This document shows, piece by piece, positions 1-64,000 of a DNA stretch of 64,000 nucleotides. This DNA comes from Bacteroidota bacterium. GTDB lineage: Bacteria > Bacteroidota > Bacteroidia > Flavobacteriales_D > Sanyastnellaceae. The notes under the pieces were generated by a model. The model had not been told where the DNA came from and ran no database searches. It saw nothing but the letters and a program-made list of their open reading frames with translations. Location: assembly GCA_027622975.1 (NCBI GenBank), contig JAQBVN010000007.1, positions 1-64,000 of the forward strand. The letters are read 5' to 3'. The translations under genes and the position numbers were made by a program. Numbering within the stretch: position 1 is the first letter of the stretch; each line of letters begins with the position of its first letter.

Positions 1-105
1 GAGACGTTCATCCTGGTTGGCTCGGGAAACCAGGACGATGACCTCTTGGACTTCCTCAGCCCTGCGAAGCCTCTCAACGGATGGCCGTGTGAGTGAGCTG
101 CTCAT
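1..105 (-). CDS. Partial N-terminus of an unidentified protein
   Basis: An ATG at 105-103 opens a frame that stays open to the window edge (35 codons, C-terminal part missing). It overlaps the 3' end of the ThiF-like gene by 32 bases. The encoded start is charged and then turns hydrophobic (a stretch reading EVIVLVSRANQDERL), which looks like protein rather than random sequence. I do not recognise the family. In some relatives of the upstream gene a nitroreductase-like domain follows the ThiF domain, so a separate nitroreductase-like partner is possible, but nothing here proves it. Confidence 0.45.
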   Translation of the reverse strand, partial: MSSSLTRPSVERLRRAEEVQEVIVLVSRANQDERL

Positions 106-1153
106 GCAAGTCCATGTAAATTCGAGTGTCCGGCAAGGATTCTCCAAGCGCCAATCTCCTACACACCTCTGCTGCGTGGGCACCCCCTGCGGCGACACCC
201 GTGTATGTTTGGGGCCAACTCACCAAGGATTTACCCACCTCGGAAAGACTGAGACGCCCGCGATCAGAAGCAGATTGAAGGTCCACGAAGGCATCCAAGG
301 CCGCTGGCGACCAGGCGGTCGCTTGGGCAAATTCCGCCATGGTCGCCTCATCAATGCGACCGTGAACAAATCCCTTGGACCTCACCGAATCGACGTCGTA
401 TCTCTCAATGTCGAGCATGCCACGATCGTTGGTGTCCATCACAACAGGAATCCCGTTGCGATGTGCCTCCTGCCTCAGCAAAGCCTTGGCGGACAGACCA
501 TCACAAGCGTCAACCAACACATCACATCCACTCACAAACTCCGCGACGTTGTGTCGATTCACCCCCTCGTCATAAATCTCAATGTTCAAGAAGGGATCAA
601 ACTCCGCAATGGCCCGAGCCGCCACCACCCATTTGGGCAATTCCAATTCATGAAGGCCACATCGAATTCGATTCATGTTGCTCAACTCAACCACATCGAA
701 GTCGGCTAGCCTCAGGGTTCCGCAAGCCCGTTCCATGGCCAAGGCAATCGCTGTGCTTTGTCCGACACTCAATCCCGCAACCCCAATGGTGGCATTTCTC
801 AGGCGCTGTGTCTCCTCACGTGTGATTTTTTCACGGTTTCGATTGGTCCGAACTTCGACAAAAGCTTCCTCAGGCAGCACATGAACCAAGCGTGCTGACC
901 ATGGGTAGTGCACCCAAACCCCAAAAGTGTCCCAATCTCGATCAGCCATCAAAGAGGCCAAGGTGGTCGCAAGAAGCGTGGGGTCATTCTTGGCGGAAGG
1001 CTCATGACAAACTGCCCATTCTGCCACCTGTGCATCCAAAGTGTCGTAGACCTCCTGCACAGAGCCAGAGGCTTGCAGATTTTCCCAACGGGTCTTGTCG
1101 GATGCCGACGAAAGATCCAAAATTTCAGGTTGCCAAAGGTGGTTGTCGGGCAT
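74..1153 (-). CDS. ThiF/HesA/E1-like NAD/FAD-binding family protein
   Basis: A 359-residue protein whose middle carries an E1-type Rossmann nucleotide-binding fold: GVAGLSVGQS at about residues 124-133 and the acidic DFDVVELSNMNR segment at about 151-162, followed by a DVLVDACDG strand. Proteins of this superfamily adenylate a carboxy-terminus or bind a dinucleotide; the substrate here is unknown. The roughly 120 residues before the fold do not match anything I recognise and may make this a member of the Rv1355c-like group (from memory). I chose the ATG at 1153 over an upstream GTG at 1213 because a TCAATTTG box ends 4 bases before this ATG, as at several other genes in the window. It is downstream of nothing obvious on its strand and overlaps the partial gene at the edge. 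Confidence 0.75.
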   Translation of the reverse strand: MPDNHLWQPEILDLSSASDKTRWENLQASGSVQEVYDTLDAQVAEWAVCHEPSAKNDPTLLATTLASLMADRDWDTFGVWVHYPWSARLVHVLPEEAFVEVRTNRNREKITREETQRLRNATIGVAGLSVGQSTAIALAMERACGTLRLADFDVVELSNMNRIRCGLHELELPKWVVAARAIAEFDPFLNIEIYDEGVNRHNVAEFVSGCDVLVDACDGLSAKALLRQEAHRNGIPVVMDTNDRGMLDIERYDVDSVRSKGFVHGRIDEATMAEFAQATAWSPAALDAFVDLQSASDRGRLSLSEVGKSLVSWPQTYTGVAAGGAHAAEVCRRLALGESLPDTRIYMDLHEQLTHTAIR

Positions 1154-1157
1154 ATTG

Positions 1158-1165
1158 CAAATTGA
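1158..1165 (-). promoter_or_regulatory. -7 promoter box at the ThiF-like gene start
   Basis: TCAATTTG matches the Bacteroidota -7 consensus TAnnTTTG at 7 of 8 positions when read as T-C-A-A-T-T-T-G. Its last G lies 4 bases before the ATG, so the transcript would begin at or next to the start codon. No clear -33 element was found. Confidence 0.45.
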
Positions 1166-1258
1166 AGCACACCCCCCTCTGAATCGGGGCGTTGCTCCAG
1201 GAGTTGTCAACACAGGATGGGGGATGGATGGTGGCTGAAATCCCGCATCAGGGATCCC

Positions 1259-1792
1259 TTACCCTCGGCCGTAATAGACCTTCAAATGGCCCTTGGCCAA
1301 TTCATTGGCCCATGTCCTGAGCCCCACCATGGCCGACTCCGTTTCTGCACTTACCTCAGTCTTTTTCATGCGCATGACGAGCCACCCATAGAGCCCCATG
1401 GAGAGCTTTTCAACGGGGTGCATGTCTCGATCGAGGCGTTTGGTCAATTCATCCAACAGCGGTCGTGCCTCCCGAAAAGCCTCTTGGTAATTCGAGTCCA
1501 CCATGGCCCCTACGAGCAATTCGTGCAAATGCGCCAACTCCATCATTGTCTCCTGCACCTGGTTGCAATGCCCTTGTTCCTGTGCACCAGAGGTCTTCAT
1601 GTCGGCAGCAAGACCCAAGAGCCATTGGACTTCCTCCTCGGGATGCGTTCCCTCATCTTCAGCCTGCTGCTCGGCCCAATTTTGGAGCATCGCAACGTCA
1701 AATTTGGCAGCCCGCACGAGGTCCTCCATCTGCCAGCAAAAGAGCAAATAGTCGACGATGTGCTGTTCCTTTTTGACCTGTGCGACAGTCAT
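1259..1792 (-). CDS. DUF4924 family protein
   Basis: A 177-residue soluble, mostly helical protein. Its N-terminus (KKEQHIVDYLLFCWQMEDLVRA) has the pattern I associate with the Bacteroidota family DUF4924, and its length fits. The function of that family is not known. It lies 20 bases downstream of the OmpH/Skp-like gene on the same strand and is probably the last gene of a three-gene unit (small conserved protein, OmpH-like protein, this gene). No signal peptide or membrane segment is visible, so it is presumably cytoplasmic. Confidence 0.7.
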   Translation of the reverse strand: MTVAQVKKEQHIVDYLLFCWQMEDLVRAAKFDVAMLQNWAEQQAEDEGTHPEEEVQWLLGLAADMKTSGAQEQGHCNQVQETMMELAHLHELLVGAMVDSNYQEAFREARPLLDELTKRLDRDMHPVEKLSMGLYGWLVMRMKKTEVSAETESAMVGLRTWANELAKGHLKVYYGRG

Positions 1793-1812
1793 GTTGAGTG
1801 GTTGGAGGCCGG

Positions 1813-2484
1813 TCAGCGCGCGTCGTCCCCTGGAGAGGTTGATGGGTCTTCCAACGCTGAGGAATCAACAGCCTTTTTGCCAGCCGACAGGGCTGGGGAC
1901 AAACCATGAGCCGCGTTGATTCTTTCCAACACGGCGTCCGTGATGTCCCAGGGCTCAGAACCATACAACACCCCCTCTCCACTCAATCCCCAATTCAAAA
2001 TCAAGTCAATGCCTTCGTCATCAGCATGGGCTTCGAGATGTCGACGAAGGGCCTCCGCAATGACTGCCTGCATGTTTTGTTCGGCCACAAGCAAGTCTTG
2101 TTCTGCTGCCATTTGCATGGCGCGTAGCGTGTTTTCAATTTCACGTACCCGTCTGTCCGCAATCATCAACTCATCTTCCGTCGCAGCGCCACTGTTCGCG
2201 TAATCAATCAGCTCTTGGGCCTCTTCTTGCAATGGCAGAGCGTCCTGTTGAAGTTGCAAATCTCGTTCTTCCATTTGAGCCATGAGGTTGGCCTGCAAAT
2301 TCTTCAACAAATTCAAACCTCGTTGCAAACTGTCTCCATGCACATAAGCTACCACGGGATGACCTCCATCGGCCGCACGCTGTCCAACCGACTTCTTGCC
2401 GCCCCATTGCCCAGCAGAAAGAACCCCCAACCACAAGACCAACACGGCCACCACGGGCCAAAACACTTTGGAAGAAATCATCAT
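1813..2484 (-). CDS. OmpH/Skp-family periplasmic protein
   Basis: A 223-residue protein with an N-terminal hydrophobic segment (about residues 5-27) that serves as signal peptide or anchor, followed by VAYVHGDSLQRGL, the typical first strand of Skp/OmpH proteins, and a long charged coiled coil (about 55-150). Skp proteins are trimeric chaperones that hold unfolded outer-membrane proteins in the periplasm. The ATG at 2484 overlaps the stop codon of the upstream small gene by 4 bases (ATGA), indicating translational coupling. The last 40 residues, rich in Ser, Asp and Ala, are a non-conserved tail. Skp-family membership is a confident call; the exact client set is unknown. Confidence 0.8.
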   Translation of the reverse strand: MMISSKVFWPVVAVLVLWLGVLSAGQWGGKKSVGQRAADGGHPVVAYVHGDSLQRGLNLLKNLQANLMAQMEERDLQLQQDALPLQEEAQELIDYANSGAATEDELMIADRRVREIENTLRAMQMAAEQDLLVAEQNMQAVIAEALRRHLEAHADDEGIDLILNWGLSGEGVLYGSEPWDITDAVLERINAAHGLSPALSAGKKAVDSSALEDPSTSPGDDAR

Positions 2485-2738
2485 GACTTGGATGAAAGTA
2501 TGTTGTGATGTTGCGTTCTCATGTCCACAAATCGCAGCAGCACCTCTTCAGCCATGGAAGCACCCCAAGTTTGGATGTCATCCAAACGATGGTCCGCCTC
2601 CGAAAACTTGAATGACTGGGCATACTGATCCACCTCGAATTGCAACCGATACTGGCCGTTGTACGAGTGGATGGCAATGCGCATCACGGGGTGTGGGATG
2701 TGGGCGACTTCACGCACGACACGAAGATAGCCGCGCAC
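2481..2738 (-). CDS. Small conserved Bacteroidota protein, function unknown
   Basis: An 85-residue protein with a GTG start. A pattern of alternating strands (IAIHSYNGQYRLQFEVDQYAQSFKF) followed by a helical C-terminus (EEVLLRFVDMRTQHH) resembles a small conserved family I have seen in Bacteroidota genomes, always without assigned function. An internal ATG at 2684 would remove the conserved VREVAHIPHP segment, so the GTG is preferred. It is the first gene of the unit with the OmpH-like gene and is divergent from the TonB receptor, only 76 bases away. Confidence 0.6.
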   Translation of the reverse strand: MRGYLRVVREVAHIPHPVMRIAIHSYNGQYRLQFEVDQYAQSFKFSEADHRLDDIQTWGASMAEEVLLRFVDMRTQHHNILSSKS

Positions 2739-2746
2739 TCATGCGC

Positions 2747-2754
2747 TACCTTTG
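2747..2754 (+). promoter_or_regulatory. -7 promoter box of the first TonB receptor
   Basis: TACCTTTG is an exact match to TAnnTTTG. It would start transcription near 2760 and leave a leader of about 55 bases before the ATG at 2815. It also rules out a TTG start at 2752, which lies inside the box. A matching -33 TTTG is not evident. Confidence 0.5.
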
Positions 2755-2814
2755 AAAGGCAGGGACAATTCCTCGCGTTTTTCAACAATTCTGCCCAGCC
2801 CTCGTCCATGTGAC

Positions 2815-5376
2815 ATGCAAGTTCCAACCTCTCTCCATTTCCTTGGCATGTGCTGTCTAGGGCTTCTGTCTATCCTCCCACAGAATCTTGCAGCTCAGCA
2901 GGGGCCTCCAGGGCGAGGATCCCGGCCTTCAGACACTCCCAAGCCCAAGATTGCTGAAGTCCAAGGTGTTGTCATAGACGCAGATTCTGGGTTGCCCATG
3001 CCTTTCGTTTCCGTGGTCATCTTGAGTGCCAAAGACAGCACAACCGTGGCGGGTACATTGACAGGAGAAGACGGACACTTCCATCTGACCGAGGTAGAAG
3101 TGGGCAGGCACCTGCTGAACATTCGCTTTCCAGGTTACAAAACCCTGTGGCTCGGCCCTGCCATGTTGGGTCCAAGGCCTCCTGGCGTCCTGGTTTGGGA
3201 GACCGGAACCCTGCGTTTGGAAAGTGACATCACGGCCTTGGAAGAAGCCGTTGTGGTTGAACAAGCCACCGTGATGGAAATGCGCGTAGATCGGAAGGTC
3301 TTTTACGTTGGGAGCGACTTGACCAGCCGAGGTGGGAACACCAATGATTTGCTCGAAAACATCCCTTCAGTGGCAGTCGACATCGATGGAAACATCACCT
3401 TACGTGGAAGTGCTGGCGTACAGATCCTCATTGACGGACGTCCTTCCGGTCTCTCAGGAGGCGCGAGAGAAGCCTTTTTGGAGTCTTTGCCAGCGAGTGC
3501 CGTTGATCGCATTGAACTGATCACGAACCCCTCGGCGAGGTTTGACCCTGATGGCACAGCTGGCATTCTGAACATCGTGCTGAAAAAAAATCGTTTGGAA
3601 GGAATCAGTGGTCAACTTCAAGCCACCTATGGCTCCGGAGACAACCACGACGCCAACGCCAGCTTGAATTACAGGAACAGCATGTGGTCCGTGTCAAGCA
3701 ATGTGGGTTGGAACGACCAATGGATGTTCATGGCCGGGGAAACAGATCGAATCCAACAGTGGTCCAATGACTCCACATCAGAATCCCATGTCATGCGGCC
3801 CGGCGATTCACACCGGTCATCCTTGACCGGTTCCGTTCGCACGGAATGGCGACCCCAAGAGACCTGGACCCTATTCGCCGGAATCAATGGAAATCAAGGA
3901 CTTCGGAACAGTTGGGACTCCACCACCACCTCGGAGATTTGGACGGGTGGCGCATTGGATGGCGTCACCACCGAAGCCCTTCGACACGAATTGGGCGACA
4001 GCGATTCTCGAGGTGGAGATGTGTTCTTAGGTTTTGAGAAGCAATGGGGGGAACGAGACCACAAATGGACCTTCGACATCCGCAAATCCGTGAACATTCA
4101 AACGGGTGAGAACCACTTTACCGATGTTAGCCTCTCCCAAAACATCCCAGAAGTTTTCACCTTCAATGGCCAACGAGCCGACAACCAGCGATGGTTGTAT
4201 CAAACTGACGTGGAGCTCCCGTGGGGAGAGCAAGGGAAGGTGGAGTTTGGCGCCAAATCCACATGGAACCAAGACCAAACCGATTTCACGTACACCGAGG
4301 CAGACAGCACGGAATTGGTGGGGGGCATTTTTCAGCCATGGGGTCTCGACACCGTGAATTATGCCTTCTTCTATGATGAACAAGTTCATGCCGGCTACAT
4401 CACAGCAGGTCAAACCTTGGGACCCATTGGCATGCAGGTGGGTCTTCGTGCCGAGCAAGTGTTCACCTCTGCCCGCTTGGATGGTGAGGGATCGCTGGGA
4501 GCCGCTCCTTTTGACAATGATTATTTCAGGCTCTATCCTTCGTTGAATCTGTTCATGGAGACCAACGATGAACACACGTTTTCAGTCAGTTACAGCAGAC
4601 GAGTCAACAGGCCTCGAGGCCGACAACTCAATCCGTATGTCGACATGTCGGATCCGAGGAATTTTCGGTCTGGCAACCCCTTCCTCTTGCCTGAATTCAC
4701 CAACAGCTACGAACTCAATCACCAATGGCAGCGAGGAAAAACCAGTTTGACAACCTCTTTGTTCTTCAAAGACACTCGGGATGTCATCAGCCGATTTACG
4801 TCTTCCGATTCCTTGACTGGGGTGCTGACTTCCAACTTTCAGAATTTGGGAAGGCAGCACAACGAGGGATTGGAAATGGTCGTCATGGTTCCCTTCGGAA
4901 CCACAGGTCGCTTGAACTGGACGGCCAGTGCGTTCCGGGTGGTCAACGATGGCCGAACTCTGGATTCTCCATTCAGTTCAGCTGGATTCAGTACCTCCTC
5001 TCGTTTGTTCGCATCGTGGACCGTGGGCAAATCTTGGAAAATGCAGGCCAACGGATTCTTGCGAGGACCCTCCGTGACAGCCCAAGGCCGCTTTCATGGC
5101 ATGGCGACACTGAACGTGGCCGCGAGCCGAGATTTGCCAGGAGAAAAATGGCAAATCACCCTGCAAATCAAGGATGTGCTCAACACCCGTCGTTGGTCGT
5201 ACAACACTGAAACGACCTCGTTTTCGCAGGAGGTTTGGCGTCAGCGTGAAAGCCGAAATGCCTTCATCACACTGCAATACAAGTTTGGAAAAATGGAGGA
5301 GCGCAACCGCCGAGGAAGCCGAGGAGGAGACAGTGGAGGAGACAGTGGAGGAGGAGATGACTTCATGTTTGATTGA
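2815..5376 (+). CDS. TonB-dependent receptor, outer membrane beta-barrel family
   Basis: An 853-residue outer-membrane receptor. Residues 1-27 form a signal peptide ending near LAAQ. A carboxypeptidase-regulatory-like Ig-fold domain follows (VQGVVIDADSGLPMPFVSVV, about 45-110), then a plug domain (GNTNDLLENIPSVAVDIDGN, IELITNPSARFDPDGTAGI) and a long beta-barrel. The arrangement fits the group with an OMP_b-brl_3-type barrel that often lacks a known ligand. The C-terminus ends in a Gly/Asp-rich tail built from short repeats and not in the usual aromatic residue of many barrels. There are no neighbouring SusD, transporter or enzyme genes, so the substrate cannot be inferred. Confidence 0.85.
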   Translation: MQVPTSLHFLGMCCLGLLSILPQNLAAQQGPPGRGSRPSDTPKPKIAEVQGVVIDADSGLPMPFVSVVILSAKDSTTVAGTLTGEDGHFHLTEVEVGRHLLNIRFPGYKTLWLGPAMLGPRPPGVLVWETGTLRLESDITALEEAVVVEQATVMEMRVDRKVFYVGSDLTSRGGNTNDLLENIPSVAVDIDGNITLRGSAGVQILIDGRPSGLSGGAREAFLESLPASAVDRIELITNPSARFDPDGTAGILNIVLKKNRLEGISGQLQATYGSGDNHDANASLNYRNSMWSVSSNVGWNDQWMFMAGETDRIQQWSNDSTSESHVMRPGDSHRSSLTGSVRTEWRPQETWTLFAGINGNQGLRNSWDSTTTSEIWTGGALDGVTTEALRHELGDSDSRGGDVFLGFEKQWGERDHKWTFDIRKSVNIQTGENHFTDVSLSQNIPEVFTFNGQRADNQRWLYQTDVELPWGEQGKVEFGAKSTWNQDQTDFTYTEADSTELVGGIFQPWGLDTVNYAFFYDEQVHAGYITAGQTLGPIGMQVGLRAEQVFTSARLDGEGSLGAAPFDNDYFRLYPSLNLFMETNDEHTFSVSYSRRVNRPRGRQLNPYVDMSDPRNFRSGNPFLLPEFTNSYELNHQWQRGKTSLTTSLFFKDTRDVISRFTSSDSLTGVLTSNFQNLGRQHNEGLEMVVMVPFGTTGRLNWTASAFRVVNDGRTLDSPFSSAGFSTSSRLFASWTVGKSWKMQANGFLRGPSVTAQGRFHGMATLNVAASRDLPGEKWQITLQIKDVLNTRRWSYNTETTSFSQEVWRQRESRNAFITLQYKFGKMEERNRRGSRGGDSGGDSGGGDDFMFD
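5325..5364 (+). repeat. Short in-frame repeat in the TonB receptor tail
   Basis: The unit GGAGGAGACAGT occurs twice and a third, altered copy follows (GGAGGAGGAGAT). It encodes GGDSGGDSGGGDD just before the stop codon. It is similar in kind to the other short tandem repeats of this window. Confidence 0.7.
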
Positions 5377-5423
5377 CCCACGCCCTCGGCGACTAGGTCT
5401 GGTTCAGTTGTCGCATCTCACGA

Positions 5424-6608
5424 TCAGTCGTGGGGCTCATCGTGCTTCCAAGCCCGTTTCAAGTCACGTGGCTTGGGTGCGCTCGCCGCCGCAGCCCAGC
5501 GCGAGAGGCCATGAAGGATCGGGTTGCGCATTCGTTCATGCAAGACCAATCGCCTCGGCTCAGCCCCCAAGGATGATTTGATGTCCAAGGCTGTTCGGCC
5601 TAAAACCACCTCTTGGCATCCCAGAGCAATTCCCCTCCTGATGAACTCCAAGAGCATGCGTTGGTACAAGGCATGGGATTTATTCAAGTGGGGAAGAAAA
5701 CCCACGAAGAATGCCTCGAGGACATCGGCGTTGGCCATCGAACACTGAAACCCCACCAGGGCACCTTCATGCTTGACAGCCAGGACGCGGAAATCCTCCC
5801 CCATCTCCAATTTCAAACACGCCAAATCTTCGCGTTGCAAACAGCCAAGACGGAATGCAGCCCTGCCGTATACCTCCAGGTACAAAGCATGCAAATCCCC
5901 CGCATTGCGTTCAATCTCGTCCAAAGACCAAGGTTCAAACTCCAAGTCCCCGGAGAGGGAGAGTATCCGCTTGATCTTGGTTCTCGCCTTGGTTCGAAGA
6001 GCCGAGAGATAAGCATCCCACGAATGAATTCGCCGAATGTCGACCACCATGACGGGATCAAATTCCAAATCCACCCAACCCTTTCTCCAAAGAGATTTGC
6101 CTCCTGCACGTTTGGCCTCACCCCAAGAGAAACGGCAGGGATGGTCCTTGACGAGAAGAGTCGAAGGTTGAATGGAGCCAATCGCCGGGGTGGCAAGCAA
6201 TTCATCGATGCAAGCATGTTCATCCACACCAGGTGCGAAGCGGTACGCATGAGGACCACTGGCCAAGGGGGTCCCCAACACGCGAACGTCAAAATGCAAT
6301 CCACCCTGTCGATGAAGCCATGATTTGGCAGCTCCGAACAAAACAGAACCGTCCAAAAAGTCGTCGACGCCTTGACTGCTCGCTTGGCTATCCTCCATGA
6401 CCGCGATGCCACGAACATCGCCAGATGGATGCTCCCACAAGGCTGCCCGAGCCATTCGTTCCGGGCTCCTCAATACCGCCCTGACAGCGCGACTTTCCAA
6501 ATGAACACTGGACTCCCCGCTTACCGTCAGCAATGCGTCCCACGCCTCCCAATCCTTGTCCGAAAACCCCCCAACGCTGTCAGTGGTTCGAATGTTCAGT
6601 GCTCCCAT
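5424..6608 (-). CDS. GNAT-type (FemAB/BioF2-like) acyltransferase
   Basis: A 394-residue protein without signal peptide or membrane segments. The second half (about 190-350) reads as a GNAT/FemAB-type fold: a helical KARTKIKRILSLSG segment, LHALYLEVYGRAAFRLG, a VLAVKHEGALVGFQCSMAN beta pair and a final HALYQRMLLEFIRRGIALGCQEV helix. Such proteins move acyl or aminoacyl groups onto amines, but the substrate is not apparent. It lies 35 bases downstream of the yfhO-like gene on the same strand and is convergent with the TonB receptor. Confidence is good for the fold and low for the reaction. Confidence 0.65.
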   Translation of the reverse strand: MGALNIRTTDSVGGFSDKDWEAWDALLTVSGESSVHLESRAVRAVLRSPERMARAALWEHPSGDVRGIAVMEDSQASSQGVDDFLDGSVLFGAAKSWLHRQGGLHFDVRVLGTPLASGPHAYRFAPGVDEHACIDELLATPAIGSIQPSTLLVKDHPCRFSWGEAKRAGGKSLWRKGWVDLEFDPVMVVDIRRIHSWDAYLSALRTKARTKIKRILSLSGDLEFEPWSLDEIERNAGDLHALYLEVYGRAAFRLGCLQREDLACLKLEMGEDFRVLAVKHEGALVGFQCSMANADVLEAFFVGFLPHLNKSHALYQRMLLEFIRRGIALGCQEVVLGRTALDIKSSLGAEPRRLVLHERMRNPILHGLSRWAAAASAPKPRDLKRAWKHDEPHD

Positions 6609-6643
6609 CCCTCGGTAACTACTCTCCTTTGGAATTGTTCACC

Positions 6644-9151
6644 TCACGGTTGTTCGCGCCGAACAAAGGACCATCCCAGCAGGAGCAACCACAGGAAAGA
6701 GCCAGCGTAACTGGCGGCCTTTGCCGCACTCCATCGGCCCGGCTCGAAATGGAGTTCAAGCACATGGGAGCCTTCTGGAATGGCCACCGCTCGAAGCACA
6801 TAATTGGCCCGAACCAAATCAATGGGTTCACCATCCAACGTGGCGGACCATCCCTCGGGGTAGTAGATCTCGCTCAACACGAGAAGTCCGCCACGCTCCG
6901 AGGTCACTTCGTAGGTCGAGCCCTCTGGATGATATGCCGATAGGCCAACCGTGTTCTGCCCAGGATCTCCCACGCTCCCCAACAGAGATCGAAATTCCTC
7001 GTGAACCACGGCAGTGCGCTGAACATCCAACCCCGCAAGGGACTCGACCTCCTCCCGATCAGAAGTGACCCAATTCAAAGAATCCACCATCCATGCCGCA
7101 CCCAGTCCCCCTGGGAATGGCAGGGGTTGATCACCCCCAGGCAAGAGAATGTACTTCGTATTGAGCAACCGCAAGCCGGGGTAATTTCTCGGATCAAGAT
7201 TGAAATCTCCCGCCTGCAATTGACGGATCATGGCCTCGCGCTCCCCGGAAAGGACATGCTCGATGAAATCCTGGTAGCGGCGAAGTTTGGCCCCGTGATA
7301 TCCTCCAACCGATTTGAAAAAATAGGACGTCCTGGCGTCGTTGAATGGGTTGGCCAACTCCAACACACGGAAGTGTGAATTGGCGTTCAACACCTCAAAA
7401 TCCAGACCATCCAAAGCTCTTTGGTGGCGCCTTGTCAATGGGTGACCCAAAGACTCTTCCATGCGTTCGCGGGCCGAAGCGACCTGATTGTCGAACCCTT
7501 CAATTGAAGTCGATTCTGCAGCCAAAATCAACTTGTCTGCTTGGGTGGCTTCAAAAGGAAATCGCTTGTCCATCCGAGAGACAAAGTTTTTGTCACTGAG
7601 GTATCGGCCATCCACAGAGGCCAAATCCAAGGCCACGAAAACAACCAACCCCATCACCACCCAACGAGGGGCAATCCAAGATCTCAGCAGAGCCACCAAC
7701 GCCGCACCAGCCAACAAAGCCCAACCCATGGATCGCAAGACATCTTCGCGAAACAAATCGATGCGCATCCCCACGACGCGACGCTTCCCAAGCTGCTCTG
7801 CGGCCTGATCGGCACGAATCGACGAGGTGAAATCAAACCAAAACTCAGGCACAGCATAAAACGTCGCAAACAGGATGACAGGCAAGGCCGCCCCGACAAA
7901 CCAACGCCTTTGAGACCTCGAAGGATCTTTCCCCGACAATTCATGAATGGCCATCGCTGCCCCAAGTGGAATGGCGAGTTGCAACAGCACCAACATCATT
8001 TTCGTGTCGCGAAACTTGTTAAACATGGGGACGTGATCCAAGAAAAAGTCGCTGACCCAAGTCGTATCGCGCCAAGACAGCACAATGGCCAGCATCGAGA
8101 CCGCGAGAAGAGGCCATCGAAGCCAATGCGAACCAGCCACCAACCATGCCAAGCACAGGGCAAACGCGAGTGCCCCGAAGTAAAAGGCTCCGCCACTGAA
8201 ACGCTGCTCTCCCCAATACAATCGGTCGTTGCCACCCTTCACGTTGGGAATGGCCATGCTCCAGAATTCCCCTCGAGCCATGCTGTATTCCAAGATGTAG
8301 CCTCGACTTAATCCCTCACTTGATTGGATCTTCTTCGGCCCGTCCCCTTGGCCATCACCCATGGAAAGCACTGCCTCACCCCTTGTGGTGTAGGTGCTGT
8401 ATTCTTGGGTCATCCCCAAATGTCCTGCCTGTGGAAGGGCACCGACCACCCCGCCCAAGAGCAGGAGCGCCGTGGTTTGGGCGTACTTCGTGATCCGTCC
8501 GACCCGCCATTCCCGAATGCCCGCAGCCAGGGCCACGGCCGCGAGCAAGAACAGCAGGTAATACGTGATTTGAACGTGAGAAGCCTCCAAGTGAAGTGCG
8601 GTGAACAATGCGGTGACGCCCACACCCTTCCACACCCTGCCTCGATAGGCCATGAGCATCCCACCGAGAACCCCAGGAATGGTGGCAATCGTCCGAACCT
8701 TGGTGGCGTGGCCAGCCGCCAAGTACAGCACATTCACTGAGGCGAGTCCAAAGCCCATGGCCAGCATCAAAGACAACCAAGGCCCCCAACCCAAGCACAG
8801 GCCCAACACGTAGGCCGAGATCATCGCCACCCACACCGTGGCAATTTCCATGGGCATGCTCTTGCGAAATGCCTTCCAAATCATTTTGGGGGCCGTGCTG
8901 ACATCGTTGCCAGCAATTTGAACGGTCGGCATGCCTCCAAACATGCTGTTGGTCCAATGCGGGATTTCTCCCTCGAGACGCTGGTAGTCACGCGTCTCTT
9001 TGGCCATGCCAATGTTTTGGGTGGTATCCCCTTGATTCAGTGCCCTGTTGTCCGACATCGAAGGCCAAAAAACCAACGCAGCCACGAACCACATCAGAAC
9101 CACCGCACCCAAGTGGGGCAAGATCAAACGACCCATTTCACGAAAATCCAT
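6644..9151 (-). CDS. YfhO family multi-spanning membrane protein
   Basis: An 835-residue protein with about a dozen hydrophobic helices from residue 10 to about 530 and one at the C-terminus (SYAGSFLWLLLLGWSFV), separated by a large soluble region (about 540-800). The pattern (NQGDTTQNIGMAKETRDY..., IPHWTNSMFGGMPT near the N-terminus) is that of the YfhO family, which resembles lipid-linked-sugar glycosyltransferases and in Firmicutes is tied to lipoteichoic-acid glycosylation. Bacteroidota members have no defined role. The gene is followed on its strand by the GNAT-type gene and preceded by the DUF4834 gene, a pairing I recall from other Bacteroidota. Confidence 0.8.
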   Translation of the reverse strand: MDFREMGRLILPHLGAVVLMWFVAALVFWPSMSDNRALNQGDTTQNIGMAKETRDYQRLEGEIPHWTNSMFGGMPTVQIAGNDVSTAPKMIWKAFRKSMPMEIATVWVAMISAYVLGLCLGWGPWLSLMLAMGFGLASVNVLYLAAGHATKVRTIATIPGVLGGMLMAYRGRVWKGVGVTALFTALHLEASHVQITYYLLFLLAAVALAAGIREWRVGRITKYAQTTALLLLGGVVGALPQAGHLGMTQEYSTYTTRGEAVLSMGDGQGDGPKKIQSSEGLSRGYILEYSMARGEFWSMAIPNVKGGNDRLYWGEQRFSGGAFYFGALAFALCLAWLVAGSHWLRWPLLAVSMLAIVLSWRDTTWVSDFFLDHVPMFNKFRDTKMMLVLLQLAIPLGAAMAIHELSGKDPSRSQRRWFVGAALPVILFATFYAVPEFWFDFTSSIRADQAAEQLGKRRVVGMRIDLFREDVLRSMGWALLAGAALVALLRSWIAPRWVVMGLVVFVALDLASVDGRYLSDKNFVSRMDKRFPFEATQADKLILAAESTSIEGFDNQVASARERMEESLGHPLTRRHQRALDGLDFEVLNANSHFRVLELANPFNDARTSYFFKSVGGYHGAKLRRYQDFIEHVLSGEREAMIRQLQAGDFNLDPRNYPGLRLLNTKYILLPGGDQPLPFPGGLGAAWMVDSLNWVTSDREEVESLAGLDVQRTAVVHEEFRSLLGSVGDPGQNTVGLSAYHPEGSTYEVTSERGGLLVLSEIYYPEGWSATLDGEPIDLVRANYVLRAVAIPEGSHVLELHFEPGRWSAAKAASYAGSFLWLLLLGWSFVRREQP

Positions 9152-9251
9152 GGCCGCAAGTTAGGGCGCGAATCGGGCAATGGCAGCCCTTGGGCTTCAT
9201 GGTGATGTGCACACCCATGCCGGACCTTCACGGCCCCTCGTTCATGCATTA

Positions 9252-9470
9252 TCAATCGTTGAGTTCCTCAAAATCGACGTACTCCCCCTCCTTCGAATCG
9301 TCTGGCCTTTTGGGGGACTGGGAAGCTTGGGGTCCTCGATGAGTCGAAGAACTTGAAGACGTTTGGGAAAACCGTGAGGACGAGCCTCGACCGACAACGC
9401 GGTCCAACCACCTCCAAATGAACCACACCCCTACGATGGAAAGGAGTGTCCTGATCAGGCCTGCGAACAT
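9252..9470 (-). CDS. DUF4834 family small membrane protein
   Basis: A 72-residue protein with one N-terminal membrane helix (about residues 4-20), a Ser-rich polar linker and an acidic end containing DFEELND. This layout is that of DUF4834, a small Bacteroidota family without known function that commonly sits beside YfhO-like genes. An exact -7 box ends 4 bases before the ATG. It lies between carB and the yfhO-like gene, all on the minus strand. Confidence 0.65.
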   Translation of the reverse strand: MFAGLIRTLLSIVGVWFIWRWLDRVVGRGSSSRFSQTSSSSSTHRGPQASQSPKRPDDSKEGEYVDFEELND

Positions 9471-9474
9471 GAAG

Positions 9475-9482
9475 CAAAGTTA
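9475..9482 (-). promoter_or_regulatory. -7 promoter box abutting the DUF4834 start codon
   Basis: TAACTTTG matches TAnnTTTG exactly and ends 4 bases before the ATG at 9470. The predicted transcript begins at the start codon. Confidence 0.5.
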
Positions 9483-9519
9483 GCAACGCAAAGGCCCATA
9501 GCTCTCTGCAATCCCGAAA

Positions 9520-12339
9520 TCACTTGCTCAAATACAAGTTTCTCTCACTGTACACTTTTCGGAAGAAAGGGTCGCGCAAATCAGGAATGAACCGAATGGC
9601 CTCTCCGGTTGACTTCATTTCGGGTCCGAGCTCTTTCTTGACGTTGGGGAACTTCTCGTAGCTGAAGACCGGAATCTTTACAGAATAACCATCCATCTGA
9701 GGGTGATGAGGCAAGTCCTTCAGTTTGGAGGCACCGAGCATCACCTTGGTCGCATGATTCACGTAGGGTTCTCCGTAGCTCTTGGCTATGAAAGGCACCG
9801 TGCGAGAAGCCCTGGGGTTGGCTTCGATGATGTACACCACATCGTCCTTGACCGCAAATTGGATGTTGATGAGACCCACCGTCTCCAAGGCAAGCGCGAT
9901 TCGACGGGTGTAATCCTCAATTTGTTGAATCACCAAGGCCCCCAGATTGTAAGGAGGAAGCACGGCATAGCTGTCACCGGAATGAATTCCCGCAGGTTCA
10001 ATGTGTTGCATGATGCCCACGATGCGAACTTCATCCCCGTCGCAAATCGCATCAGCCTCGCATTCGACCGCCCCGTCCAAAAAGTGATCAAGCAAGATCT
10101 TGTTGTCGGGCATGTCTCGCAAAATGTCAATCACATGGTGCTCCAAGTCTTGCTCGTTGATGACAATTTTCATGCGTTGCCCACCCAACACGTAGGACGG
10201 CCGAACAAGCAAAGGGAAACCCAATTCCCTGCTGAGCGCCACGGCTTGGTCGGCACTCTCTACCACACCAAACTTGGGATACGGAATGCCCTCATTCTTG
10301 AGCATGGTGCTGAAGCTTCCGCGATCCTCTGCCAAATCAAGCGCTCTGTACGAGGTTCCCATGATGGGGATTCCGAAGCGCTCCAGTTTTTCTGCAAGCT
10401 TGAGCGCCGTTTGGCCTCCAAGCTGAACAATCACCCCCACGGGCTTTTCATGCAGAATGATATCGTAAATGTGTTCCCAAAAAACCGGCTCGAAATACAG
10501 TTTGTCTGCCGTGTCAAAATCCGTCGACACCGTTTCAGGATTGCAGTTGATCATGATGGTCTCGTAACCGCATTCCTTGGCAGCCAACACACCATGCACG
10601 CAGCAATAATCGAACTCGATGCCTTGTCCAATGCGGTTGGGTCCGCTGCCGAGAACCACAATTTTGGGTTTGTCAGTCAAGGTACTTTCGTTGACCTCCT
10701 CCTCAAATGTGCTGTAGTAGTAGGGTGTGAGGGCAGGGAATTCGGCAGCACAGGTGTCCACCATTTTGTACACCCTCCGAATGCCTTCCGCATGCCTCCG
10801 ATCATGTACCTCTGATTCGAGGCAATGGAGAATGTGTGCAATCTGACGATCGGCGTATCCCTTTCTTTTGGCCTCGCGAAGCATGGAAAGTGGCAGATCC
10901 AAGAGTGTGTGCTTGGCCATGTCCCGCTCAAACCAAACCAACTCTTCAATCTGACGCAAAAACCAGGGGTCAATTTTGGTCGCCTCAAAAATCGAGCGGA
11001 AAGGAATGCCCAACTTGAAGGCATCATAGACGTGGAACAAACGATTCCAGCTCGGATGACGCAAGCTGTGCATGATGGAATCTTGGTCGCGCAATTCGCG
11101 TCCGTCCGCACCCAAACCATTGCGCTTGATTTCAAGGGACTGGCAAGCCTTTTGCAAGGCCTCTTGGAACGAGCGACCAATGGCCATGACCTCTCCCACA
11201 GCCTTCATTTGCAATCCCAGTTGACGATCTGCACCGGGGAATTTGTCGAAATTCCAACGTGGTATTTTCACCACCACGTAGTCAAGCGTGGGTTCAAACA
11301 TCGCGGACGTGTTGCCCGTGATTTGGTTTTTCAGCTCATCGAGGTGGTACCCGATGGCCAGCTTCGCGGCGATTTTGGCAATGGGATAGCCGGTTGCCTT
11401 GGACGCCAGTGCCGAAGAACGCGATACCCGAGGGTTGATTTCAATGGCAATGATGTCCTCCTTGTCGTCCGGAGAAACCGCGAATTGCACGTTGCACCCT
11501 CCAGCGAAGTCCCCGATGCTGCGCATCATGTGGATGGCCATGTCTCGCATCCGTTGAAACGTGCTGTCGCTGAGGGTCATAGCAGGAGCAACGGTGATGC
11601 TGTCTCCCGTATGGATGCCCATGGGGTCAAAATTCTCAATGGAGCATACGATGGTCACGTTGTCGTTGGAGTCCCGCAACAGTTCCAATTCGAATTCCTT
11701 CCACCCCAAAAGGGCCTTGTCAATCATCACCTCGTGAATGGGACTCAAGTGAAGGCCCCGTTGAAGATTCTCCTCGAATTCGCTTTTGTCGTAGACCACG
11801 GCAGCTCCTGCCCCACCGAGGGTGTAGGATGCCCGGATGCAAAGAGGGTAGCCAAATTGTTGAGCCACTTCCTTGCCCTCCAAGAAACTTTTGGCGGTCG
11901 CTTGCGGAGCCATGGGCACGCCAATCTTCTCCATCAGCTTTCGGAAGGCCTCCCGGTTCTCCGTGATTTCAATGGCCCGGGTATCCACACCGATCATCCG
12001 CACCCCAAATTCCTCCCAGATGCCCATTTCCTCGCATTGAATGGCCAAATTCAAAGCAGTCTGACCACCCATGGTAGGCAACACTGCGTCGATTTTGTGC
12101 TTTGACAAAATGCGAACAATAGACTCTGGCTCCAGCGGCTCGAGGTAGACGTGATCGGCCACCACCGGATCGGTCATGATGGTGGCTGGATTGGAATTGA
12201 TCAGGGTGACCTCGATGCCCTCTTCCCGAAGGCTGCGAGAGGCTTGGCTTCCCGAATAGTCAAACTCACAGGCTTGTCCAATGACAATGGGTCCACTTCC
12301 AATAATGAGGACCGATTTGATGCTGTTGTCTTTGGGCAT
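9520..12339 (-). CDS. carB: Carbamoyl-phosphate synthase, large subunit
   Basis: A 939-residue ATP-grasp enzyme that makes carbamoyl phosphate for arginine and pyrimidine synthesis from bicarbonate, two ATP and ammonia delivered by the small subunit CarA. Both synthetase halves are present, each opening with its own nucleotide-binding strand: SVLIIGSGPIVIGQACEFDYSG at residue 8 and VVLGSGPNRIGQGIEFDYCC near 560. The protein stops after the second ATP-grasp domain (FIPDLRDPFFRKVYSE); the C-terminal MGS-like allosteric domain of about 130 residues found in the E. coli enzyme is absent. carA is not in the window. A TATTTTTG promoter box lies about 80 bases upstream. Confidence 0.95.
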   Translation of the reverse strand: MPKDNSIKSVLIIGSGPIVIGQACEFDYSGSQASRSLREEGIEVTLINSNPATIMTDPVVADHVYLEPLEPESIVRILSKHKIDAVLPTMGGQTALNLAIQCEEMGIWEEFGVRMIGVDTRAIEITENREAFRKLMEKIGVPMAPQATAKSFLEGKEVAQQFGYPLCIRASYTLGGAGAAVVYDKSEFEENLQRGLHLSPIHEVMIDKALLGWKEFELELLRDSNDNVTIVCSIENFDPMGIHTGDSITVAPAMTLSDSTFQRMRDMAIHMMRSIGDFAGGCNVQFAVSPDDKEDIIAIEINPRVSRSSALASKATGYPIAKIAAKLAIGYHLDELKNQITGNTSAMFEPTLDYVVVKIPRWNFDKFPGADRQLGLQMKAVGEVMAIGRSFQEALQKACQSLEIKRNGLGADGRELRDQDSIMHSLRHPSWNRLFHVYDAFKLGIPFRSIFEATKIDPWFLRQIEELVWFERDMAKHTLLDLPLSMLREAKRKGYADRQIAHILHCLESEVHDRRHAEGIRRVYKMVDTCAAEFPALTPYYYSTFEEEVNESTLTDKPKIVVLGSGPNRIGQGIEFDYCCVHGVLAAKECGYETIMINCNPETVSTDFDTADKLYFEPVFWEHIYDIILHEKPVGVIVQLGGQTALKLAEKLERFGIPIMGTSYRALDLAEDRGSFSTMLKNEGIPYPKFGVVESADQAVALSRELGFPLLVRPSYVLGGQRMKIVINEQDLEHHVIDILRDMPDNKILLDHFLDGAVECEADAICDGDEVRIVGIMQHIEPAGIHSGDSYAVLPPYNLGALVIQQIEDYTRRIALALETVGLINIQFAVKDDVVYIIEANPRASRTVPFIAKSYGEPYVNHATKVMLGASKLKDLPHHPQMDGYSVKIPVFSYEKFPNVKKELGPEMKSTGEAIRFIPDLRDPFFRKVYSERNLYLSK

Positions 12340-12422
12340 TTTTTTTTTATCCGAGCACTTTCAGAAGGTCATTCTTCAAGCGTTCGGGCAAATTTTGAGG
12401 CTCCAAATGTTGTGGGACGGCG

Positions 12423-12430
12423 CAAAAATA
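12423..12430 (-). promoter_or_regulatory. -7 promoter box of carB
   Basis: TATTTTTG is an exact TAnnTTTG match, giving a leader of about 75-80 bases before the carB ATG at 12339. The purL promoter uses the identical octamer. Confidence 0.45.
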
Positions 12431-12495
12431 CACCAAGACCCGCCCCCTCGCGTCTCACTCGTGACCTCTCGTTTTCCACAAAGAACCCACGACCC

Positions 12496-12503
12496 GAACT
12501 TTG
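12496..12503 (+). promoter_or_regulatory. -7-like box abutting the hydrolase start codon
   Basis: GAACTTTG matches TAnnTTTG at 7 of 8 positions and ends 4 bases before the ATG at 12508, the same geometry as at other genes here. Confidence 0.35.
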
Positions 12504-12507
12504 TGCC

Positions 12508-13524
12508 ATGGATCGCCCTCCTCTGGAAGACATTGACAACCCATCAGCCCACCCTGCGTGGAACACTTGGAATGTCCAAACCCAACACACGTCTTGGACC
12601 CATCAAGGCTGGACTTGGCAAGGGATTTGGGCGACATGGGGGGAATCTCCCAATTCCAAGGAGGGAGAAACTTGGGACCACGTGGTGGTGGCCTTTCACG
12701 GGTTTGGTCGACCCATCGAGGAAATGCTGACCTACGCACCGTTGTTTCCCGGAAAAACCGCGATGCTTTCCGTCGCGCTCTGCCATCACCAAGGGAGCTC
12801 CCCTCCTCCCAATCAAGCTGTGACCACGGCCTTGGAACCTGCCCTGTTCCAATCGGCAATCGATGCTTGGGTCCTCGGCTGGACCGGCGAGTCCACGCAC
12901 ATAGAGTCTCGCGTGCTGTTGGGTTACTCGCTCGGTGGTCGCGTAGCCATGACCCTGTTTGAGCATCATCGCACGGCCTGGGACCGCATCGTGCTCCTGG
13001 CCCCCGATGGGTTCTACAAAAACCCAGTGTACCGATTGGCCGTCGAAACGCCAGGTGGACGAGCTGTGTGGCGATGGTGCGACCAACACATCGACTTCGT
13101 TCGGTCGGTGGTTCGCATGCTTCGCAAGTGCCGCTTCATTCCCGCGCATCTTGAGCATTTTGCCTTGCACCACACTGAAAACCAAACAATGAGGGATCTC
13201 GTGGCCCGAACGTGGATGACACACCGCATGTTTTGGCCTACCCTCGAAGGCATGACATGCGCCTGGCAAACTCGCGGCGAAAAAGACTCATCCCAGCAAG
13301 GCGGATCCACAACCCATGCCGGCAGATCTCCCTTGTTTGTGGCATTCTTTGGAGAAAGAGACCGCATCATCCGTTGGTCGTGGTGCAAGCGTTGGCGGCA
13401 AGTCGCGCCGTCCTGGGTTTGGTTTTTGACGGTTCCCTCGGGCCATGTCATGCGACACCAAAAGACCGTGGAATGCCTGCGAAGTGCTATCTTGCAGGAA
13501 CTGACACCCCAGACTGATCCATGA
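12508..13524 (+). CDS. Alpha/beta hydrolase, specificity unknown
   Basis: A 338-residue alpha/beta-hydrolase with a readable catalytic triad: the nucleophile serine in LLGYSLGGRVA (about residue 140), an acid in FFGERDRIIRW (about 290) and a histidine in PSGHVMRH (about 315). The oxyanion region is VVVAFHGFG (about 60). There is no signal peptide, so it should be cytoplasmic. The ATG at 12508 was preferred over upstream in-frame starts because those lie in the carB leader region and a -7-like box abuts this ATG. It overlaps the next gene, a prenyltransferase-like gene, by 4 bases (ATGA), so a role in lipid metabolism is a reasonable guess but no more. Confidence 0.75.
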   Translation: MDRPPLEDIDNPSAHPAWNTWNVQTQHTSWTHQGWTWQGIWATWGESPNSKEGETWDHVVVAFHGFGRPIEEMLTYAPLFPGKTAMLSVALCHHQGSSPPPNQAVTTALEPALFQSAIDAWVLGWTGESTHIESRVLLGYSLGGRVAMTLFEHHRTAWDRIVLLAPDGFYKNPVYRLAVETPGGRAVWRWCDQHIDFVRSVVRMLRKCRFIPAHLEHFALHHTENQTMRDLVARTWMTHRMFWPTLEGMTCAWQTRGEKDSSQQGGSTTHAGRSPLFVAFFGERDRIIRWSWCKRWRQVAPSWVWFLTVPSGHVMRHQKTVECLRSAILQELTPQTDP

Positions 13525-14291
13525 CATCTTCAAGTCCAACCTGGCTCGATCAATTGGTCGCAGACGCCCACAAATGCGTCAGGCGACTCGGTGTGCTCTT
13601 GGATCCCCAAGACGCTCCCTCGGGTGCGGAACGAGTCGAATTGCTCGCTCGAATCGCCCGAAGCGCTGCCACCGATGTGCTGATCGGGGGCAGTTTGGTC
13701 ACCGATGGGGACACCGAGCAACTCGTTCGAGATGCCAAAGATTTGTTGGCCCAGCCCGTGGTTCTCTTTCCCGGCTCTCCCTCTCAGGTCAGCCCAGGCG
13801 CGGATGCATTGCTATTTCTAAGCTTGATTTCTGGCCGGAATGCCGATTTGCTGATTGGCCGTCACGTCGAAGCTGCTCCGCGTGTGGCAGCCCTGGGCTT
13901 GCACACCGTTCCCACGGGATACATGTTGCTTGGGGACCCGCCACTGACGGCGGCAGCCTACATTTCTCACAGCTTGCCCATTCCGCTGGGGAAGCCTGAC
14001 CTAGCCGTGGCCACTGCCCAAGCAGGGGTGATGCTCGGTTTGCGGTGCTTGTATTTGGACGCCGGAAGTGGGGCTCATGTCAAAATTCCAGCGACCACTG
14101 TTCAGGCCATCGCCCAAACTGTGGATGTGCCAATCATTGTGGGTGGTGGCATGACTTGCCAAGAAGATCTTGAAGAAATCTGGGAAGCAGGGGCCACCTT
14201 GGCTGTGGTGGGATCCGCCATAGAACGCAACCTCAGCATCCTCGACACGCTGTACCCCATTCGCGCGGTTAAACGAAATCAACTCGGTTGA
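13521..14291 (+). CDS. Geranylgeranylglyceryl/heptaprenylglyceryl phosphate synthase family protein
   Basis: A 256-residue TIM-barrel protein of the PcrB/GGGPS family, which joins a polyprenyl diphosphate to glycerol 1-phosphate to make an ether-linked lipid. Family landmarks are LGVLLDPQDA near the start, DVLIGGSL (about 50), SGRNADLLIGRH, TGYMLLG, LYLDAGSGA (about 175) and the phosphate-binding PIIVGGGM (about 205). The length is usual for the family. Bacteroidota members are known to exist and have GGGPS activity in some cases; the chain length and the fate of the product here are unknown. It is translationally coupled to the hydrolase upstream and convergent with the TonB receptor gene. 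Confidence 0.85.
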   Translation: MTSSSPTWLDQLVADAHKCVRRLGVLLDPQDAPSGAERVELLARIARSAATDVLIGGSLVTDGDTEQLVRDAKDLLAQPVVLFPGSPSQVSPGADALLFLSLISGRNADLLIGRHVEAAPRVAALGLHTVPTGYMLLGDPPLTAAAYISHSLPIPLGKPDLAVATAQAGVMLGLRCLYLDAGSGAHVKIPATTVQAIAQTVDVPIIVGGGMTCQEDLEEIWEAGATLAVVGSAIERNLSILDTLYPIRAVKRNQLG

Positions 14292-14301
14292 TTTTCATCT
14301 C

Positions 14302-16587
14302 TCAAAACTCCACTGCCAAAGTGAGGAACCCATGCCTGCCGGCCTGTGGGTACACGAAATTCTCTGTCGTTTCCGTGCCCAATCCTCCGTACATGTAGGT
14401 GTAGGTCCATCCCGTCGCACTGTAGACCACATCGAGCAAGTTGTTGCCAAAGAGAGACAGAGTCAGGGTTTGACCTGTTGTCAACACACGCTCTGCGCGA
14501 AGCACCGCATCCAAAGTTGTGTAAGCCGACAGGGCGCGACCTTCATGGGAGGTGTTGTCCAAGAATTGCTGTCCGACATGCTTTCCGATCAAGCTCACGG
14601 ACAACCCTGCCAAGGCACTCTCCTTGGGCGCCTCCACAGTCAGCATCCCCATGGCGACGACATTGGGTGAAAGGGCAATGTCTGTGTTTTCATGGACGAT
14701 GATGTTTTCGAAGACAAAATCGCTGTCGTAGTCGTACACGGTCTCTTCAAACTGGGCAATCCTGTTCTGTGAAAAGGAGGCATTGGCATCCAGTCGCAAA
14801 GCGGGTGTCAATTGAACGCCCGCTTCGAATTCCGCACCTCGACGGTGGCTGTCTGCCACGTTCACACGGACCACATTGCCCACATCGTTGAGTTGTCCTG
14901 TGGCGACGAGCTGATCGGTGTACTGCATGTTGTACAACGTAACCCCCGCTGCCCAGCGGTCGCCGCCGGTTTTGGCTCCAGCCTCTAGATCCAAGAGACG
15001 CTCAGGACGCAGCGGAGAGTCTTGCGGTGAATCGAGGTAATCAGAGCGTGATGGCTCACGATGCGCCACCGCCGCGGATACAAACCCTTGCAGCATCTCG
15101 GAAGGTGTCCATGTCAAGCCCGCCTTGGGATTGAAGAAAGTCAACTCGTCTCGAATGTCGATCAGGCTGTAATCGTTGTCGCGGCCCGAGGTTTGGTATA
15201 GGACTTGACGAATGTGGGCTTCCACATGCCAACGAAGGCCCGAAACCTCGCCTGACCACTTTCCAAAGGCGCTCAAATCTGTCTTCTCTCCGAGCGAGCG
15301 GTAATACTCATCGCCAGGTTCTGCGCCGGCAGCGAAGTCCATCCATATGAGCTCACCAAAATGATCTCCCGCGTAAAACGAGCGGGACACGCCATAGACC
15401 TGCGAGAAGGGCCTGGAGGAACGGCTGAGCGTCCAAGAGGTTCCGACCAAGGTATTGTCCAACCATCGGCGTCGCACCAAGTCCGTGACAAACAAGGTGT
15501 CTGCGCCCATCACTAGAGGATCCAGACCGTAATTCAACAAATCGTCATCCTGACGAAATTGCTCATAATATCCAGCACCAAAGGTGGCGTAGAGCACACC
15601 GCCAAAATTCCAATCTCCCAACATTTGATCAAGGTGGATCTGGTAGTGGTCTTGACGGTAATCGTCCACCTCGTTTTCATACCGGTAGTAGTTGTGTTGG
15701 GCACGACGTTCAAGCAGATCGTTCACACGAACCGTGTCTGCACCGTAGCTGTATTCCCCACTTCCTTGTACCCAGGCCAGGATGTCATCTTCCGTGGATT
15801 CGGGATCGGCTACTATGTGGGGCACGCCGTACCAAGCTTGGTAGGTACGCTCATGGCCTAAGGTGGTGGTGAAGGACAAACGCCCGTTTTGCCAGCGTTT
15901 TGCCACGCGGCCATACAAGGAACTCAAATCGCTCGAGGCTCGGTCGACCCAGCCGTCAGAGGTGATCCGCGAAGCACGGCCTTCCAAAGACCATCCGTCG
16001 TGTAGCATCCCGGTGTTCCACGCAAGGGTGCGACGCTGGGTTCCAAAAGACCCTCCTCCAAGCACCGCTCGAATGCCTGGCTTGGCGATTGTGCCGAGGG
16101 TGTTTACCGACACGGTCGCACCGAATGCGGCAGGACCATTGGTGCTCGTCCCTACACCACGTTGAATTTGCAACCCCGTCATGCTGCTGCCCAAATCGGG
16201 CAAATCCACCCAAAACACCCCTTGAGATTCTGCATCGTTGAGTGGCACACCGTTGATGGTCACATTGATTCGGCTTTGGTCTACACCACGAATGCGAAGC
16301 GCCGTGTAACCAATGCCATGCCCAGCATCGGAAGACACGACCGCAGAAGGGGTCAATCGTAACAAGAATGGCACATCCTGCGCTGCATCTTGCTTCTGAA
16401 TGTCCTCGACCTCCAAATTGGTGACCGCAAAGGGGTCTTGCTTCGCAGCTTGCAAAGCTGACACCATGGCAATGGGTATGTTGAGGGTATCTACATCCAG
16501 TTGCGCATTCAAAACAGGAGTGTTGAAGCACAGGGAAAGAGCAATCATCGCTGCCAGACTGCGGAAAAACATAGCGGATTGTGTCAT
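14302..16587 (-). CDS. TonB-dependent receptor, probable thiamine or thiamine-precursor uptake
   Basis: A 761-residue outer-membrane receptor with a signal peptide (residues 1-28, ending VLNA before QLDV), a plug domain (QDVPFLLRLTPSAVVSSDAGHGIGYTALRIRG, VTINGVPLNDAESQGVFWVDLPD, about 65-170) and a 22-strand-type barrel ending in the aromatic LTLAVEF. It lacks an N-terminal carboxypeptidase-like domain. The key evidence for function is regulatory: a TPP riboswitch precedes it, as for the thiamine-regulated outer-membrane receptors (Omr1) described by comparative genomics in Bacteroidota. The ATG at 16587 was chosen because the alternative start at 16623 would lie in the riboswitch leader. No pnuT, thiamine kinase or synthesis gene is adjacent, so the ligand is inferred. 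Confidence 0.8.
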   Translation of the reverse strand: MTQSAMFFRSLAAMIALSLCFNTPVLNAQLDVDTLNIPIAMVSALQAAKQDPFAVTNLEVEDIQKQDAAQDVPFLLRLTPSAVVSSDAGHGIGYTALRIRGVDQSRINVTINGVPLNDAESQGVFWVDLPDLGSSMTGLQIQRGVGTSTNGPAAFGATVSVNTLGTIAKPGIRAVLGGGSFGTQRRTLAWNTGMLHDGWSLEGRASRITSDGWVDRASSDLSSLYGRVAKRWQNGRLSFTTTLGHERTYQAWYGVPHIVADPESTEDDILAWVQGSGEYSYGADTVRVNDLLERRAQHNYYRYENEVDDYRQDHYQIHLDQMLGDWNFGGVLYATFGAGYYEQFRQDDDLLNYGLDPLVMGADTLFVTDLVRRRWLDNTLVGTSWTLSRSSRPFSQVYGVSRSFYAGDHFGELIWMDFAAGAEPGDEYYRSLGEKTDLSAFGKWSGEVSGLRWHVEAHIRQVLYQTSGRDNDYSLIDIRDELTFFNPKAGLTWTPSEMLQGFVSAAVAHREPSRSDYLDSPQDSPLRPERLLDLEAGAKTGGDRWAAGVTLYNMQYTDQLVATGQLNDVGNVVRVNVADSHRRGAEFEAGVQLTPALRLDANASFSQNRIAQFEETVYDYDSDFVFENIIVHENTDIALSPNVVAMGMLTVEAPKESALAGLSVSLIGKHVGQQFLDNTSHEGRALSAYTTLDAVLRAERVLTTGQTLTLSLFGNNLLDVVYSATGWTYTYMYGGLGTETTENFVYPQAGRHGFLTLAVEF

Positions 16588-16630
16588 CGTGATTTGATTT
16601 TCGTGACACAGGAGCACTGCCAAGCCCGAG

Positions 16631-16647
16631 GACTCGCACAGCGAGTC
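16631..16647 (-). promoter_or_regulatory. Hairpin directly after the TPP aptamer
   Basis: GACTCGC and GCGAGTC form a perfect 7-bp stem with a 3-base loop immediately after the aptamer's closing helix and about 43 bases before the receptor ATG. It has no U-run, so a translational or structural expression platform is more likely than an intrinsic terminator. Confidence 0.45.
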
Positions 16648-16722
16648 TGTCGCTCCCTTCCCAGCATAACCTGGGCAGGTTCAGAGGGTATCATCTCAGC
16701 CCGTAGGCACCCCTGCGTCGGT
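16648..16722 (-). promoter_or_regulatory. TPP riboswitch (THI element) aptamer
   Basis: Read on the minus strand the leader contains the conserved order of the thiamine pyrophosphate aptamer: GGGGTGCC, then GGCTGAGA, then ATACCC, GAACCTG, and the terminal GCTGGGAAGGGA segment, closed by a weak outer helix (GACGC with GCGAC). TPP binding normally switches off thiamine synthesis or uptake genes, so the TonB receptor would be made when thiamine is scarce. The aptamer begins at the predicted transcription start. Confidence 0.9.
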
Positions 16723-16723
16723 G

Positions 16724-16731
16724 CAAATGTA
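16724..16731 (-). promoter_or_regulatory. -7 promoter box of the riboswitch-controlled receptor
   Basis: TACATTTG is an exact TAnnTTTG match. The predicted start of transcription (about 16719) coincides with the first base of the TPP aptamer. Confidence 0.6.
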
Positions 16732-16782
16732 ACGTACCTTCGGTCACAGAAGGACATCCGCCCGACGCCACCATTGACTGCC

Positions 16783-17565
16783 ATGACGCCCTCCTCAGCC
16801 ACACCGGAAGAACAGCGAGCTGCACTTGATGCCGCCGGTGCCGGTGCGCGGGTGTTGTTGAGCTCTTTGCCCAAGAGTGACTTGGACCTCCACATCGCAG
16901 AAAAAGCTGATGGATCGCTGGTGAGTGATGCGGATTTGGCTTCTCAAACCATCATCCAACATCACCTCTCTCCGTGTGGATTGCCCATGCTGAGCGAGGA
17001 AGCCGCCGCACCTGCCTATGAGGAACGAAAGGATTGGACGCGTTATTGGTTGGTGGACCCATTGGATGGGACGGAGTCCTTTCTGCGAAGTCGGTCAGGC
17101 TTTGCTGTGAACATCGCTTTGTGCGATGCGACGGGACCCATTTTTGGCATTGTCGCCGACCCCTTGGCCAACCGCATGTATCTCGGGGGTGTGGGAGCGC
17201 CGGTTCAAATGGCTCCCTTGGATGGCACCATGGTTCGACACATCCATCCTTCACCGGTGCAAAGACCTTTTCGTTTGGTCACCTCTTGGATGGAACAAGG
17301 ATCGTTGACTGACCTCGTGCCGCCTCACATCGACGCCCATGACGTGGTCGCACGCCCCATCAGTGGTGCCCTCAAATTTTGCCTTCTCGCGACTGGGGAT
17401 GCAGAAATTCATGCGCGCAGCGGACCGTACATGGAATGGGATTGTGCCGCTGGTGACGCCATTTTACGGGGAATGGGAATTGACGTCGTGGACTTCGAAG
17501 GTCAGAGGCTGTCCTACAATTCACCTTCCCTTCGCGTGGAGCGGCTCCGTTGCTGGAGGGTTTGA
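16783..17565 (+). CDS. cysQ: 3'(2'),5'-bisphosphate nucleotidase CysQ-like (inositol monophosphatase family)
   Basis: A 260-residue member of the inositol-monophosphatase superfamily. The metal-binding signatures are visible: SEEA (about 68-71), the DPLDGTESF motif (about 87-95) and the WDCAAGDAIL motif (about 212-221). CysQ removes the 3'-phosphate of PAP/PAPS, keeping sulfate assimilation and sulfur nucleotide pools in balance. Assignment to CysQ rather than an inositol phosphatase rests on overall look and is less certain. The start at 16783 excludes upstream sequence that overlaps the divergent receptor's regulatory region. Downstream lies a tandem repeat, then convergent rsgA. Confidence 0.75.
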   Translation: MTPSSATPEEQRAALDAAGAGARVLLSSLPKSDLDLHIAEKADGSLVSDADLASQTIIQHHLSPCGLPMLSEEAAAPAYEERKDWTRYWLVDPLDGTESFLRSRSGFAVNIALCDATGPIFGIVADPLANRMYLGGVGAPVQMAPLDGTMVRHIHPSPVQRPFRLVTSWMEQGSLTDLVPPHIDAHDVVARPISGALKFCLLATGDAEIHARSGPYMEWDCAAGDAILRGMGIDVVDFEGQRLSYNSPSLRVERLRCWRV

Positions 17566-17573
17566 CCCAAAAC

Positions 17574-17720
17574 ATTCAAGACGGGGCCAGCATTCCGGAC
17601 GGGGCCAGCATTCAAGACGGGGCCATATATCCGGGGCTGCGTCAGCATCCAAGACGGGGCCAGCATCCAAGACGGGGCCAGCATCAGGGCTGCGCCAGCA
17701 TTCCGGACGGCGCCAGCATC
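17574..17720. repeat. 18-bp tandem repeat between convergent genes
   Basis: About eight copies of an 18-bp unit (typical copy CATCCAAGACGGGGCCAG) fill the space between the stop codons of cysQ and rsgA. Copies 5 and 6 are identical; copies 4 and 7 are one base longer or shorter and differ the most. The length changes break any reading frame, so this is not a coding repeat. The rest of the 200-base gap shows nothing else. Confidence 0.85.
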
Positions 17721-17765
17721 GCAATTGCTTGAGCGTTGCAACCTCTTGACGAGGTACGCCCAAAG

Positions 17766-18707
17766 TCAACGGTACAAGGCATCGCGGTAAGGACCGCCAT
17801 CGAATTCCGAAAGCATCTCGAGGTAATTCGCATGACGCGAGTGAGCCACCTCTCCTGCCTTCATGGCCTCGTGCACCGCGCACCCGGGTTCTTTGTGATG
17901 GATGCAATTGTGAAACTTGCATTCGGGCAAACGCCGAAAAAACTCGGGAAAATGATGATGCAAGGTGTCTCGCTCGAGGGTCACCAACCCAAATCCCTTG
18001 ATTCCCGGCGTGTCCACCAAGTAGCCCCCTCGCGGAAGTGCATGCATCTCGGCGAAAGTCGTCGTGTGTTTCCCCTTGCTGTGGGACTCGCTGACTTCTG
18101 CGGTTTTGGCATCCAACCCAGGGACCAAACGGTTGGCCAATGTGCTCTTCCCCACCCCCGAATGCCCGGACAGGAGATGAATTCCACCTGCCAATTGCTT
18201 CTCCAAATCGTCCATACCCTTCCCCGTGTGAGCGCTCACTTCCACCCACCCGTACCCAGCGTCAGAATAGACCTCCTGCAACCCGGCGGCCCATTCAATT
18301 CCTGCAGCGTCGAGCAAATCAATCTTGTTCAGCACCAACGTGGTGGGAATTCCGTAGGCCTCAGCCGTGACCAAAAACCGATCCATGAAACCCGTACTCG
18401 TCCTCGGTGAGGCTGCAGTCACGACCAAAAAAGCCCGGTCCAAATTGGCTGCCACCACGTGACTTTCATGGGATAGATTGACCGATTTTCGGACAATGCA
18501 GTTTTTTCGAGGTGCGATCCGTGTGATGGTGCCCGCACCATCTTCTGTCGATTCGAAGGTCACCCAGTCGCCCACCGCCACGGGGTTGGTGCTTCGGTAT
18601 CCCTTCAGCCGCAATTTGCCGGCAGGACGACAGGCCCAAACCTGTCCATCCGAGGCTTGAACGTCGTACCACGATCCTGTGGATCGCAAAACAACGCCAT
18701 TCATCAT
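17766..18707 (-). CDS. rsgA: Ribosome small-subunit-dependent GTPase A
   Basis: A 313-residue circularly permuted GTPase that assists late maturation of the 30S ribosomal subunit. It has an N-terminal OB-fold domain (about 1-75), the G4 motif NKID (about 136), the P-loop GHSGVGKST (about 182-190), the G3 motif DTPG (about 235) and a C-terminal zinc-binding knuckle with the Cys and His residues of ECKFHNCIHHKEPGC. Length is typical. The start codon overlaps the stop codon of the GldA-like ATPase gene by 4 bases (ATGA), so the two genes are co-transcribed and probably coupled. Confidence 0.95.
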   Translation of the reverse strand: MMNGVVLRSTGSWYDVQASDGQVWACRPAGKLRLKGYRSTNPVAVGDWVTFESTEDGAGTITRIAPRKNCIVRKSVNLSHESHVVAANLDRAFLVVTAASPRTSTGFMDRFLVTAEAYGIPTTLVLNKIDLLDAAGIEWAAGLQEVYSDAGYGWVEVSAHTGKGMDDLEKQLAGGIHLLSGHSGVGKSTLANRLVPGLDAKTAEVSESHSKGKHTTTFAEMHALPRGGYLVDTPGIKGFGLVTLERDTLHHHFPEFFRRLPECKFHNCIHHKEPGCAVHEAMKAGEVAHSRHANYLEMLSEFDGGPYRDALYR

Positions 18708-19408
18708 CCCGCAGTGAGGGCTTTGAATTGGGCCTCGAGCCCTCCTTCCGATTGAACCATGTCCTGGAGTGGGGCATCGGCCACCAATTCACCCAGCCGA
18801 ATCATCACCACACGGTCACACATGGCCTCGACTTCCTGCATGATGTGTGTGGAAAGCACCACGGTTCGGTCCTTGCCGAGCCTCCTCACCAAAGCCCGAA
18901 TGTCCACCAATTGGTTGGGATCAAGTCCTGAGGTGGGTTCATCCAAAATCAGCACCTCCGGGTCGTGGATCAGCGCTTGCGCCAAGCCCACCCGCTGTTT
19001 GTACCCTTTGGAAAGTTCTCCCAACGTTTTGTGAGCCTCCGGGGTGAGCCCTACCTCTTCGATCACGCGTTCGACACGCTGCTTGCGGTCTGACAAACGA
19101 TGCAGTCCTGCCACAAACATCAACGCCTCTCGCACGTACATGTCCAAATGCAAGGGATTGCTTTCCGGGAGATAGCCCAACCGACGTTTGATCTCCAGCG
19201 GATGGTCCACCACATCCCAACCACATACCTCAACACTCCCTGACGTTGGGGGCATGTAGCCCGTAATCAAACGCATCAATGTTGATTTTCCCGCTCCGTT
19301 GGGCCCCAACAACCCCACCACTTCGCCTCGACCGACCTCGAGGGACACTCCTTGGAGCGCACGTTGCGTTCCAAACACCTTTTCAACTTGACGGACAACG
19401 ATCGACAT
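18704..19408 (-). CDS. gldA: GldA-type ABC transporter ATP-binding protein
   Basis: A 234-residue ABC ATPase with Walker A GPNGAGKS (35-42), Q-loop region PESNPLHLDMYVRE (81-94), signature LSKGY (132-136), Walker B VLILDEP (152-158) and switch histidine in STHIMQEVEA. These stretches are close to the gliding-motility ATPase GldA, which works with GldF and GldG in flavobacteria. It is shorter than the roughly 300 residues I recall for GldA, lacking most of the C-terminal region, and no gldFG is nearby, so the symbol is tentative. A TAACTTCG box ends 4 bases before the ATG. It precedes and overlaps rsgA. Confidence 0.7.
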   Translation of the reverse strand: MSIVVRQVEKVFGTQRALQGVSLEVGRGEVVGLLGPNGAGKSTLMRLITGYMPPTSGSVEVCGWDVVDHPLEIKRRLGYLPESNPLHLDMYVREALMFVAGLHRLSDRKQRVERVIEEVGLTPEAHKTLGELSKGYKQRVGLAQALIHDPEVLILDEPTSGLDPNQLVDIRALVRRLGKDRTVVLSTHIMQEVEAMCDRVVMIRLGELVADAPLQDMVQSEGGLEAQFKALTAG

Positions 19409-19412
19409 GGCG

Positions 19413-19420
19413 CGAAGTTA
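19413..19420 (-). promoter_or_regulatory. -7-like box abutting the ABC ATPase start codon
   Basis: TAACTTCG matches TAnnTTTG at 7 of 8 positions and ends 4 bases before the ATG. Confidence 0.35.
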
Positions 19421-19460
19421 CCCCCTCATGCCGCATTCTCAGGCGCCATGAACGCGCAAG

Positions 19461-19489
19461 AAAAAACCGCGCCCTTGGGACGCGGTTTC
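19461..19489 (-). terminator. Intrinsic terminator of groES-groEL
   Basis: On the minus strand AAACCGCG and CGCGGTTT form an 8-bp stem around a 9-base loop, followed at once by a T-run. It lies 26 bases after the groEL stop codon. Confidence 0.85.
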
Positions 19490-19514
19490 TCGTTGTGTGA
19501 ATCGCAGTGGAATC

Positions 19515-21155
<1,641 letters not shown>

Positions 21156-21179
21156 TCAGTTGAGGTTGTTGGGTTGGGT

Positions 21180-21455
21180 TCAGAGTACAGCCAAAATGTC
21201 TGACTCACGCATGATCATGTAGTCCTTTCCATCGTGCTGCAGCTCTGTGCCAGAATACTTGCCATACAACACGGTGTCTCCTACTTGCACTGTGGTGGGC
21301 TCGTCCTTTTTACCAGGACCTACGGCCACCACCGTGCCACGTTGGGGTTTCTCCTTGGCCGAGTCCGGAATGATGATTCCGCTGGCCGTCTTCTCTTCTG
21401 CGGCTGCAGGCTCGACAAGAACCCGGTCAGCCAAAGGGCGAATGGTAACAGACAT
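21180..21455 (-). CDS. groS: 10 kDa co-chaperonin GroES
   Basis: A 91-residue GroES with the family N-terminus ([13 protein letters not shown]), the mobile-loop segment ([18 protein letters not shown]), VVAVGPGK and a C-terminal [14 protein letters not shown]. It caps GroEL. It is the first gene of the groES-groEL operon. Its upstream region lacks a TAnnTTTG box but has a sigma-54-type sequence about 60 bases before the ATG, and no complete CIRCE element. Confidence 0.97.
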
Positions 21456-21513
21456 GTTTTTACAATTGGTTGTAGAATCGATTTGGGTTGTGCACTTGCA
21501 CGACTATCCATTG

Positions 21514-21529
21514 GCGATTTCCGTGCCAA
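21514..21529 (-). promoter_or_regulatory. Sigma-54-type (-24/-12) promoter candidate for groES-groEL
   Basis: The minus strand reads TTGGCACG, then GAAA, then TCGC. This matches the sigma-54 consensus TTGGCACG-N4-TTGC with a single mismatch in the -12 part and the required GG-N10-GC spacing. Transcription would begin near 21503, about 48 bases before the groES ATG. Confidence 0.5.
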
Positions 21530-21580
21530 GTGGATTGGAAGCTGGTGAACCTGTCAGCCTTGCACCATGACCAGCTCAAA

Positions 21581-21618
21581 AACACGACACCCTGTCAGGA
21601 GTGCTGACAGGGTGTCGT
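21581..21618 (-). terminator. Intrinsic terminator of the miaB-secG operon
   Basis: A perfect 15-bp stem (arms 21584-21598 and 21604-21618, ACGACACCCTGTCAG and its complement) with a 5-base loop is followed on the minus strand by GTTTTT. It lies 22 bases after the secG stop codon. Confidence 0.85.
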
Positions 21619-21640
21619 TTCATCCGAGGAGTTCCCGAGA

Positions 21641-21934
21641 TCACTCGGCGTCGTCCGTCGGAACAGTCATGGTAGGAGCGAAACCCTCGTCCACGCCTAC
21701 ATCCAAAGCATTGTTGCCGGAAAAGCTTCCAACCACAATGCACAAGACGAACAAGGTTGCAGCCAAGTACCACGTGGCCTTCTCGAGGAAGTTGGTCGTG
21801 CGCTGCACTCCCCCGATTTGGCTGGCTCCTTGGAATCCGGTAGCGAGTCCTCCCCCTTTGGGATTTTGGACCAAAATCACTGCGCCCAAGAGGAAGCAGA
21901 CGATCAAGATGACGACGGTCAGAAAGGTGATCAT
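21641..21934 (-). CDS. secG: Protein translocase subunit SecG
   Basis: A 97-residue inner-membrane protein with two membrane helices (about 2-22 and 52-72) separated by the conserved loop ILVQNPKGGGLATGF, which identifies SecG. It assists SecYE in protein export. The ATG at 21934 was chosen because the longer frame begins with sequence that belongs to the end of the upstream gene. The acidic C-terminal tail (after residue 75) is variable in this family. It is the last gene of the miaB operon. Confidence 0.92.
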   Translation of the reverse strand: MITFLTVVILIVCFLLGAVILVQNPKGGGLATGFQGASQIGGVQRTTNFLEKATWYLAATLFVLCIVVGSFSGNNALDVGVDEGFAPTMTVPTDDAE

Positions 21935-21944
21935 GTTCAGTTGT

Positions 21945-23072
21945 TCAAGAATTACGCAGCTTTTTGAGCTGGGCCGCAAAATAAACACTTTTTTCCGGGT
22001 ATTTCAAAGCCAAGAGCTTGTAAGCTTTCCTGGCACGCCCCAATTGTCCTTGTTGGGCGTAGAGTTTGGCCATGGTTTCCGTGACCAAACTCGGGTCTTC
22101 CACGAGGCCTTGTTGGGCCCATTCCTCGGTCGATTCGAGGCTGTCACGAACAGGACCCAACTTCACGTCGCCCTTGGCAATGAAGGCGTCAATCAAGGCA
22201 GCTGCGCCTCTCTCGACTTGGGAAGGGGTGCCAAATCCCGTTTCACGGGCCCTTTGTTGCAACCAAGCTGAAAACATGCTTTGTGGGTGCGCTTGGTCCA
22301 AGTCGTCCCCCAAGGGAGCCACCGAATGAATGGGGTTCAACGAATCCGAAGGCATGGAGGGGTCGGCGGGATGGATGGGTTCGATGCCATCCTCTTCGGT
22401 CCATGCAGCCACTTCAGTCTCAATCACCGACGCAATGGCCGACACCATGGCCTCTCTCAATCCGGGGTCATGAGCCATGGTTCCGAGTGCGGACTCGTCA
22501 CTGGTTGCACCGGTCGCTTCAGAGGTTTCCGTCCCGTCAGAGGTTTCCTTCCCATGGGAGGTTTCCTTCCCATGGGAGGTTTCCTTCCCATGGGAGGTTT
22601 CGGTCCCATGGGAGGTTTCGGTCCCATGGGAGGGCTCGACCGAAGGCGACTGGCCCATGCCAGGCAAGGTTGCGTCCGAGGAATCGGGGGATTCCGCATC
22701 GGAGCCAGGAACCTCCGCGTGGCTCGCCCCGTGCCACACCAGGTGGACCCATTCCTCGACCTCTTGCTCGGACACCTCCTCGGAAGCCTCTACTTGGTCA
22801 TGAATTTCCCGCGCAGCCTCCACCAAAGAAGGCCCCATGAAAAACGTGAACAGCGCACGTCTCGAAGGCACGTGTGCGCCCGCTCGCAACAAGTCGTCCC
22901 TGCGCTCCAAATCCCCGGCCTTGTCCGCCGATTTGGCCAAAAGCATGCGCAGTGGCCCCGCATAAGGATACCGCTGAACCCAATCGCGAAGGAGGGCCAA
23001 GTCTTCAGACTGGGGGCCACGTTCCAACAATTCGTTCAAGGGTCGCATGAGGTCGAAGGTACTGATGATCAC
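21945..23072 (-). CDS. TPR-like protein with a low-complexity repeat, operon partner of secG
   Basis: A 375-residue soluble protein. The N-terminal 100 residues are helical (LRDWVQRYPYAGPLRMLLAKSADK). The middle (about 145-185) is low-complexity with six near-perfect HGKETS-type hexapeptides encoded by an 18-bp tandem repeat. The C-terminus contains a TPR-like pair (VTETMAKLYAQQGQLGRARKAYKLL, then YPEKSVYFAAQL), the part that resembles proteins found beside secG in other Bacteroidota. The GTG at 23072 overlaps the lptE stop by 4 bases; an ATG at 23048 is the alternative start. The function is unknown. Confidence 0.7.
   Translation of the reverse strand: MIISTFDLMRPLNELLERGPQSEDLALLRDWVQRYPYAGPLRMLLAKSADKAGDLERRDDLLRAGAHVPSRRALFTFFMGPSLVEAAREIHDQVEASEEVSEQEVEEWVHLVWHGASHAEVPGSDAESPDSSDATLPGMGQSPSVEPSHGTETSHGTETSHGKETSHGKETSHGKETSDGTETSEATGATSDESALGTMAHDPGLREAMVSAIASVIETEVAAWTEEDGIEPIHPADPSMPSDSLNPIHSVAPLGDDLDQAHPQSMFSAWLQQRARETGFGTPSQVERGAAALIDAFIAKGDVKLGPVRDSLESTEEWAQQGLVEDPSLVTETMAKLYAQQGQLGRARKAYKLLALKYPEKSVYFAAQLKKLRNS
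22521..22628. repeat. 18-bp tandem repeat inside the TPR-like gene
   Basis: Six consecutive 18-bp units run along the plus strand (typical copy GGAGGTTTCCTTCCCATG). On the coding strand each gives a hexapeptide of the HGKETS/HGTETS type. The period is a multiple of three, so copy-number changes would keep the frame. Confidence 0.9.
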
Positions 23073-23569
23073 CAGTTGCCGAGGGTCGCATTGAAGATGT
23101 CTTGTGAGAGCAACTCCCCCAATTCGGACACAATGTCCTCCTCGGCGGAGAACACGTCTTGTGTGCTGGGCAAATCGACATACCGCGAAAAAGTACGTTC
23201 AGCCGAGAGCTCAGGATCCAAACTGTTCACGTACGTTAAGACCACTTCAACCGTGATGCGATTGGCACCTGCAGTCTCATCCCCTTGCACATTCACAGGG
23301 CGCACGTCCCAACCCACGACGCGGGCCGAGAATTGGAGATCTCCTTGAGGCACCAAACGCAAGGTGCTTTGGCGCTGGACCCTGTCGCGGAGAGCTTCCG
23401 ACAAGGACTGGGCAGAGGTGGCCGACACCAAGGGGTGTGCTGGCTCAAAATCCTCCACACTGAATGTCGAGGCTCCGGAAGTTTGGGCTCCATAGGGAGA
23501 GTACACACCGCATCCTGCGATTCCCAAGATCCATGTCGCGACCCACCACAAGAAGCAAATCCGCGTCAT
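23069..23569 (-). CDS. lptE: LptE-like LPS-assembly lipoprotein
   Basis: A 166-residue lipoprotein: a hydrophobic signal peptide ends in the lipobox GIAGC (cysteine about residue 20), followed by GVYSPYGA, the segment that typifies Bacteroidota LptE-like proteins. The C-terminal part alternates strands (ITVEVVLTYVN) and ends in a helix. LptE plugs the LptD barrel that inserts lipopolysaccharide into the outer membrane. It overlaps the sigma-54 activator gene upstream and the TPR-like gene downstream by 4 bases each. The family call rests on the N-terminal motif, size and operon context. Confidence 0.8.
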   Translation of the reverse strand: MTRICFLWWVATWILGIAGCGVYSPYGAQTSGASTFSVEDFEPAHPLVSATSAQSLSEALRDRVQRQSTLRLVPQGDLQFSARVVGWDVRPVNVQGDETAGANRITVEVVLTYVNSLDPELSAERTFSRYVDLPSTQDVFSAEEDIVSELGELLSQDIFNATLGNW

Positions 23570-24810
23570 TTGAGATTGTATTCTTTGATTTTTCGATACA
23601 ACGTGCGCTCGGAAATGCCCAATTCTTCGGCGGCATACTTTCGCTTGTTTCGATGCTTTTCCAAGGCTCGGCGAATGAGTTCTCGCTCAGAATCTTGCAA
23701 GGAAAGGACCTCTTCGTCAGCAGGTTGATGGTCGATGTCGTGGGTATCCTCGAGGTCATGGCCGGAGGGACTCGGACCCGAGTAGGCAGGCAATGCGGGC
23801 CTTCGAGCCCCGAAATCCGCAGCATCCTCTTTGAAAACCCTTTGCACCAATTCCGCTTCGTCGTCCCCACCGCTCAACCCACCATGCTTCATGAGAGACA
23901 GCACGAGCTGTTTGAGGTCATTCAAATCACCCTTCATGTCAAACAGCACCTTGTACAAGATCTCTCGCTCATCCATCCCCTCTGCACCTCCTGCACTGGA
24001 AGTCGAACTGGGGAGCCTCGAGCGATGCGTTTCTGGCAAATAGCCGAGCAAGGTGTCTGCATCGATGCGACGCTCCGTCTCCAGGATGCTCATTTGTTCC
24101 GTCACGTTTTTAAGCTGCCGGATGTTGCCAGGCCATGGATAGTGTTCCAGGATTTCGATTGCCTCGTCCTCAAGACTCAAGGGGGGCATCCGGTACTGCT
24201 CGCTGAAATCCGTGGTGAATTTTCGGAACAACAAGTGGATGTCTCCAGACCTCTGTCGCAAGGCGGGAAGTTGAATCGGTACTTGGCTCAAACGATAATA
24301 CAAGTCCTCACGAAATCGGCCACGACCGATGGCATCGTCAAAGTCGACGTTGGTGGCTGCCACCACGCGAACGTCCGTTTTTTGGACTTTCGACGAACCC
24401 ACCTTCATGAATTCTCCCGTTTCCAATACGCGCAACAGGCGGACTTGGGTGGTCAGTGGAAGTTCCGCTACTTCGTCCAAAAAGATGGTTCCACCATTGG
24501 CTTCTTCGAAATACCCCTTTCGCGTATCCGTCGCACCGGTGAAAGCTCCCTTTTCATGGCCAAACAACTCCGAATCGATGGTTCCCTCAGGGATGGCCCC
24601 GCAGTTCACAGCCACGTAGGGTCCATGCTTTCGCGTACTGAACTGATGAACGATGCGCGGCATGATTTCCTTACCCGTCCCGCTTTCTCCAAGCACCAAC
24701 ACGCTGATGTCTGTCGTGGCCACTTGGGCAGCCACCACGAGAGCCCGGTCCAAGGAGGGTGATGTGCCCACCACCCCAAAGCGACGCTTCAACGCACCGA
24801 CATCCATCAT
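23566..24810 (-). CDS. Sigma-54-dependent transcriptional activator
   Basis: A 414-residue enhancer-binding protein. The AAA+ domain starts almost at the N-terminus: Walker A GESGTGKE (about 42-49), the sigma-54-contacting GAFTGA loop (about 86-91), Walker [10 protein letters not shown] (about 106-114) and the arginine-finger region FREDLYYRL. The C-terminus is a Fis-type helix-turn-helix ([25 protein letters not shown]). It has no receiver, GAF or PAS domain in front; about 110 residues of variable linker lie between AAA+ and HTH. It overlaps miaB upstream and lptE downstream by 4 bases. It could activate the sigma-54-type site before groES, but that is inference. Confidence 0.92.
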
Positions 24811-26246
24811 GTGTCAGCCGGTTGATTAGTTACCTCACCCAAGAGGGTCACGGCTGTGCACGAGGTGACATGAACATTCACATATTCTCCTGGCTTGTGA
24901 TCACCCTTGAGGAACACAGCCACCGTGTTGTGGGTGGTCCGACCAAAAAACTGATCGTCTCGCTTCTTGCTCGTGCCCTCGATCAGCACGCGATGAACCT
25001 GACCCACCAATGCCTCGGTCCGCGCTTTGCCATGAATCATTTGCCGTGCGATGACTTCCTGCAAGCGAGACCCCTTCACTTCTTCCGGGACATCATCTTC
25101 AAACTTCCGCTCTGCCAAGGTCTTCGGCCGCTCACTGTACTTGAACATGAAGGCCATGTCATAGCCCACTTCGTCCATCAGGGACAAGGTCGCTTCATGC
25201 TCCTCTTGGGTTTCGCCACAAAAGCCCGTGATGATGTCCGTGCTGATGGCGCATCCCGGCATGATTCGGCGAATGGCGGCAATGCGTTCGAGGTACCACT
25301 CCCTGGTGTACCCGCGATTCATGCGCTTCAGCACTTCGCTGTGCCCGCTCTGCACGGGCAGGTGGATGTACTTGCAAATGTTCTCATGACGTGCCATGGC
25401 ATGCAACACATCGTCGGTCATGTCCTTGGGGTGCGAGGTGCTGAATCGAACGCGCAGGTCGGGATTCACTTGGGCAACCATGTCAAGCAATTCAGCGAAT
25501 CGAACGACAGGCTGACCCTCCTCCTTGACCACTCCCTTGTTGTCGATGTTCCATTTGTAGGAATCGACATTTTGGCCCAAAAGCGTGACCTCCCGATAGC
25601 CTTGATCAAACAACGTTCGAGCCTCCTGCACGATGCTGTGTGGGTCACGGCTCCTTTCTCGGCCTCGGGTGAACGGAACCACACAAAACGAACACATGTT
25701 GTCACATCCACGCATGATGCTGATGAACGCTGTGACCCCGCTGCTGTCCAACCTCACAGGGCTGATTTCCGCATACGTTTCTTCCCGGGAGAGAAGGACA
25801 TTGACTGCCTTTTGGCCACCTTCAACTTGATCGACCAAATTGGGCAAATCCCTGTATGCGTCGGGACCAACGACAAGGTCCACCAACTGCTCCTCTTCCA
25901 AAAGCTGGTCGCGCAGTCTCTCAGCCATGCAACCGAGCACACCCACCACCAAACTTGGGTTTTTTTGTTTGTTGGTTTTGAAATGAACAAGGCGATTCCT
26001 CACACGCTGTTCCGCATTGTCGCGAATCGCGCACGTGTTCAGCAACACCAAATCGGCATCGTCGGCATCCCGTGTGGTTTGGTATCCCGCATCAGCCAAA
26101 ATGCTCGCCACGATTTCACTGTCGCTAAAATTCATTTGACAGCCGTAGCTCTCCAGGTACAATTTTCGGCCCCCAGCCCCAGGACCAGCAACCACTGTCG
26201 CCTCACCCTGGCGCGTTTCATCCATCAAGTGTTCTCCTTCTCGCAT
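24807..26246 (-). CDS. miaB: tRNA-2-methylthio-N6-dimethylallyladenosine synthase
   Basis: A 479-residue radical-SAM methylthiotransferase that converts i6A37 of tRNAs to ms2i6A37. The N-terminal UPF0004 domain carries three cysteines ([23 protein letters not shown]), the radical-SAM core has CDNMCSFC (about 175), and a C-terminal TRAM domain ends the protein. Length is typical. Two starts compete: the ATG at 26246, directly preceded by an exact -7 box (leaderless), and the ATG at 26225, with an AAGGAG 9 bases upstream. I list the first because the same geometry recurs at other genes. It heads the five-gene operon ending in secG. Confidence 0.95.
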
Positions 26247-26250
26247 GGTG

Positions 26251-26258
26251 CAAATGTA
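26251..26258 (-). promoter_or_regulatory. -7 promoter box of the miaB operon
   Basis: TACATTTG is an exact TAnnTTTG match ending 4 bases before the ATG at 26246. The box, spacer and start codon share ATTTGCACCATGCGA with the start of dtd. Confidence 0.55.
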
Positions 26259-26349
26259 CGATGCTGACAAATTGTCACCCCTTTAGGGGTTCCTTGAAAT
26301 GCAACACAATTCCAAGGATGGACGTAAACATCATGTCCCAAACTTGCCT

Positions 26350-26357
26350 TTAATTTG
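26350..26357 (+). promoter_or_regulatory. -7-like promoter box of topA
   Basis: TTAATTTG matches TAnnTTTG at 7 of 8 positions and lies about 40 bases before the topA ATG. It argues against the upstream in-frame ATG at 26299. Confidence 0.35.
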
Positions 26358-26397
26358 CCCGCCAAACATTGTCTCACCGACTGCAAATCCCTCTTAC

Positions 26398-28716
26398 ATG
26401 GCCAAAAATCTCGTCATAGTGGAGTCTCCCGCCAAAGCGAAAACCATCGAAGGCTACCTCGGGAAAGACTTCAAGGTGAAATCTTCCATGGGCCACATTC
26501 GAGACTTGGCCAAGGGAGATGACAGTGTCGACATTGACAACGATTTTACCCCGAAATATGAGGTGAGCCCCTCGTCGAGAAAAGTGGTCTCCGAGCTGAA
26601 AGGCTTGGCCAAAGACGCTGAGACTGTGTGGCTCGCGACGGATGAGGACCGCGAAGGGGAGGCCATCAGTTGGCACTTGATGGAGGCCTTGGGTTTGGCC
26701 CCAGAAAAGACCAAACGCATTGTCTTCTCAGAAATTACGAAACCTGCCATCCTCAAGGCCATCGAGCATCCACGTCAAGTGGACATTGACCTCGTCAACG
26801 CCCAACAAGCGCGGCGCATCCTGGATCGGTTGGTGGGATTTGAATTGAGTCCCGTGCTGTGGAGAAAGGTTCGCCCATCGTTGAGTGCAGGACGTGTTCA
26901 AAGTGTAGGGGTGCGCATCATTGTCGATCGCGAAAGGGAAATCGATGCTCACCAAGCCACGAGTTCCTTCAAAGTCGCCGGACATTTCTGGACAGGCGAT
27001 GCCAGCGTGAAAGCCAATTGCGCCACCTCCTTTTCCTCGGAATCCGAGGCCCGGGCATTTTTGGAAGATTGTCAACAGGCACATCATGTGGTGACGTCCC
27101 TCGAAACGAAGCCGGCCACCAAGAAGCCCACAGCTCCATTCACGACGTCGACCTTGCAACAGGAGGCTTCTCGAAAATTGGGTTTCAGCGTGTCTCGAAC
27201 GATGGGCGTGGCCCAAAAACTCTACGAAGCTGGTCGCATCACATACATGCGAACAGACTCGACCCATCTCAGTGATTTGGCCTTGGACGCAGCCGCCGCA
27301 GAAATCAGCAGGACCTTTGGCCAGGAATACGCACATCGTCGCACGTACACGTCATCAGCCAAGGGCGCACAAGAAGCCCACGAAGCCATTCGTCCAACTG
27401 ACATGGCGGCTTCTACCCTGCAAGGGACCCGCGAAGAGCAACGCCTGTATGACCTCATCTACAAGCGGACGCTGGCCTCACAGATGGCAGATGCCAACAT
27501 TGACAAGACGGTGGCCAAAATTTCCGTCTCAGGAAGGAGTGAAGAATTTGTTGCGCGTGGCGAGGTCATCACTTTTGAGGGCTTCCTCAAGCTCTATCTC
27601 GAGGGAACGGACGACGAGGACGGTGTGGATGAAACCACCAAGGACATGCTCCCTGCCATGCGTGAAGGCCAGGACATGGAGCGCCGAGAAATCACCGCAA
27701 CCCAGCGTTTCACGAAACATCCCGCGAGGTACACGGAGGCCAGTTTGGTCAAGCAACTCGAAGAACTCGGTATCGGACGCCCTTCGACTTATGCCTCCAC
27801 CATTGAGGTGATGCAGAAACGCGGATACGTGGTCAAAGAAGACCGCGAGGGCACCCCCCGTGATTATCGCATGCTAACCCTCAGCGGCCAAGGCATTGCT
27901 GAGGACACCAAAACGGAACAAGCGGGTCAAGAACGCGGAAAATTGTTCCCCACGGACATCGGTCTGGTGGTCAATGATTTTCTCCTTGAACATTTCCCTC
28001 AAATCCTCGACTATCACTTCACGGCTGGCGTTGAGGAGGAGTTTGACGTGATTGCGCGAGGCCAGATGGACTGGCGGGCCATGCTCAAGCAATTCTATAC
28101 TCCCTTCAAGGATCGGGTCGCCGACACCCTGGAGCATGCTGAACGCGCTTCGGGAGAACGAATTTTGGGCGTTCAGCCCGAAACAGGAGCCCAAGTACTC
28201 TGTCGCATTGGGCGCTACGGCCCCATGGCCCAAATTGGTGGGCCTGACGACGAGGAAAAGCAATTTGCCTCTCTGTTGCCCGGGCAGTCCATTGAAACGC
28301 TCACCTTGGATGAAGCCTTGGACCTGTTCAAGCTCCCGCGCACCTTGGGAGAGCACGACGGCAAAAAGGTCACAGCAGCCATCGGTCGCTTTGGACCCTA
28401 TGTCAGGTACGATGGAAAGTTTGTGTCTCTCAAGGCCGACGACGGAGATGACCCCTACACGGTCACGCTCGAACGTGCCATGGAACTGGTCCAAGCCAAA
28501 CTGGCAGCAGACGCCAAGGCCCTGATCAAGGCATTTGACGAAGACGAAGGGGTTCGCATTCTCGACGGGAGGTATGGGCCATACATCAAAGCCGGGCGCG
28601 TCAACGCCACAATTCCCAAGGGAGAGGATCCTGCCGGAATCACCTGGGAACGCGCCCAAGAATTGATCGAGGAAGCCAAAAACAATCCACGCCGAGGACG
28701 CAAGCGTTCCTCTTAA
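26398..28716 (+). CDS. topA: DNA topoisomerase I (type IA)
   Basis: A 772-residue enzyme that relaxes negative supercoils. It begins with the TOPRIM strand NLVIVESPAKAKTI; the acidic DEDREGEAISWHL motif follows near residue 80; GRVQSVGVRIIVDRE near 165; and the active-site tyrosine lies in ITYMRTDST (about 283). The C-terminus carries topoisomerase C-terminal repeats (about 610-750, GRYGPMAQIG, GRFGPYVRYDG, GRYGPYIKAG) without zinc-finger cysteines, ending in a basic RRGRKRSS tail. The ATG at 26398 fits the family start. It precedes the arginase-like gene and the T9SS operon on the same strand. Confidence 0.97.
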   Translation: MAKNLVIVESPAKAKTIEGYLGKDFKVKSSMGHIRDLAKGDDSVDIDNDFTPKYEVSPSSRKVVSELKGLAKDAETVWLATDEDREGEAISWHLMEALGLAPEKTKRIVFSEITKPAILKAIEHPRQVDIDLVNAQQARRILDRLVGFELSPVLWRKVRPSLSAGRVQSVGVRIIVDREREIDAHQATSSFKVAGHFWTGDASVKANCATSFSSESEARAFLEDCQQAHHVVTSLETKPATKKPTAPFTTSTLQQEASRKLGFSVSRTMGVAQKLYEAGRITYMRTDSTHLSDLALDAAAAEISRTFGQEYAHRRTYTSSAKGAQEAHEAIRPTDMAASTLQGTREEQRLYDLIYKRTLASQMADANIDKTVAKISVSGRSEEFVARGEVITFEGFLKLYLEGTDDEDGVDETTKDMLPAMREGQDMERREITATQRFTKHPARYTEASLVKQLEELGIGRPSTYASTIEVMQKRGYVVKEDREGTPRDYRMLTLSGQGIAEDTKTEQAGQERGKLFPTDIGLVVNDFLLEHFPQILDYHFTAGVEEEFDVIARGQMDWRAMLKQFYTPFKDRVADTLEHAERASGERILGVQPETGAQVLCRIGRYGPMAQIGGPDDEEKQFASLLPGQSIETLTLDEALDLFKLPRTLGEHDGKKVTAAIGRFGPYVRYDGKFVSLKADDGDDPYTVTLERAMELVQAKLAADAKALIKAFDEDEGVRILDGRYGPYIKAGRVNATIPKGEDPAGITWERAQELIEEAKNNPRRGRKRSS

Positions 28717-28830
28717 CCTTTCAGGGTCCTGGCTGCGGAAACTGCCTTGCATTCACATTTCGTTGTGAATCGTTGAAGGAACTGACGCGCTCAATTGGCG
28801 CCTGTTGCCTCGACCTTGCGGTCGTGCCAC

Positions 28831-30027
28831 ATGGCCACCCAAAGCCTGATTCCTATGTCCGACGGATTCCTCGACATGTTTGAACCGGCGCACCCGCCGG
28901 ACTTTTCCAACGCCGAAGGCGTGGCGCGAATCGCCGACCGCATCGAAACCCATCGTTTTGACCATCAACCCATGCTTGAAGGAGCGCGGGTCGCCATCTT
29001 TGGTGTCAATGATGGACGGCGTTCCGGCGACAACGAAGGGTGCGCCGCTGCGCCAGACGCCATTCGGCACTGGCTTTATCAACTCGTCCCCCCCAGCGCT
29101 TGGCAACCTACCCTCGATCTCGGCGACCTGCGAGCCGGAGCCGAAGAATCGGACACCCATGCAGCTGTTCAATCCGTTGTGGAGGAATTGGTGCAAATGG
29201 GCATCATCCCCATTGTCTTGGGTGGTGGTCATGATTTGACTGTACCCATGTACAAGGCCTTGGAAACAGTGGGGCGCCCCATCAACGTCGTGACTGTCGA
29301 TCCTCGCTTGGACTTTGGTGGAGACCCTTCATCGGTTCATTCGCGAAACCACATGAACGAGGTGGTGATGCATGAGCCCAACTATCTGTTTGACTACACC
29401 AATGTTGGGCATCAGGGCTACCTGACCGACCCAGACACGTTGGAGCTTCTCGATCGTTTGCAGTTTGAGGCCATCCGTTTGGGCACGTTGTTGCAGGACA
29501 TGAGGCAAGTCGAGCCCGTGGTAAGAAATGCCGACTTGGTCAGTATCGACGTGGCTTCCATCCGAGCATCGGACCATCCAGCCTCATGCCATGCGGGACC
29601 CAACGGCATGACAGCAGAGCATCTCTGCCAACTTGCGCGCTACATCGGAATGAGCGATCGCCTGCTCGCCATGGGGTTTTTTGAGCACAATCCCGACCTC
29701 GACGACAGAGGGCGTGGAGCCCATTTGATCGCCCAGGGCACGTGGCATGTCTTGGATGGAATCTTCAACCAAAAGGGAGATCACCCCAAGTGCAGCACAG
29801 AAGATTATCTCCGATATGTTGTCGCACTTCCCGGCGAAAATCACGAGATAGCCTTTCTCAAAAGTCCCAAAAGCGACCGCTGGTGGATGGACGTTCCTGT
29901 CCCGACGAAAGAAAAAAACAACCTTTTGCCCTCATTGCTCGTACCATGCACCTATGAAGAGTACGTCGAAGCTTCCGAGGGCAACCTTCCTGACCGTTGG
30001 TGGAGAACCTACCAGAAACTCGCATGA
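28831..30027 (+). CDS. Degenerate arginase/formimidoylglutamase family protein linked to the T9SS locus
   Basis: A 398-residue ureohydrolase-fold protein. The first metal motif is present as GGGHDLT (about 130). The second, DAHxD in active enzymes, reads DPRLD (about 158), and the third, SxDxDxxDP, reads SIDVASIRA (about 240). Two of the six usual manganese ligands are therefore replaced (His to Arg, Asp to Ala). A conserved stretch PNGMTAEHLCQLARYIGMSD follows. Related Bacteroidota proteins near gldK are often annotated as formimidoylglutamase (from memory), but the ligand losses argue for a pseudoenzyme or altered site. There is no hut gene nearby. The start may instead be the ATG at 28855. 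It lies 136 bases before the porP-like gene. Confidence 0.75.
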   Translation: MATQSLIPMSDGFLDMFEPAHPPDFSNAEGVARIADRIETHRFDHQPMLEGARVAIFGVNDGRRSGDNEGCAAAPDAIRHWLYQLVPPSAWQPTLDLGDLRAGAEESDTHAAVQSVVEELVQMGIIPIVLGGGHDLTVPMYKALETVGRPINVVTVDPRLDFGGDPSSVHSRNHMNEVVMHEPNYLFDYTNVGHQGYLTDPDTLELLDRLQFEAIRLGTLLQDMRQVEPVVRNADLVSIDVASIRASDHPASCHAGPNGMTAEHLCQLARYIGMSDRLLAMGFFEHNPDLDDRGRGAHLIAQGTWHVLDGIFNQKGDHPKCSTEDYLRYVVALPGENHEIAFLKSPKSDRWWMDVPVPTKEKNNLLPSLLVPCTYEEYVEASEGNLPDRWWRTYQKLA

Positions 30028-30080
30028 CCATGGTCACGTCCATTCCCCCAACTCTGAGATGAGAAGTTTGCGGAAAGCCC

Positions 30081-30108
30081 TTGCACATTGGGAAAATCCC
30101 TATATTAG
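30081..30108 (+). promoter_or_regulatory. Promoter of the porP-gldKLMN operon
   Basis: TTG at 30081-30083 and TATATTAG at 30101-30108 (7 of 8 to TAnnTTTG) are separated by 17 bases, the spacing expected for Bacteroidota promoters. The leader to the ATG at 30164 would be about 50 bases. Confidence 0.45.
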
Positions 30109-30163
30109 CCAACCTCTGCGTACCTGCGTAGAGAATCAACCTGCTGAAAACCAACGTGATAAG

Positions 30164-31126
30164 ATGATTCGCAACGTCTTTTTAGGCCTTTGTTTCGCCT
30201 CGCTGACCATAGGTCCATTGTCTGCACAACAGGACCCGCAATTCACCCAATGGTTCAATGACCTTGCCGCCTTCAACATTGGAGCTGCTGGGCAAGATGA
30301 TTTGGTGCATGTGAATGCTTGGTACCGCAACCAATGGATGGGGCTCAACAAGGCACCTGTCACCACCATGATCAACGTGCATTCTGCCGTCGATTTCATT
30401 CCTGGGGCTCTCGGTTTTCAATTGTACCAAGATGAGATCGGCCAGGAATCCAACACCATGGTGAAACTCGGATATGCATACCAGCTCGCTCCCCTCTCCA
30501 ATGGAGCCAAATTGGGCGTGGGATTGTCTGCATCCTTGTTCAGCAAAAGCTTTGATGCCCTTTGGATTGCTGTAGATGGTGTGGCGAACGACCCCGCCAT
30601 TCCCGACGCTTCTGGTTCCGGGACGTCGACAGACATCGACTTGGGTGTCTTTTTAAACAAGCCCAACGAATACTATGCTGGCCTCTCGGTCACGCACGTT
30701 GCTGAGGTTCAAATGGCATCACTCAACATTGTTCCCACCCGACATTTCTATTTGATGGGTGGGTACAACTACCCATTGTCAGGTGACGAATTGATTCTTC
30801 GGTCCAATGTGCTTGCAAAAAGTGATCTCAACGCCACAGCACTCGACCTGAACGTCAATGTGCTATGGAGTGACATGGTGTGGGGAGGTTTGACCTTCCG
30901 GCCTGGCGACGCTGTGGCCCCTGTTGCTGGTTTCCAATACCGCACCTCGAAAAAAGAAGGAATTACCTCGAGTACCCAAGTCTTCAAAGTGGGGTACTCC
31001 TATGATGCGACCTTGAGTGAATTGAGTTCCTACAGCACCGGTTCACACGAACTCTTTTTGTCCTACTGTTTCAAGTTCATCACAACGCCCATCGAAAACA
31101 AGTACGCAAACCCGCGATTCTTGTAA
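30164..31126 (+). CDS. PorP/SprF family type IX secretion outer-membrane protein
   Basis: A 320-residue protein with a signal peptide (1-21, ending LSAQ) followed by QDPQFTQWFNDLAAFNIGAAG, the characteristic N-terminus of PorP/SprF proteins, and a beta-barrel that ends in a strand with SYCFKF plus a short tail. These proteins anchor T9SS components or cargo at the outer membrane. It is the first gene of the gldKLMN operon, as in many Bacteroidota where the PorP homologue precedes porK/gldK. Whether it behaves as PorP (core) or as a dedicated SprF partner cannot be told from sequence alone. Confidence 0.88.
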   Translation: MIRNVFLGLCFASLTIGPLSAQQDPQFTQWFNDLAAFNIGAAGQDDLVHVNAWYRNQWMGLNKAPVTTMINVHSAVDFIPGALGFQLYQDEIGQESNTMVKLGYAYQLAPLSNGAKLGVGLSASLFSKSFDALWIAVDGVANDPAIPDASGSGTSTDIDLGVFLNKPNEYYAGLSVTHVAEVQMASLNIVPTRHFYLMGGYNYPLSGDELILRSNVLAKSDLNATALDLNVNVLWSDMVWGGLTFRPGDAVAPVAGFQYRTSKKEGITSSTQVFKVGYSYDATLSELSSYSTGSHELFLSYCFKFITTPIENKYANPRFL

Positions 31127-31187
31127 GACACACGAAACCATGTCTTCGAGGCGTTGTATCCATATCAATCTGCTAGAAAACCATTCC

Positions 31188-32558
31188 ATGAAACAATTCC
31201 TGATGATCCTGTTCGCCCCGCTGTTGATGGTGGGGTGCATCATGGGGCCCCAGGGAGAATTGGTGGGTGTTCAAAACCGCCAATACTGGGAGCAGTCCAA
31301 CCCGTTTGGGATGAACTACATCCACTTTGGGTCCTACACCATGGGCCCAAGTGATCAAGATGTACCGTTTGCCTTGAACACAAGGTCGAAAACTGTGACC
31401 ATCCCTCCATTCTACATGGACGTGCACGAAATCACGAACAACGAATACAGGCAATTTGTCTTCTACGTGCGTGACTCGTTGTTTCTCCAAACCCTCGCAG
31501 ACAACGACGACGATCGATACTACATCGCGGAAAATGACCGCGGACAGGAACTCGATCGTTTCATCGACAAAGGATTTGTGTTGAATTGGGAAGAACCCAT
31601 CGACTGGCAGGATGAAGACATTTTCGATCTCCTGTACGACGAATTCTACTTGCAAGGCTCAGATCAGTTCTACAACCGCAGAGAAGTGGATACGCGAAAA
31701 CTGAACTTCACGTATTTCTGGGTCAATCTGGATGCTGCTGCAAGCAACAACACGAGCGACATGGTGGAATATGGCGTTGAGAATGAGATCAGCCAGCTCC
31801 ACAGCACCCGACGCCACAGCGATCGCGCCCAATTTGTGATTCGTGAGACCATCAACGTGTACCCTGACACCTTGGTTTGGATTCATGATCATACGTATGC
31901 ATACAACGAGCCGCTGGCCGAGATGTATTTCTACCACAATGCATACGACGACTATCCCGTAGTGGGTGTGACTTGGGGTCAAGCGAAAGCATTCAATGCT
32001 TGGAGAACCCAAATCATGAACGAGTGGAAGCAGAAGAACGGCGAACCCTACGTTCAGAAATTCCGCCTGCCTTCAGAAGCTGAATGGGAATACGCTGCCA
32101 GAGGTGGCCGTGATTTGGCCCCATTCCCTTGGGGTGGCCCCTATGCTCGGAACCAACAAGGCTGTGTCCTGGCAAATTTCAAACCCATGCGTGGTGACTA
32201 CGTGGAAGATGCCAATGCCTACACCGCTCCTGTTGAATCGTACAGTCCCAATGACTACGGGCTCTACAACATGAGTGGAAACGTCGCCGAGTGGACCAAC
32301 ACAGCCTTTGACGAAACGGTCTATGACTTTTCCTGGGACTTGGCACCTGACTATGTCTACCATGCCAAAGTGGATGACCCGCCTGCCTTGAAGCGGAAAG
32401 TCATTCGCGGTGGATCGTGGAAGGACATTGGTTATTACTGCCAAACAGGCACACGCACCTATGAATACAGTGACACCGCCAAGGCGTACATAGGTTTCCG
32501 TTCTGTCATGTCATACCTCGGCCGCGGCAAGTCCGGGTTGCCCGAAGAATGGAATTGA
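31188..32558 (+). CDS. gldK: T9SS outer-membrane ring lipoprotein GldK/PorK
   Basis: A 456-residue lipoprotein: signal peptide with lipobox LMVGC (cysteine about 16), then a formylglycine-generating-enzyme-like (sulfatase-modifying factor) fold with the motifs FYMDVHEITNNEYRQFV (about 80), PVVGVTWGQAKAFNAWR, FRLPSEAEWEYAARGG (about 300), YNMSGNVAEW (about 360) and VIRGGSWKD (about 405). GldK forms a ring with GldN under the outer membrane. The ATG at 31188 was chosen because it gives a proper lipoprotein signal. It lies 61 bases after the porP-like gene. Confidence 0.95.
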   Translation: MKQFLMILFAPLLMVGCIMGPQGELVGVQNRQYWEQSNPFGMNYIHFGSYTMGPSDQDVPFALNTRSKTVTIPPFYMDVHEITNNEYRQFVFYVRDSLFLQTLADNDDDRYYIAENDRGQELDRFIDKGFVLNWEEPIDWQDEDIFDLLYDEFYLQGSDQFYNRREVDTRKLNFTYFWVNLDAAASNNTSDMVEYGVENEISQLHSTRRHSDRAQFVIRETINVYPDTLVWIHDHTYAYNEPLAEMYFYHNAYDDYPVVGVTWGQAKAFNAWRTQIMNEWKQKNGEPYVQKFRLPSEAEWEYAARGGRDLAPFPWGGPYARNQQGCVLANFKPMRGDYVEDANAYTAPVESYSPNDYGLYNMSGNVAEWTNTAFDETVYDFSWDLAPDYVYHAKVDDPPALKRKVIRGGSWKDIGYYCQTGTRTYEYSDTAKAYIGFRSVMSYLGRGKSGLPEEWN

Positions 32559-32656
32559 TCTCCACAGTGCGTTTTGAAACCGCGCACTAGAAACACACAC
32601 CAAAACCAACCTGCACAGCGTTCTCGCTGACATTGAAACCAACAAAATCCAACACC

Positions 32657-33412
32657 ATGAAACCAGGAAGCAAGCAGTGGAAAAACTTTATGGCCAAACT
32701 CTACGGATGGGGTGCCGCCATTGTGATTGTCGGCGCATTGTTCAAAATCCAACACTGGGAAGGTGCAGGCTTGATGCTCATCCTTGGTTTGGGAACTGAA
32801 GCCTTCATTTTCTTCATGTCTGCGTTCGAGAAGCCTCATGAGGAACCGGATTGGTCTTTGGTGTATCCTCAATTGGCCACGGGTGAAGGGGCGGAAAAGT
32901 CTCCTACCCAGCAACTCGATGACATGCTGGCGAAGTCCAACATCGACAGCAGCTTGATTGAGAAACTCGGAAATGGCATGCGTCACTTGGGCGAACAGGC
33001 CTCCAAAATGGGAGAGGTTGCAGACGCTTCAGTGGCAACCAAAGAATACAGCGATGCGTTGGTCAAGGCCTCCAACAGAGTGGATACATTGAGTTCCACG
33101 TATGAAGAGGTGAGCCAAAGCCTGACGGGTCTGGTGCAAGCAAGCAGTGAGGGCACCCAAGCTGGAGCCGGTTTGGCCAGAATGAATGAGAATCTGAGCT
33201 CATTGAACACCATGTACGAAAGCCAGTTGCAGCAGCTGGAGCAAAACAAAGCGCTCTTTGCGGGCATGGGTGAACTCGTTCAAAATCTCAACGACTCCAT
33301 TGAAGACACCAAAGTCTACAAGGAGAACATCTCAGAGCTGGCGAAGAACCTTGCCTCTCTCAACACCGTGTATGGAAACATGTTGAATGCCATGGGTGGC
33401 GGTCGCAGCTGA
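32657..33412 (+). CDS. gldL: T9SS inner-membrane motor protein GldL/PorL
   Basis: A 251-residue inner-membrane protein with two N-terminal membrane helices (LYGWGAAIVIVGALFKI and MLILGLGTEAFIFFMSAF, about 15-60) that include the conserved KIQHWEG loop and a glutamate within the second helix, then a cytoplasmic coiled-coil domain (about 90-250). GldL forms the pentameric stator-like core with the GldM dimer and uses proton motive force to drive T9SS and gliding. It is 10 bases upstream of gldM. The first ATG of the longer frame is 24 bases upstream; the shorter start fits the family. Confidence 0.95.
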   Translation: MKPGSKQWKNFMAKLYGWGAAIVIVGALFKIQHWEGAGLMLILGLGTEAFIFFMSAFEKPHEEPDWSLVYPQLATGEGAEKSPTQQLDDMLAKSNIDSSLIEKLGNGMRHLGEQASKMGEVADASVATKEYSDALVKASNRVDTLSSTYEEVSQSLTGLVQASSEGTQAGAGLARMNENLSSLNTMYESQLQQLEQNKALFAGMGELVQNLNDSIEDTKVYKENISELAKNLASLNTVYGNMLNAMGGGRS

Positions 33413-33422
33413 TTGAGAAACC

Positions 33423-35174
33423 ATGGCTGGAGGAAAAGAAACACCGCGTCAGAAGATGATCGGGATGATGTACCTCGTCCTGACCGCACTTTTGGCCTTG
33501 AACATCTCCAAAGAAGTCTTGAACGGCTTCGTCAAAGTGGAGCGCGGTCTCATTCAAACACAGGAGACCCTGAAAGAAAAATCACTTCAATCCTTCTCTG
33601 AGATTGAATCGCGAATGATTGTCAACCAAACCAAGGTTGCACCCTTTCACGAGCAAGCCGTCCAAGTGAAAGAAGCCAGCGAGACATTGCGAGCCCACAT
33701 GCAGGAGCTCAAAGCACGCACCATGGCGTATTCACAGGGGGCCTACGATGCAGCAGAATCCAATGGGATGAAACCCTACTTGGATTTGGATGACGAAGGG
33801 TATCCCATGTGTGTGGCACTGGATGCCAAGGACGAAGAAGGTGAAGACCTGATCAAGCAAAAGGATGAGTACACAAACGTGACTCGGTTCTTGTATGGCG
33901 AAAACATTGCCGAACCCAAGGACGGAGAGTGGTCAGCTCGCGACTTGCGAAACAAATTAGAAGCTTACCGCGACATGCTGAAAAGCATCTCATTCTCCGA
34001 CGCCAACGGGAATCGCATTGAACTCCCCAATGGATTGCAATTGTCCATTGACGAGCGTTTTCAGTTTCCCAATGAAATTGAGTCGGACAAGGAGGTCACC
34101 TGGGAATTTGCCAACTTCCACGACAATCCCTTGGCTGCTGTCATGCCGATCATGTCCAAGCTCATCATCGATGTGCAGGATGCCGAGCATGACGTGTTGT
34201 CCTTCCTCCTGAGCGGCATTGACGGCAAATCGTTCAAGGTGAACAAATTCGTCCCCTTGGTGGTGCCGGAGTCCAACTACGTGCTTCGTGGGGACAGCAT
34301 TCGGGCGAAGGTCATGCTGGCCGCTTTTGACAACACCAACATCCCTGACATGTACTTGAGCGAAGAACCATGGGACGGTGATTCTACGGCCATCTTTGAC
34401 TTCAATGGCACGCCCACCCTACCCGTGGATCGCGGAACGGGATTCGGGACATTCCAAGCGTCTACACGGAGTTTATCCCTTGGTGAACACCAATTCAAGG
34501 GTTTGGTGCGATTCCGAGATACCGACGGATCCTACAAGGACTATCAGGTGCTGACTGACCCCATCACGGTCGCTGAGCCCGCTTTGGTGGTGTCGCCATC
34601 GAAAATGAATGTCTTTTACCGAGGGTTGCCCAATCCCGTAGAAATTTCAGTTCCAGGGGTACCACAGGACAAAATTGAGGTGCGAATCGATGGGGGACAC
34701 AAGCTTGTCCGTCAATCGGATGGAACTTACGTCGTTGAGGCCAACGCCAATACCCAGGTGAAAGAAGCCAACATCACTGTGACTGCAGAATTGCCCGATG
34801 GATCCAAAAAGTCTCTTCCGGCAAAGAATTTCCGGGTCAAACGAATTCCTGACCCAGTGGTGAACTGGCTTGGCAACAATTCCGTGAAAGGCACCATCAA
34901 AATGTCAGAAGTTCAGGCTTTCGCTCCCTTGAACGCTGCGATGGAAAATTTCGATTTCGAATTCCGAGCACGGGTCAAAAAATTCACTTTGCTCATTGTT
35001 CGAAGTGGCCAAGTGTCTGAGCTCACCTCCAACTCCAACCAGTTCACATCGGACATGAAGGATGCCCTTGGACGTCTGAGAGCGGGAGACAACATCTATT
35101 TCACCAACATTTTGGTGACGATGCCCGACGGCGACAGACCCGTGGCACCTCTTACCTTGAAAATCATCAACTAA
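33423..35174 (+). CDS. gldM: T9SS motor protein GldM/PorM
   Basis: A 583-residue protein with a short cytoplasmic N-terminus (GGKETPRQKMIGMM), a single membrane helix (YLVLTALLALNISKEVL, about 17-33) and a long periplasmic part of four domains that reaches the GldK/GldN ring. GldM pairs with GldL to turn proton flow into motion. It is somewhat longer than the roughly 515 residues I recall for flavobacterial GldM. It is 6 bases upstream of gldN. Confidence 0.95.
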   Translation: MAGGKETPRQKMIGMMYLVLTALLALNISKEVLNGFVKVERGLIQTQETLKEKSLQSFSEIESRMIVNQTKVAPFHEQAVQVKEASETLRAHMQELKARTMAYSQGAYDAAESNGMKPYLDLDDEGYPMCVALDAKDEEGEDLIKQKDEYTNVTRFLYGENIAEPKDGEWSARDLRNKLEAYRDMLKSISFSDANGNRIELPNGLQLSIDERFQFPNEIESDKEVTWEFANFHDNPLAAVMPIMSKLIIDVQDAEHDVLSFLLSGIDGKSFKVNKFVPLVVPESNYVLRGDSIRAKVMLAAFDNTNIPDMYLSEEPWDGDSTAIFDFNGTPTLPVDRGTGFGTFQASTRSLSLGEHQFKGLVRFRDTDGSYKDYQVLTDPITVAEPALVVSPSKMNVFYRGLPNPVEISVPGVPQDKIEVRIDGGHKLVRQSDGTYVVEANANTQVKEANITVTAELPDGSKKSLPAKNFRVKRIPDPVVNWLGNNSVKGTIKMSEVQAFAPLNAAMENFDFEFRARVKKFTLLIVRSGQVSELTSNSNQFTSDMKDALGRLRAGDNIYFTNILVTMPDGDRPVAPLTLKIIN

Positions 35175-35180
35175 CGTCTC

Positions 35181-36044
35181 ATGCGCCAGACAATCTTGTA
35201 CACCTGTGCTTGGCTCGCTCTGCTTTTGGCAGGTGCCTTTGTGCCAACCCACGCACAATCTGTCTTGGATGGAGCCTACGTGAAGGAAACCAACCTGACC
35301 AAACGCGTCATCCCTTACCCCTACCTGAGGGAAGCAGACGTGATGTACAAACGTCGTATTTGGCAAGACATTGATCTTCGTCAGAAGTTCAATCACCCAT
35401 TTTACTTCCCCTTGACCCCCATTCAGGATCGCAAGAACTTGTTCGACGTGATCATGAACGCCATTGAGGTTGAGGGCTCCATCGTTCCCTACTACGCAGG
35501 ACCTCTCGGCGAACAAGATGAGTTCCAGGAAAAAATGCTTCCAGGTTCTCCCAAATGGAAAAATGCCGTGGGGACCATGAACTATGTGGCCCAAACGGAT
35601 GAATACGGAGAGCGCACGGGTGATTTTGATTCAACGTGGGTGAGGGTGACGGCTCAAGAGGTTACGCGTTACCGCATCAAGGAAGAATGGATTTGGGACA
35701 AGCAACGCAGCGAACGCTACGTGCGAATCATCGGCATTGCCCCATTGAAAGAGAAATACAAGGATGGTGTGAGCATTGGATATCAGCCACTGTTTTGGCT
35801 TTACTATCCCGAGTGTCGCTACGTCTTTGCCAACAGCGAAGTGTACAACATGTTCAATGACGCCCAGAGACGGACCTACGAGGACCTGTTCCAAAAGCGC
35901 TATTTCTCGAGCTACATCGTCAAGCAGGACAATTCATTTGACCGATTGATTGTGGATTATGCCTTGGGTACCGATGCCTTGGCCGAATCTGAGAGAATTC
36001 AACGAGAATTGTTCAATCTCGAACACGACATGTGGCATTACTAA
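35181..36044 (+). CDS. gldN: T9SS ring protein GldN/PorN
   Basis: A 287-residue periplasmic protein with a signal peptide (1-25, ending THAQ). Typical GldN stretches are RVIPYPYLREADVMYKRRIW (about 45), FYFPLTPIQDRKNLFDVI and EEWIWDKQRSERYVRIIGIAP (about 170), and ECRYVFANSEVYN. GldN binds GldK to form the ring at the outer membrane. It is the last gene of the operon; an intrinsic terminator follows 50 bases later. Confidence 0.95.
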   Translation: MRQTILYTCAWLALLLAGAFVPTHAQSVLDGAYVKETNLTKRVIPYPYLREADVMYKRRIWQDIDLRQKFNHPFYFPLTPIQDRKNLFDVIMNAIEVEGSIVPYYAGPLGEQDEFQEKMLPGSPKWKNAVGTMNYVAQTDEYGERTGDFDSTWVRVTAQEVTRYRIKEEWIWDKQRSERYVRIIGIAPLKEKYKDGVSIGYQPLFWLYYPECRYVFANSEVYNMFNDAQRRTYEDLFQKRYFSSYIVKQDNSFDRLIVDYALGTDALAESERIQRELFNLEHDMWHY

Positions 36045-36094
36045 GTGCCAACGACATCAACCCAAGTCTGAACAAAGCTGGGTGTTCACCTTTG

Positions 36095-36122
36095 AAAGGG
36101 GCCGCAAGTGCGGCCCTTTTCT
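36095..36122 (+). terminator. Intrinsic terminator of the porP-gldKLMN operon
   Basis: Arms 36095-36105 and 36110-36120 form an 11-bp stem (one G-T pair) with an AAGT loop and end in TTTTC. Confidence 0.88.
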
Positions 36123-36158
36123 TGTACCATCCATCCGGAAGTGCGAACTTGCGCGCCC

Positions 36159-38165
36159 ATGCTTCATTTGATTAACCTTGGGGTACATTTTGGGGATCGA
36201 ACCCTTTTTTCAGGCTTGGACTTGGCGATTGGCGTCAAGGACCGCATCGGCCTGGTGGGGAGAAACGGAGCCGGGAAATCCACCCTGTTGAAAATCATCG
36301 CGGGAATTCAGAGACCAAGTGAAGGCCAGGTAAGTTCACCCAAGGACTATCGCATTGGGTATCTCCCACAGGAGATGGAGCACGAGGACCAGGCGACAGT
36401 GTTGGAAGTGGCCATGCAGGCCTTCGAGGAAGTCAATGCCGTGGAGCGGCGTTTGGAGCGTTTGACGGAGGAAGTGAGTACGCGAACGGATTACGAAAGT
36501 GAGTCCTATGCTCAGTTGATTCAAGATCTCAGCGATGCCAACGAACGACTCGATGCGCTCGGTGCATCCAACACCGAGGAGCAGGCGCACCGCATCTTGC
36601 AAGGACTTGGGTTCCTCCAAACCGACGTGAACCGAGTCATGGGTGAGTTCAGTGGTGGATGGAAAATGCGGGGCGAGTTGGCCAAGCTGCTCTTGATGCA
36701 GCCTGACCTGCTGTTGCTCGATGAGCCGACCAACCACCTCGACATTGAAAGCATCGAGTGGTTGGAGGCGTTTTTGCTCCACCACCCCGGCGCCATCATG
36801 CTCATCTCGCATGACAGGGTGTTCCTCGATACGCTAACCAAACGAACCGTTGAACTCGGTGGTGTGAAGTTGTATGACTTCAAGGGTGCGTACAGCGCCT
36901 ATCAGGTTTGGCGAGAGGAAGAACGAGAGCGGCAAGAACAAGCGGCCAAAAATCAACAGAAATACATCCAAGACACCGAGCAACTCATCAACAAATTCCG
37001 GGCGAAGAAGAACAAAGCCGCCTTTGCCCAAGGCCTCATGAAGAAATTGGATCGTCTCGAGCGCATCGAAGTCGATGCCGCGGAGAACATGCAAATCAAA
37101 TTTCGCTTTCCTCCTGCGCCCCGATCAGGCAAGGTAATTTTTGAAGCAAAAACCGTCAAAAAGGCCTTTGGAGACTTGGTGGTGTTTGAGGGGTTGGATT
37201 TCATCATGGCGCGTCAAGAAAAAGTGGCGCTTGTGGGAAAGAATGGCGCCGGAAAGACCACCTTGACCCGAATGCTGTTGCGTCGAGAAGCTTGCACGGC
37301 CGGCGAATTGAACATTGGCCACAATGTGGACATTGGGTACTACGCTCAAAACCAAACCGACGAACTTCACGGTGATCTTACCGTTCTGGAAACCCTGGAA
37401 GAAGTTGCCGTTGGCGACGTTCGTAAACACCTGCGCGCTTTGCTTGGCGCCTTCTTGTTTTCAGGGGAGGATGTCGACAAGAAAGTGAAAGTGCTGTCAG
37501 GGGGCGAGAAAGCGCGTTTGGCCTTGTGCAAGTTGCTGTTGCATCCATACAACGTGCTGATCTTGGACGAGCCTACCAATCACCTCGATCTCAAAAGCAA
37601 GGCCGTGCTGAAGGAGGCCCTTCAAGCTTTCGACGGCTCCCTCGTGGTGGTCTCACACGACCGTGATTTCTTAAGTGAGATGACCCAATGGGTCTACGAA
37701 GTGACTCCACGGGGCTTGACGCAGTACATCGGGGACATCAAGGCATTTTTGCATGAGAAGCACGCCACCAGCATCACGGCCTACGAAGCCAACAAAACGG
37801 TCAAGGTGAGCCAAACCTCTCGACGAGATGCTGGGACAGCCCCAAACCAAGAACGAAGCCAAGGAGGATCGGTTAAAGACGGAGTGGATGGAACGACAGG
37901 AGAGGATTACAAAGCCCGAAAGCAGCGCGAGAAAGATGTGAGAAAAGCCAAAAACGCAGTCGATCGCCTCGAGAAAAAAGTCATAGAACTTGAAGAAAAA
38001 CTGGCCCGACACAACCAGGCCATGGCTGAAACAGATCCTTCGGATCGAAGCAAAATCGCCGAACTAGCCTACGCCTACGATGCCATCCAACAGGACATGC
38101 AGGATCACATCAACCAATGGGAAAAGGCACTTGAAACATTGGAAGGCCTGGAGACGGAGTCGTGA
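36159..38165 (+). CDS. ABC-F family ATPase
   Basis: A 668-residue soluble protein with two ABC ATPase domains and no membrane helices. Walker A sites are GRNGAGKST (about 36) and GKNGAGKTT (about 362); signatures are FSGGWKMR (about 165) and LSGGEKAR (about 463); Walker B sites are LLLLDEPTNHLD and VLILDEPTNHLD. The inter-domain linker is charged and basic (KNQQKYIQDTEQLINKFRAKKNKA), and the C-terminus is a coiled coil (about 580-665). ABC-F proteins act on the ribosome in translation or drug resistance; this one resembles the Uup/YdiF type with C-terminal extension. The gene is alone, after the T9SS terminator. Confidence 0.9.
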   Translation: MLHLINLGVHFGDRTLFSGLDLAIGVKDRIGLVGRNGAGKSTLLKIIAGIQRPSEGQVSSPKDYRIGYLPQEMEHEDQATVLEVAMQAFEEVNAVERRLERLTEEVSTRTDYESESYAQLIQDLSDANERLDALGASNTEEQAHRILQGLGFLQTDVNRVMGEFSGGWKMRGELAKLLLMQPDLLLLDEPTNHLDIESIEWLEAFLLHHPGAIMLISHDRVFLDTLTKRTVELGGVKLYDFKGAYSAYQVWREEERERQEQAAKNQQKYIQDTEQLINKFRAKKNKAAFAQGLMKKLDRLERIEVDAAENMQIKFRFPPAPRSGKVIFEAKTVKKAFGDLVVFEGLDFIMARQEKVALVGKNGAGKTTLTRMLLRREACTAGELNIGHNVDIGYYAQNQTDELHGDLTVLETLEEVAVGDVRKHLRALLGAFLFSGEDVDKKVKVLSGGEKARLALCKLLLHPYNVLILDEPTNHLDLKSKAVLKEALQAFDGSLVVVSHDRDFLSEMTQWVYEVTPRGLTQYIGDIKAFLHEKHATSITAYEANKTVKVSQTSRRDAGTAPNQERSQGGSVKDGVDGTTGEDYKARKQREKDVRKAKNAVDRLEKKVIELEEKLARHNQAMAETDPSDRSKIAELAYAYDAIQQDMQDHINQWEKALETLEGLETES

Positions 38166-38170
38166 GTCCC

Positions 38171-39232
38171 TCAGTTGGCAGCGCCTCCCACAAATGATCG
38201 CCACTTGTCAAGAACTGCGGACATGTCCTCGGGCAGGTCTGAATTGAAATGCATGCGCTCTTGCGTACCGGGGTGCGTGAATCCCAAGGTTTTGGCATGA
38301 AGAGCCTGACGAGGAAGTGCGTCGAACATGTTCCTCAAAAAGGCGTTGTATTTCCCACCAGGAGCCCCCTTCACGGCCACATTCCCTCCGTAGACAGGGT
38401 CACCAAACAGTGGATGGCCGATGAACTGCATGTGCACCCGAATTTGGTGCGTGCGGCCTGTCTCGAGTTTGCACTCGACCAAGGTCACGGGTCCCATGCG
38501 CTCCAACACCCGGTAATGGGTGATCGCGTGCTTGCCTTCTCGACCCTCTGGAAATACTTGCTGCACCCTTCGGTCGCGAAGAGAGCGTCCCACATGGCCC
38601 TCAACCGTCCCATCTGCAGAGACATCCCCCCAGACCAAGGCCCAATATCGTCGCTCCACGGATCGCTCAAAAAACTGTTCGCTTAAATCAGTCAACGCCC
38701 GCTCTGATTTTCCAAGAACCATCAATCCCGTGGTATCCTTGTCTAGCCTGTGCACCAAGCCAGGTCTAGGTTCAGGACTGTTGGGGAGCGAGGGCAACGA
38801 TTGAAAATGGTGCAACACACCGTTGACCAAGGTTCCGGTGTAATTCCCGTGACCAGGGTGGACCACCAGATTCATTGGTTTGTTGATGACCAACAATTCC
38901 GCATCCTCATGGACGATGTCCAAATCCATAGGCTCCGGCAGGAGCTCAAATTCAAACACAGGTTGAGGAAGCTCCACCGTGACAACATCCCCCGGTTTCA
39001 CTTTGTGATTGCTCTTGACCGGGGCGCCATTGACGCGAACATATCCTGATTTGGCCGCAGTTTGAAGCTTGTTTCTGGACAAATGAGCCACCAAATTGAT
39101 GATGAATTTGTCGACGCGGAGTGGAGACTGCCCCGGATCCGCGACCAAACGATGATGCTCAAACAGCTCTTCACCTCCATCCTCCTCATCCCGATTCTCG
39201 GGACGATACGAATCCATTCCTTCCGGCCTCAT
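38171..39232 (-). CDS. rluD: RluD-type 23S rRNA pseudouridine synthase
   Basis: A 353-residue RluA-family pseudouridine synthase. An S4 RNA-binding domain (LRVDKFIINLVAHLSRNKLQTAAKSG, about 35-90) precedes the catalytic domain with the aspartate motif HRLDKDTTGLMV (about 165) and later RRYWALVWG and GRTHQIRVHMQFIGHP (about 260). RluD-type enzymes modify U1911, U1915 and U1917 of 23S rRNA. I chose the ATG at 39232, which overlaps the upstream stop codon by 4 bases; an ATG at 39217 is the alternative. It is the last gene of the purL-PASTA-cargo operon. Confidence 0.93.
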   Translation of the reverse strand: MRPEGMDSYRPENRDEEDGGEELFEHHRLVADPGQSPLRVDKFIINLVAHLSRNKLQTAAKSGYVRVNGAPVKSNHKVKPGDVVTVELPQPVFEFELLPEPMDLDIVHEDAELLVINKPMNLVVHPGHGNYTGTLVNGVLHHFQSLPSLPNSPEPRPGLVHRLDKDTTGLMVLGKSERALTDLSEQFFERSVERRYWALVWGDVSADGTVEGHVGRSLRDRRVQQVFPEGREGKHAITHYRVLERMGPVTLVECKLETGRTHQIRVHMQFIGHPLFGDPVYGGNVAVKGAPGGKYNAFLRNMFDALPRQALHAKTLGFTHPGTQERMHFNSDLPEDMSAVLDKWRSFVGGAAN

Positions 39233-41187
39233 GGATTGGCAATCCATCGGGTGGTCCATGTGCGGCCATGCTCATCGCGACCCACCAAAAGATACATGCC
39301 TGGCACATCGGTTTGCCAAGTCAGTAGGCCTGGCTGACAACGGGGAAGATCGGCCACCCATTGTCCCCGGATGTCCATGACACGAATGTCCGTGACGGAC
39401 GACAACCGCAGATGGCATGTGTGCCGACCCGGATTTGGAAACACCTCGGGAGCTCGGGTGGCCCGATGTTCGGAGGTTGAAGTCACCAGCTCCTTTCCTG
39501 CCCTCAAGACGGGACGAATCATCAAAGACCCCGAAATGGTCGATTGTTGCCAACCGAGAGAGGGAAATTTGTACCACAGATGGTCCGGGTTGGTGTTGGT
39601 TGTTTTGTCCAAACCCAAGTTGAGACGAGTGTCCTCTTGCTGAAGCAATCCCACGAAAACCGTCCCGTCGACAGGTACGGGCGCATCGAGCGGATAATAG
39701 ACAAAATCGTCATAGCCATCTGTGAAATACGTCGGCTGATGCAATTGATATTGCTCCCCCAAATCACCCCCAGGGGCAGCCCCTCCTTGTGGATCTGAAC
39801 CTCGAACCTTCAACACAAACGTATCGCCCGAGGCATCGTCAAAGAAAGGTGTGAAATGGATCAACACACCATCCAAGGTGTCTGGTTGTTGAATCTCAAA
39901 TCGCACCGCCAATTCGCCACCAATACCATCCAAGGCATAGGCCTTCTCCGCCGAGCCATCATCGTATGCGTAGTAATCGCGAAATGTTTGGACATGCACA
40001 AGGCTGTCGTTGTCTACAATACCAGCTTGGTTGGTCCCATTGCCCCCTCCAACCTCAGTTTCCCACAGGCTGACATGAAAGGTCGCGAAGGTGTCGCTCA
40101 CAGCAGGGTTGAAAAGCTGACCAAAAATCTCCATTTCCCCGATGTAGTCGGTTTCGAACAGCCCCGTCACCCCGTTGTTGGGGATGTTCCCCGGAGGAGG
40201 GGTGTATTCGGACACATTGCCCAACTCATCGACCCGCTGCACCTTCAGACCGATGCCCTGCTGGCTGTTGCTCGCTAAGCCAAAACTGCGGTGCGTGGTG
40301 ACCACCTCGTCCGCCACATAGAGGCCAGGCGTTTCCTTGTAATGAGGCCAAGGCATGGCCGTCCAGGGGTACACCAAAAAACTCGAGGGAGTGGACACAA
40401 AAGCTATCTCCTCTTCTTCAGGCATCGGCGTCATGCCGTTGGCGCGCACCGACACGTAATCCACATGCCAGGTGTCCACATTGCCCTCGAGAGACCCGTA
40501 ATTCCTGAAACGAAATTGGAAATCGTTGTGGAAGTATTCCGGCCCGACAATGGGGATGGTGACGGATGAAAAGGCGGTGTCGTCGTCCACACCTTCGGTT
40601 GACCAAACCCAGCGCCACGGATCTCCTTGGGCGACACTCGTTCGAAACTCCACAATCAAGGAATCTTCTCCGGCATCTGCACCATTGGCCACCCCACCAC
40701 TTTGGAACCAAAACGTCAAAGCCACGCTATCGCTGGGGTCTAGGTCGTTGCCGAGCAACAAACGGCGGGAGGTCAAGGTGTCGGCATACCCCACGGGATT
40801 GGCCGGATTGATTGCGTATGGACGCCCACCACCATCCATGCCTTCCAACGTGGCACACCCCACCGTGGGTGGGTCCAAGGCCAGAGTCATGGTGCGACGA
40901 ACGGGGCTGGGCTCCCAACGTTTGGCATTCACAGGCGCATCCTCGTGGTACAAACTGGGCCATGAAAAATCGTCCACGAAAGGCAATCCCAAAGGAGGAA
41001 GCAACGTGCCACCCCCCTTGACCACCGCACCAGCCTTTGCCCCACGCTTGACCGGCACAGCCATCAAGTCCAATTCCAGTTCCGTCGGATGCTGGGCTGA
41101 GGCGGCGACACCCAACCATGCCAACATCCACGCCCCGAGCATCCGAGACATCCACCCCACCCTCTCAAAAGCTTCGAGTTTACGCAT
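39229..41187 (-). CDS. Secreted protein with a T9SS type A C-terminal sorting domain
   Basis: A 652-residue exported protein. A signal peptide (about 1-31, ending AASAQ) is followed by strand-rich domains with long stretches of WYDF-rich, Asp-rich beta sequence (for example DDFSWPSLY, FQFRFRNYGSLEGNVDTWHVDYVSV), compatible with jelly-roll modules. The end is a T9SS sorting domain: EVFPNPGRHTCHLRL, an IRVMDIRGQWV strand and a final WQTDVPGMYLLVG strand with positively charged end (about 570-652). Such CTDs send proteins through the T9SS in this window. No catalytic site was recognised. Its start is uncertain (41187, 41151 or 41229 are possible). Confidence 0.8.
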   Translation of the reverse strand: MRKLEAFERVGWMSRMLGAWMLAWLGVAASAQHPTELELDLMAVPVKRGAKAGAVVKGGGTLLPPLGLPFVDDFSWPSLYHEDAPVNAKRWEPSPVRRTMTLALDPPTVGCATLEGMDGGGRPYAINPANPVGYADTLTSRRLLLGNDLDPSDSVALTFWFQSGGVANGADAGEDSLIVEFRTSVAQGDPWRWVWSTEGVDDDTAFSSVTIPIVGPEYFHNDFQFRFRNYGSLEGNVDTWHVDYVSVRANGMTPMPEEEEIAFVSTPSSFLVYPWTAMPWPHYKETPGLYVADEVVTTHRSFGLASNSQQGIGLKVQRVDELGNVSEYTPPPGNIPNNGVTGLFETDYIGEMEIFGQLFNPAVSDTFATFHVSLWETEVGGGNGTNQAGIVDNDSLVHVQTFRDYYAYDDGSAEKAYALDGIGGELAVRFEIQQPDTLDGVLIHFTPFFDDASGDTFVLKVRGSDPQGGAAPGGDLGEQYQLHQPTYFTDGYDDFVYYPLDAPVPVDGTVFVGLLQQEDTRLNLGLDKTTNTNPDHLWYKFPSLGWQQSTISGSLMIRPVLRAGKELVTSTSEHRATRAPEVFPNPGRHTCHLRLSSVTDIRVMDIRGQWVADLPRCQPGLLTWQTDVPGMYLLVGRDEHGRTWTTRWIANP

Positions 41188-41263
41188 ACCTCCCTTCAAC
41201 GGACGTTGTTGCCCATTCGTACGCGCCATGCCAAAAAAGTTGGTCCAATTCATCCCGAGTCTT

Positions 41264-42013
41264 TCAATGCTTGCCAAGATACAAGTCAATGGCCGTCCCT
41301 TCCCGAATTTTGGGCTGATCCATCGGTGAGGCATCCTGAGAAACCACGACCGCCAGAGACGAATCGAGTGCTGTGAGAATGTCGTCACCAAAAGCCACAT
41401 CGCCCACAGACAACTTGCGGCGCAACAAGACATCTTGGGCCTCTCTCAACGAGAGTCCCACCAACCAAGGCACTCCCACCTCGCGGGTCCCGGCCACACC
41501 CACGACCAGGGAGAGCCGACTCCCCTTGGGAAGACGATCGTCGGGTTGAACCCTTTTTCCCTTGTGTTCGACGCGCAATGCCTTGCCCATCAGCAAGCCA
41601 TGGGCCTCCTCGCGAATGTGTACGTCAAAACCACGGGTGGTCAGGATTCGCTCAGCCAATTTGGCGTCCTGACCCTCTTGAATGCCCACACGCTCAGAAG
41701 GTGGCGTGATTCGATAAGTCGTCAAAAGCACCTTTCGCCCCACCTTCACCGCACTGCCGGGGGGAGGGAACTGGTCGACAACCTGACCGGGCTTTCCTCC
41801 CGCAGCATAAATCGAATCTTGCATCACCGCCTCCAAGCCCAAGCCTGAGAGAATGACCTGAGCCTCATCGCGGTCGACACCAGTAACTTCGGGGACCTCA
41901 CGCTCTGCGGACGGCTGGCTGTACACCCGAAGCCACAACATCGTGCCACCAATCAGCACACCCCACGCTGCTGCGAGGAGTCCGATGTGCCTCACCCAGG
42001 GGCGCCAATTCAT
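41264..42013 (-). CDS. Membrane-anchored PASTA-domain protein
   Basis: A 249-residue protein with one N-terminal membrane helix (LLAAAWGVLIGGTMLWL, about 11-27) and three consecutive PASTA-like domains in the periplasm (starting near EVPEVTGVDRDEA, SERVGIQEGQDAK and EVGVPWLVGLSLREA). PASTA domains bind peptidoglycan or muropeptides in some proteins. Here there is no kinase or transpeptidase domain, so it is a stand-alone PASTA protein, a type I recall in Bacteroidota just before rluD. It overlaps the purL stop codon by 4 bases. Confidence 0.85.
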   Translation of the reverse strand: MNWRPWVRHIGLLAAAWGVLIGGTMLWLRVYSQPSAEREVPEVTGVDRDEAQVILSGLGLEAVMQDSIYAAGGKPGQVVDQFPPPGSAVKVGRKVLLTTYRITPPSERVGIQEGQDAKLAERILTTRGFDVHIREEAHGLLMGKALRVEHKGKRVQPDDRLPKGSRLSLVVGVAGTREVGVPWLVGLSLREAQDVLLRRKLSVGDVAFGDDILTALDSSLAVVVSQDASPMDQPKIREGTAIDLYLGKH

Positions 42014-44256
42014 GCTTCTTCCAACATTTCCTCCAAGGCGTTGTCGTAGTATGCCCGGAGTTCGTCGCAAAACCCAAACGACGCATCGTCCACCACAATT
42101 TTGCCTTTGGTCACATGACCGAGCAAGGTGGCCGATACGCCATGTGCATCACACACATCGAAGAAATCATCTTGGTCCTCCTCTCGAAGCGACACCACAG
42201 CCCTTCCCTGGCCTTCCCCAAAGAGAAAACCGTCGATCCTGACTTCATCATCTGTCACAATGTCAAATCCAAGACCCCCTGGCATGGCCATTTCCAACAA
42301 GGTCACAAACAATCCCCCATCAGCCACATCGTGGGACGCAGCAGCGAGCTGCTTTTGGGCGATATCCCTCAAGCAGGCGTGCAACTTGCCCTCATGTTCC
42401 AGGTCGAAGTAGGGAGCCGGTGAACGCTGGATGCCCACCACATTGGCGAGGTACTCCGAAGCGTTGATACAACCTGTGGAAGGGCCCAGCAAGAAAATCA
42501 ACTCCCCCTTTTCTTGAAAGTTCAACCCGGTATGATGCTGGCGATCATGCATCACGCCGACCATGCCAATGGTGGGCGTCGGGAACACGGCCTTGGCACT
42601 TCCGTCAGGGTTGGCGGTTTGGTTGTAAAAACTCACGTTGCCCCCTGTGACGGGTGTGTTGAAATGTCGACAGGCACGACCCATCCCTTGAATGGCGCCG
42701 ACAAATTGCCAATACACCTCAGGATTGTAGGGATTGCCGAAGTTCAAACAATTGGTGATCGCACTGGGCTCGGCACCCGTGCAGCTGATGTTACGAGCCG
42801 CCTCTGCGACTGCGATTGCCGTGCCAATCTCGGGATCCGCTTCGACGTAGCGCGCGTTGCAGTCAACCGTGAGCGCCAGTGCCTTTTGAGTTCCCCGCAC
42901 CGAGACCACCCCAGCATCCGATGGCCGGTTGGTGGATCGGTTGATGGTGCCTACCATGCTGTCGTATTGTTCCCAAACCCATCGCTTGGAGGCAATGTTG
43001 GGCAGGCACACGAGCTTGTGGGCAATGTCGACACATTCTTGAATTGTGGGGACAGGCACACTGGCGGGGTCAAACCTTTGAGCATCCGCATACCAAGCTG
43101 GCTGGCGATACTCCCTGTCGTACACAGGGGCGCCTCCCCCCAAAACCAGAGTCGAACCTGGAACATCACCCACGAGCTCTCCATGCATGAAGTACCGAAT
43201 GCGGTCTCCCTCCGTCACCTCACCAATGTGCTCAGCGTGAAGGTCCCACTTGTCAAAAATGGCCTTAACCTCCTCCTCGTGTCCATTCCGAACGACGACC
43301 AACATGCGCTCCTGCGATTCGCTCAACAAGATCTCGAAAGGCTCCATATCCTCTTGGCGCAGAGGAACGCGGTCGAGATGAATGTCCATGCCAACATCTC
43401 CTGCAGCACTCATTTCGGAAGTCGAGCATGTGATGCCGGCAGCACCCATGTCTTGCATCCCGACCACAGCATTGGTCTGGCTCAGTTCAAGCGTCGCCTC
43501 GAGGAGGAGTTTCTCTTGGAAAGGATCTCCGACTTGAACGGAAGGCAAGTCATTGGCACTTTCTTCCGTGATGTCCTTCGAGGCAAAGGAGGCCCCCTGA
43601 ATTCCATCCTTTCCCGTCGCGGACCCCACAATGTACACGGGGTTTCCGGGGCCTGAAGCCGTGGCAGAGATGATTTTGTCAGATTCGAGAATTCCCACGG
43701 ACATCGCATTGACCAGGGGGTTGACTTGGTACGACTTGTCAAAGAAGACCTCGCCACCCACAATGGGGATGCCAAAACTGTTTCCGTAATCGCCGATTCC
43801 CTTCACCACACCTTCGAGCAACCACTTGGTGCGAGGATTGCTGAGCTCGCCAAAGCGCAGGCTGTTCAACTGTGCGATGGGGCGTGCCCCCATGGTGAAA
43901 ATGTCCCGGTTGATCCCGCCCACCCCTGTGGCGGCACCCTGGTAGGGCTCAATAGCCGAAGGGTGGTTGTGACTTTCGATTTTGAATGCACATCCGAGGC
44001 CGTCCCCGATGTCCACAATTCCGGCATTCTCTTCTCCCGCCTTGACGAGCATGTGAGGACCGTCCTTGGGCAAGGTCTTCAACCATTTGATGGAGTTCTT
44101 GTACGAGCAGTGCTCGCTCCACATCACGGAGTACACACACATTTCAGTGAAGTTGGGAGTGCGACCGAGGATTTCCTTGATTTGATCAAACTCCTCGGGA
44201 AGCAAGCCCATGTCTTGAGCTTGTTCGAGGGTGGCTGGGGCAATGGAGGCCTTCAT
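42010..44256 (-). CDS. purL: Phosphoribosylformylglycinamidine synthase subunit PurL (small type)
   Basis: A 748-residue ATP-dependent enzyme of purine synthesis (FGAR to FGAM) with the PurM-like fold repeated. Recognisable segments are FTEMCVYSVMWSEHCSYKNS (about 35), the nucleotide-binding KIESHNHPSAIEPYQGAATGVGG (about 90), GVVKGIGDYGNSFGIPIVGG, and a second PurM-like half with NCLNFGNPYNPEVYWQF. This is the small PurL that needs separate PurS and PurQ subunits; neither is in the window. The start at 44256 was chosen because an upstream start at 44295 falls inside the -7 box. It is first in the operon with the PASTA gene, cargo and rluD. Confidence 0.95.
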   Translation of the reverse strand: MKASIAPATLEQAQDMGLLPEEFDQIKEILGRTPNFTEMCVYSVMWSEHCSYKNSIKWLKTLPKDGPHMLVKAGEENAGIVDIGDGLGCAFKIESHNHPSAIEPYQGAATGVGGINRDIFTMGARPIAQLNSLRFGELSNPRTKWLLEGVVKGIGDYGNSFGIPIVGGEVFFDKSYQVNPLVNAMSVGILESDKIISATASGPGNPVYIVGSATGKDGIQGASFASKDITEESANDLPSVQVGDPFQEKLLLEATLELSQTNAVVGMQDMGAAGITCSTSEMSAAGDVGMDIHLDRVPLRQEDMEPFEILLSESQERMLVVVRNGHEEEVKAIFDKWDLHAEHIGEVTEGDRIRYFMHGELVGDVPGSTLVLGGGAPVYDREYRQPAWYADAQRFDPASVPVPTIQECVDIAHKLVCLPNIASKRWVWEQYDSMVGTINRSTNRPSDAGVVSVRGTQKALALTVDCNARYVEADPEIGTAIAVAEAARNISCTGAEPSAITNCLNFGNPYNPEVYWQFVGAIQGMGRACRHFNTPVTGGNVSFYNQTANPDGSAKAVFPTPTIGMVGVMHDRQHHTGLNFQEKGELIFLLGPSTGCINASEYLANVVGIQRSPAPYFDLEHEGKLHACLRDIAQKQLAAASHDVADGGLFVTLLEMAMPGGLGFDIVTDDEVRIDGFLFGEGQGRAVVSLREEDQDDFFDVCDAHGVSATLLGHVTKGKIVVDDASFGFCDELRAYYDNALEEMLEEA

Positions 44257-44292
44257 GAATGGCAGCAAATGGGTGGTTTCGCGAATCAAGCC

Positions 44293-44300
44293 CAAAAATA
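44293..44300 (-). promoter_or_regulatory. -7 promoter box of the purL operon
   Basis: TATTTTTG matches TAnnTTTG exactly. It predicts a leader of about 30 bases before the ATG at 44256. The upstream sequence is C/G-rich and shows no clear -33 element. Confidence 0.5.
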
Positions 44301-44443
44301 CTGCGCCCCCGCGCCCTGACCGCCCTTTCCCTCACCCTTTCTACCCATGTTTTCCACGAGCAGTCCCCAGCCTCCGAGACGACCAACGTCCCCACGTGAA
44401 CATTCATGGCCAGAGCGCTCCGTTGCGAGGCCTTGTCATGATG

Positions 44444-44450
44444 TAATTTG
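44444..44450 (+). promoter_or_regulatory. -7-like box abutting the dtd start codon
   Basis: TAATTTG, one base shorter than the consensus, ends 4 bases before the dtd ATG. It shares ATTTGCACCATGCGA with the start of miaB. Confidence 0.4.
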
Positions 44451-44454
44451 CACC

Positions 44455-44907
44455 ATGCGATGTGTCATTCAAAGGGTCAGCCGTGCAGAAGTCCGCATCG
44501 CAGGCGAGGTGGTGGGAAAGATTGAACGAGGCCTTGTGGTCCTTGTTGGCATCGAGGAAGAGGACACCGTGGAGGACGGCGACTGGTTGGCCGCCAAACT
44601 CGCCAAGCTCCGAATCTTCAACGACGCGGAAGGCAAGATGAATGAAGACTTGGCCGACGTCAAGGGTCGATTGTTGGTGGTGAGTCAATTCACCCTTCAC
44701 GCGAAAACCAAAAAAGGCAACCGCCCTTCCTACATCCGAGCTGCCCATCCAGATCACGCCATCCCCCTGTACGAAGCGTTTGTTCTCGCCTGCGAGCGCG
44801 AAACCCAGCAGAAAGTTGAAACTGGACGTTTTGGGGCCATGATGGAGATCGACCTCGTGAATGATGGTCCTGTCACACTTTGGATGGACACCAAAGACAA
44901 GGAATGA
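44455..44907 (+). CDS. dtd: D-aminoacyl-tRNA deacylase
   Basis: A 150-residue DTD enzyme that hydrolyses D-amino acids from mischarged tRNAs. The start MRCVIQRVSRAEV is typical, the catalytic SQFTLHA motif lies near residue 78 and the second active-site motif appears as NDGPVTLWMD near the C-terminus. Length is exactly usual. An upstream in-frame ATG at 44347 is ignored because the family start is at 44455, directly behind a -7-like box. It lies 31 bases before the MazG-like gene and divergent from purL. Confidence 0.96.
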   Translation: MRCVIQRVSRAEVRIAGEVVGKIERGLVVLVGIEEEDTVEDGDWLAAKLAKLRIFNDAEGKMNEDLADVKGRLLVVSQFTLHAKTKKGNRPSYIRAAHPDHAIPLYEAFVLACERETQQKVETGRFGAMMEIDLVNDGPVTLWMDTKDKE

Positions 44908-44938
44908 CTTCAAGATTGACAAACAAACGCGATCAACC

Positions 44939-45307
44939 GTGAAACAAGACCTGCAATTCCCCCCATCCGACGCCCCTGAAACGAGCCTTCGTCAGGCCCA
45001 AGCTCACGTCCACGAATGGATCACAGGCGTAGGAGTTCGGTATTTCAACGAACTGACCAATCTTGCCATCCTGACCGAGGAGGTGGGTGAATTGGCGCGC
45101 ATCATGGCCCGTCGTTACGGCGAACAAAGTGAAAAACCCAGCGATGCTGACAAGGACCTTGGTGACGAGATGGCCGATGTTTTGTGGGTGCTCATGGCTC
45201 TCGCCAACCAATGCGGCATCGACTTGACTTCGGCCTTTCACGCCAACATGAAAAAGAAGTCAGACCGGGACAGCCTGCGACACAAGCACAATCCCAAACT
45301 TTCATGA
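44939..45307 (+). CDS. MazG-like nucleotide pyrophosphohydrolase
   Basis: A 122-residue all-helical protein of the MazG-like superfamily. The metal-binding glutamates are visible in LTEEVGELARIMARRYGEQ (about 46-64) and the following acidic ExxD-type motif in LGDEMADVLWVLMALANQ (about 75-92). Such enzymes remove pyrophosphate from noncanonical or excess NTPs. A GTG at 44939 was chosen since the ATG upstream (44861) lies inside dtd. It probably shares the dtd transcript. Confidence 0.85.
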   Translation: MKQDLQFPPSDAPETSLRQAQAHVHEWITGVGVRYFNELTNLAILTEEVGELARIMARRYGEQSEKPSDADKDLGDEMADVLWVLMALANQCGIDLTSAFHANMKKKSDRDSLRHKHNPKLS

Positions 45308-45445
45308 CTTAGCCCATCAATGGAACTTGGTTTCCCTTTGTGCGCCACCCCATCTCAACCTCTTCTCCCTCTTCGACCCATGCCTGCTCCCTCTCATCCT
45401 CTGTTTCGCCCAATCCTTCAGATTTCCCCATGCCGCACGGGTCGC

Positions 45446-48397
45446 ATGCGTCGGATGGCGTTGTTGTTCCTTGCCTGCCTGTTCATGCCCGGGGTGCACC
45501 TCGGACAATTGGCGTCACCTTGGACCCATGGGCTCGACATCCGGAACATCGGCCCCACAGTGATGAGCGGCCGCGTGGTCGATGTCGCTGTTGTGGTCGA
45601 CACGATGTACGTGGCCTATGCGACGGGCGGGCTGTGGCGCTCCATCAATCAAGGCACCACCTTTGAACCCCTGCTCGATGAGGCTTGCAAACTTGGTGCG
45701 GTGGCGGCCCATCCGAGCGGCCGCCTCGTGGTGGGCAGTGGGGAAGCGAATTCTTCACGCAGTTCATACGCTGGGACAGGTGTTTGGATCAGTGATGACC
45801 ACGGCCAAACTTGGCGCCATGCAGGCCTTGAGCAAGCCCGCCACATTGGTCGTGTGGCCATCCACCCGCAAAACCCGGACATCATCTACGTCGCAGCGCT
45901 TGGAGAATTGTACACCCCCAATCAAGGCGGAGGGGTCTACAAATCACAAGATGGCGGAACGACCTGGCAGCGCATCCTCGAAGTTCAAGGGTCGCGGTCA
46001 GGAGAAGTCGTGGGAGCTGTGGACTTGGTCCTTGACATCACCCAGTATGAGCACATCCTCGCCGCTTTTTGGGACAGAACTAGAAGGGCCCACGACTTCT
46101 CGGAAGGAGGACCCGGATCAGGAATTTGGGAGACCCTCGACGGGGGTGCAACGTGGACACGGGTATCCTCCCGCAAAGGATTTCCCCAAGGTGCCGGGGT
46201 AGGGCGCATCGGCTTGGCTTTGCATCCCAATTCGGGTACCCTCTATGCGTACCTCGACAACCAAAACGAACGTCCCGAGGACGAGCGCGAGGGTGACGAA
46301 GATTCAGCAGGCGGCAACAAAGGCAATCAAGACGACTTGGATGCGCGAGATGGATTGACGCGTGAGGATTTTTTGGACATGACCCCGCAGGCATTCCAAG
46401 CCCTTGACGACAGCCTCCTCACAGCCTTCTTGTCTGAAGAGGGATTTGCTGAGGCTGACAGTGCTTCGAGCATCAAGTCTCGCGTCAGGGATGGTGAATT
46501 GAAGCCCCGTTCGCTGTACGACTACCTCACCGACGGCAACGCTGCCTTGTTTGACACCCAAATCATTGGACCCGAACTGTACCGCATCAACCTGCGCGAG
46601 GGAAACGCCGGTGTGTGGCAACGCACCCACGACGGATGGCTCGACGATGTGTGCTACACCTATGGCTATTACTTCGGGATGGTCACCGCTGATCCTTCGG
46701 ATGCCGACGTGGTCTACATCGCTGGCGTGCCCTTGCTCAAATCCCTCGATGGAGGTCAAACCTTCGAATCCATTGGCGCGCCCAACGTCCACGCTGACCA
46801 TCACAAACTCTGGGTCAACCCGCGGAAACCCAACCACCTGATCAACGGCAACGACGGGGGCATCAACATCAGCTGGGACGGTGGGGGTTCCTGGATGAAA
46901 TGCAACAGCCCCGCTGTCGGTCAATTCTATGCCGTGGAAGTCGATGATGCCACACCTTACCGCGTCTATGGCGGCCTTCAGGACAACGGCACATGGGTAG
47001 GCCCGAGCACCTACACCCCGTCCGTCGGATGGCACCAATCGGGTCATTACCCCTACACATCGATCGGTGGCGGGGATGGGATGCAAATCGAAGTAGACAC
47101 CCGCACCAACGACCTCTTGTACACCGGGTCACAGTTTGGGTGGTACACCCGCACAGACCAAACTTCGGGGGATCGTCAAGGTTTGCACCCCATGCACAAA
47201 CTCGGAGAAACACCCTTGCGTTGGAATTGGCAAACACCCATCCTGTTGAGTCGGCACCAACGAGATGTGCTCTACATGGCTTCCAACAAGGTGCATCGCT
47301 CCCTGAATCAGGGCAATGATTGGGAGACCCTGAGCCCTGATTTGACACACGGGGGACGTGCAGGAGACGTTCCGTTTGGCACCCTCACCACCCTGGCCGA
47401 ACATCCCCACAAGTTTGGGCAATTGGCCGTGGGTAGCGACGATGGTCGGGTTCACGTGACCTTGGATGGAGGATACGCGTGGCAGGAACTGAAACTCCCC
47501 GTGGCGACTTCCTGGGGCAAAGGGACCGAACGCCGGCACATGTGGGTGTCTGAAGTGATGTGGTCTCACCATGACCAGGACCTTCTGGTCGTGGCCCTCA
47601 ATGGGTACCGAAACGACGACAACACCCCCCACGTGTATGCCACGAGAGACCTAGGAAAACACTGGGAATCTTGGAGCGACAATCTCCCAATGCAGCCCGT
47701 GAATGCCCTGGCGGAATCGGCAGATCGCCCCGGGTGGTGGTTCGTCGGCCACGACGCTGGCGCCTGCATCACTGTCGATGGAGGTGCACACTTTTCCAGC
47801 CTGCTCCTCCCCCATGTACCTGTTCATGACCTGGTGATTCAAGAACGAGAGAATGAGCTGGTGATTGGCACCCACGGGAGGAGCATTTACGTGCTGGACC
47901 TTCAGCCTTTGCTCGATTTGCCAGGCAGCCCCCAAGAGTGGGCCACACGTGACCTTTCCTTCACCCAGGATGTTTGGACAGTGAAGCGCAGCGAACTTTG
48001 GGGTGAGCGAGGTTGGGCATGGGGTGAGGTCCGAGAAGGAAAGGCTGAAGTGTGGGTTTGGTCCCCTCAAGCAGGTGTGGCCAGGATGCGCGTGGTTCGC
48101 AGCCATGAGTCCTTCCATCATGGCATCGATGACACGTCCCAAACCCCATCCAAGGACGACCACGGGGCCAGCGAAGGAGCGCTGGCCGTGCTAGATCGTC
48201 TCAGAAACGCACCGCCCCAAGCCCTAGACTTGGGCACCGTGGGTCTCGTTGCCGGTCTTCAAAAACTGACAGTCAGCCTTGCCGATGGCGAAGGCTGGTT
48301 GGACGTCGGGGCTCATGAACTCTTCCTCGAGCTCGAGGGGGATTCAGGCCCTCGTGTGGCCAAATGCACGCTCCACCTGGTGGAACCTCAACCCTGA
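45446..48397 (+). CDS. Large exported BNR/sortilin-type beta-propeller protein
   Basis: A 983-residue protein with a signal peptide (about 1-20, MALLFLACLFMPGVHLG). Many Asp-box motifs (SDDHGQTW, SQDGGTTW, LDGGATW, SLDGGQTF, SWDGGGSW, LDGGYAW) mark one or more BNR-type beta-propellers of the family related to sortilin and glycosyl hydrolase-like WD40/YVTN proteins. An acidic, low-complexity insertion of about 120 residues (about 275-390, DEREGDEDSAGGNKGNQDDLDARD) lies inside a propeller. There is no T9SS sorting domain at the end. Proteins of this kind are often linked to carbohydrate or peptide binding, but I cannot name a substrate. The start at 45446 was preferred because it opens the signal peptide. 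Confidence 0.75.
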   Translation: MRRMALLFLACLFMPGVHLGQLASPWTHGLDIRNIGPTVMSGRVVDVAVVVDTMYVAYATGGLWRSINQGTTFEPLLDEACKLGAVAAHPSGRLVVGSGEANSSRSSYAGTGVWISDDHGQTWRHAGLEQARHIGRVAIHPQNPDIIYVAALGELYTPNQGGGVYKSQDGGTTWQRILEVQGSRSGEVVGAVDLVLDITQYEHILAAFWDRTRRAHDFSEGGPGSGIWETLDGGATWTRVSSRKGFPQGAGVGRIGLALHPNSGTLYAYLDNQNERPEDEREGDEDSAGGNKGNQDDLDARDGLTREDFLDMTPQAFQALDDSLLTAFLSEEGFAEADSASSIKSRVRDGELKPRSLYDYLTDGNAALFDTQIIGPELYRINLREGNAGVWQRTHDGWLDDVCYTYGYYFGMVTADPSDADVVYIAGVPLLKSLDGGQTFESIGAPNVHADHHKLWVNPRKPNHLINGNDGGINISWDGGGSWMKCNSPAVGQFYAVEVDDATPYRVYGGLQDNGTWVGPSTYTPSVGWHQSGHYPYTSIGGGDGMQIEVDTRTNDLLYTGSQFGWYTRTDQTSGDRQGLHPMHKLGETPLRWNWQTPILLSRHQRDVLYMASNKVHRSLNQGNDWETLSPDLTHGGRAGDVPFGTLTTLAEHPHKFGQLAVGSDDGRVHVTLDGGYAWQELKLPVATSWGKGTERRHMWVSEVMWSHHDQDLLVVALNGYRNDDNTPHVYATRDLGKHWESWSDNLPMQPVNALAESADRPGWWFVGHDAGACITVDGGAHFSSLLLPHVPVHDLVIQERENELVIGTHGRSIYVLDLQPLLDLPGSPQEWATRDLSFTQDVWTVKRSELWGERGWAWGEVREGKAEVWVWSPQAGVARMRVVRSHESFHHGIDDTSQTPSKDDHGASEGALAVLDRLRNAPPQALDLGTVGLVAGLQKLTVSLADGEGWLDVGAHELFLELEGDSGPRVAKCTLHLVEPQP

Positions 48398-48453
48398 GGA
48401 AAAGACAAGAGGACCGCGAAAAGAGGTCCGCGACAAGTGGACCGCGACAAGAG
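48398..48453. repeat. 14-bp tandem repeat between convergent genes
   Basis: Three and a partial fourth copy of a 14-bp unit (GACCGCGACAAGAG, at 48412, 48426 and 48440) follow directly after the stop codon of the BNR gene and before the stop codon of nadE. No hairpin with T-run is seen there. Confidence 0.8.
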
Positions 48454-48480
48454 GGATACGTGCCTCGACGATCTCGGGCC

Positions 48481-49296
48481 TCAACGGCCAAACCGAACAC
48501 CTGAAGGAATGACGCATACCGGAATGGGCTCCATCTTGTGGCTGTTGGCCCTGTGGAACCTTCGATAGATGGCCAACACCTCTCGTTGACGCCAAGGGAG
48601 ATTCTCTTCATCGAGCCGATCGTCGGCGGGTTGAGACTCATATGTCATGGCCCATTCGAGTTCAGGATATGTGGCTCCCAATTGGTCTTCATCCGTGCGA
48701 TTGTCTCCCCACAATCCATCGGTGGGCGCTGCCCGAAGAATGTCCTGGGACACTCCCAAGTGTTTCCCCAAGGCAAACACTTCCGTCTTGAACAAATCCG
48801 CAATCGGGCTGAGATCCACCCCGCCATCCCCGTATTTGGTGTAGAAACCCACACCAAAATCCTCCACCTTGTTGCCCGTACCCGCAACCAACAGACCACC
48901 CCGTTGGGCCAAGGCATACAGAGTGGTCATGCGCAGCCTAGCCCTTGTGTTGGCCATGGCCAATCCAAGGCTGTCATCCGGGCCATCAGGCAAAGCAGCG
49001 GAAAGCGCATCGTACACCTCAGACAAAGACACAGTGGATCGACGAACATGGGGAAATCTCTCGCACAGAGCCACGATGTGATCCGACGCACGAGACGCTT
49101 GGTCCCTTGCCTGGTGAATGGGCATCTCGACACACGTCGTTGGCAAGCCAGTCATGGCGCAGAGTGTGGAAGTCACCGCTGAATCAATGCCTCCCGATAC
49201 CCCCACCACAAAACCGCGCATTCCCGCGTGCTCTGCGTAGGAACGAAGCCAAGAAACGATGTGATCTGTGACGGATGAAGTCGAAAAGTCGGACAT
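48481..49296 (-). CDS. nadE: NAD+ synthase (ammonia-dependent type)
   Basis: A 271-residue NAD synthase. The ATP-pyrophosphatase P-loop SGGIDSA (about 34-40) and the later segments LLVAGTGNKVEDFGVGFYTKYGDGGVDLSPIADL (about 138-170) and the helical TEVFALGKHLGV follow the family. It has no N-terminal glutaminase domain, so it should use ammonia. In Bacteroidota nadE commonly neighbours gldB and gldC, as here (with one barrel gene between). It is convergent with the BNR protein gene. Confidence 0.96.
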   Translation of the reverse strand: MSDFSTSSVTDHIVSWLRSYAEHAGMRGFVVGVSGGIDSAVTSTLCAMTGLPTTCVEMPIHQARDQASRASDHIVALCERFPHVRRSTVSLSEVYDALSAALPDGPDDSLGLAMANTRARLRMTTLYALAQRGGLLVAGTGNKVEDFGVGFYTKYGDGGVDLSPIADLFKTEVFALGKHLGVSQDILRAAPTDGLWGDNRTDEDQLGATYPELEWAMTYESQPADDRLDEENLPWRQREVLAIYRRFHRANSHKMEPIPVCVIPSGVRFGR

Positions 49297-49396
49297 ATCA
49301 GTGGGTCATCGGAGGTTTCAATACAATCGAGCCGGAAGTGGGAACAACCCTCTGCCCAACCCAATCATGGCGGAACGGGCCCCGGATTGTGCAAGT

Positions 49397-50188
49397 TTAA
49401 AACACCAATCCCACAGTCAAGGCCATGAAGCTGTCTTGGCCCTGCATTCGCTCGGTGAGGATCAACCCATCATTGATACCCTGGGGCAAGCCGTTGGCAT
49501 CGACCCGGACGACGGTTTGGTCTCCATGCGTGGAAAACAAACTGTTGTTGTAGGTAAGCCCAACCATCACCGCAGTGCTCCCAGCGATTCTCCGTTCGAA
49601 GCCCAAACCCACAATCATCGAGGCTCGAAACAAGGAAACCTCTTGATCGGCGACGGCATCAGGAGCGGAGATGACCGGGTCATTGACGGTCGCCCACACT
49701 CCCTCATTCCGCTCAAATGCGGACGTTCTGACTTCGTCGACTTCACGGCGCGTATTCATTCCAACACCCGCGCCAAACTTTCCATAGTACGTGGTGTACC
49801 CAATCTCCTTCGTCCTCATTTTGAAGGTCAAAGGCAGCTCCACGTACTGGTTGTTCAAGTCCTGCTTCACGCGCTGCACGGTGGAATCATTGACTTGCTC
49901 GAGATAGTTCACCTGGCTGCCAGTTCGGAACACATGAAGACCCGTGCCAAACGCGTAGGTATCGGTGAACAAGATGTCGGCCATGAATTGATACCCAAAA
50001 TGGGCGCGCAGACCCTCCGTGGTGTGCTCAAAGTCTCTCGAGTTCATCCAAGCGACGTTGGGATCAAGGGCCAATCCCATCTTGAATCCCTCAGCTTGGC
50101 CCCACATGGGCAACTGCCAACCGATGAAAAGGAAAGCCAAGAGGCACCTTATGGACCTGTTGAACGAATCGTTGTTCATCTTTGTCAT
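49397..50188 (-). CDS. Outer-membrane beta-barrel protein, function unknown
   Basis: A 263-residue protein with a signal peptide (about 1-31, ending MWGQ) and about eight amphipathic strands that alternate aromatic and charged residues (GLRAHFGYQFMADILF, GTGLHVFRTGSQV, QYVELPLTFKM, GKFGAGVGMN, VGLGFERRI, AVMVGLTYNN), ending in LTVGLVF. This fits the outer-membrane protein beta-barrel domain type to which PorT belongs, but I cannot assign it to PorT. It lies between nadE and gldB, divergent from gldB. Confidence 0.65.
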   Translation of the reverse strand: MTKMNNDSFNRSIRCLLAFLFIGWQLPMWGQAEGFKMGLALDPNVAWMNSRDFEHTTEGLRAHFGYQFMADILFTDTYAFGTGLHVFRTGSQVNYLEQVNDSTVQRVKQDLNNQYVELPLTFKMRTKEIGYTTYYGKFGAGVGMNTRREVDEVRTSAFERNEGVWATVNDPVISAPDAVADQEVSLFRASMIVGLGFERRIAGSTAVMVGLTYNNSLFSTHGDQTVVRVDANGLPQGINDGLILTERMQGQDSFMALTVGLVF

Positions 50189-50233
50189 CTCAAGCAAATT
50201 GTAGATTGCAGTTTGTGTAAATCTAGCTGACCG

Positions 50234-51301
50234 TTGAACCCAATTCGTTCGCCATTCGCCAAGTTGTTGTACCCTGCGTTGTGGGTATTGCTGGGGATGC
50301 TTTGTGGATGCCAAACTGCCGAACCCAGACTTGACACAGAGGGGATTGAACTGCCAGAAACGTGGGGCATGTTGAATTGGATGGATGTTCTTCATGTGAC
50401 CCAGGATGACAACAACCAAGCCAATCTCTCGCGAGGTGAAAGATGGCGTCAGTTCCAAGAAATAGACCCTGTGTTTTGGAAGTTGTGGAGTGAAGACATT
50501 CTGAGAGCAGGTCCCGCGAATGACAGCGCCACCGTGGACGTGATCGACCTCTTCATGCGGGAGATGCGTCCCATGCTCGAGGCGATTGACACAACCTCGG
50601 GCAGTCCCGCCATTCTGTCTCGAGAACAAAAGCGGCTGGAAGATGCCTTCAAGCGTGTTCACCAGCTCCAACCACACTTGGCCTTGCCGAGGATTGTGTG
50701 GATGCCTTCGGGGTTCAATTATGCAATTTACCCCGAAGGCCCCATCCTCGCCGTGGGCCTCGACTGGTTCATGGGCGCCACCCATCCACTTCATCAAGAA
50801 CTGCCCCCAGCGCGGTTCCCAGCTTATCGGCTCGCGCGCATGAGGCCGGATCTGATGGCAAGTTCGGCCTTTCGCGGATGGGCACTGGTCGCCCATCAAG
50901 GCGCCATGGGCCCGGATGGCAACATGGCTGACCAATTGATTTATTGGGGGAAAATCATGACCATGGTCCAACGGTGTTTTCCCGACGATGAGCCCTGGCA
51001 ACTGATGGATTGGACGGCCGAAGAATGGCAATGGGCCGTGGCCAATGAACGTTTGATCTGGCGCGAATTGCAACCCCAAGACGTGATGTTTCACGGGATA
51101 CCTCGGGATGTGTCGCGCTGGTTTCAGGAGGGGCCCTTCACACGCGCGGGCGCTTTGCCCCAAGACTGCCCCGATCGGCTAGGGGTGTTCATGGGATGGC
51201 GCATCATGGAAGCATACCGAGGCGCCCATAGGGACATGGATCACTCCACCTACATGGCAACCACCTCCGCGCCGGAAATCCTGCGCACTTATCGCCCGTG
51301 A
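50234..51301 (+). CDS. gldB: Gliding-motility lipoprotein GldB
   Basis: A 355-residue protein with a lipoprotein signal peptide (LLYPALWVLLGMLCGC, cysteine about 26). Conserved GldB features are WMPSGFNYAIYPEGPILAVGLDWFMG (about 155-180, the usual SGF and LD-with-GLD regions), the LIYWGKIM segment (about 235) and the WIGW-like FMGWRIMEAY followed by PEILRTYRP at the end. GldB is essential for gliding in flavobacteria; its biochemical role is unknown. The only usable start is a TTG at 50234, since the first ATG would lie too close to the lipobox. gldC follows 118 bases later. Confidence 0.85.
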   Translation: MNPIRSPFAKLLYPALWVLLGMLCGCQTAEPRLDTEGIELPETWGMLNWMDVLHVTQDDNNQANLSRGERWRQFQEIDPVFWKLWSEDILRAGPANDSATVDVIDLFMREMRPMLEAIDTTSGSPAILSREQKRLEDAFKRVHQLQPHLALPRIVWMPSGFNYAIYPEGPILAVGLDWFMGATHPLHQELPPARFPAYRLARMRPDLMASSAFRGWALVAHQGAMGPDGNMADQLIYWGKIMTMVQRCFPDDEPWQLMDWTAEEWQWAVANERLIWRELQPQDVMFHGIPRDVSRWFQEGPFTRAGALPQDCPDRLGVFMGWRIMEAYRGAHRDMDHSTYMATTSAPEILRTYRP

Positions 51302-51407
51302 CCTCTGCGTGGAGCCGTCCCACCTGAACGAAGGCCCTGAACCCACAAGACGGCTCATTCGTCCCACCCATTCAAGAGCCAGGGATTTCAAGGGGGCCAC
51401 AACAGCG

Positions 51408-51415
51408 TACTTTTG
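51408..51415 (+). promoter_or_regulatory. -7 promoter box abutting the gldC start codon
   Basis: TACTTTTG matches TAnnTTTG exactly and ends 4 bases before the ATG at 51420, predicting a leaderless mRNA. A TTTC at 51385-51388 sits 19 bases upstream, close to the -33 TTTG. Confidence 0.55.
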
Positions 51416-51419
51416 TCCC

Positions 51420-51749
51420 ATGGCTACATCCCGCATTACCATCGACGTGACAACAGACGAAAACCACGTTCCTGTTGCCATGGAATGGACCGCCGAGGAC
51501 GGCGGTGTGAATGGTCAGTCCGCTTCGGCCATGGCCCTGTCCATGTGGAACCCCAAAGACTACGCTGCGATGCGCATGGATTTGTGGACCAAGGACATGA
51601 GCGTTGAAGAAATGCGGTCCTTCGTGGTCCAGACCATGATGACCCTCGCCGACACTTACGAACGAGCCACCTCGGACAAGGACCATGCGAAAGCCATCCG
51701 TGGATTCACTGAGGAACTTGCCAAGCGCATCGGGGTGCTCGAGGGATGA
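51420..51749 (+). CDS. gldC: Gliding-motility protein GldC
   Basis: A 109-residue soluble protein. The sequence MATSRITIDVTTDENHVP, the EWTAEDGGV turn, MWNPKDYAAMRMDLWTKDMSVEEM and the final helical region follow GldC closely. GldC is a small cytoplasmic protein that co-occurs with GldB in flavobacteria; its function is unknown. The start at 51420 was chosen from the family and from the promoter box; the longer frame from 51309 overlaps the promoter. It is convergent with engB. Confidence 0.92.
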   Translation: MATSRITIDVTTDENHVPVAMEWTAEDGGVNGQSASAMALSMWNPKDYAAMRMDLWTKDMSVEEMRSFVVQTMMTLADTYERATSDKDHAKAIRGFTEELAKRIGVLEG

Positions 51750-51850
51750 GGGGCATCCGACGACCAAGCCATGCGTGACCGACACCAACGGGATTGCCCG
51801 GGCAAAACGCCACGCGCAGGTGACCGCATCATGGCGTCAAACCCCTTCAA

Positions 51851-52507
51851 TCAAGCGTCTTGACCAAACAAGCCGTTGGTTTGTGCAATGAATTGGAGCA
51901 CATCTTCCCGTCCTTCTCCTGACGTCCCGCTGGTGACAAAAACTTGGGGCATGGCTGACCACTGCTTCAGCATGACGGCTTCATAGGCTGGCAACAATGT
52001 GGTTCGTTCTGTCTTGTTCAACTTATCCACCTTGGTGAAGACCAGCACAAAAGGCAAGCCCACCTCCCCCATCCACGCCATGAACTCGAGGTCCACTTTT
52101 TGGGCTGGAATTCGCGCATCGACAAGCATCATGACACACATGAGGTTGCGCCTTGAATCCAGATAATGCTTCGTGACGTTCATCCATTTTGCCCTGTCCT
52201 TCTTGCTCACCTTGGCATAGCCAAAACCCGGCAAATCCACCAAGTACCATCGACCGTCCACATCGAAGTGGTTGATTAGCTGTGTTTTGCCTGGGGTGCT
52301 TGACGTTTTGGCCAAACTGTTCCTGCCCACCAACATGTTCAGCAAGGAACTCTTCCCGACGTTGGAACGACCGATGAAGGCATACTCCGGCCTGTCCGGG
52401 TCAGGACATTCAGAGGGTTGGGCACTGCTTTTGACAAACGTCGCCTCTCGGATGTCCCATCCGTCCGTTCCTCCCAAGATGGGTTCAGATGAATCGCTTT
52501 GGGTCAT
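51851..52507 (-). CDS. engB: Ribosome-biogenesis GTPase EngB (YihA/YsxC)
   Basis: A 218-residue TRAFAC GTPase. P-loop GRSNVGKSS (about 46-54), switch region TSSTPGKTQLINHF (about 70-83), G3 DLPGFGYA (about 91), G4 TKVDK (about 160). It helps late 50S ribosomal subunit assembly and is essential in many bacteria. The ATG at 52507 shares its A with the stop codon of the upstream hydrolase (TGATG), so the pair is coupled. A longer frame upstream is read through that hydrolase and rejected. Confidence 0.96.
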   Translation of the reverse strand: MTQSDSSEPILGGTDGWDIREATFVKSSAQPSECPDPDRPEYAFIGRSNVGKSSLLNMLVGRNSLAKTSSTPGKTQLINHFDVDGRWYLVDLPGFGYAKVSKKDRAKWMNVTKHYLDSRRNLMCVMMLVDARIPAQKVDLEFMAWMGEVGLPFVLVFTKVDKLNKTERTTLLPAYEAVMLKQWSAMPQVFVTSGTSGEGREDVLQFIAQTNGLFGQDA

Positions 52508-53271
52508 CAGGAAATGCCTCGGCTGGCATACCAATCCGAGAGGATTTGGTTGAAGGTTTGGGGATGTTCCATCATGGGAGCGTGACCACATTCCTCAATC
52601 CAGAACAAATCCGCATCAGGAAAGCCCGCTTCAAATTCCTCGGCCACCTCTGGGGGTGTGATGATGTCATTTTTTCCCCAAATCAAGCAGACTGGAACGT
52701 TCATGGTGGGCAAGTCTTTGGCCATGTTGTGCCGGATGGCCGACTTGGCAATGCTCAAAATGCGCAACACCTTGTTTCGGTCATTGACCGCCTCGAAACA
52801 CTCATCAACCAAGGCAGGCGTGGCGTGCTTGGGATCGTGGAAGGTGACCGCAACCTTTTCCTTGATGTAGTTCTTGTCCTCGCGTCTCGGGAAACTTGAA
52901 CCAAACGCATTTTCATACAGCCCGCTGCTCGCGGTGAGGGTCAAGGAAGCCACACGGTCTAGATGGTCTCGGGTATAGATCAATCCGACATGCCCCCCCA
53001 AGCTGTTGCCGAGCAGGTGAACCCGATCGAGCCCCAATTCATCCAGAAAACCAGCGATGTGTTTGGCAAGGCTCTTGGCGTTGGTGTCGAGCATGGGCAA
53101 CTCGTATATCGGAAGCATCGGTGTGATCACCCGAAACGACTTGCTGAAATGTGCACGAACGTCTTGAAAGTTGCTGAGTGCACCAAACAATCCGTGCAGC
53201 AGCACAAGGGGTGTTCCCTGGCCTTCCTCGACATAGCGGTACGCACCGCGCTCGATGATGTTGGATTCCAT
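52507..53271 (-). CDS. Alpha/beta hydrolase beside engB and mraZ
   Basis: A 254-residue alpha/beta hydrolase with its catalytic triad readable: nucleophile in LLGNSLGGHVGL (about residue 93), acid in IWGKNDIITPPE (about 205) and histidine in EECGHAPMMEHP (about 233). The oxyanion turn is VLLHGLFGAL (about 24). It has no signal peptide. The order engB, hydrolase, mraZ recurs in Bacteroidota as far as I recall; a role in cell-envelope or lipid metabolism is plausible but unproven. The ATG at 53271 was chosen because the longer frame extends into the regulatory region before mraZ and lacks a hydrolase fold. Confidence 0.8.
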   Translation of the reverse strand: MESNIIERGAYRYVEEGQGTPLVLLHGLFGALSNFQDVRAHFSKSFRVITPMLPIYELPMLDTNAKSLAKHIAGFLDELGLDRVHLLGNSLGGHVGLIYTRDHLDRVASLTLTASSGLYENAFGSSFPRREDKNYIKEKVAVTFHDPKHATPALVDECFEAVNDRNKVLRILSIAKSAIRHNMAKDLPTMNVPVCLIWGKNDIITPPEVAEEFEAGFPDADLFWIEECGHAPMMEHPQTFNQILSDWYASRGIS

Positions 53272-53276
53272 GGGCC

Positions 53277-53284
53277 CAAAATTC
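53277..53284 (-). promoter_or_regulatory. -7-like box abutting the hydrolase start codon
   Basis: GAATTTTG matches TAnnTTTG at 7 of 8 positions and ends 5 bases before the ATG at 53271. Confidence 0.35.
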
Positions 53285-53336
53285 CGACGAACGACCGCCC
53301 ACTCCACCCCTTGCCCCCCACCGGGATTCACTGCCG

Positions 53337-53361
53337 GTTGTTCACATCCCATGTGAACAAC
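53337..53361. promoter_or_regulatory. Perfect 11-bp palindrome before mraZ
   Basis: Arms GTTGTTCACAT and ATGTGAACAAC are perfect complements separated by CCC. No T-run follows on either strand, so an operator or a structured leader is likelier than a terminator. Confidence 0.6.
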
Positions 53362-53379
53362 GTGTGAATTACGCACCCA

Positions 53380-53394
53380 CCCCACTTTCTCCCA
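53380..53394 (-). promoter_or_regulatory. MraZ-type box pair, reverse orientation
   Basis: On the minus strand the sequence reads TGGGA, GAAAG, TGGGG: two TGGGN boxes 10 bp apart, pointing towards the hydrolase gene. The same TGGGA-GAAAG-TGGG core occurs in forward orientation next to mraZ. Confidence 0.5.
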
Positions 53395-53446
53395 CATCTC
53401 GCAACCCTTGATTTTCCTGAGGTTAGACCTGACGAACCGCCGGAGT

Positions 53447-53455
53447 TTATCCACA
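53447..53455. promoter_or_regulatory. Perfect DnaA-box sequence
   Basis: TTATCCACA on the plus strand equals the strong DnaA-box consensus and lies between the two groups of MraZ-type boxes, 48 bases before the mraZ -7 box. It is a single box; a chance occurrence somewhere in a window of this size is possible. Confidence 0.4.
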
Positions 53456-53458
53456 AAG

Positions 53459-53493
53459 TGGGAGAAAGTGTCAATGAGTGGGAGAAAGTGGGA
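53459..53493 (+). promoter_or_regulatory. MraZ operator: TGGGA boxes with 10-bp period
   Basis: TGGGA occurs at 53459, 53479 and 53489, with a degenerate box (TGTCA) at 53469, so the array keeps a strict 10-bp period. MraZ of other bacteria binds TGGGN repeats separated by 5 bases upstream of its own gene. The array covers the expected -33 region of the mraZ promoter, fitting autorepression. Confidence 0.8.
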
Positions 53494-53502
53494 AATCAGT
53501 CG

Positions 53503-53510
53503 TACTTTTG
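53503..53510 (+). promoter_or_regulatory. -7 promoter box of the dcw cluster
   Basis: TACTTTTG matches TAnnTTTG exactly and lies 18 bases before the mraZ ATG, just downstream of the MraZ boxes. Confidence 0.6.
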
Positions 53511-53528
53511 GTTTGAGGTATTGAACCC

Positions 53529-54011
53529 ATGCTCAACCTGCTCGGAGAACACCCCTGTCGCATCGACGCCAAAGGCCGATTGATGTTCCCCGCCAAACTG
53601 CGGAAGCAGCTTGACGGTGTGATTCATCATGGCCTCGTGGTGAATCGTGACATTTTCGAAGGGTGCTTGGTGCTTTACCCCAAACCCGAATGGGACAAGG
53701 TCAATGCCGAGATGGCGCGACTAAGCCGCTACAACAAGCAGCACCAGCTGTTTCAACGAAAGTTCATGAAGGGTGCGACCCACGTGGAACTTGACGGTGC
53801 CGGACGCATCAACCTGCCGGGGGCATTGCTGGCCTACGCTGGCATCAACCCCGTGGATGCCAACGAAGTCATTGTCTCTGGTTTGGGCGAAAAGGTGGAA
53901 ATCTGGAGCCAGAAGGCCTACCACAAACAAGTGATCCAAGAAGACGATTCGATCGACTTCGGAGCCTTGGCAGAATCCGTGAGAAAAGACATCGAAGGCG
54001 AACGAGAGTGA
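53529..54011 (+). CDS. mraZ: Transcriptional regulator MraZ
   Basis: A 160-residue protein with two SpoVT/AbrB-like DNA-binding repeats (beginning EHPCRIDAKGRLMFPAKLRKQL and ATHVELDGAGRINLPGALL). MraZ is a dodecameric ring that binds TGGGN repeats in front of the dcw cluster and regulates it. The operator is present just upstream, which supports autoregulation here. It is the first gene of the cluster; its stop codon shares a base with the rsmH start (TGATG). Confidence 0.95.
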   Translation: MLNLLGEHPCRIDAKGRLMFPAKLRKQLDGVIHHGLVVNRDIFEGCLVLYPKPEWDKVNAEMARLSRYNKQHQLFQRKFMKGATHVELDGAGRINLPGALLAYAGINPVDANEVIVSGLGEKVEIWSQKAYHKQVIQEDDSIDFGALAESVRKDIEGERE

Positions 54012-54937
54012 TGACCCAAGCCTACCACGTCCCCGTCATGCTTGAAGCCTCTTTGGAGGCACTCAACCTCGGCGGCGACGGCCACGACGGCCATTGGATG
54101 GATGCGACGTTTGGGGGAGGAGGACACAGTGCGGCCATCTTGGGTCGCTTGGGTCCTGGGGGGCGGTTGTTTGGGTTTGACCAAGATCCCGACGCGGCAG
54201 CCAATGCGCTGACAGACGAACGCTTCACCTTGGTGCCGGCCAACTTCCGATTCGCACCGCAATTCTTGCGCGCCCACGGAGGACTGCCCCTTCGGGGCGT
54301 CTTGGCCGACTTGGGGGTAAGCTCCCATCAATTCGACACACCGGAGCGCGGATTTTCACTTCGCCATGACGGCCCTTTGGACATGCGTATGAATCCCGGC
54401 ACAGGGCCTTCCGCCGCCGAGTGGCTGGCGAAGGTTGATGTCCAAGAACTGACCAAAGTCTTGGCCCGGTATGGAGAGGTACAACGACCCGATCGACTGG
54501 CGCGCGCGCTGTTGGAGGCCCGAGAACAGGGGGCCATCGACACAACGGGCGCGCTGGTCAGGGTGTTGACCCCATTCGCTCCCCGAGGCAAAGAGAACAA
54601 GTTTTTCGCCCAGGTCTTCCAAGCACTTCGCATCCACATCAACGATGAGCTCGGAGCACTCGAAGACTTGCTCACCCATGCCGTCAACATGCTCGAGCCC
54701 GGAGGTCGGCTCGCGGTGATGAGCTACCACAGCCTGGAAGATCGTTTGGTCAAGCACTTCATGCGCTCAGGCAATTTTGATGACGACGTCCAACGCGACC
54801 TGAAAGGCCAAATCCTCGCGCCTTTCCACCCCTTGGTCCGGAAGGCCATCGTGGCCACTGACGAGGAAATGTCTCACAATCCACGTGCGCGAAGTGCCCG
54901 TCTACGCGTGGCGGAACGAACCACCTACAACCCATGA
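54011..54937 (+). CDS. rsmH: 16S rRNA (cytosine(1402)-N4)-methyltransferase RsmH
   Basis: A 308-residue SAM-dependent methyltransferase. HVPVMLEASLEAL opens the protein, the SAM-binding MDATFGGGGHSAAIL lies near residue 32, GVLADLGVSSHQFD near 100 and RVLTPFAPRGKENKFFAQVFQALRIHIND near 180. It methylates C1402 of 16S rRNA and is conserved as second gene of dcw clusters. The ATG at 54011 is used; a GTG at 54008 is also possible. It overlaps ftsL by 4 bases. Confidence 0.96.
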   Translation: MTQAYHVPVMLEASLEALNLGGDGHDGHWMDATFGGGGHSAAILGRLGPGGRLFGFDQDPDAAANALTDERFTLVPANFRFAPQFLRAHGGLPLRGVLADLGVSSHQFDTPERGFSLRHDGPLDMRMNPGTGPSAAEWLAKVDVQELTKVLARYGEVQRPDRLARALLEAREQGAIDTTGALVRVLTPFAPRGKENKFFAQVFQALRIHINDELGALEDLLTHAVNMLEPGGRLAVMSYHSLEDRLVKHFMRSGNFDDDVQRDLKGQILAPFHPLVRKAIVATDEEMSHNPRARSARLRVAERTTYNP

Positions 54938-55485
54938 AGTGGTTCAAGAAACGCCGCGCCGAGGAGATGGCCAAACGCCCGGCAAATCGCACCCTGACCG
55001 AGGCTGAATTGCTCGCTCGCCAGGCCCAGGCTGAAGCGAAGGAAGCCCAGGCAAATGCCAAGACAGCGCCCCAGGCCAACACGGCTTCTGGCGGCAATCG
55101 GCTGCGTACCTCCGAAGAGTTTCGGGCAGAACAACGAGAAAAACAACGCGCCAAGCGACGTCGCGACAACCAAATCGGTGGGCTCGTGCGCGAAGTGCTG
55201 AGCGGAGAGATTTTGGCGCGAGAGGCGCTCGTTCGACAGGTGCCATTTCTGCTTTTCGTGAGCTTTTTGACCATTCTTTACCTCGCATTGGGATACCAAA
55301 CAGAACGCATCCTACGCGAAAAGCAACGAACCCAAGACTTGCTTGAAGAGGCCATCGCCGTGGAGAAAACCCTGCGGTCCGAATTCGAATCCCAGCTCCA
55401 GCAAAGCCAGCTGGAGCGGTCGACGGCGGCCCTTGGTTTGGAACAGCCCGTTTCACCCCCCATTGTCATCCGCGCCGAAGAATGA
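54934..55485 (+). CDS. ftsL: FtsL-like cell-division protein with long N-terminal extension
   Basis: A 183-residue bitopic membrane protein. About 105 cytoplasmic residues rich in Ala, Glu, Gln, Lys and Arg precede one membrane helix (FLLFVSFLTILYLALGY, about 107-123), followed by a coiled coil (RILREKQRTQDLLEEAIAV) of about 60 residues. Position between rsmH and ftsI and the helix-coil design identify it as the FtsL counterpart that bridges FtsQ/FtsB and FtsI in the divisome. The cytoplasmic extension is much longer than in classical FtsL. The gene overlaps both neighbours by 4 bases. Confidence 0.75.
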   Translation: MKWFKKRRAEEMAKRPANRTLTEAELLARQAQAEAKEAQANAKTAPQANTASGGNRLRTSEEFRAEQREKQRAKRRRDNQIGGLVREVLSGEILAREALVRQVPFLLFVSFLTILYLALGYQTERILREKQRTQDLLEEAIAVEKTLRSEFESQLQQSQLERSTAALGLEQPVSPPIVIRAEE

Positions 55486-57599
55486 ACGCAACACCTCCAT
55501 CGAGCGGACGGATTTGGCTCGTCTTTGTGGGACTCACCCTTGTGGGCCTCGGGGTGTTTGCACGCATTGTCATCATCCAACAATTTGAGGGCGACCGTTG
55601 GGCACAACTCGGCGAAGATTTCTCGGCCAGTGTTCGAACCATTGAACCTGCACGGGGTCAAATCCTTTCCCATGACGGCAGTCTCTTGGCCACGAGCGTT
55701 CCAGTGTATGATTTGCGTTGGGACGCACGATGCGAGGGCATGGTTTGGGATGTGTACCACGAGGAAATAGAGAGCTTCTGCGAGGATTTGGGAGAGGCTG
55801 TTGGACGCAATGCAACGGACATCAAGGCCAAATTCGACAATGCACGCCAACGAGGTCATCGCGGCGCTCTGATTGCACGCTCCATCCCTTTCACGGACTA
55901 CCAGCGCCTCAAAGAATCACGCTTCGCGCAGTTGGGCCGTTACAAAAGCGGGTTGGTGTTTGAGCGTCGTGAGAACCGTCGCCAACCGTTTGGGCTGTTG
56001 GCCAAACGCACCATCGGCATCGATCGAGAACATGAGCGTGTAGGCCTTGAGCGCGCATGGAATGAGGAGTTGTCTGGGCAAGAAGGACAAATCCTTGCCC
56101 GCAAAGTTGCAGGCAACCAATGGATGCCCGTCACGGATGACTATTTGGTGGACCCTGTGGAAGGCCTTGATGTGGTCACAACCTTAGACCTGCACCTTCA
56201 AGACGTCGCAACGGACGCCCTGGAGCATCAATTGAGAACGCACAACGCGGCATGGGGCACCGTCATCCTGTGCGAAGTATCCACAGGGGCCATCCGCGCA
56301 ATCGCCAACCTGTCACGGGTGGAACGAGAAGATGGCACAGCGTATTGGGAAAGCTACAACCATGCCATCGGAACGGCTGTGGAGCCCGGGTCGACCTTCA
56401 AGCTCGCTTCTCTCATCGCGTGCATGGAGGCAGGCATGTCACCCAACGACAGCATCGACACGGGAGATGGCGAAGTCTTCTTCCACGGCAAGCGCATGCG
56501 CGACAGCAACCACAACGAGGGCGGTCACGGCACCCTCTCGTTGAAAGAGATTTTTGAGGTGAGCTCCAATGTGGGTACGGCGTTGGCTGTCAAACAACAA
56601 TTCGGAGAGAATCCCCAAGCCTTCCTCGATGGCCTCCAACAACTCGGCGTGCACAAGAAAACGGGGATTCGCTTTGTGGGTGAAGGTGAACCTGAGGTCA
56701 AAACGTCCATCTCTGACAAAGGATGGACAGGTTTGAGCTTGACCCAAATGGCCATTGGCTATGAAGTGGAACAAACTCCCCTTCAAACCCTGACTCTCTA
56801 CAATGCCATCGCCAATGGCGGAAAAGTTCTGCGGCCTCAACTCGTCGAAGCCCTGGAATCGAATGGAGAAATCGTGAAAACCTACGAGCCGGTAGTGATT
56901 TCTCCCCAGCTCTGCAGCGCATCCACCTTGGCTGCGTGCAAGGCCATGCTGGAGGGCGTCTGCGATCCGCAAGGAGAGGGAACAGCCCAGCGGGTGTTCA
57001 AGAATTCGCCCTACCGCGTGGCAGGAAAGACAGGGACAGCACGAATCGCAACGAGAAATGGATACGAAGAAGGCCGATACCGAGCATCCTTTGCAGGCTA
57101 TTTCCCGGCTGAGAACCCTCGCTATTCTTGTGTGGTGGTCATTGCGGACACTCGCAGTGGAAGTTACTACGGCAGCACCATTGCCGCCCCTGTGTTTCAG
57201 CAGCTCGCGGATTTGATCTACGCCACAGACCCTGCCTTCCACACCCTGTCGAAGGGACCATTGGCGCAACAACGCGCCATTCCAGCAGCCAACGATGGAG
57301 CAAGGACCGATTTGATGGGATTGTACGACGTGTTGGGCATTGCCTACAACAAGGACGTGCACAGCGATTGGGTCAAGGTCCAAAGTGGAGACACAGAAGC
57401 TCAGTTGACGGAATTGACGATCCCTGAACAAGGGGTGCCTGATGTCCGAGGCATGGGACTTCGAGACGCGCTGTATCTCCTAGAAAATGCAGGCCTGCGC
57501 GTGGTGTATGAAGGGCAAGGGTCTGTGAAATCCCAATCCATCACACCTGGCACTCCCTTGCGCAAAGAATTGACAACCATTCAATTGAGACTCTCGTGA
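55482..57599 (+). CDS. ftsI: Peptidoglycan transpeptidase FtsI/PBP3 with C-terminal PASTA domain
   Basis: A 705-residue division-specific penicillin-binding protein. An N-terminal membrane helix (about 9-30) precedes the pedestal domain (GQILSHDGSLLATSVPVYDL) and the transpeptidase domain with the active-site STFK (about 305-308, in VEPGSTFKLAS), SSN (about 363) and KTGTA (about 510). The final 60 residues (VPDVRGMGLRDALYLLENAG onward) form a PASTA domain, unusual for proteobacterial FtsI but seen in other Bacteroidota. It crosslinks septal peptidoglycan with FtsW. It overlaps ftsL and murE by 4 bases. Confidence 0.95.
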   Translation: MNATPPSSGRIWLVFVGLTLVGLGVFARIVIIQQFEGDRWAQLGEDFSASVRTIEPARGQILSHDGSLLATSVPVYDLRWDARCEGMVWDVYHEEIESFCEDLGEAVGRNATDIKAKFDNARQRGHRGALIARSIPFTDYQRLKESRFAQLGRYKSGLVFERRENRRQPFGLLAKRTIGIDREHERVGLERAWNEELSGQEGQILARKVAGNQWMPVTDDYLVDPVEGLDVVTTLDLHLQDVATDALEHQLRTHNAAWGTVILCEVSTGAIRAIANLSRVEREDGTAYWESYNHAIGTAVEPGSTFKLASLIACMEAGMSPNDSIDTGDGEVFFHGKRMRDSNHNEGGHGTLSLKEIFEVSSNVGTALAVKQQFGENPQAFLDGLQQLGVHKKTGIRFVGEGEPEVKTSISDKGWTGLSLTQMAIGYEVEQTPLQTLTLYNAIANGGKVLRPQLVEALESNGEIVKTYEPVVISPQLCSASTLAACKAMLEGVCDPQGEGTAQRVFKNSPYRVAGKTGTARIATRNGYEEGRYRASFAGYFPAENPRYSCVVVIADTRSGSYYGSTIAAPVFQQLADLIYATDPAFHTLSKGPLAQQRAIPAANDGARTDLMGLYDVLGIAYNKDVHSDWVKVQSGDTEAQLTELTIPEQGVPDVRGMGLRDALYLLENAGLRVVYEGQGSVKSQSITPGTPLRKELTTIQLRLS

Positions 57600-59056
57600 A
57601 ACTGCTCTCCGACCTTTTGTACGACGTGCGCATCCTCGAGGTGCGAGGCACCACGCACCTTGCCGTGGAAGACATTGCCGTCGACTCCAGGAAGGTGAAG
57701 CCGCTGGGTGTGTTTGTGGCCGTGACCGGCACGGTGGTGGACGGACATGACTTCATTCCACAGGCTTTGGCCGCCGGAGCGGCATGCATCATCTGCGAGC
57801 GTTTGCCTGATGCATTGCCTCCGCTTGTGACGTGGGTTCAGGTCAAATCAAGCGCCGCTGCCCTTGGCCACATGGCGGCCGCATTTCACAACCACCCATC
57901 TCGAGACATGAAGGTGGTGGCCGTCACGGGCACCAATGGCAAAACGACGACTGTCAGCCTTCTCCATCAATTGTACCGATTGCTGGACCGCAAGGTTGGG
58001 ATGCTCGGGACGGTCGAAAACCGCATCGTGGACCGCGTTCTCCCGGCCACCCACACCACACCAGATGCCCTGAGTTTGCAAGCAATGCTGAGAGAGATGG
58101 TCGACGCGGGGTGCACGCATGTCTTCATGGAAGCCAGCTCGCATGCCATTGTTCAAGAACGCATGACGGGAACCCACTTCGCGGGAGCTGTCTTCACCAA
58201 CATCACCCACGACCACCTGGACTATCACGGAGACTTCAACGGCTACATCAAGGCAAAAAAACAGCTCTTTGACCGTTTGCCTGCCACCGCATTTGCCGTC
58301 ATCAACGCCGACGATCCCCACGCAGAGGACATGGTGGCTGACACCAGAGCCAAAGTCGTGAGCATGGCCGTGCAGGGGGTTGCGGATGAACGCGCCAGGA
58401 TGGTGGAAAACCAAATCACTGGTTTGGTCCTGCACCTTGATGGACAGGAATTGTATTCGCAGCTGGTGGGCGGCTTCAACGCAAGCAATTTGCTGGCGGT
58501 GTATGTCGTGAGCAAGATGCTCGGGGCGGACAAGATGAATGCACTGACCCAGATGTCGCTGTTGAAGCCGCCAGCCGGGCGCTTTGAACGCGTGCCTGCA
58601 CGGGATGGCATCACCGCCTTGGTCGATTACGCCCACACCCCGGACGCCTTGGACAATGTGCTGAAGACCATCGCCCATGTCCGAACAGGGGGAGAGAAAG
58701 TGATCACAGTGGTGGGGTGCGGCGGAGATCGGGATGTGGCCAAGCGCCCGGTCATGGCGCGAAGCGCAGCCAGCGGTTCCGACAGGGTCATCCTGACCAG
58801 TGACAACCCGAGGTCAGAAGACCCAGCTGCCATCCTGCGCCAGATGGAAGCCGGTTTGGACCCCATTGAAAAACGAAAGTGCCTGACCATCGTCGATCGT
58901 CGAGAAGCCATCCGAACTGCGGCCGCCCTCGCCGAACCAGGCGACATCGTGTTGGTGGCTGGAAAGGGCCATGAAACGTACCAAGAAATCCGAGGGGACA
59001 AGTTCCCCTTTGACGATCGGCTCGAACTCAAAGAAGCCTTCGCGCCTACCACCTGA
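57596..59056 (+). CDS. murE: UDP-N-acetylmuramoyl-tripeptide synthetase MurE (meso-DAP adding)
   Basis: A 486-residue Mur ligase that adds the third residue of the stem peptide. The P-loop GTNGKTTT lies at about 114-121, the [13 protein letters not shown] and EASSHAI segments follow, and the DNPRSEDP motif (about 401-408) marks specificity for meso-diaminopimelate. The start is a GTG that overlaps the ftsI stop codon (GTGA), so ftsI and murE are coupled. It precedes mraY by 11 bases. Confidence 0.96.
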
Positions 59057-59067
59057 CCTCACGAACC

Positions 59068-60258
59068 ATGCTATACCACCTTTTCACCCACCTCCGAGAA
59101 TTGTACGACCTGCCAGGCGCCGGCCTGTTCAGCTTCGTCTCATTCCGGGCGGGCATGAGTTTGATCACCTCCTTGGTGGTGGGCATCCTGTTTGGCAAGC
59201 GCATCATCGAGCGGCTTCAACTCAAGCAGGTGGGAGAAATTGTTCGCGACTTGGGACTTGAAGGCCAAATGAACAAGCAAGGGACCCCCACCATGGGTGG
59301 ACTCATCATCTTGGCGGCCATCCTGATTCCAACCCTGCTGTTTGCCGACCTCACCAACGTCTACACACAGCTCATGATTCTGAGCACCGTATGGCTCGGA
59401 ACCATTGGATTCATTGACGACTACATCAAAGTCTTCAAGAAGAACAAGGAAGGTTTGGCTGGTAAATTCAAAGTCATTGGCCAGGTTGGGATGGGCGTGA
59501 TTTTGGGAGCTGCCATGATTTGGCATCCTGACATCGCCATCAAAGAACTGGCCGAGGACGGGACGTGGAATGCTGTTCGGTCCACAGCCACGACCATCCC
59601 CTTCATCAAGGACAATCACTTCGAATACACCTGGCTCCTTTCATGGGTGTTGGAGGATGCCGCCTCCTACGTGTGGCTTGTGTTCATCCCCTTGGTCATC
59701 GTCATCGTCACCGCTGTCAGCAACGGGGCCAACCTCACGGATGGCATCGATGGTTTGGCCACTGGCACGAGTGCAATCATCGGCATGGCCCTGGCTGTCC
59801 TCGCCTATGTCAGCTCCAACACCGTCATTGCCGACTACCTGAGCATCATGTACATCCCCGGGTCGCAGGAGCTCGTGGTGTTCATCGCGGCATTTGTCGG
59901 CGCATGCATCGCCTTTTTGTGGTACAACGCCTTCCCCGCACAGGTGTTCATGGGCGACACAGGCTCCCTCGCCCTTGGAGGCATCATCGCCACGTTTGCC
60001 ATCGCCATTCGAAAGGAGCTGCTGATTCCCGTGTTGTGCGGCATTTTCTTGATTGAAAATCTCAGTGTGATGATCCAGGTCGCTTGGTTCCGTCACACCA
60101 AAAAGAAGTACGGGGAAGGCCGCAGGGTCTTTTTGATGGCGCCGCTTCACCATCACTACCAAAAGAAAAACTTGCCTGAATCCAAAATCACAGCGCGCTT
60201 TTGGATTGTGGGCATCCTCCTCGCTGTGTTAACCATCGTCACCCTGAAAGTTCGTTGA
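59068..60258 (+). CDS. mraY: Phospho-MurNAc-pentapeptide translocase MraY
   Basis: A 396-residue integral membrane enzyme with about ten helices that transfers phospho-MurNAc-pentapeptide to undecaprenyl phosphate (lipid I). Signature stretches are [14 protein letters not shown] (about 70), the catalytic FIDDYIK (about 113), [15 protein letters not shown] (about 217), [12 protein letters not shown] (about 293) and the final [10 protein letters not shown] (about 350). Length is typical for the family in Bacteroidota. It is between murE and murD, 4 bases before murD. Confidence 0.97.
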
Positions 60259-60262
60259 CCCC

Positions 60263-61663
60263 ATGAATCTCCACGATCCCATCCTCGTGCTAGGCGCCGG
60301 TGAAAGCGGTGTGGGCTCTGCCTTGCTTGCCAAGGCGTTGGGCGCACGCGCGTTTGTCAGCGACGCGGGCCAAGGCAAGGGACCAGGCGTGGACGAGTTA
60401 AAAGCAGAAGGAATCGAGCACGAGATCGGCGGCCATAGACCTGAAAAGTGGCCCGATGCAGAATTGGTCGTGAAGAGCCCCGGCATTCCCGATACAGCCG
60501 AGGTGGTCGCTGCTTGCAAAACGCGCGGGTGCGAGGTCATCAGTGACATCGAGTATGCAAGCAGAATTCATCAAGCGGTCGGCCACAACAACCCCGTGGT
60601 CGCCGTGACGGGAGCCAACGGCAAAACGACCACCACCTCCATGATTGAACACATGCTCCGTCACGAGGGGTGGGACGTGGACTGCGCGGGCAACATCGGA
60701 ACGAGTTGGTCGCGGCGATTGGCGCAACGCTTGGCCCATGGCACGGGGCAAGCCGAGGCGACGGTCCTCGAGGTGAGCAGTTTCCAGCTAGACGGAACAT
60801 CCACCTTTTGTCCTGACATCGCACTGCTGCTCAACATCACACCGGATCATCTGGATCGCTATGGATACGACATGGCCCAGTATGCGGCTTCGAAGTGGCG
60901 AATCACGGCCTCCCAAACGGAGGCCTGCCACCTCATCTACAACGCGGACTGCGAATGGACTGGACGCATGCTCCAGGAACGCGGAACCCGCGCCATCCTC
61001 CACCCTCTCACCGCCCAACGAACCTTGGAAGAGGTCGCCAAAGCGGGTCGGGGCGGGGGTTTGGACTCTCAAGACAATTCACAATTCATCCTCCAACATT
61101 TCAAACCTTTTACCATGACCATTCAGAAACTGGCCATGCAGGGCAAACACAACCTGTTCAATTCCATGGCAGCCGGCATGACCGGTCGGATTTTGGAACT
61201 CCGCAAAGAAGGAATCCGCGAGAGCCTGCAGAGCTTCGAAGGTGTTGAACACCGCCTCGAATTTGTCGCTGAGATCAATGGCATCACCTTCATCAACGAC
61301 TCCAAAGCCACCAACGTCAACAGCGTTTGGTATGCCCTTGAGTGCACAGAAGGACCCGTCATTTGGATTGCTGGCGGCATTGACAAAGGCAACGACTACA
61401 GCACCTTGGTGCCCTTGGTTCGCGACAAAGTCAAGCACATGATCTGCATGGGCAAGAACAATTCCTTGCTGCACGCCGCATTCGATGACCTGGTCGAAAG
61501 CAGCCACGACGTGACATCTGCTGAAGAAGCCGTGACCTTGGCTTACCAATTGGGTATGCCAGGGGAAACCGCGCTCTTGTCCCCGGCATGCGCAAGCTTT
61601 GACTTGTTTGGCAGTTACGAACACCGCGGACGCGCCTTCAAATCTGCGGTACGCGCCCTCTGA
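60263..61663 (+). CDS. murD: UDP-N-acetylmuramoylalanine-D-glutamate ligase MurD
   Basis: A 466-residue Mur ligase. An N-terminal Rossmann domain (ILVLGAGESGVGSALLAKALG) binds the nucleotide-sugar precursor, the P-loop AVTGANGKTTTTSM lies near residue 115, the central domain holds LNITPDHLDRYG, and the C-terminal domain FINDSKATNVNSVWYAL near 350 completes the active site. It adds D-glutamate to UDP-MurNAc-L-Ala. Position before ftsW is the usual dcw order. Confidence 0.96.
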   Translation: MNLHDPILVLGAGESGVGSALLAKALGARAFVSDAGQGKGPGVDELKAEGIEHEIGGHRPEKWPDAELVVKSPGIPDTAEVVAACKTRGCEVISDIEYASRIHQAVGHNNPVVAVTGANGKTTTTSMIEHMLRHEGWDVDCAGNIGTSWSRRLAQRLAHGTGQAEATVLEVSSFQLDGTSTFCPDIALLLNITPDHLDRYGYDMAQYAASKWRITASQTEACHLIYNADCEWTGRMLQERGTRAILHPLTAQRTLEEVAKAGRGGGLDSQDNSQFILQHFKPFTMTIQKLAMQGKHNLFNSMAAGMTGRILELRKEGIRESLQSFEGVEHRLEFVAEINGITFINDSKATNVNSVWYALECTEGPVIWIAGGIDKGNDYSTLVPLVRDKVKHMICMGKNNSLLHAAFDDLVESSHDVTSAEEAVTLAYQLGMPGETALLSPACASFDLFGSYEHRGRAFKSAVRAL

Positions 61664-61685
61664 TTTTAGCCAACACCAGCTGTCC

Positions 61686-62939
61686 ATGAACGAGCTCATC
61701 GCCGGCATCCGAAGCCGTCTTGAAGGTGACCGAGTGCTCTGGGGAATCGCCCTGGTGCTCACCTTGGCGTCCCTGGTGACCGTGTACAGCGCGATCAGCA
61801 CCTTGGCCTACAAGGCTGATGGAAACAGTGTCAAGTTCTTGTTCAAACAGGCAGCATTGCTTGCTGGCGGGTGGGGCGTGATGTTTGTGGTGCATCGCAT
61901 GCACTTCAAATACTTCGGCAAGCTGGCCAATGTTTTGATGGTGTTGGCCGTGGTTGCCCTGGTGTTCACCTTCTTGTTTGGCACGGACATCAACGATGCG
62001 CGGCGATGGATCAAAATCCCTTTCATTGGATTGACCGTTCAAACCTCCGACTTTGCCAAAGTGGCGCTTGTCCTCTGGGTGGCACGGCAACTCCAAGTGC
62101 GTGGGGACTTGCTTGATGATTTTTGGCAGGGACTCGCCCCCATTGTTGGTGGAATCGGTCTCGTCTGCGGCCTGATCCTGTATTCCGACTTTTCGACGGC
62201 CGCCATGCTGGGGGCTGTGTGTTTGACCATGCTGTTCGTTGGAGGACTGCCATGGGGTCGGGTGTTTCAAATGGCTGGAATTGCCGTCCTGGCATTGGTG
62301 GGCCTTTATGGCTTGGGCAAGGCAGCTCCTGAGGCCTTGCCTCGATTTGGGACATGGGCCAATCGGATGGAAAGTTTCGCCGGATTTGCCCGGGGCGAGG
62401 CGCACAGGGGAACGTTGAACGATGAGGACTACCAAATCGACCTCGCACAAGTAGCCATTTACAAGGGAGGGTGGCTCCCAAGCGGCCCCGCTTCCGGAAC
62501 CTCGAGGAACTTCCTGCCACACCCCTATTCGGACATGATTTACGCCTTCATCGTGGAGGAGTGGGGGGCTCTGGTCGGCGGGCTCGGCCTCGTGCTGCTG
62601 TATTTGGCCTTGCTGTTTCGGGCTGCCAAAACTGCCATTCGATGCGAATCCGTGTTTGGACGAAACTTGGTTCTGGGCCTTGGAATGATGATTGCTGTGC
62701 AAGCCTTGGTCAACATGGGTGTGTCCGTTCGTTTGTTCCCAACCACTGGACAACCTCTTCCATTGGTGAGTTATGGGGGCACCTCATTGCTTTTTACATG
62801 CCTCTCCATTGGGATGATCCTCGCAGTCAGTCGGGTCGTTCTCAACCCCGATGGGGAGACTTCTTCCCAGGGTCCATCCTCTGGCTCTGGCAAGAACCGA
62901 TACCGGCCCACCAACCTCCACAAGGCACCAGCCTCTTGA
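61686..62939 (+). CDS. ftsW: Lipid II polymerase/flippase FtsW (SEDS family)
   Basis: A 417-residue polytopic membrane protein (about ten helices) of the SEDS family. KIPFIGLTVQTSDFAKVALVLWVA, the loop with LNDEDYQIDLAQVAIYKGGWLPSGP and HPYSDMIYAFIVEEWG, and the terminal PTTGQPLPLVSYGGTSLLFTC pattern identify FtsW. It is the septal glycosyltransferase working with FtsI. The ATG at 61686 gives a typical short cytoplasmic start; the frame upstream overlaps murD. It is 7 bases before murG. Confidence 0.95.
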   Translation: MNELIAGIRSRLEGDRVLWGIALVLTLASLVTVYSAISTLAYKADGNSVKFLFKQAALLAGGWGVMFVVHRMHFKYFGKLANVLMVLAVVALVFTFLFGTDINDARRWIKIPFIGLTVQTSDFAKVALVLWVARQLQVRGDLLDDFWQGLAPIVGGIGLVCGLILYSDFSTAAMLGAVCLTMLFVGGLPWGRVFQMAGIAVLALVGLYGLGKAAPEALPRFGTWANRMESFAGFARGEAHRGTLNDEDYQIDLAQVAIYKGGWLPSGPASGTSRNFLPHPYSDMIYAFIVEEWGALVGGLGLVLLYLALLFRAAKTAIRCESVFGRNLVLGLGMMIAVQALVNMGVSVRLFPTTGQPLPLVSYGGTSLLFTCLSIGMILAVSRVVLNPDGETSSQGPSSGSGKNRYRPTNLHKAPAS

Positions 62940-62946
62940 CATCACC

Positions 62947-64000
62947 ATGAGTCAACAAATCAAACAAGTGTTGATTTCAGGGGGAGGGACAGGCGGTCAC
63001 ATCCATCCAGCGCTGGCCATCGCCGACGAAATCAAGGAACGCCATCCACATGCGGGCATTCATTTTGTGGGCGCCCTCGGCAGGATGGAAATGGACAAAG
63101 TTCCTGCCTCGGGCTACCCCATCACTGGCCTTTGGATCAGTGGCCTCGACCGCTCCTTGACAAGCCTGCGCAACCTGACCTTTCCATTGAAGCTCATGAG
63201 CAGTCTATGGCGGGCGCGTCAACTTCTCCGCAAACATCGACCCGACGTGGTCATCGGTGTTGGAGGTTTTGCCAGTGGGCCCTTGCTCGACCAAGCGGTG
63301 CGGATGGGAATTCCCACTCTGATTCAAGAACAAAACAGCTTCCCAGGCATCACCAACCGTTTGTTGGCCAAGCGCGTCGATTGCATTTGTGCAGGCATGC
63401 CAGGCATGGAACGATGGTTTCCAGCCAATCGCATTGTGGAAACGGGCAATCCCTTGCGTGGTCATGTGCGTGATTTGGCCGGGGGTGGAGAATCACACGC
63501 GGACCGACACGGCAGCGAGACCCACATTCAGGAACCCTCCCGAGGGGCCGCATCCCAGGGGACAGCATCCCGAGGGGCCGCATCCCAGGGGACGGCATCC
63601 CAAGGGGCCGCATCCCATTGGGGATTGTCCGAAAACATCCCCCTGGTGTTTGTCATGGGAGGTAGCTTGGGCGCCCAATCCATGAATGATGCGGTCAAGG
63701 CATTGATTTCAGCCCAGCCCCAATCGAGCGAACGTGGATTTCAGTTGCTGTGGCAATGTGGCAGCAGGCATGAAAAGGAATGCCAAGAATGGCTCTCAGG
63801 TCAGGCCTGTGATGGCGTGGTCTGCACTGGATTTATCGACCGCATGGATTTGGCGTACCGCGCGGCCCATGTGATTGCCTCACGTGCCGGGGCGATGTCC
63901 GTGGCAGAATTGGCATTGGTGGGCAAACCCACCATCTTGGTCCCGTCTCCCCATGTGGCCGAGGATCACCAAACCTTCAACGCGCGTAGTTTGACAGACA
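62947..64000 (+). CDS. murG: Lipid II synthase MurG, partial at window edge, with repeat insertion in the linker
   Basis: The first 351 residues of the GT-B glycosyltransferase that adds GlcNAc to lipid I. The start SGGGTGGHIHPALAIADEI, the PDVVIGVGGFASGP strand and QEQNSFPGITNRLLAK belong to the N-terminal domain, which ends at GNPLRGHV (about residue 170). The C-terminal domain begins with VFVMGGSLGAQSMNDAV (about 233) and continues through the UDP-binding SRAGAMSVAELALVGKP to the window end. Between them lie about 55 residues of unrelated low-complexity sequence, including five SRGAA/SQGTA-type pentapeptides. The frame stays open across it. C-terminal residues are beyond the window. Confidence 0.93.
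   Translation, partial: MSQQIKQVLISGGGTGGHIHPALAIADEIKERHPHAGIHFVGALGRMEMDKVPASGYPITGLWISGLDRSLTSLRNLTFPLKLMSSLWRARQLLRKHRPDVVIGVGGFASGPLLDQAVRMGIPTLIQEQNSFPGITNRLLAKRVDCICAGMPGMERWFPANRIVETGNPLRGHVRDLAGGGESHADRHGSETHIQEPSRGAASQGTASRGAASQGTASQGAASHWGLSENIPLVFVMGGSLGAQSMNDAVKALISAQPQSSERGFQLLWQCGSRHEKECQEWLSGQACDGVVCTGFIDRMDLAYRAAHVIASRAGAMSVAELALVGKPTILVPSPHVAEDHQTFNARSLTD
63538..63615. repeat. 15-bp tandem repeat inside murG
   Basis: Five 15-bp units (typical copies TCCCGAGGGGCCGCA and TCCCAGGGGACGGCA, alternating) plus a final TCC encode SRGAA/SQGTA pentapeptides at about residues 198-222, in the linker between the two Rossmann domains. The period is a multiple of three, so the frame is kept. 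Confidence 0.9.

Follow-up and report, generated by a model that had tools for sequence, protein, structure and literature searches.

The window analyzed here is a 64,000-nucleotide stretch of DNA from a Bacteroidota bacterium. It carries the gene for an arginase-family protein, referred to as ALP, between topA and the T9SS genes porP and gldKLMN (Table 1). The product scored 83 bits on the Pfam model PF00491 (Arginase; cut-off 22) over residues 53-306, and family models confirmed the gldKLMN neighbors, in agreement with the initial annotation of an arginase-family protein beside the T9SS operon. topA, unmentioned in that annotation, lies directly upstream on the same strand, and a miaB-like ORF (named by reading the sequence) is also among the neighbors. 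The gene had been taken to start at 28831, an upstream in-frame ATG from which 398 aa are counted, but this start was not borne out: close relatives have in common an ATG at 28855, so the coding sequence probably spans 28855 to 30027 on the forward strand (390 aa, stop at 30027). Residue numbers throughout are counted from 28831.

Table 1. Features of the ALP locus, with positions in the window
Feature	Position	Strand	Basis
topA, DNA topoisomerase I, immediate upstream neighbor	26398..28716	+	family models
Inverted repeat ATTCACA-N6-TGTGAAT between topA and ALP	28751..28770	+	conserved in window clade
Ureohydrolase (alpha/beta/alpha) domain, about residues 53-316	28987..29778	+	Pfam, AlphaFold, structural match
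H134, corresponding to arginase H101; mostly Q among relatives	29230..29232	+	family alignment
DPRLD: D157 and D161 retained, R159 in place of metal-B His	29299..29313	+	family alignment
Clade-specific EPxxR motif, E228-R232	29512..29526	+	family alignment
D240 retained, A242 in place of metal-B Asp	29548..29556	+	family alignment
C-terminal domain, residues 317-398, RWWMDVP and LVPC.Y motifs	29779..30024	+	model and family alignment
Promoter-like conserved block with leader, upstream of porP	30090..30163	+	window-clade relatives
porP/sprF family gene	30164..31126	+	family models
gldK/porK	31188..32558	+	family model
gldL/porL	32657..33412	+	family models
gldM/porM	33423..35174	+	family models
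gldN/porN	35181..36044	+	family models

The order of porP and gldKLMN after ALP was as first described, but the cluster does not follow directly, since a 136-nt gap with a promoter-like block lies between. This block, ATTGGGAAAATCCCTATATTAGC, and its leader are strongly conserved before porP in window-clade relatives. It seems to be a candidate promoter of porP-gldKLMN, so that gldKLMN need not be transcribed through ALP; a scan for sigma-70 promoters across 28500-31300 gave no hit. On the other side of ALP, the inverted repeat is perfect and is the sole match in the window, where the chance mean is 0.36 with 2 mismatches. It recurs exactly at the same spot in the loci of six relatives (L033, L034, L035, L038, L039, and L040) and suggests a putative operator or terminator.

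An AlphaFold2 model of ALP, with 29 family sequences as input (mean pLDDT 84, pTM 0.87), has the alpha/beta/alpha fold of the ureohydrolase superfamily, and profile match and fold agree on this membership. Residues 29-315 have the fold in common with HutG at 18-20% identity: Z was 36.9 for T. cruzi formiminoglutamase (4mxr/4myn; rmsd 1.9 over 278 residues) and 33.8 for B. subtilis formimidoylglutamase (3m1r), and Foldseek concurred on formiminoglutamase as the best structural match. Residues past about 317 fall outside this match and form a C-terminal domain of about 80 residues (RWW...C..Y), modeled as four strands and two helices, which is absent from canonical ureohydrolase paralogues. Its assignment to a known domain was rejected. 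Pfam gave nothing for the window's domain and only single chance-level matches for other members, PDB sequences gave no match under E 0.08, and Foldseek on the domain model reached a best E of 0.36. At a mean model pLDDT of only 77, the lack of convincing Pfam or PDB relatives does not show that the predicted fold is new.

The six metal ligand positions, which we take to correspond to arginase H101, D124, H126, D128, D232, and D234, are occupied in the window by H134, D157, R159, D161, D240, and A242, versus H, D, H, D, D, and D. The motifs DPRLD and SIDVASIRA were found as described, at residues 157-161 and 238-246, and the alignment bore out the replacement of two of six Mn ligands (R159 and A242), so the window sequence lacks the six-ligand binuclear center of a catalytic ureohydrolase. 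Both replaced residues presumably serve metal B alone, which would leave all four metal-A ligands in place. A segment of ALP resembles SFDLDSIRxSDAPG, common to intact Bacteroidota paralogues. Unlike HutG, ALP has lost the metal-B ligands, has an extra C-terminal domain, belongs to a separate clade, and falls below the family cut-off: it scored 73.4 bits on TIGR01227 (NCBIfam), versus a cut-off of 229.15, which does not support the label formimidoylglutamase.

The absence of histidine-utilization genes held for the neighborhood, which consists of topA, porP, gldKLMN, and the miaB-like ORF, but a urocanase is encoded on another contig. This long-form enzyme (L234:7680-9713, minus strand; 678 aa) has no other obvious histidine-use genes beside it. 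FtcD had no match in the genome. hutU, present in 211 of 247 class genomes, is not discriminating. The genome's only other PF00491 match, also on another contig (L235:3644-4543, minus strand), is an intact agmatinase-like ureohydrolase. That gene adjoins arginine-decarboxylase-like and deoxyhypusine-synthase-like genes, both named by reading.

ALP relatives were collected from GenBank contigs (80 loci) and from genome-sample loci. They form a Bacteroidia-wide clade separate from canonical Bacteroidota ureohydrolases. In a quick tree of 94 rows picked by hand, several of them long-branched, the branch dividing 26 canonical rows from all 68 family rows had support of 100; the phylogenetic check against true ureohydrolases that had been asked for thus placed ALP in a clade of its own. 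Ligand loss confined to the window lineage was rejected, as the site is missing across the whole clade. Among 165 family rows, none kept six ligands, 31 kept four, 108 three, 10 two, 14 one, and 2 none, leaving 26 with two or fewer; these rows, among them the window itself, were counted without removal of near-copies such as L043 and L214 and several window-clade rows. In 28 canonical Bacteroidota paralogues, the first of the six positions was H in 24 and N in 4, the second D, the third H, the fourth D except for one N, the fifth D except for two C, and the sixth D. L001 (where an arginine-decarboxylase-like ORF had been taken for the arginase), L229 (ambiguous), and L231 (a fragment) were left out of both counts. 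With no family row intact and nearly all ligands present in the canonical paralogues, the suggestion of a pseudoenzyme was supported family-wide.

Asp was retained at the D124, D128, and D232 positions in 150, 139, and 151 of the 165 rows (84-92%). Of the two metal-B positions, that of His is hypervariable and that of Asp usually holds S, N, A, or G. The GGGHD motif is indeed kept in the window (residues 131-135) but is no family trait, H standing at the H101 position in 30 rows and Q in 110. Since the quick tree places the window clade (HDRDDA) among Q-bearing relatives, the window's H may be a reversion. Two or fewer ligands were also found in 7 of 20 members with GldM 3-4.5 kb downstream, the 20 being those retrieved of the 43 near-GldM genomes in the order sample described below. 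The role that holds the gene in place there therefore needs no metal.

Other residues have become fixed in the clade. Twenty columns are at least 95% identical within the family. R216, G218, E228, P229, and R232 (R-x-G and EPxxR) and, in the C-terminal domain, F342, W351, W352, C373, Y378, and A381 are conserved in ALP and occur in 0-3 of the 28 canonical paralogues. W305 is also conserved but is common to 6 of the 28; Q195 is invariant in the family and found in 17 of the 28, and several other conserved columns are generic. Family f5 (L158 and L160-L162) has lost almost the whole set of ligand residues and the greater part of the RWW motif; topA is still upstream there, in some at a distance. 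Pairwise omega within the window clade was 0.01-0.07, about 0.05, where dS could be computed, several pairs being dS-saturated. In a simple hydropathy scan, a signal-peptide-like N-terminal stretch was absent from 163 of the 165 family rows, and porP, gldK, and gldN did show one. ALP is therefore best read as a conserved pseudoenzyme and not as a formimidoylglutamase. It is probably cytosolic and strongly constrained for some purpose besides the old catalysis.

Gene order ties ALP to topA as well as to the T9SS genes. Among GenBank loci, which are the query's nearest relatives, topA was just upstream in 69 of the 71 with enough upstream DNA, and gldK lay within 8 kb in 49 of the 59 with enough downstream DNA. 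Where both flanks were available (n = 54), 45 loci had topA and gldK and 9 had topA only. The 54 genome-sample loci were looser: 17 had both, 3 topA only, 4 gldK only, and 30 neither. The four with gldK and no topA come from two families (L131 and L164-L166). In the divergent family of L164, L165, and L166, a shortened ALP homologue is convergent to a murF-like gene and gldK, with porP in two of the three and a long PorU-like ORF beyond, and is still near T9SS genes; the murF and PorU names come from sequence reading and not from a family search.

Gaps between topA and ALP are often 0-60 nt, which suggests a shared transcript in many genomes. In a survey of topA loci, topA was found in 28 of 30 genomes, and ALP was the first ORF after it in all 10 ALP-bearing genomes. 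No hidden, diverged ALP was detected after topA in the ALP-less genomes of this survey (best E 0.31). In one GldM-bearing genome, G588 (L253), reading of the sequence showed a PorP-like and a GldK-like ORF directly after topA and no intervening ALP, a natural loss.

To compare ALP with the T9SS across genomes, ALP was scored as present at E < 1e-30, and counts were taken by hand from tabulated matches. In an even sample of 247 genomes of the class, GldM was found in 237 and absent from 10; a strong ALP match was present in 224 of the 237 and in 5 of the 10 (Fisher p = 2e-4). In a sample of 119 genomes of the order, ALP was present in 82 of 107 GldM-bearing and 1 of 12 GldM-less genomes (p = 5e-6), so that 82 of 83 strong-match genomes had a GldM match. 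Both Fisher tests ignore kinship among genomes. In 43 of these 82 genomes, GldM was on the same strand, 3.2-4.5 kb downstream; in the remaining 39 it was far off on the same contig (1) or on another contig (38). The 43 are mostly one per family, which argues that the arrangement is old.

SprA was sought in the 20 GldM-less genomes of both samples. It was present in 5 of the 6 that have a strong ALP match, and GldM was therefore probably lost in assembly in those five. The sixth, G347, has ALP with neither GldM nor SprA; its assembly is in 130 contigs, and the other sampled members of its genus have GldM. Among the 11 genomes with neither GldM nor SprA, ALP was thus found in G347 alone; the other ten include a 0.5-Mb genome and one 74% complete. 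A TopA tree, weakly supported at many nodes, places the T9SS-less genomes G230, G238, and G416 in one clade with T9SS-bearing genomes that are also without ALP, and puts G517, G612, and G619 outside it. Co-loss of ALP and the T9SS is thus only partly independent. Conversely, 13 of 237 GldM-bearing genomes in the class sample and 25 of 107 in the order sample had no ALP or only a weak match. ALP is therefore not present wherever the T9SS is and is no universal part of it, and the T9SS can do without ALP. An association with T9SS genes across genomes, which the initial annotation had proposed checking, was nevertheless found: both the spacing in 43 of 82 genomes and the count of 1 in 11 contradict its absence.

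We consider it about evenly balanced whether ALP is a catalytically dead cytosolic scaffold or regulator that lost its metal site early and has been retained mainly in T9SS-bearing cells. The genome data favor the proposed tie to secretion or gliding, as an association only. That part of the proposal is weakened by a topA adjacency at least as frequent as that of gldK (69/71 versus 49/59), by the 30 of 54 genome-sample loci with neither gene, by T9SS genomes in which ALP is missing, by the promoter that porP-gldKLMN seem to have of their own, and by the only partly independent co-loss. The same observations lend themselves to a second reading, possible though distinctly less probable, in which the same pseudoenzyme has a function tied to topA or to general cell physiology and gldKLMN is a neighbor through an ancestral order topA-ALP-porP-gldKLMN. 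The short topA-ALP gaps, the place of ALP as first ORF after topA in 10/10 genomes, the conserved block before porP, the topA-porP-gldK order that G588 retains without ALP, and the nine GenBank loci in which ALP has topA beside it and gldK is missing all fit this reading. A gene as nearly universal as topA, however, fails to explain the near-absence of ALP where GldM and SprA are missing, and four loci have gldK without topA.

The remaining readings concern chemistry. The three Asp residues retained across most of the family are more than a fully dead pocket would obviously need, and ALP could be a mononuclear metal-A enzyme (D, D, D and H or Q) with changed chemistry or substrate, with a single-metal site in the majority of members, which retain three or four of the ligands. 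The window sequence retains all four metal-A ligands, four of the 28 intact paralogues have N at the first His position, and PDB titles list both a two-Mn form of T. cruzi formiminoglutamase and an N114H variant, an indication that active enzymes do not strictly need the first His. We hold this reading to be unlikely: no more than two ligands remain in 26 of the 165 members, including seven from intact gld loci, and the hypervariable former metal-B His position offers no single new residue. A true formimidoylglutamase or other standard ureohydrolase is highly improbable. The best structural match is formiminoglutamase, and the genome has a urocanase and no FtcD match, but both metal-B ligands are gone, TIGR01227 falls far below its cut-off, and the clade is separate from intact paralogues. 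A decaying pseudogene, for which the lost catalytic residues would speak, was rejected as next to inconceivable in view of the omega of about 0.05, the presence of a strong match in 229 of the 247 genomes of the class, and the invariant new motifs.

Pseudoenzymes of the ureohydrolase superfamily are already known. An arginase-like protein from T. brucei (Hai et al. 2015) reportedly has the ureohydrolase fold without a binuclear Mn cluster. To our knowledge it has no C-terminal domain of the ALP kind, and unlike ALP it is eukaryotic, with no T9SS context; the title of the 4rhm mutant, S149D/R151H/S153D/S226D, implies Arg in place of His, as in ALP. A report on metformin hydrolase (PMC11271267) describes the subunit MetCb as a metal-free ureohydrolase homologue that acts by binding a partner, with five of six ligands lost and an active paralogue encoded next door as the partner. 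ALP, in contrast, has no adjacent paralogue. With MetCb as precedent, ALP would most likely be a partner-binding ureohydrolase scaffold. No paper on the ALP gene was found in the open-licence PMC literature, and a term search found arginase unmentioned in two T9SS papers (PMC10994853 and PMC8986121). Neither the ALP clade nor its added domain nor its position next to topA and the T9SS appears to be described in that literature.

For the scaffold or regulator, we propose as ancestor a cytosolic ureohydrolase whose binuclear metal site disappeared early in Bacteroidia and which gained the C-terminal domain. The result would be a conserved, non-catalytic protein, kept mainly in cells with a T9SS, that binds a partner through its EPxxR surface and RWW domain. 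The partner would belong to the T9SS, although TopA or a metabolic partner is possible. The cytosolic domain of GldL, a motor protein, is a guess as candidate, as the sequence does not single out GldL. It is attractive in that PorX, a cytosolic T9SS regulator, is reported to bind the GldL cytoplasmic domain (PMC10951265). PorX is a response regulator with a PglZ domain, has no sequence relation to ALP, and serves as an analogy only.

In Bacteroidota, secretion and gliding are driven by the T9SS, and nearly all of its parts described so far are located in the envelope. Motor assembly or control would become more accessible to study through a conserved cytosolic protein whose gene adjoins gldKLMN. 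The ALP gene, easily annotated as an enzyme, would also illustrate clearly how an enzyme family became structural or regulatory across a whole bacterial class.
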